10,122 bases of DNA, taken from assembly GCA_902795955.1 (NCBI GenBank), contig CADBNJ010000239.1, positions 1 through 10,122 of the forward strand. Reading direction: 5' to 3'. This document shows, piece by piece, positions 1 through 10,122 of this stretch. Both the position numbers and the translations under genes were made by a program. Under the pieces are notes generated by a model that was given only the letters and a program-made list of their open reading frames with translations, ran no database searches and had not been told where the DNA came from. Source of the DNA: Oscillospiraceae bacterium (lineage in GTDB: Bacteria > Bacillota > Clostridia > Saccharofermentanales > Saccharofermentanaceae). Every line of letters begins with the position of its first letter. Position 1 is the first letter of the stretch.

Positions 1-107
1 GAAGTGTATTTCCTGAAGACACCCTTCTGATCCTCCGGCAGCGATATCAGAAGCTCGCCCTTATAACCTATTCCCCAATTCTTATCAACGGCTGCTATGG
101 CTATCAT
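1..107 (-). CDS. folA: Dihydrofolate reductase, N-terminal part (cut by window edge)
   Basis: This is the first 35 codons of a dihydrofolate reductase, which reduces dihydrofolate to tetrahydrofolate with NADPH in the cytoplasm. The translation begins MIAIAAVDKNWGIGYKGELL, the classic DHFR opening: a hydrophobic first strand, then the Trp-Gly pair (W11, G12) of the Met20-type loop. It continues with LPEDQK, where Asp26 aligns with the catalytic acid (Asp27 in E. coli). The ATG lies 10 bp after the thyA stop. A purine-rich AAGG that overlaps that TAA stop can serve as ribosome binding site, so the two genes are almost certainly co-transcribed and perhaps translationally coupled. The pairing makes sense because ThyA is the main producer of dihydrofolate. 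The rest of the gene is outside the window, so its integrity cannot be judged. Confidence 0.9.
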   Translation of the reverse strand, partial: MIAIAAVDKNWGIGYKGELLISLPEDQKGVFRKYT

Positions 108-117
108 ACAAACGACC

Positions 118-948
118 TTATACCGCTACGGGTATTCCCTTCACTTTGTCTCCGTACTGATAACCTTCCAAGCGGATATTATCAGTCGTGAACTGATAGA
201 AATCAGTGATACCCTCGTCGATCACGAGCCGGGGTGCCGGGAACTTCGGCCTTGCAATTACTTCCTTCACGATCGGGACGTGCCTGTCATATACATGAGC
301 ATCGGCGATGACATGCACGAATTCGCCGACCTCAAAGCCGGTGCATCTCGCGATCAGGTGGACAAGCACGGCATACTGGCATACATTCCAGCCGTTAGCC
401 ACCAGCATGTCATTGGAACGCTGGTTCAATATGGCATTGAGCTTGTTGCCCGTAACATTGAATGTCATGGAGTACGCGCAGGGATACAGTCCCATCTCGT
501 GCAGATCCTGATGCACATAGATATTTGTCATGATACGCCTGCTGGAGGGATTGTTCTTCAGGTCATAGAGGACCCTGTCAACCTGGTCCATCATGCCTTC
601 CTTGTACTGATGCTTAACTCCGAGCTGATATCCGTATGCCTTGCCGATTGAACCGTTCTCGTCAGCCCACGCATCCCAGATATGCGTTCCCAGATCATGG
701 ACATTGTTGCTCTTCTTCTGCCATATCCACAGGAGCTCATCCACGGCACCCTTGAAATTGATATAACGCTGCGTAAGCATGGGGAACTCGCGGGACAGAT
801 CATACCTGTTCACGATCCCGAAAGCCTTATACGTATATGCCGGCGAACCGTCCTCCCAGTGAGGCCTTACCTTATCGTTCTCCGTGGAGAATCCTGAATT
901 CAAAATCTGCTCGATATTCTGATCAAAGATCTCGTCTGCGTAACTCAT
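118..948 (-). CDS. thyA: Thymidylate synthase ThyA
   Basis: A 276-residue folate-dependent thymidylate synthase that methylates dUMP to dTMP using 5,10-methylene-tetrahydrofolate, giving dihydrofolate. The family hallmarks are in order: Arg137-Arg138 (SSRRIM) for the phosphate of dUMP from the partner subunit; the nucleophile Cys157 in LYPCAYSMTF; RSND at 177-180 with Asn188 in ANGWNVCQY for the uracil ring; and HVY at 218-220 for the ribose. The protein ends IPVAV, close to the usual ThyA C-terminus that closes over the active site, so it is full length. QRSND followed by VANGWN replaces the E. coli-type RSxDxxLGxPFN. From memory this resembles the longer Bacillus/phage-type ThyA branch. The start ATG follows a weak GGGGTG ribosome site, and a TATAAT box lies 30-35 bp upstream. 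folA follows 10 bp downstream. Confidence 0.97.
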   Translation of the reverse strand: MSYADEIFDQNIEQILNSGFSTENDKVRPHWEDGSPAYTYKAFGIVNRYDLSREFPMLTQRYINFKGAVDELLWIWQKKSNNVHDLGTHIWDAWADENGSIGKAYGYQLGVKHQYKEGMMDQVDRVLYDLKNNPSSRRIMTNIYVHQDLHEMGLYPCAYSMTFNVTGNKLNAILNQRSNDMLVANGWNVCQYAVLVHLIARCTGFEVGEFVHVIADAHVYDRHVPIVKEVIARPKFPAPRLVIDEGITDFYQFTTDNIRLEGYQYGDKVKGIPVAV

Positions 949-1010
949 ACTTACACCCCGCCTGTTGATATTCTTGTATTATATTAACACAAGCTTTCAA
1001 AATTGTAGCA
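949..1010 (-). promoter_or_regulatory. Probable promoter of thyA-folA
   Basis: A perfect TATAAT on the minus strand (978-983) lies about 30 bp before the thyA ATG, leaving a leader of roughly 22 nt. At 17-bp spacing the -35 hexamer would be ACAATT, a poor match; TTGAAA and TTGCTA are nearby but at wrong spacing. No clear terminator separates mgtE from this site, so read-through from mgtE is also possible. Confidence 0.4.
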
Positions 1011-1023
1011 ACCGTAATATCAC

Positions 1024-2421
1024 TTATCCCATATGAAGGACATTGATCAGAAGGAGCCACGCAAGCCCGTAGTATGAGACTACAGCCACAAGGTCATTGA
1101 CCGTCGTGATCAGCGGTCCTGACGCCACTGCCGGATCGACCTTTATCTTCTTGAAGAACAGCGGAATAAGTGTTCCCAAAGCGCTTGATATAAGCATCGC
1201 GATCATGAGCGCTATTCCTATGCATCCGCTTATTGCAAATGCATTTACGGCAGTCTGAGATTTGGCAACAATCAGATATACGCCTACAAAAAGGAATGAC
1301 ATGATACCGAGGATTATTCCGACGCACAGACCGACTCTGGTCTCCTTGAAGACAAGTCCCATCTTCTGCTTCAGCGTCAGGTTCTCATCGGTCAGGACCC
1401 TGATGGTAACGGCGAGCGACTGTGTGCCAACATTACCTGCCATGTCGAGTATCAGCGACTGGAATGCCATGATGAGCGTCAGCTGCGCTATGACATGTTC
1501 GAATACGCCGACAACAGATGATACGATCATGCCGAGGGCAAGCAGTATGAGAAGCCACGGCATTCTCTTGGCCAGGCTCTGCTTCAGCGGTTCCTTCAGG
1601 TCTTCCTCTGCGGTAAGACCGGCAAGTCTTGCGTAGTCCTCACCCATCTCATCATCGACTACCTCGATTATGCTCTGCGCGGTGATAACCCCGAGTATCT
1701 TGTTGTTATTGTCGAGTACCGGAACGAGTTCCTCCGAATAGTCCTTCAGCTTCTCGATACACTCGTCTATATGCTCATTGCCGTACACATACGGGAATGA
1801 TGTGACGATCAGTTCCTCGAGGATCTCAGTGCTCGAAGCCGTTATCAGGTCCTTAAGATCAAGAGCTCCGTAGAACTCCTCCCTGTCATCCACGACAAAG
1901 AGAGTGGATATATTGTCATTCTCTCTGGCCTGTCTGACAAGTTCATTCATCGCCTGCTTGATCGTCAGCTTGTAATTGATGACTATAAAATTCGCCGTCA
2001 TCCTGCTTCCTATCTCATCCTCGTCGTATGAAGCGATGAGCGCGATATCGATCCTGTCCTCGGCATCGAGTGTGTCGATTATGAGCTCGCGCCTCTCCTT
2101 TGGTATCTCTCTGAGGACATTGGCAGCCGTATCCGTCTCGAGTTCGGATATGACCGAACCGGCCTTGCGGATATCCATCTCGCACAGGCACTCTGCCGCA
2201 AACTCCTCGTCCAGATACTCAAAAGATTCTGACAGCTGGATTATGTCGCATACGCGGTACAATTTACGTCTGAGATATACATCCGACTGTTCGAGAACTT
2301 CCGCGATGTCATTCGCGTGATAGTCCTCCAGCCGGTCATGAATAACCTTGGGGGAATAGCTCCCCTTGAGAATACCGATTATCTCATCTGAATAAACGGG
2401 CTTAACTTCCGTCGTTGCCAT
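1024..2421 (-). CDS. mgtE: Magnesium transporter MgtE
   Basis: A 465-residue Mg2+ channel/transporter of the MgtE family, full length. The cytosolic N domain of helical repeats covers about residues 10-135. Two CBS domains follow (about 138-195 and 200-262); in the characterised Thermus enzyme these bind Mg2+ and close the pore when internal Mg2+ is high. From about 285 come five hydrophobic segments. The membrane part carries the family motifs MAGNVGTQS (327-335) and DPAVASGPLITTVND (429-443). Asp443 probably corresponds to the pore aspartate that coordinates Mg2+ in Thermus MgtE (Asp432). The ATG has a strong GGAGG five bases upstream, whose first two bases lie in a hairpin. A short ORF ends 42 nt before the start, so translation may be controlled by the leader as well as by the CBS gate. 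Confidence 0.97.
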   Translation of the reverse strand: MATTEVKPVYSDEIIGILKGSYSPKVIHDRLEDYHANDIAEVLEQSDVYLRRKLYRVCDIIQLSESFEYLDEEFAAECLCEMDIRKAGSVISELETDTAANVLREIPKERRELIIDTLDAEDRIDIALIASYDEDEIGSRMTANFIVINYKLTIKQAMNELVRQARENDNISTLFVVDDREEFYGALDLKDLITASSTEILEELIVTSFPYVYGNEHIDECIEKLKDYSEELVPVLDNNNKILGVITAQSIIEVVDDEMGEDYARLAGLTAEEDLKEPLKQSLAKRMPWLLILLALGMIVSSVVGVFEHVIAQLTLIMAFQSLILDMAGNVGTQSLAVTIRVLTDENLTLKQKMGLVFKETRVGLCVGIILGIMSFLFVGVYLIVAKSQTAVNAFAISGCIGIALMIAMLISSALGTLIPLFFKKIKVDPAVASGPLITTVNDLVAVVSYYGLAWLLLINVLHMG

Positions 2422-2429
2422 ACAAACCT

Positions 2430-2450
2430 CCGTTAAATATTAATTAACGG
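2430..2450 (-). promoter_or_regulatory. Hairpin touching the mgtE ribosome binding site
   Basis: A perfect 7-bp inverted repeat, CCGTTAA/TTAACGG with a 7-nt loop, sits directly in front of mgtE. Its 3' arm contains the first two G of the GGAGG ribosome site (2427-2431). Formation of this hairpin in mRNA would restrict access to the site. It is AT-rich and weak alone, so it is better seen as one element of the leader than as a complete switch. Confidence 0.5.
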
Positions 2451-2533
2451 TATGGCAGATCACTCAATCCTCTCTTGATGAGCATTGCCAACCACTATTA
2501 CTACTGTCACCTGACGGATCCACAATGCTCACC
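2449..2533 (-). promoter_or_regulatory. Structured mgtE leader with alternative pairings
   Basis: In the RNA, the stretch at 2533-2523 pairs with 2487-2477 over 11 bp (GGTGAGCATTG with CAATGCTCATC, one G-U pair). This stem contains the end of the leader-ORF ribosome site and the first base of its GTG start, with the ORF middle in a 35-nt loop. An alternative stem, GGTTGGCA (2493-2486) with TGCCATACC (2457-2449, one bulged base), overlaps both that stem and the hairpin before mgtE. The two states therefore exclude each other, as expected for a switch driven by ribosome position. I see none of the conserved M-box riboswitch sequence. Pairings were found by eye; folding energies were not computed. 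Confidence 0.5.
2464..2523 (-). CDS. 19-residue leader peptide upstream of mgtE
   Basis: A short ORF with a GTG start encodes MDPSGDSSNSGWQCSSRED and ends in TGA. Its ribosome site, AAAGGAGG, is near perfect and 8 nt from the GTG, stronger than many gene starts here, which argues for real translation. It lies in the leader of mgtE, ends 42 nt before its start and is enclosed in an 11-bp RNA stem. The Met-Asp-Pro opening recalls enterobacterial MgtL (MEPDP...), where acidic and proline codons destabilise ribosomes at low Mg2+ and switch on mgtA. The rest of the peptide is unlike MgtL, lacking its basic tail and repeated prolines. The role in Mg2+ sensing is inference from position and opening; the ORF and its ribosome site are seen directly. 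Confidence 0.6.
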   Translation of the reverse strand: MDPSGDSSNSGWQCSSRED

Positions 2534-2550
2534 TCCTTTGTTCGGATTTC

Positions 2551-2585
2551 CTTGACTATTATATCACGGTGTCAAGCCGTGTGTA
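2551..2585 (-). promoter_or_regulatory. Possible -10 box for the mgtE leader and post-stop hairpin
   Basis: Right after the stop of the DUF1015 gene a short inverted repeat (CACGG/CCGTG, 2565-2581) is followed on the minus strand by TATAAT (2558-2563). The hairpin has only five to six pairs and no T-run, so it is a poor terminator. The TATAAT would put a transcript start about 25 nt before the leader ORF, a sensible layout. No good -35 lies 16-18 bp upstream, and a TTGACA at 2570-2575 is only 6 bp away. mgtE may have its own promoter here or be transcribed from the upstream operon. Confidence 0.3.
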
Positions 2586-3854
2586 TTACTTGATCTTGCG
2601 CGCCTCAAGATAGAATCTCTTCTCGAAGGCCTCACCCATGGAGAACGTCTTCCTCGGGAAGATCCCGTCCCTTGCGACCGTCTCGAAGAATGTGTCTTTC
2701 GAGATCGCCGGGAGAAGTATTCCGGCATTATCAACGGCAAGCGATCTCAGCGAATCCTCGCCGTGAATATAATCAACATCAGTAAGGCCCAGCTTGGCCA
2801 GCACTGAATCGCAGCACCCTACTGCCAGCGGATGAGGCGGGTTGGCAAAACCTACATTGACATCGCCTGCAGGGTCATTGCTTATCACGGTGAATCCGAC
2901 CTTGCCGTCTGCGTCACCGCCGAATACCGCATCGGGGAATGTCTCGCGGATCCTTGCACACAGCTCATCAGCCTTTATGCCGGACACGATCCTGTAGATA
3001 GGCTCGAAATCAAGGCCTTTATCGTGAATATTGACCACCTCCACAAGAGCGAACCTGGCGGGATGATCATCTCTGGCATCTTCGGGGAGAGTCTCCCTGA
3101 CTGATTCCCAATAAGCTTTCGCCGAGGCGAGGGAATGATTGCCGTCTCCGACAAGGAACAGGAGTCCGTCGGAGCTCCTGTCAAGGATGCTCTCAAGTCC
3201 TGCTTCAATGCCGCAGGCAACTTCAGAACCTTCTTCGACGTAAACACCCTTGATATGGCCTGCACCCTGCATGAGATCGGTATCATATACAAGCCGTGAA
3301 TTGGAATCATTGACAGAAGCCCATGCTCTCTCGATCACGGAGCCCTCGGGATCATCGATGAGGAGCATGACATGAGGCAGCTCGACAGGGGAATTCGAGC
3401 GGATCTTCACTCTGGGAGGTATCCTCTCAAGAACGGTGCCCTCTGTAGCTCTGATGAGAGCCTTGTCCTCCGGTCTGAAGCTGTACGCCTCAAGATCGAC
3501 TGCCAGCACAAGTCCCCTGCGTGAAGGGTGAAGTGACGTCGACCTGTCCGTCAGTATATATCCGCGGGGCAGCTGCTCGAATACGCCGCCTGCGAGGTAT
3601 TCCTCTGCAGTACGCTTGATACCGGCGAGCCTTGCTTCCTTCTGCTCCTCGCTCTCAATAGGGAGATAATACTCCGGAAGGATAAGTCTCAGTGTCGAAG
3701 GAAGGCTTCCTGCAAGCTTATCTGCAGTCTCCCAGAATTCCGGCTCGGATGTGTACTGGTCGCAGGCGATAACAGCCCATTTTGTAAGGTCCGTACCCTT
3801 TGCCGGAAGTAAGATCTCCGGGGCGATACAGCCGATCTTGTTCTTGATTGTCAT
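2586..3854 (-). CDS. DUF1015 family protein
   Basis: A 422-residue soluble protein of the DUF1015 family, whose function I cannot state with confidence. Conserved blocks are visible: VIACDQYTSEPEFW (28-41), RATEGTVLERIPPR (135-148), the VGDGNHSLASA block (235-245) typical of the family's DG(H/N)H motif, NIHDKGLDFEPIYR (275-288), IHGEDSL (363-369) and a C-terminal PRKTFSMGEAFEKRFY segment (400-415). From memory, the family is placed near the ParB/sulfiredoxin fold and is often found beside serine-biosynthesis genes in Clostridia; no such genes are in this window. There are no signal peptide or membrane segments. The ATG has AAAGGAG five bases upstream and lies 21 bp after the phosphatase gene, suggesting co-transcription. 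Family assignment is firm; the role is open. Confidence 0.88.
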   Translation of the reverse strand: MTIKNKIGCIAPEILLPAKGTDLTKWAVIACDQYTSEPEFWETADKLAGSLPSTLRLILPEYYLPIESEEQKEARLAGIKRTAEEYLAGGVFEQLPRGYILTDRSTSLHPSRRGLVLAVDLEAYSFRPEDKALIRATEGTVLERIPPRVKIRSNSPVELPHVMLLIDDPEGSVIERAWASVNDSNSRLVYDTDLMQGAGHIKGVYVEEGSEVACGIEAGLESILDRSSDGLLFLVGDGNHSLASAKAYWESVRETLPEDARDDHPARFALVEVVNIHDKGLDFEPIYRIVSGIKADELCARIRETFPDAVFGGDADGKVGFTVISNDPAGDVNVGFANPPHPLAVGCCDSVLAKLGLTDVDYIHGEDSLRSLAVDNAGILLPAISKDTFFETVARDGIFPRKTFSMGEAFEKRFYLEARKIK

Positions 3855-3875
3855 AGAAACTCCTTTGTTACGGCA

Positions 3876-5885
3876 TTACATCAGCTTCTTGATATGAAGG
3901 ATATTCTGTCCGTTCTTGTATTCATAAGTGACGCTGTCCATCGTCTTCTTGACCATGAAGATACCGAGACCTCCTATGGGCCTGTCTTCGGCAGACAGAG
4001 TAATATCGGGATCCTCCTTGGCCATCGGATCGTACGGTATGCCATGATCGATAAAAGTAATAACTACGGCCGCAGGGTCATCCTCAACCTCAACCCTTAC
4101 GGTGGCGGGGCCCGTCTCAGGATTATAAGCATATCTTGCTATGTTGCTGAACAACTCGTCGATCGCAATATCGATCTGTGTCATGATCTTAAGGCTGCAA
4201 TTCAGTTTCTCGAGTTCAAGATTGACAAAATCCGTCACAACTCCGATATTACTCAACGTTGCTTCGATCGTTATCTCATTGCCGTTCATCTTATCCGGGT
4301 CCTTTCCAATGTAGTTAATGCACATCATTGTCATGTCATCGAATCGCGGGGCATCCCCGACAAATCCACCTACTGTATCATATATTACATCATTTATTTC
4401 CTTAGGGGAACAATTTGATACCAAATTAAGTGTCGCGGCCGTCCTGTCTATACCAAACATATTCCCGTCCTTATCAGTAGCCTCAGGGATACCGTCGGTA
4501 TAAAGGAAAAGTTTGCTTCCGGGCTCCAGCTTTATCTCATAATCAGAATACTTCACTCCCGGCATGCCGCCTACAACAAAACCGTGCTTATCCATGAAGA
4601 CCTCAAATCTCCCGTCCGGCCTCTTAAGTATGGGGTATTCATGACCGGCATTAGATGCCTTGAGCACTCCCGTCGCAAGATCGAGTATTCCGAGCCAGAC
4701 TGTGACAAACATCTCCTCACGGTTGTTGGCGCATATCTGCTGGTTGACCTGCATCAGAACCTCGGCAGGCGTATCTCCGGTCATTGTGAAGTTCCTTATC
4801 ATGATCTTGGACATCATCATGAAGAGCGCCGCCGGAACACCCTTACCCGACACATCAGCCATGACCAGAGCCAGGTGGTCATCATCTGTCATGAAGAAAT
4901 CATAGAAGTCGCCGCCGACCTCCTTGGCAGGCGTCATGCTCGCGTGTATATCGAAATCACTGCGTTCCGGGAAAGCCGGGAAATCATTAGGAAGCATGTC
5001 TGCCTGTATCCTCGTGGCCAGTTCAAGCTCGGTCCCGATCCTCTCCTTCTCTGCAGTCACGGCCGACAGCTGATCAATGTAATTCCTCAAGTCGGAATGC
5101 ATGTTCTTGAACGAATCAGCAAGTTCCTCCAGCTCATCTCCGGTATGAACATCCACGCTGAACTCATTCTCCGTATCAAGGTTGCTGACCATATCCTTGG
5201 TGGCATTGTTGAGCTTCCTTATCGGAGTTACGACCTTGGCGTTGATTATCATGTACAGAACGATCCCGAACACGGCGCCGGTTATTATCAGTGCTATTAC
5301 CAGAGCAAGTATGAGTGTTGTGATCTGGCGCTGTATGTCTTCGATAGCCAGATCGACGCCCACTACCGCCACAGGCTCCCCGTCACTGTTAAATACCGGC
5401 GAGAAAGCCGTGGCAATACTGCCGTAATTATCATCATTCTTGGTAATCTTGATTATCTCGGGAGGATCAGGGCGCATGATCGCTTTGACAGCTTCCTTGC
5501 CGCCCTCCATGTATTCTTCCCTGTAGCCGATCTCGCTCGGCGTCCCGTACCCGCTCTTGGCATCCCATATATAGATGAGATCATCCTCGTACGGAACGAA
5601 AACATAGTAATACTTGAGTCCCGCCTCCTTAAGGCCGATGTCAAGATAACGCTGAACTTCATTATAGTAGTCGTCAGGCTCGCCTGTCCTGACGTAATCA
5701 TCGATCCGGTCGCCGTCGATGAATTCTGAAGCGGCTCTCGTATATGCAAAGGCCGATGATGAGATCGACTTAACCTTGTCCGTATAGAATCTGTATCCGG
5801 ATACGATGCTGGTCACGATTACAAAGAGCAGCACCACATCGGCCAGCAACAGGATCATCTTGCGGTTAAGCTTGCTCCTTTGCAC
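3876..5885 (-). CDS. Membrane sensor with fused PP2C (SpoIIE/RsbU) phosphatase and RsbW-like ATPase
   Basis: A 669-residue signalling protein. TM1 (about 11-30) and TM2 (about 190-214) flank an extracytoplasmic region of some 155 residues that looks like a Cache-type sensor. HAMP (about 215-268) and a short helical linker follow. The PP2C-type serine phosphatase (about 310-525) has its metal-binding motifs: GGDFYDF (324-330), ADVSGKGVPAA (343-353), YTDGIPEA (462-469) and DDMTMM (516-521). The C-terminus (about 540-669) is a GHKL ATPase of anti-sigma type: N-box IDELFSNIARYAY (Glu577, Asn581), DHGIPYDP (613-620) and GGLGIFMVKK (638-647). Partner-switching systems use phosphatase and kinase activities on STAS antagonists; here both are in one chain. 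No STAS or sigma gene is nearby, so the target is unknown. Translation probably starts at GTG 5885, inside the preceding gene and 11 nt after AAAGGAG; the next ATG (codon 10) has a worse-spaced site. Confidence 0.93.
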   Translation of the reverse strand: MQRSKLNRKMILLLADVVLLFVIVTSIVSGYRFYTDKVKSISSSAFAYTRAASEFIDGDRIDDYVRTGEPDDYYNEVQRYLDIGLKEAGLKYYYVFVPYEDDLIYIWDAKSGYGTPSEIGYREEYMEGGKEAVKAIMRPDPPEIIKITKNDDNYGSIATAFSPVFNSDGEPVAVVGVDLAIEDIQRQITTLILALVIALIITGAVFGIVLYMIINAKVVTPIRKLNNATKDMVSNLDTENEFSVDVHTGDELEELADSFKNMHSDLRNYIDQLSAVTAEKERIGTELELATRIQADMLPNDFPAFPERSDFDIHASMTPAKEVGGDFYDFFMTDDDHLALVMADVSGKGVPAALFMMMSKIMIRNFTMTGDTPAEVLMQVNQQICANNREEMFVTVWLGILDLATGVLKASNAGHEYPILKRPDGRFEVFMDKHGFVVGGMPGVKYSDYEIKLEPGSKLFLYTDGIPEATDKDGNMFGIDRTAATLNLVSNCSPKEINDVIYDTVGGFVGDAPRFDDMTMMCINYIGKDPDKMNGNEITIEATLSNIGVVTDFVNLELEKLNCSLKIMTQIDIAIDELFSNIARYAYNPETGPATVRVEVEDDPAAVVITFIDHGIPYDPMAKEDPDITLSAEDRPIGGLGIFMVKKTMDSVTYEYKNGQNILHIKKLM

Positions 5886-7008
5886 TTCTAATCCGTCTCC
5901 TTTGCTTGATGTGGTCCCAGATCACCGCCGTAAGGTAAGTCGCGGCGAATATGCCCGCAGACAGCACAAGTATCTGCCATAAGGGAATGATCTGCGTCCC
6001 AAGTATCAAGTAGATTATAACATTTGTGGCAAAAACTAAATATACCCAATGAATGCAGTAGATCGCATTTATCTTGCGGCTTACGTCGGTAAAGAACCTC
6101 AAAAGCCACGTCGGAAGGATCTTCGATATCAGATAATAGATCCCCATCAGAGCAAACAGATTTATCACGATCGCAACCACCTCGTAGAAAACGATGTGAT
6201 AATATGTATTCTCTCCCCCGTCCCTGAACATTCCGAGACTATACCTTATCGCCAGTACATAATACACAATAGAGATGATCAACGCCGGAGGCGATACGGT
6301 AAGATAGAACAGCTTCTTGTTCTTCATCCTTATCATCCAATGGCCGAAGCAGTACCCCGCAGCCGGGAAGATAAACCAATTAAGCAGCGGAAAATCAGTT
6401 ATCAGCATATCCGTACTGTCAGATGTGCCGATGAGATTGCCCAGCAGTATATTAAGCGTCTTGTTGCCCATATCCACATCATTGAAAGCCCATCCGGCCA
6501 GAGACATCACGGTACTTATCGTCATTATCCCCCACCGGGGCACCTTCATTCTCACTAACAGACCGAGAAGGATCAGGGCCAGTCCGGCAAGCTGCATGAT
6601 GTCATTGGCAAACAGCTTATATGTTATCGGCTCAATGTATTTACCGTAATCCCCGCTTATGGCATACCCTGTCAGTGAAGGAACGACATATCTTGCCAGA
6701 TTGAGGATATAACCGGCTATGAATATCATTATCCCTCTCCTGATCATGTATGAAGAAGAATTCTTTTTGGAATAGATCATGCCTATCCCCATGGCAAACA
6801 TAAACATCGGAGCGCTCATCGGTCCCCCGATAAAGCAGTCAAAGACGAAAGGCAATCCGTAGTCAAGCTGCTCAGCCGTACAGCATTCGATGATGCAGTG
6901 AACGAAGGGCAGACATATGATCGGGACCGCTTTCGCGAGATCCAGATCCAGTTGTCTCCGGTCATTGCAGATCTGATCGGAGAAGATTTTGTCCTTTAAT
7001 GTGCCCAT
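5866..7008 (-). CDS. Multi-pass membrane protein, HGSNAT/DUF1624 acyltransferase-like
   Basis: A 380-residue integral membrane protein with about ten hydrophobic segments. The N-terminal RRQLDLDLAKAVPIICLPFVH (around 17-37), PMSAPMFMFAMGIGMIYSKK (63-82), NDIMQLAGLALILLGLL (135-151) and PLLNWFIFPAAGYCFG (207-222) match the pattern of the DUF1624/heparan-alpha-glucosaminide N-acetyltransferase-like families. These are membrane acyltransferases that usually modify glycans or lipids. His37 is a candidate functional residue by analogy. The C-terminal tail is basic (KQRRRIR) and cytosolic. I start at the ATG at 7008, with GGCGGA five bases upstream. The frame is open 24 codons further, to a GTG at 7080, but that stretch holds a TATAAT promoter box and lacks a good ribosome site. 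The end overlaps the phosphatase gene by 20 bp. Substrate unknown; the acyltransferase call is by pattern only. Confidence 0.72.
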   Translation of the reverse strand: MGTLKDKIFSDQICNDRRQLDLDLAKAVPIICLPFVHCIIECCTAEQLDYGLPFVFDCFIGGPMSAPMFMFAMGIGMIYSKKNSSSYMIRRGIMIFIAGYILNLARYVVPSLTGYAISGDYGKYIEPITYKLFANDIMQLAGLALILLGLLVRMKVPRWGIMTISTVMSLAGWAFNDVDMGNKTLNILLGNLIGTSDSTDMLITDFPLLNWFIFPAAGYCFGHWMIRMKNKKLFYLTVSPPALIISIVYYVLAIRYSLGMFRDGGENTYYHIVFYEVVAIVINLFALMGIYYLISKILPTWLLRFFTDVSRKINAIYCIHWVYLVFATNVIIYLILGTQIIPLWQILVLSAGIFAATYLTAVIWDHIKQRRRIRSAKEQA

Positions 7009-7050
7009 ATTATTCCGCCGGCCTCTTAATACGCTTTGATAAAGGTCTTT

Positions 7051-7079
7051 ATTATATATGATTTGGCCGGATTTGAACA
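7051..7079 (-). promoter_or_regulatory. Probable promoter of the membrane protein-phosphatase-DUF1015 unit
   Basis: A perfect TATAAT on the minus strand (7051-7056) lies 17 bp from a weak -35, TGTTCA (7074-7079). Transcription would begin around 7044, some 36 nt before the ATG at 7008. It sits immediately after the terminator of the surface protein gene, which is where a new unit's promoter is expected. Confidence 0.45.
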
Positions 7080-7095
7080 CCTGCCGGAATACTGT

Positions 7096-7140
7096 CTGAA
7101 TAATAAGGCGGTTGTCTCCTGATCCGTTGAGACAACCGCC
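7096..7140 (-). terminator. Intrinsic terminator of the surface protein gene
   Basis: A perfect 12-bp inverted repeat, GGCGGTTGTCTC (7107-7118) and GAGACAACCGCC (7129-7140), with a 10-nt loop, begins 24 bp after the stop codon. On the minus strand the stem is followed by TTATTATT and preceded by a TTTTATAA stretch. The T-run is broken but the stem is strong and GC-rich. It separates the surface protein gene from the next promoter. Confidence 0.8.
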
Positions 7141-7164
7141 TGTCTGTTATAAAACCGTCTGCCG

Positions 7165-8868
7165 TTACTTCATAGCACCTGAGGCATTAAATGAATATTC
7201 TTTGCCGTCGATCACGTAAGTTCCATCGGAATACATGATGCCGTCTTCGCCAAAATAATACCACTTCTTACTTAACTGTTTCCAGTTGCTGACTACTGCC
7301 GCTCCGCCGGAATTCAGGTAGTACCAGTTGCCGTCTGCATCACTCTGCCAGCCCTTGCCCTTCATGGCTCCGCTTGCAGCAAAAATGTAGATCTGTCCGT
7401 CTATCTTCTGTACTCCCGTAAGCATAAGCGCCGTCTGCTTGTCGAAATAATACCATTTCTTACTTATCTGCTTCCAACCTGTCACCGCTCCGTTACTCGT
7501 GAAGTAATAATAGCTTCCGTCCGTATTCTTATACCAGCCTGTTCCCAGAGCTCCCGATGACTTGAAGTAGTAGCGCACACCGGAGATCTTAACCGTTCCC
7601 GTGGCCATCTTGCCTTCTTTATCGAACCAGTACCACACTTTGCTGATCTGCTTCCAGCCTGTCTGCATTGCTCCGGATTTGTCGAAATAATAATAGTATC
7701 CGCTTATTCTGACCCACCCGGTCTGCATTACGCCATTGGAATCGAAGTAATATGTCTTACCGCCGATATCGGCAAATCCCACGATCTTGCTTCCGTCACT
7801 TCCGATATAGTAATACTTGCCGGAGATCTTCTTCCAGTTGTAAGTGATGCTGGGAGTTGTATCGATCACTACGTCTTTATCAACGGTCAATGCTTCTTCA
7901 CCGGATTCATAATCTCTGTATATAACATAGGTATTTGCAACATACGGATCATGGTCTTCGGTATATGACTTGACCAGATTTGCAGAGTTGCCGATATTAA
8001 GCTCTGTAATGCTATTTCCGCTGCACGACAATGACCTGAGTTTGGGACATTTGCTGATGTCGAGTTTGGTAAGCAGGTTACCGCCGCAGCCCAGTTCAGT
8101 AAGCTCAATGCATTTGCTGACATTCAGTTCTTTCAGTTGATTACCGCCGCAAACCAGCTTGGTAAGCTTTGTGCAGTTGGTGACATTAAGCTCAGCTATT
8201 TGGTTACCGGAGCAATTCAGGCTGTTCAGGTCTCCGCAATTGCTGACATTAATCTTTGTAAGCAAGTTACCGGTACAGTATACACTGTACAATCTGGGGT
8301 TGTGGCTCAGATCCAATTCGGTCAGCTTATCACTGTAACAGCCTAAATGAGTCAGGTTGGAGTTATTGCTGAGATCGATCGACGCAATATTGTTGTCAGA
8401 AATAACAAGATTCCTCAGATCCGTACAGCTGCTCACGTCAACCGACTGGAGTTTATTTCCTTCGAGCTGCAGATACATGAGATTCGAACATCCGCTGACA
8501 TTGACCGCTGTCAGGCTGTTACCTTCACAGCACAACTGGTACAGATCACGAAACATGCTGACGTCAAGTTCTGTCAGCTGATTATACCTGCAAATGAGGC
8601 TGGTGAGTTTTGTAAAGTAATTGACTCCGCTAAGGCTCTTTATCCCCATGCTGCTGCAATCGATCTCCTTAACGTTGCCGATCTCGCCTTCACTCAATTT
8701 CCCGTCTTTGTTCGTATCGCAATTCTCAGAAACATAACTTCTGAAATTCTTATCCGGGAAATTCGTCTCATCGATACTGACATTTGCCGATGCGGCACTC
8801 GCCGTGACGCCAAACGCAGCAACTATGCCCGCCGTCATCATCAACGTGTACCATTTCCTGCTGATCAT
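7165..8868 (-). CDS. Secreted leucine-rich-repeat protein with EF-hand loop and cell-wall-binding repeats
   Basis: A 567-residue exported protein. Residues 1-28 form a signal peptide: basic MISRK start, hydrophobic core, small residues ending TASAASA. At 51-62, DTNKDGKLSEGE is a textbook 12-residue EF-hand loop (Asp51, Asn53, Asp55, Ser59, Glu62), so Ca2+ binding is likely. About ten leucine-rich repeats of 21 residues fill 85-300, many with Cys at a conserved place (LxxLxCxGNxLxELxVSxC). A linker leads to ten or so 20-residue aromatic repeats (about 343-567) of the choline/glucan-binding type (YYYFDKSGAMQTGWKQIS), which typically hold proteins to cell-wall polymers. No LPXTG or membrane anchor is present, so attachment would be non-covalent. 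The LRR part probably binds a host, microbial or glycan ligand; the target cannot be read from sequence. GGAGG lies 7 bp before the ATG. Confidence 0.9.
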   Translation of the reverse strand: MISRKWYTLMMTAGIVAAFGVTASAASANVSIDETNFPDKNFRSYVSENCDTNKDGKLSEGEIGNVKEIDCSSMGIKSLSGVNYFTKLTSLICRYNQLTELDVSMFRDLYQLCCEGNSLTAVNVSGCSNLMYLQLEGNKLQSVDVSSCTDLRNLVISDNNIASIDLSNNSNLTHLGCYSDKLTELDLSHNPRLYSVYCTGNLLTKINVSNCGDLNSLNCSGNQIAELNVTNCTKLTKLVCGGNQLKELNVSKCIELTELGCGGNLLTKLDISKCPKLRSLSCSGNSITELNIGNSANLVKSYTEDHDPYVANTYVIYRDYESGEEALTVDKDVVIDTTPSITYNWKKISGKYYYIGSDGSKIVGFADIGGKTYYFDSNGVMQTGWVRISGYYYYFDKSGAMQTGWKQISKVWYWFDKEGKMATGTVKISGVRYYFKSSGALGTGWYKNTDGSYYYFTSNGAVTGWKQISKKWYYFDKQTALMLTGVQKIDGQIYIFAASGAMKGKGWQSDADGNWYYLNSGGAAVVSNWKQLSKKWYYFGEDGIMYSDGTYVIDGKEYSFNASGAMK

Positions 8869-8901
8869 AACACGCCCTCCTTATTGGTATGTAGATGTTA
8901 T

Positions 8902-8926
8902 TAATTCCTTGCAGCGCAAGGAATTA
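8902..8926. repeat. 25-bp hairpin/dyad in the surface-gene leader
   Basis: Perfect 11-bp arms, TAATTCCTTGC and GCAAGGAATTA, flank a 3-nt centre (AGC). The dyad lies 34 to 58 bp before the ATG of the surface protein gene. There is no T-run on either side, so it is not a terminator. It could be a protein-binding operator or an mRNA 5' hairpin; the sequence does not decide. Confidence 0.7.
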
Positions 8927-8949
8927 CCTGATAGGCGTAGTTTATCAGG
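8927..8949. repeat. Second dyad in the surface-gene leader
   Basis: CCTGATA (8927-8933) and TATCAGG (8943-8949) form 7-bp arms around a 9-nt loop, directly next to the 25-bp dyad. A weak promoter reading, TTGAAC (8952-8957) to TATCAG (8928-8933) with an 18-bp gap, would overlap this dyad and place transcription start within the neighbouring one. That reading is tentative. Confidence 0.5.
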
Positions 8950-8977
8950 CGGTTCAAGGATAAACAAAAAACGCGAC

Positions 8978-9149
8978 AGATGCTGCGTACGCAGCATCTT
9001 TGTGAACAAAATCGCCTTTGCCGGAACATGTTTGCTGCGTACGCAGTAACTTTGTGAACAAAATCGTCTTTACCTGAACATGTTTGCTGCGTACGCAGAC
9101 TATTTGTTCAGGTTAAATTTTTAGCGGAACATTTACACTGCGCTTGCAG
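8978..9149. repeat. Tandem palindrome array, 52-bp period
   Basis: CTGCGTACGCAG occurs perfectly at 8983-8994, 9035-9046 and 9087-9098, exactly 52 bp apart, with a decayed fourth copy (CTGCGCTTGCAG) at 9138-9149. The first copy is extended to a perfect 22-bp palindrome (8978-8999). The units also share TTTGTGAACAAA (8999-9010, 9051-9062) and AACATGTT (9025-9032, 9077-9084), each itself a dyad. The third palindrome is flanked by ACCTGAACA (9072-9080) and TGTTCAGGT (9105-9113), giving a nested inverted repeat. The array lies 110-281 bp upstream of the surface protein gene and contains no ORF I believe in. On the minus strand the first palindrome is followed 7 nt later by TTTTTTGTTT, so that copy might also act as an imperfect terminator. 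Confidence 0.85.
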
Positions 9150-9254
9150 CATCATCCGGTCATCTCATTCAACTCATTCCCGCCGGCCACATTATCGGCA
9201 CATATTCACGCAGATTCCGTGAAGGACCGTTTTTCGCCGCCGCCGGCCGCTACC
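9150..9254. other. Unassigned GC-rich spacer
   Basis: Between the palindrome array and the tRNA terminator lies about 100 bp with no ORF, promoter or RNA gene that I can support. It contains CGCCGGCC twice (9181-9188, 9241-9248) and a 6-bp hairpin (TTCACG/CGTGAA, 9205-9223) followed on the plus strand by TTTTT. Nothing known on the plus strand would need a terminator here. Confidence 0.5.
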
Positions 9255-9298
9255 CAAAACAAAAGCCCGCAGACACCTTAACAGGCATCTGCGGGCTT
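9255..9298 (-). terminator. Intrinsic terminator of the tRNA-Pro pair
   Basis: A perfect 11-bp stem, AAGCCCGCAGA (9263-9273) and TCTGCGGGCTT (9288-9298), starts 2 nt after the CCA end of the second tRNA. On the minus strand it is followed by TTTTGTTTTGGG, a good T-run. The GC-rich stem and T-run make this a textbook Rho-independent terminator. Confidence 0.93.
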
Positions 9299-9300
9299 CC

Positions 9301-9377
9301 TGGTCGGAGTGACGGGACTCGAACCCACGACCTCTTGCTCCCTAAGCAAGCACTCTAGCCACCTGAGCTACACCCCG
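9301..9377 (-). tRNA. tRNA-Pro (anticodon AGG)
   Basis: A 77-nt tRNA gene with CCA encoded. The acceptor stem CGGGGTG/CACTCCG has the C1-G72 pair typical of bacterial tRNA-Pro. The D-arm is GCTC/GAGT. The anticodon stem CTTGC/GCAAG holds the loop TTAGGGA, so the anticodon is AGG with G37. The T-loop is TTCGAGT. The T-stem GTGGG/CCCGT has two G-U pairs, weaker than in its neighbour. A34 would have to become inosine, by TadA, to read CCU, CCC and CCA; in most bacteria only tRNA-Arg(ACG) carries A34. It is the second gene in a two-tRNA transcript. Confidence 0.93.
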
Positions 9378-9401
9378 ATACGGTGTTGTCTGTAAAGAAT
9401 C

Positions 9402-9477
9402 TGGTCGGAGTGGCGAGACTCGAACTCGCGGCCTCTTGCTCCCGAAGCAAGCACTCTACCACCTGAGCCACACCCCG
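9402..9477 (-). tRNA. tRNA-Pro (anticodon CGG)
   Basis: A 76-nt tRNA gene with CCA encoded. The acceptor stem and most of the anticodon arm are identical to the neighbouring tRNA-Pro, pointing to a duplication. The loop TTCGGGA gives anticodon CGG, reading CCG. The T-stem GCGAG/CTCGC is fully paired and the D-loop is one base shorter than in the AGG copy. The two genes are separated by 24 bp and share the downstream terminator. Confidence 0.96.
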
Positions 9478-9503
9478 GAGAGCGTTTCTTTACAAGCTAA
9501 ATT

Positions 9504-9532
9504 ATGATATATCAACTTTTGTAAGAATGCAA
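9504..9532 (-). promoter_or_regulatory. Probable promoter of the tRNA-Pro pair
   Basis: On the minus strand, TTGCAT (9527-9532) and TATCAT (9504-9509) are 17 bp apart, with the first tRNA starting 26 bp after the -10 box. The -10 matches five of six consensus bases and the -35 only three. It lies between the stop of the PAS/GGDEF gene and the tRNA pair. Confidence 0.5.
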
Positions 9533-9550
9533 GAGCAAATAATAAACTGA

Positions 9551-10122
9551 TCACAAACCTTCCAGATCGTTCATGGAAATGGTGTAGATGCCGTCATCCG
9601 TCACTCCCTCGTCAGAACGTGTATGGAAAGTTGAAGCTATCTTGATCGTAACGCCCTTACTCTCGACAGATACTATGTCTTCCAGTTTTTCCTTAAGGTC
9701 GGATGTGATCCTGATGATCTCATCTCTGTCAGTCGTGTAAGTCAGGATCGAAAAATATGAATCCCTGATCCTGGATACGACACAACTGGTTCCCAGGATA
9801 CCGATGATCCTGTCGGATATCGTCTGGAGCACGCTGTCAGAAAAAGCCTGTCCGTATGACTGGAGGATCCTGTCATATTTGATGTTCTTCAGGACAATGA
9901 GCGTGTAATCCTTTTTGGTTGTCCTGTACAATACGTTGTAATCCAGCAGAGTCTCCAGGAATGCCCTGGCATTCATGACGCCAGTAACAAAGTCTGTGTC
10001 ATCCGGGCCATCATCGCTGCCCAGACGCTTGCGCTCCTCATCTATGTCAACGATAAAGCCCATCATTCCGACGATCTCCCCGTTACGGTATACCGGAAGC
10101 TTGGAACTCATGGTACGGTGAA
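9551..10122 (-). CDS. PAS-linked degenerate GGDEF protein, C-terminal part (cut by window edge)
   Basis: The last 190 or so residues of a signalling protein whose 5' end lies outside the window. The reading frame stays open past the ATG at 10111 and the residues before it (HRT) fit the preceding strand, so that ATG is not the start. The first part, LPVYRNGEIVGMMGFIVDID, is the end of a PAS domain, with the usual linker to an output domain. DFVTGVMNARAF (from Asp40, counted from that ATG) corresponds to the DxLTGLxNRRAF opening of GGDEF domains. The strand-turn-strand that should carry GGDEF reads SRIRDSYFSIL, so GGDEF is RDSYF (codons at 9752-9766). Diguanylate cyclase activity is therefore unlikely; a regulatory or c-di-GMP/GTP-binding role is more plausible. 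The domain fits GGDEF well otherwise. Confidence 0.8.
   Translation of the reverse strand, partial: HRTMSSKLPVYRNGEIVGMMGFIVDIDEERKRLGSDDGPDDTDFVTGVMNARAFLETLLDYNVLYRTTKKDYTLIVLKNIKYDRILQSYGQAFSDSVLQTISDRIIGILGTSCVVSRIRDSYFSILTYTTDRDEIIRITSDLKEKLEDIVSVESKGVTIKIASTFHTRSDEGVTDDGIYTISMNDLEGL

Follow-up and report, generated by a model that had tools for sequence, protein, structure and literature searches.

The mgtE Leader in the Window

The window, the whole stretch of 10,122 nucleotides that was analysed, carries on its minus strand a gene for the Mg2+ channel MgtE. Between mgtE and an upstream DUF1015 gene lies a gap of 164 nt, and this gap houses a short upstream open reading frame (uORF). 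The features of the locus are given below, all on the minus strand.

1024-2421, minus strand: mgtE, encoding a 465-aa Mg2+ channel with MgtE_N, CBS and MgtE membrane domains (PF01769, PF03448)
2417-2456, minus strand: hairpin C:D, a predicted fold over the start of the mgtE Shine-Dalgarno sequence (GGAGG, 2427-2431) and the ATG
2449-2457, minus strand: arm C, TGCCATACC, whose partner is either 2486-2493 or the mgtE start region (sequence and fold)
2464-2523, minus strand: uORF of 19 codons with a GTG start, MDPSGDSSNSGWQCSSRED (read from the sequence)
2477-2487, minus strand: arm B, CAATGCTCATC, distal uORF codons and partner of arm A (pairing and fold)
2486-2493, minus strand: GGTTGGCA, which contributes to the alternative B:C (anti-sequestor) pairing (sequence and fold)
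2523-2533, minus strand: arm A, GGTGAGCATTG, from the uORF ribosome site through the first base of the start codon (pairing and fold)
2532-2539, minus strand: Shine-Dalgarno sequence of the uORF, AAAGGAGG, 8 nt 5' of its start
2558-2563, minus strand: TATAAT preceded by TG, a putative extended -10-like promoter element (by eye)

The uORF starts with GTG at 2523-2521 and stops with TGA at 2466-2464, leaving 42 nt to the mgtE ATG at 2421. A first-pass annotation of this DNA had described a 19-codon frame with a GTG start and a near-perfect ribosome site, ending 42 nt before mgtE, and each of these features is found where it was placed. The 11-bp stem said to hold the uORF is also present, formed by 2523-2533 with 2477-2487 through 10 Watson-Crick pairs and one G-U pair. 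The second hairpin, expected at the mgtE ribosome site, pairs 2444-2450 with 2430-2436 and then 2450-2456 with 2417-2423, covering the first Shine-Dalgarno bases as well as the start codon. The third pairing joins 2486-2493 to 2449-2457 and overlaps both of the other stems as described. The leader as a whole (2405-2555) folds at -42.3 kcal/mol; its 200 dinucleotide-shuffled versions give -31.6 ± 3.5 kcal/mol (z -3.0) and never fold as low. An Rfam scan of the window leader returned no family, M-box (RF00380) included, even at E ≤ 5. This upholds the earlier remark that no M-box is seen here, and no known riboswitch was found over the leader bases.

By eye, no -35 element is seen at normal spacing from the TATAAT. 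It is noted that an inverted repeat, CACGG-CTTGACA-CCGTG, is found by eye at 2565-2581, just before this TATAAT, and it could be an operator. A search of a phage collection gave no match.

Occurrence of the uORF

MgtE was detected in 70 of the 85 genomes of the genus, with an identity of at least 53% in 51 of them and of 24-26% in the other 19. Leaders from 67 of the 70 were used, three fragments (G036, G076 and G079) being left out. Relatives of the uORF precede mgtE in 65 of these 67 leaders, the window included, and in all 22 leaders of the sister genus. In the rest of the order they were found in 13 of 40 leaders (MDADSS, METDSS, MDTDSS and others), and in the class, at one genome per family, in 10 of 40 (MDYDPLP, MDYPDPLP, MDPESLP, MDPEPLS and others), the 40 families being drawn from the best-scoring among the matches listed; 27 and 30 leaders, respectively, are without a catalogued uORF. 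The catalogue comprises 110 leaders with uORFs of 14-47 codons, and it is defined by peptide prefixes that were picked after the sequences had been seen. Paralogous MgtE genes are also preceded by uORFs (MTRSDSDNPRSR, MEFDDSTYRSTN and MDGTDSASSAYRS).

A fixed rule was applied as well, demanding within 280 nt upstream a Shine-Dalgarno match of at least 5, an acidic residue at position 2 and another at positions 3-8. The rule is itself shaped by the genus data, and some of its positives in the class are unlike in sequence. It was satisfied in 50 of 66 genus leaders (L023, which has almost no upstream sequence, was omitted), 21 of 22 in the sister genus, 10 of 40 from elsewhere in the order and 9 of 40 from the class. 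The corresponding numbers are 0, 1, 0 and 0 on the opposite strand, and 1.25, 0.5, 0.45 and 0.55 expected from shuffled sequences. At the phylum level, 28 best-scoring loci of 30 were taken, of which 25 had a usable start and upstream sequence; six of these are positive, with none on the opposite strand, and the positives include MDADSSNG, MDPDSC, MDGDSN and METDPG.

Association with mgtE

ORFs of the rule type are concentrated at mgtE: 47 were found in leaders versus four elsewhere in 428 kb of flanking DNA (both strands, at most 51 loci). A DNA pattern for the uORF gave 44 matches in 42 of the 115 genomes of the family, compared to one match for the reversed pattern. By comparison of positions by eye, 41 of the 44 lie at mgtE leaders; two more are the same leader broken by a contig end (L133, L134), and the last one is inside rho (L132; TIGR00767). 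A second pattern, representing one uORF type, was run against a GTDB collection of 84,980 species and gave 17 loci, at 15 of which an MgtE coding sequence begins directly downstream, no more than 300 nt from the uORF. Among the named species that carry it are Acetivibrio mesophilus, Geosporobacter subterraneus, Geosporobacter ferrireducens and Hathewaya massiliensis. It should be mentioned that three of the GTDB-wide loci (L179, L187 and L183) are the same records as three in the class sample (L161, L143 and L150), which puts the window into the class of Acetivibrio (Clostridia). The acidic uORF was also looked for before corA of the genus as a second target and was found in none of 29 leaders, one of the 30 loci having been omitted for lack of a start at a contig edge. 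A stricter pattern, AGGAGGTGAN{1,10}ATGGAN{1,12}CGAAGTA, was discarded after it gave no match in the 115 genomes, probably because its Shine-Dalgarno part is too strict.

Conservation of the Peptide N-Terminus

The recurring features of the peptides are Asp2, a second acidic residue and, often, a Ser following. Among the 98 catalogued leaders with an acidic residue at position 2, a second one is found at positions 3-9 in 92 and at positions 4-6 in 87, most frequently at position 5 (59 leaders), with position 4 used in 21. The window peptide has D2 and D6 as its only acidic residues. The codons for these residues vary. Asp2 is encoded by GAC in 49 catalogued leaders and by GAT in 45. The Ser of the first acidic-Ser dipeptide, present in 100 leaders, is encoded by AGY in 75 and by TCN in 25, and when Asp2-Ser3 is set aside so that the acidic residue is at position 3 or later, the counts are 49 and 19, or 30 and 14 within the 70 non-redundant leaders. 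Since the codons switch at fixed residues, even between the two Ser families, the N-terminal peptide looks selected. No run of codons for a single amino acid common to the family was seen by eye in the printed leaders.

The first-pass annotation had set as a check whether the frame is kept as a protein, with synonymous changes and a retained Met-Asp-Pro opening. The peptide start is indeed kept, in the form of Asp2 and the second acidic residue, but Met-Asp-Pro is not, and Pro3 is not conserved. Similarly, the synonymous switching holds for the Asp2 and Ser codons, but over the whole uORF an excess was significant in the window group alone (7/10, p 0.006). In that test, which covers the N-terminal and distal codons together from codon 2 on, there was no significant excess in T2 (12/43, p 0.35), g5 (10/36, p 0.17), T1 (9/33, p 0.41) or a mixed YRS set (16/46, p 0.07). 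This is in line with a distal part that may be kept by pairing and not as a peptide.

Pairing at the uORF Ribosome Site

For the analysis of pairing, 70 of the 110 catalogued leaders were retained as non-redundant at <85% identity; the B:C and partner-swap sets consist of 68 of them (L050 and L068 were omitted), and the 22 leader groups are our own grouping. The A:B pairing of the ribosome site and start with distal codons is better than with shuffled B at p ≤ 0.05 in 49 of the 70 leaders, which are related and hence not independent observations, so that a p-value combined over them should not be read at face value. In the window it beats all 200 shuffles. Arm A pairs with its own partner at -20.2 kcal/mol versus -14.1 kcal/mol with swapped partners. 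In every one of the 22 groups a foreign partner does as well as the own one less than half of the time, and in 12 groups less than 5% of the time; only 12 of the 68 leaders rank their own B first among all partners. Short leaders of the MDxDSS type from other families give A:B no support (mean foreign fraction 0.48). The conserved uORF and the A:B hairpin are solid.

Alternative Pairings and Terminators

The four arms, with A:B, B:C and C:D pairings predicted to exclude one another and a uORF running over A and B, have the layout of the trp attenuator. A:B and C:D are clear; B:C is clear in group A1, L003 and L005, and marginal in the window. With folding begun at codon 10, L003 and L005 prefer B:C, whereas the window prefers C:D, by 1.8 kcal/mol over a fold in which B:C is forced. 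In the window group, UGGCA in the uORF is opposite to UGCCA downstream, and a hairpin over the mgtE ribosome site takes the place of the terminator. Covariation of all three stems had been put forward as a check. The uORF hairpin does recur with changed but complementary sequences, but B:C outperforms its shuffles in a minority of leaders (19 of 68), being unsupported in T2 (the largest terminator group), in g5 and in the sister genus.

A terminator-like hairpin precedes mgtE in 18 of 68 leaders by a simple rule, three of them doubtful (L007, L072 and L156; two of these overlap the ribosome site of mgtE, and the U-run of the third is poor). In the A1 group (n = 9, with the structure drawn from one member, L043), the 5' arm of the terminator can pair with the uORF in 88.9% of cells, versus 13-55% for slid versions. 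The covariation score of this B:C pairing is matched by 3 of 500 shuffles, and its two pairs altered on both sides are matched by 96 of 500. The C:D terminator stem of A1 pairs in 94.4% of cells, with no covariation beyond shuffles (53/500). In 27 of 47 non-terminator leaders the ribosome site of mgtE is predicted to be more accessible in the ON than in the OFF folds, which is no overall difference (p = 0.21).

In all six T2 leaders examined (L008, L019 and L030-L033), uORF codons 6-13 have a long complementarity with the stretch from the terminator to the mgtE start, a pairing that encloses the terminator and that was recorded without a shuffle control.

M-box and uORF in Series

The M-box (ykoK) riboswitch, RF00380, is absent from the window and is found upstream of the uORF in some other genomes. 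This is the case for eight of the 15 GTDB-wide mgtE loci (L175, L176, L177, L180, L182, L186, L190 and L191), where the M-box and the acidic uORF follow each other before the same mgtE. Seven of these M-boxes lie within 57-87 nt of the uORF, and that of L177 lies 411 nt from it; the sequenced stretch examined for L183 is too short to judge the presence of an M-box. The same combination was observed before mgtE in L099, L167, L171 and L231. Control of mgtE by Mg2+ in Bacillota through the M-box is described in the available sections of PMC12810186. According to the available part of a review (PMC9276622), several species have mgtE without an M-box.

Proposed Mechanism

Similar arrangements are found before mgtE in many relatives, and therefore a ribosome-based Mg2+ sensor is suggested. 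We propose, with moderate confidence and by analogy to known leaders, that the uORF drives an attenuator of mgtE in which early acidic codons abort or pause ribosomes at low Mg2+. A ribosome would initiate on the strong uORF site. At high Mg2+ it would pass the acidic start of the peptide and sweep arm B, so that C is left free to enter the OFF structure, which in the window would be the hairpin that covers the ribosome site and start of mgtE and in other members an intrinsic terminator. At low Mg2+, ribosomes would abort or pause at codons 2-6, around Asp2 and the second acidic residue. Arm A would then be occupied by new or halted ribosomes and A:B could not form; B would pair with C, and mgtE would be ON. 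If the uORF is not translated, A:B would form, the uORF ribosome site would be hidden and the OFF structure would stay. What we infer in this scheme is that the uORF is translated in vivo, that ribosomes abort on it, that Mg2+ is the signal and that the response runs in the direction given.

The competing explanations differ in what they make of the peptide. In a classical arrest or amino-acid attenuator, pausing would come from charged tRNA, proline supply or the nascent chain (DSxYRS) rather than from Mg2+. YRS is found in 18 of the 110 catalogued leaders, one branch has PLP or PDPLP, and Salmonella mgtP responds to charged tRNA-Pro (PMC8092293, available sections). However, the groups share by eye the acidic residues and Ser alone while their distal residues differ, and the downstream gene is a Mg2+ channel in 15 of the 17 pattern loci, so we regard such an attenuator as rather unlikely. 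Plain translational coupling, with a uORF that senses nothing and merely makes the mgtE ribosome site accessible or fixes a basal level, would suit the leaders in which just 13-15 nt separate the end of the uORF from the start of mgtE (L143, L161, L170, L171 and L173) or in which the uORF overlaps that start (L051, L053, L054, L063 and L099). It is harder to favor, and we consider it clearly improbable, since it leaves unexplained the acidic start, the 18 of 68 leaders with terminator-like hairpins and the A:B pairing over the uORF site.

Stable hairpins with changing but complementary sequences, together with the low folding energy of the window leader, would also be expected of a metal riboswitch made of RNA only, with an incidental ORF. 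The synonymous switching of the Asp and Ser codons, for Ser even between AGY and TCN, argues against it, as does the lack of any Rfam family on the window leader, and this explanation seems very improbable to us. As for a chance ORF in a structured leader, short ORFs preceded by a Shine-Dalgarno sequence are common (515 in the 428 kb), but chance is contradicted by the conservation, the pattern and rule scans and the link to mgtE, and its probability is close to negligible.

Comparison to Known Mg2+ Leaders

The closest known layout to the mgtE leaders would be that of Salmonella mgtQ, an 8-aa uORF before mgtB. In the available sections of PMC8092293, MgtB translation is under the control of three stem-loops that exclude one another, and mutations show that the acidic residues encoded at positions 2 and 5 reduce translation of mgtQ and, via stem-loop 2:3, increase MgtB, destabilisation of the ribosome on mgtQ leading to ON. 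Both systems combine early acidic residues with a strong Shine-Dalgarno sequence, and the stem-loops 1:2, 2:3 and 3:4 reported for mgtQ, the last one hiding the ribosome site of the transporter, resemble those predicted for the mgtE leaders. The differences are the gene (mgtE instead of mgtB), the lineage (Bacillota instead of enterobacteria), the length of 14-47 codons, a uORF that contains arm B, a 5' leader in place of an intergenic region and, in some members, an intrinsic terminator; no sequence homology is claimed. An MgtL-like leader switch had been proposed for the window at first pass. The layout agrees with it, through the match to mgtQ, but the predicted ON pairing of the window is slightly weaker than its OFF hairpin.

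Peptides found elsewhere recall MgtL (MDPDS, MDADSS, MDYPDPLP and METDP), and MDYPDPLP and METDP look alike to it in their acidic/proline N-terminus. The longer start of MgtL reads MEPDPTPLP. In E. coli, ribosomes drop off MgtL, the mgtA leader peptide, at its EPDP motif, and at low Mg2+ this turns on the Mg2+ importer; pausing at acidic residues early in a peptide is described as well (PMC11282234, available sections). A Rho-dependent terminator acts there, in contrast to the ribosome-site hairpin or intrinsic terminator of the mgtE leaders. The window peptide was rejected as an MgtL homologue, having no EPDP and preceding mgtE, not mgtA; its acidic motif (D2 and D6) is weaker than EPDP. That the physics of early acidic drop-off on MgtL and mgtQ would apply to the mgtE uORF is likewise something we infer, by analogy.

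Two other elements are related in part. Narunsky et al. (2024; PMC11109978) proposed an mgtE motif that is likewise a cis element before mgtE with the ribosome site in a stem, but it is known from 32 examples in Thioalkalivibrio only and is a riboswitch candidate, no uORF being mentioned in the available sections. The mycobacterial M-box with a conserved uORF is also a Mg2+ leader with uORFs, but in the available text of PMC12810186 the aptamer controls the uORF, the control is Rho dependent and the downstream gene is pe20. An acidic uORF before mgtE, or its peptide, was not recognised in any report within the open-access literature that was searched, in agreement with the first-pass annotation, which knew of no published description; this is provisional, as subscription papers and preprints were outside the scope. 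What would be new is the lineage and the transporter family for a known type of regulator.

On a wider scale, Bacillota may have a widespread class of such ribosome-based sensors, in which translation of an acidic (or acidic/proline) uORF breaks off early at low Mg2+ and flips a trp-like four-arm RNA to control mgtE by hiding the ribosome-binding site or by intrinsic termination, independent of MgtL/MgtQ and, in some Clostridia, stacked behind an M-box. We think that this generalization could equally prove right or wrong. If true, it would provide a new sequence, RNA layout and transporter for ribosome-based Mg2+ sensing, and sensing via ribosome stability would be a recurrent solution, not an enterobacterial oddity. 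An mRNA with both M-box and uORF would then read Mg2+ twice, by aptamer and by ribosome, and such leaders in named isolates are material for asking why cells would do so. The 110 catalogued natural variants can be used to ask which early acidic sequences destabilise Gram-positive ribosomes.

Additional Observations

A different uORF of about 33 codons, preceded by a Shine-Dalgarno sequence, was observed in ten of the 29 corA leaders (L192-L197, L199, L200, L203 and L206; for example MVFAKVEYATIKTVDSVADIGSNRGGGFGSSGV). It lies about 120-200 nt upstream of corA, and its C-terminus is nearly fixed as RGGGFG(S/H)(S/T)G. This is possibly a second leader-peptide regulator of a Mg2+ transporter.

Elsewhere in the window, palindrome-like stretches recur at positions 8975-9145; they are GCTGCGTACGCAG and variants of it, some of them separated by TTTGTGAACAAAATCG. 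Their Rfam matches are sub-threshold only, and they lie upstream of the gene at 7165-8868 for a protein with LRR and choline-binding repeats.
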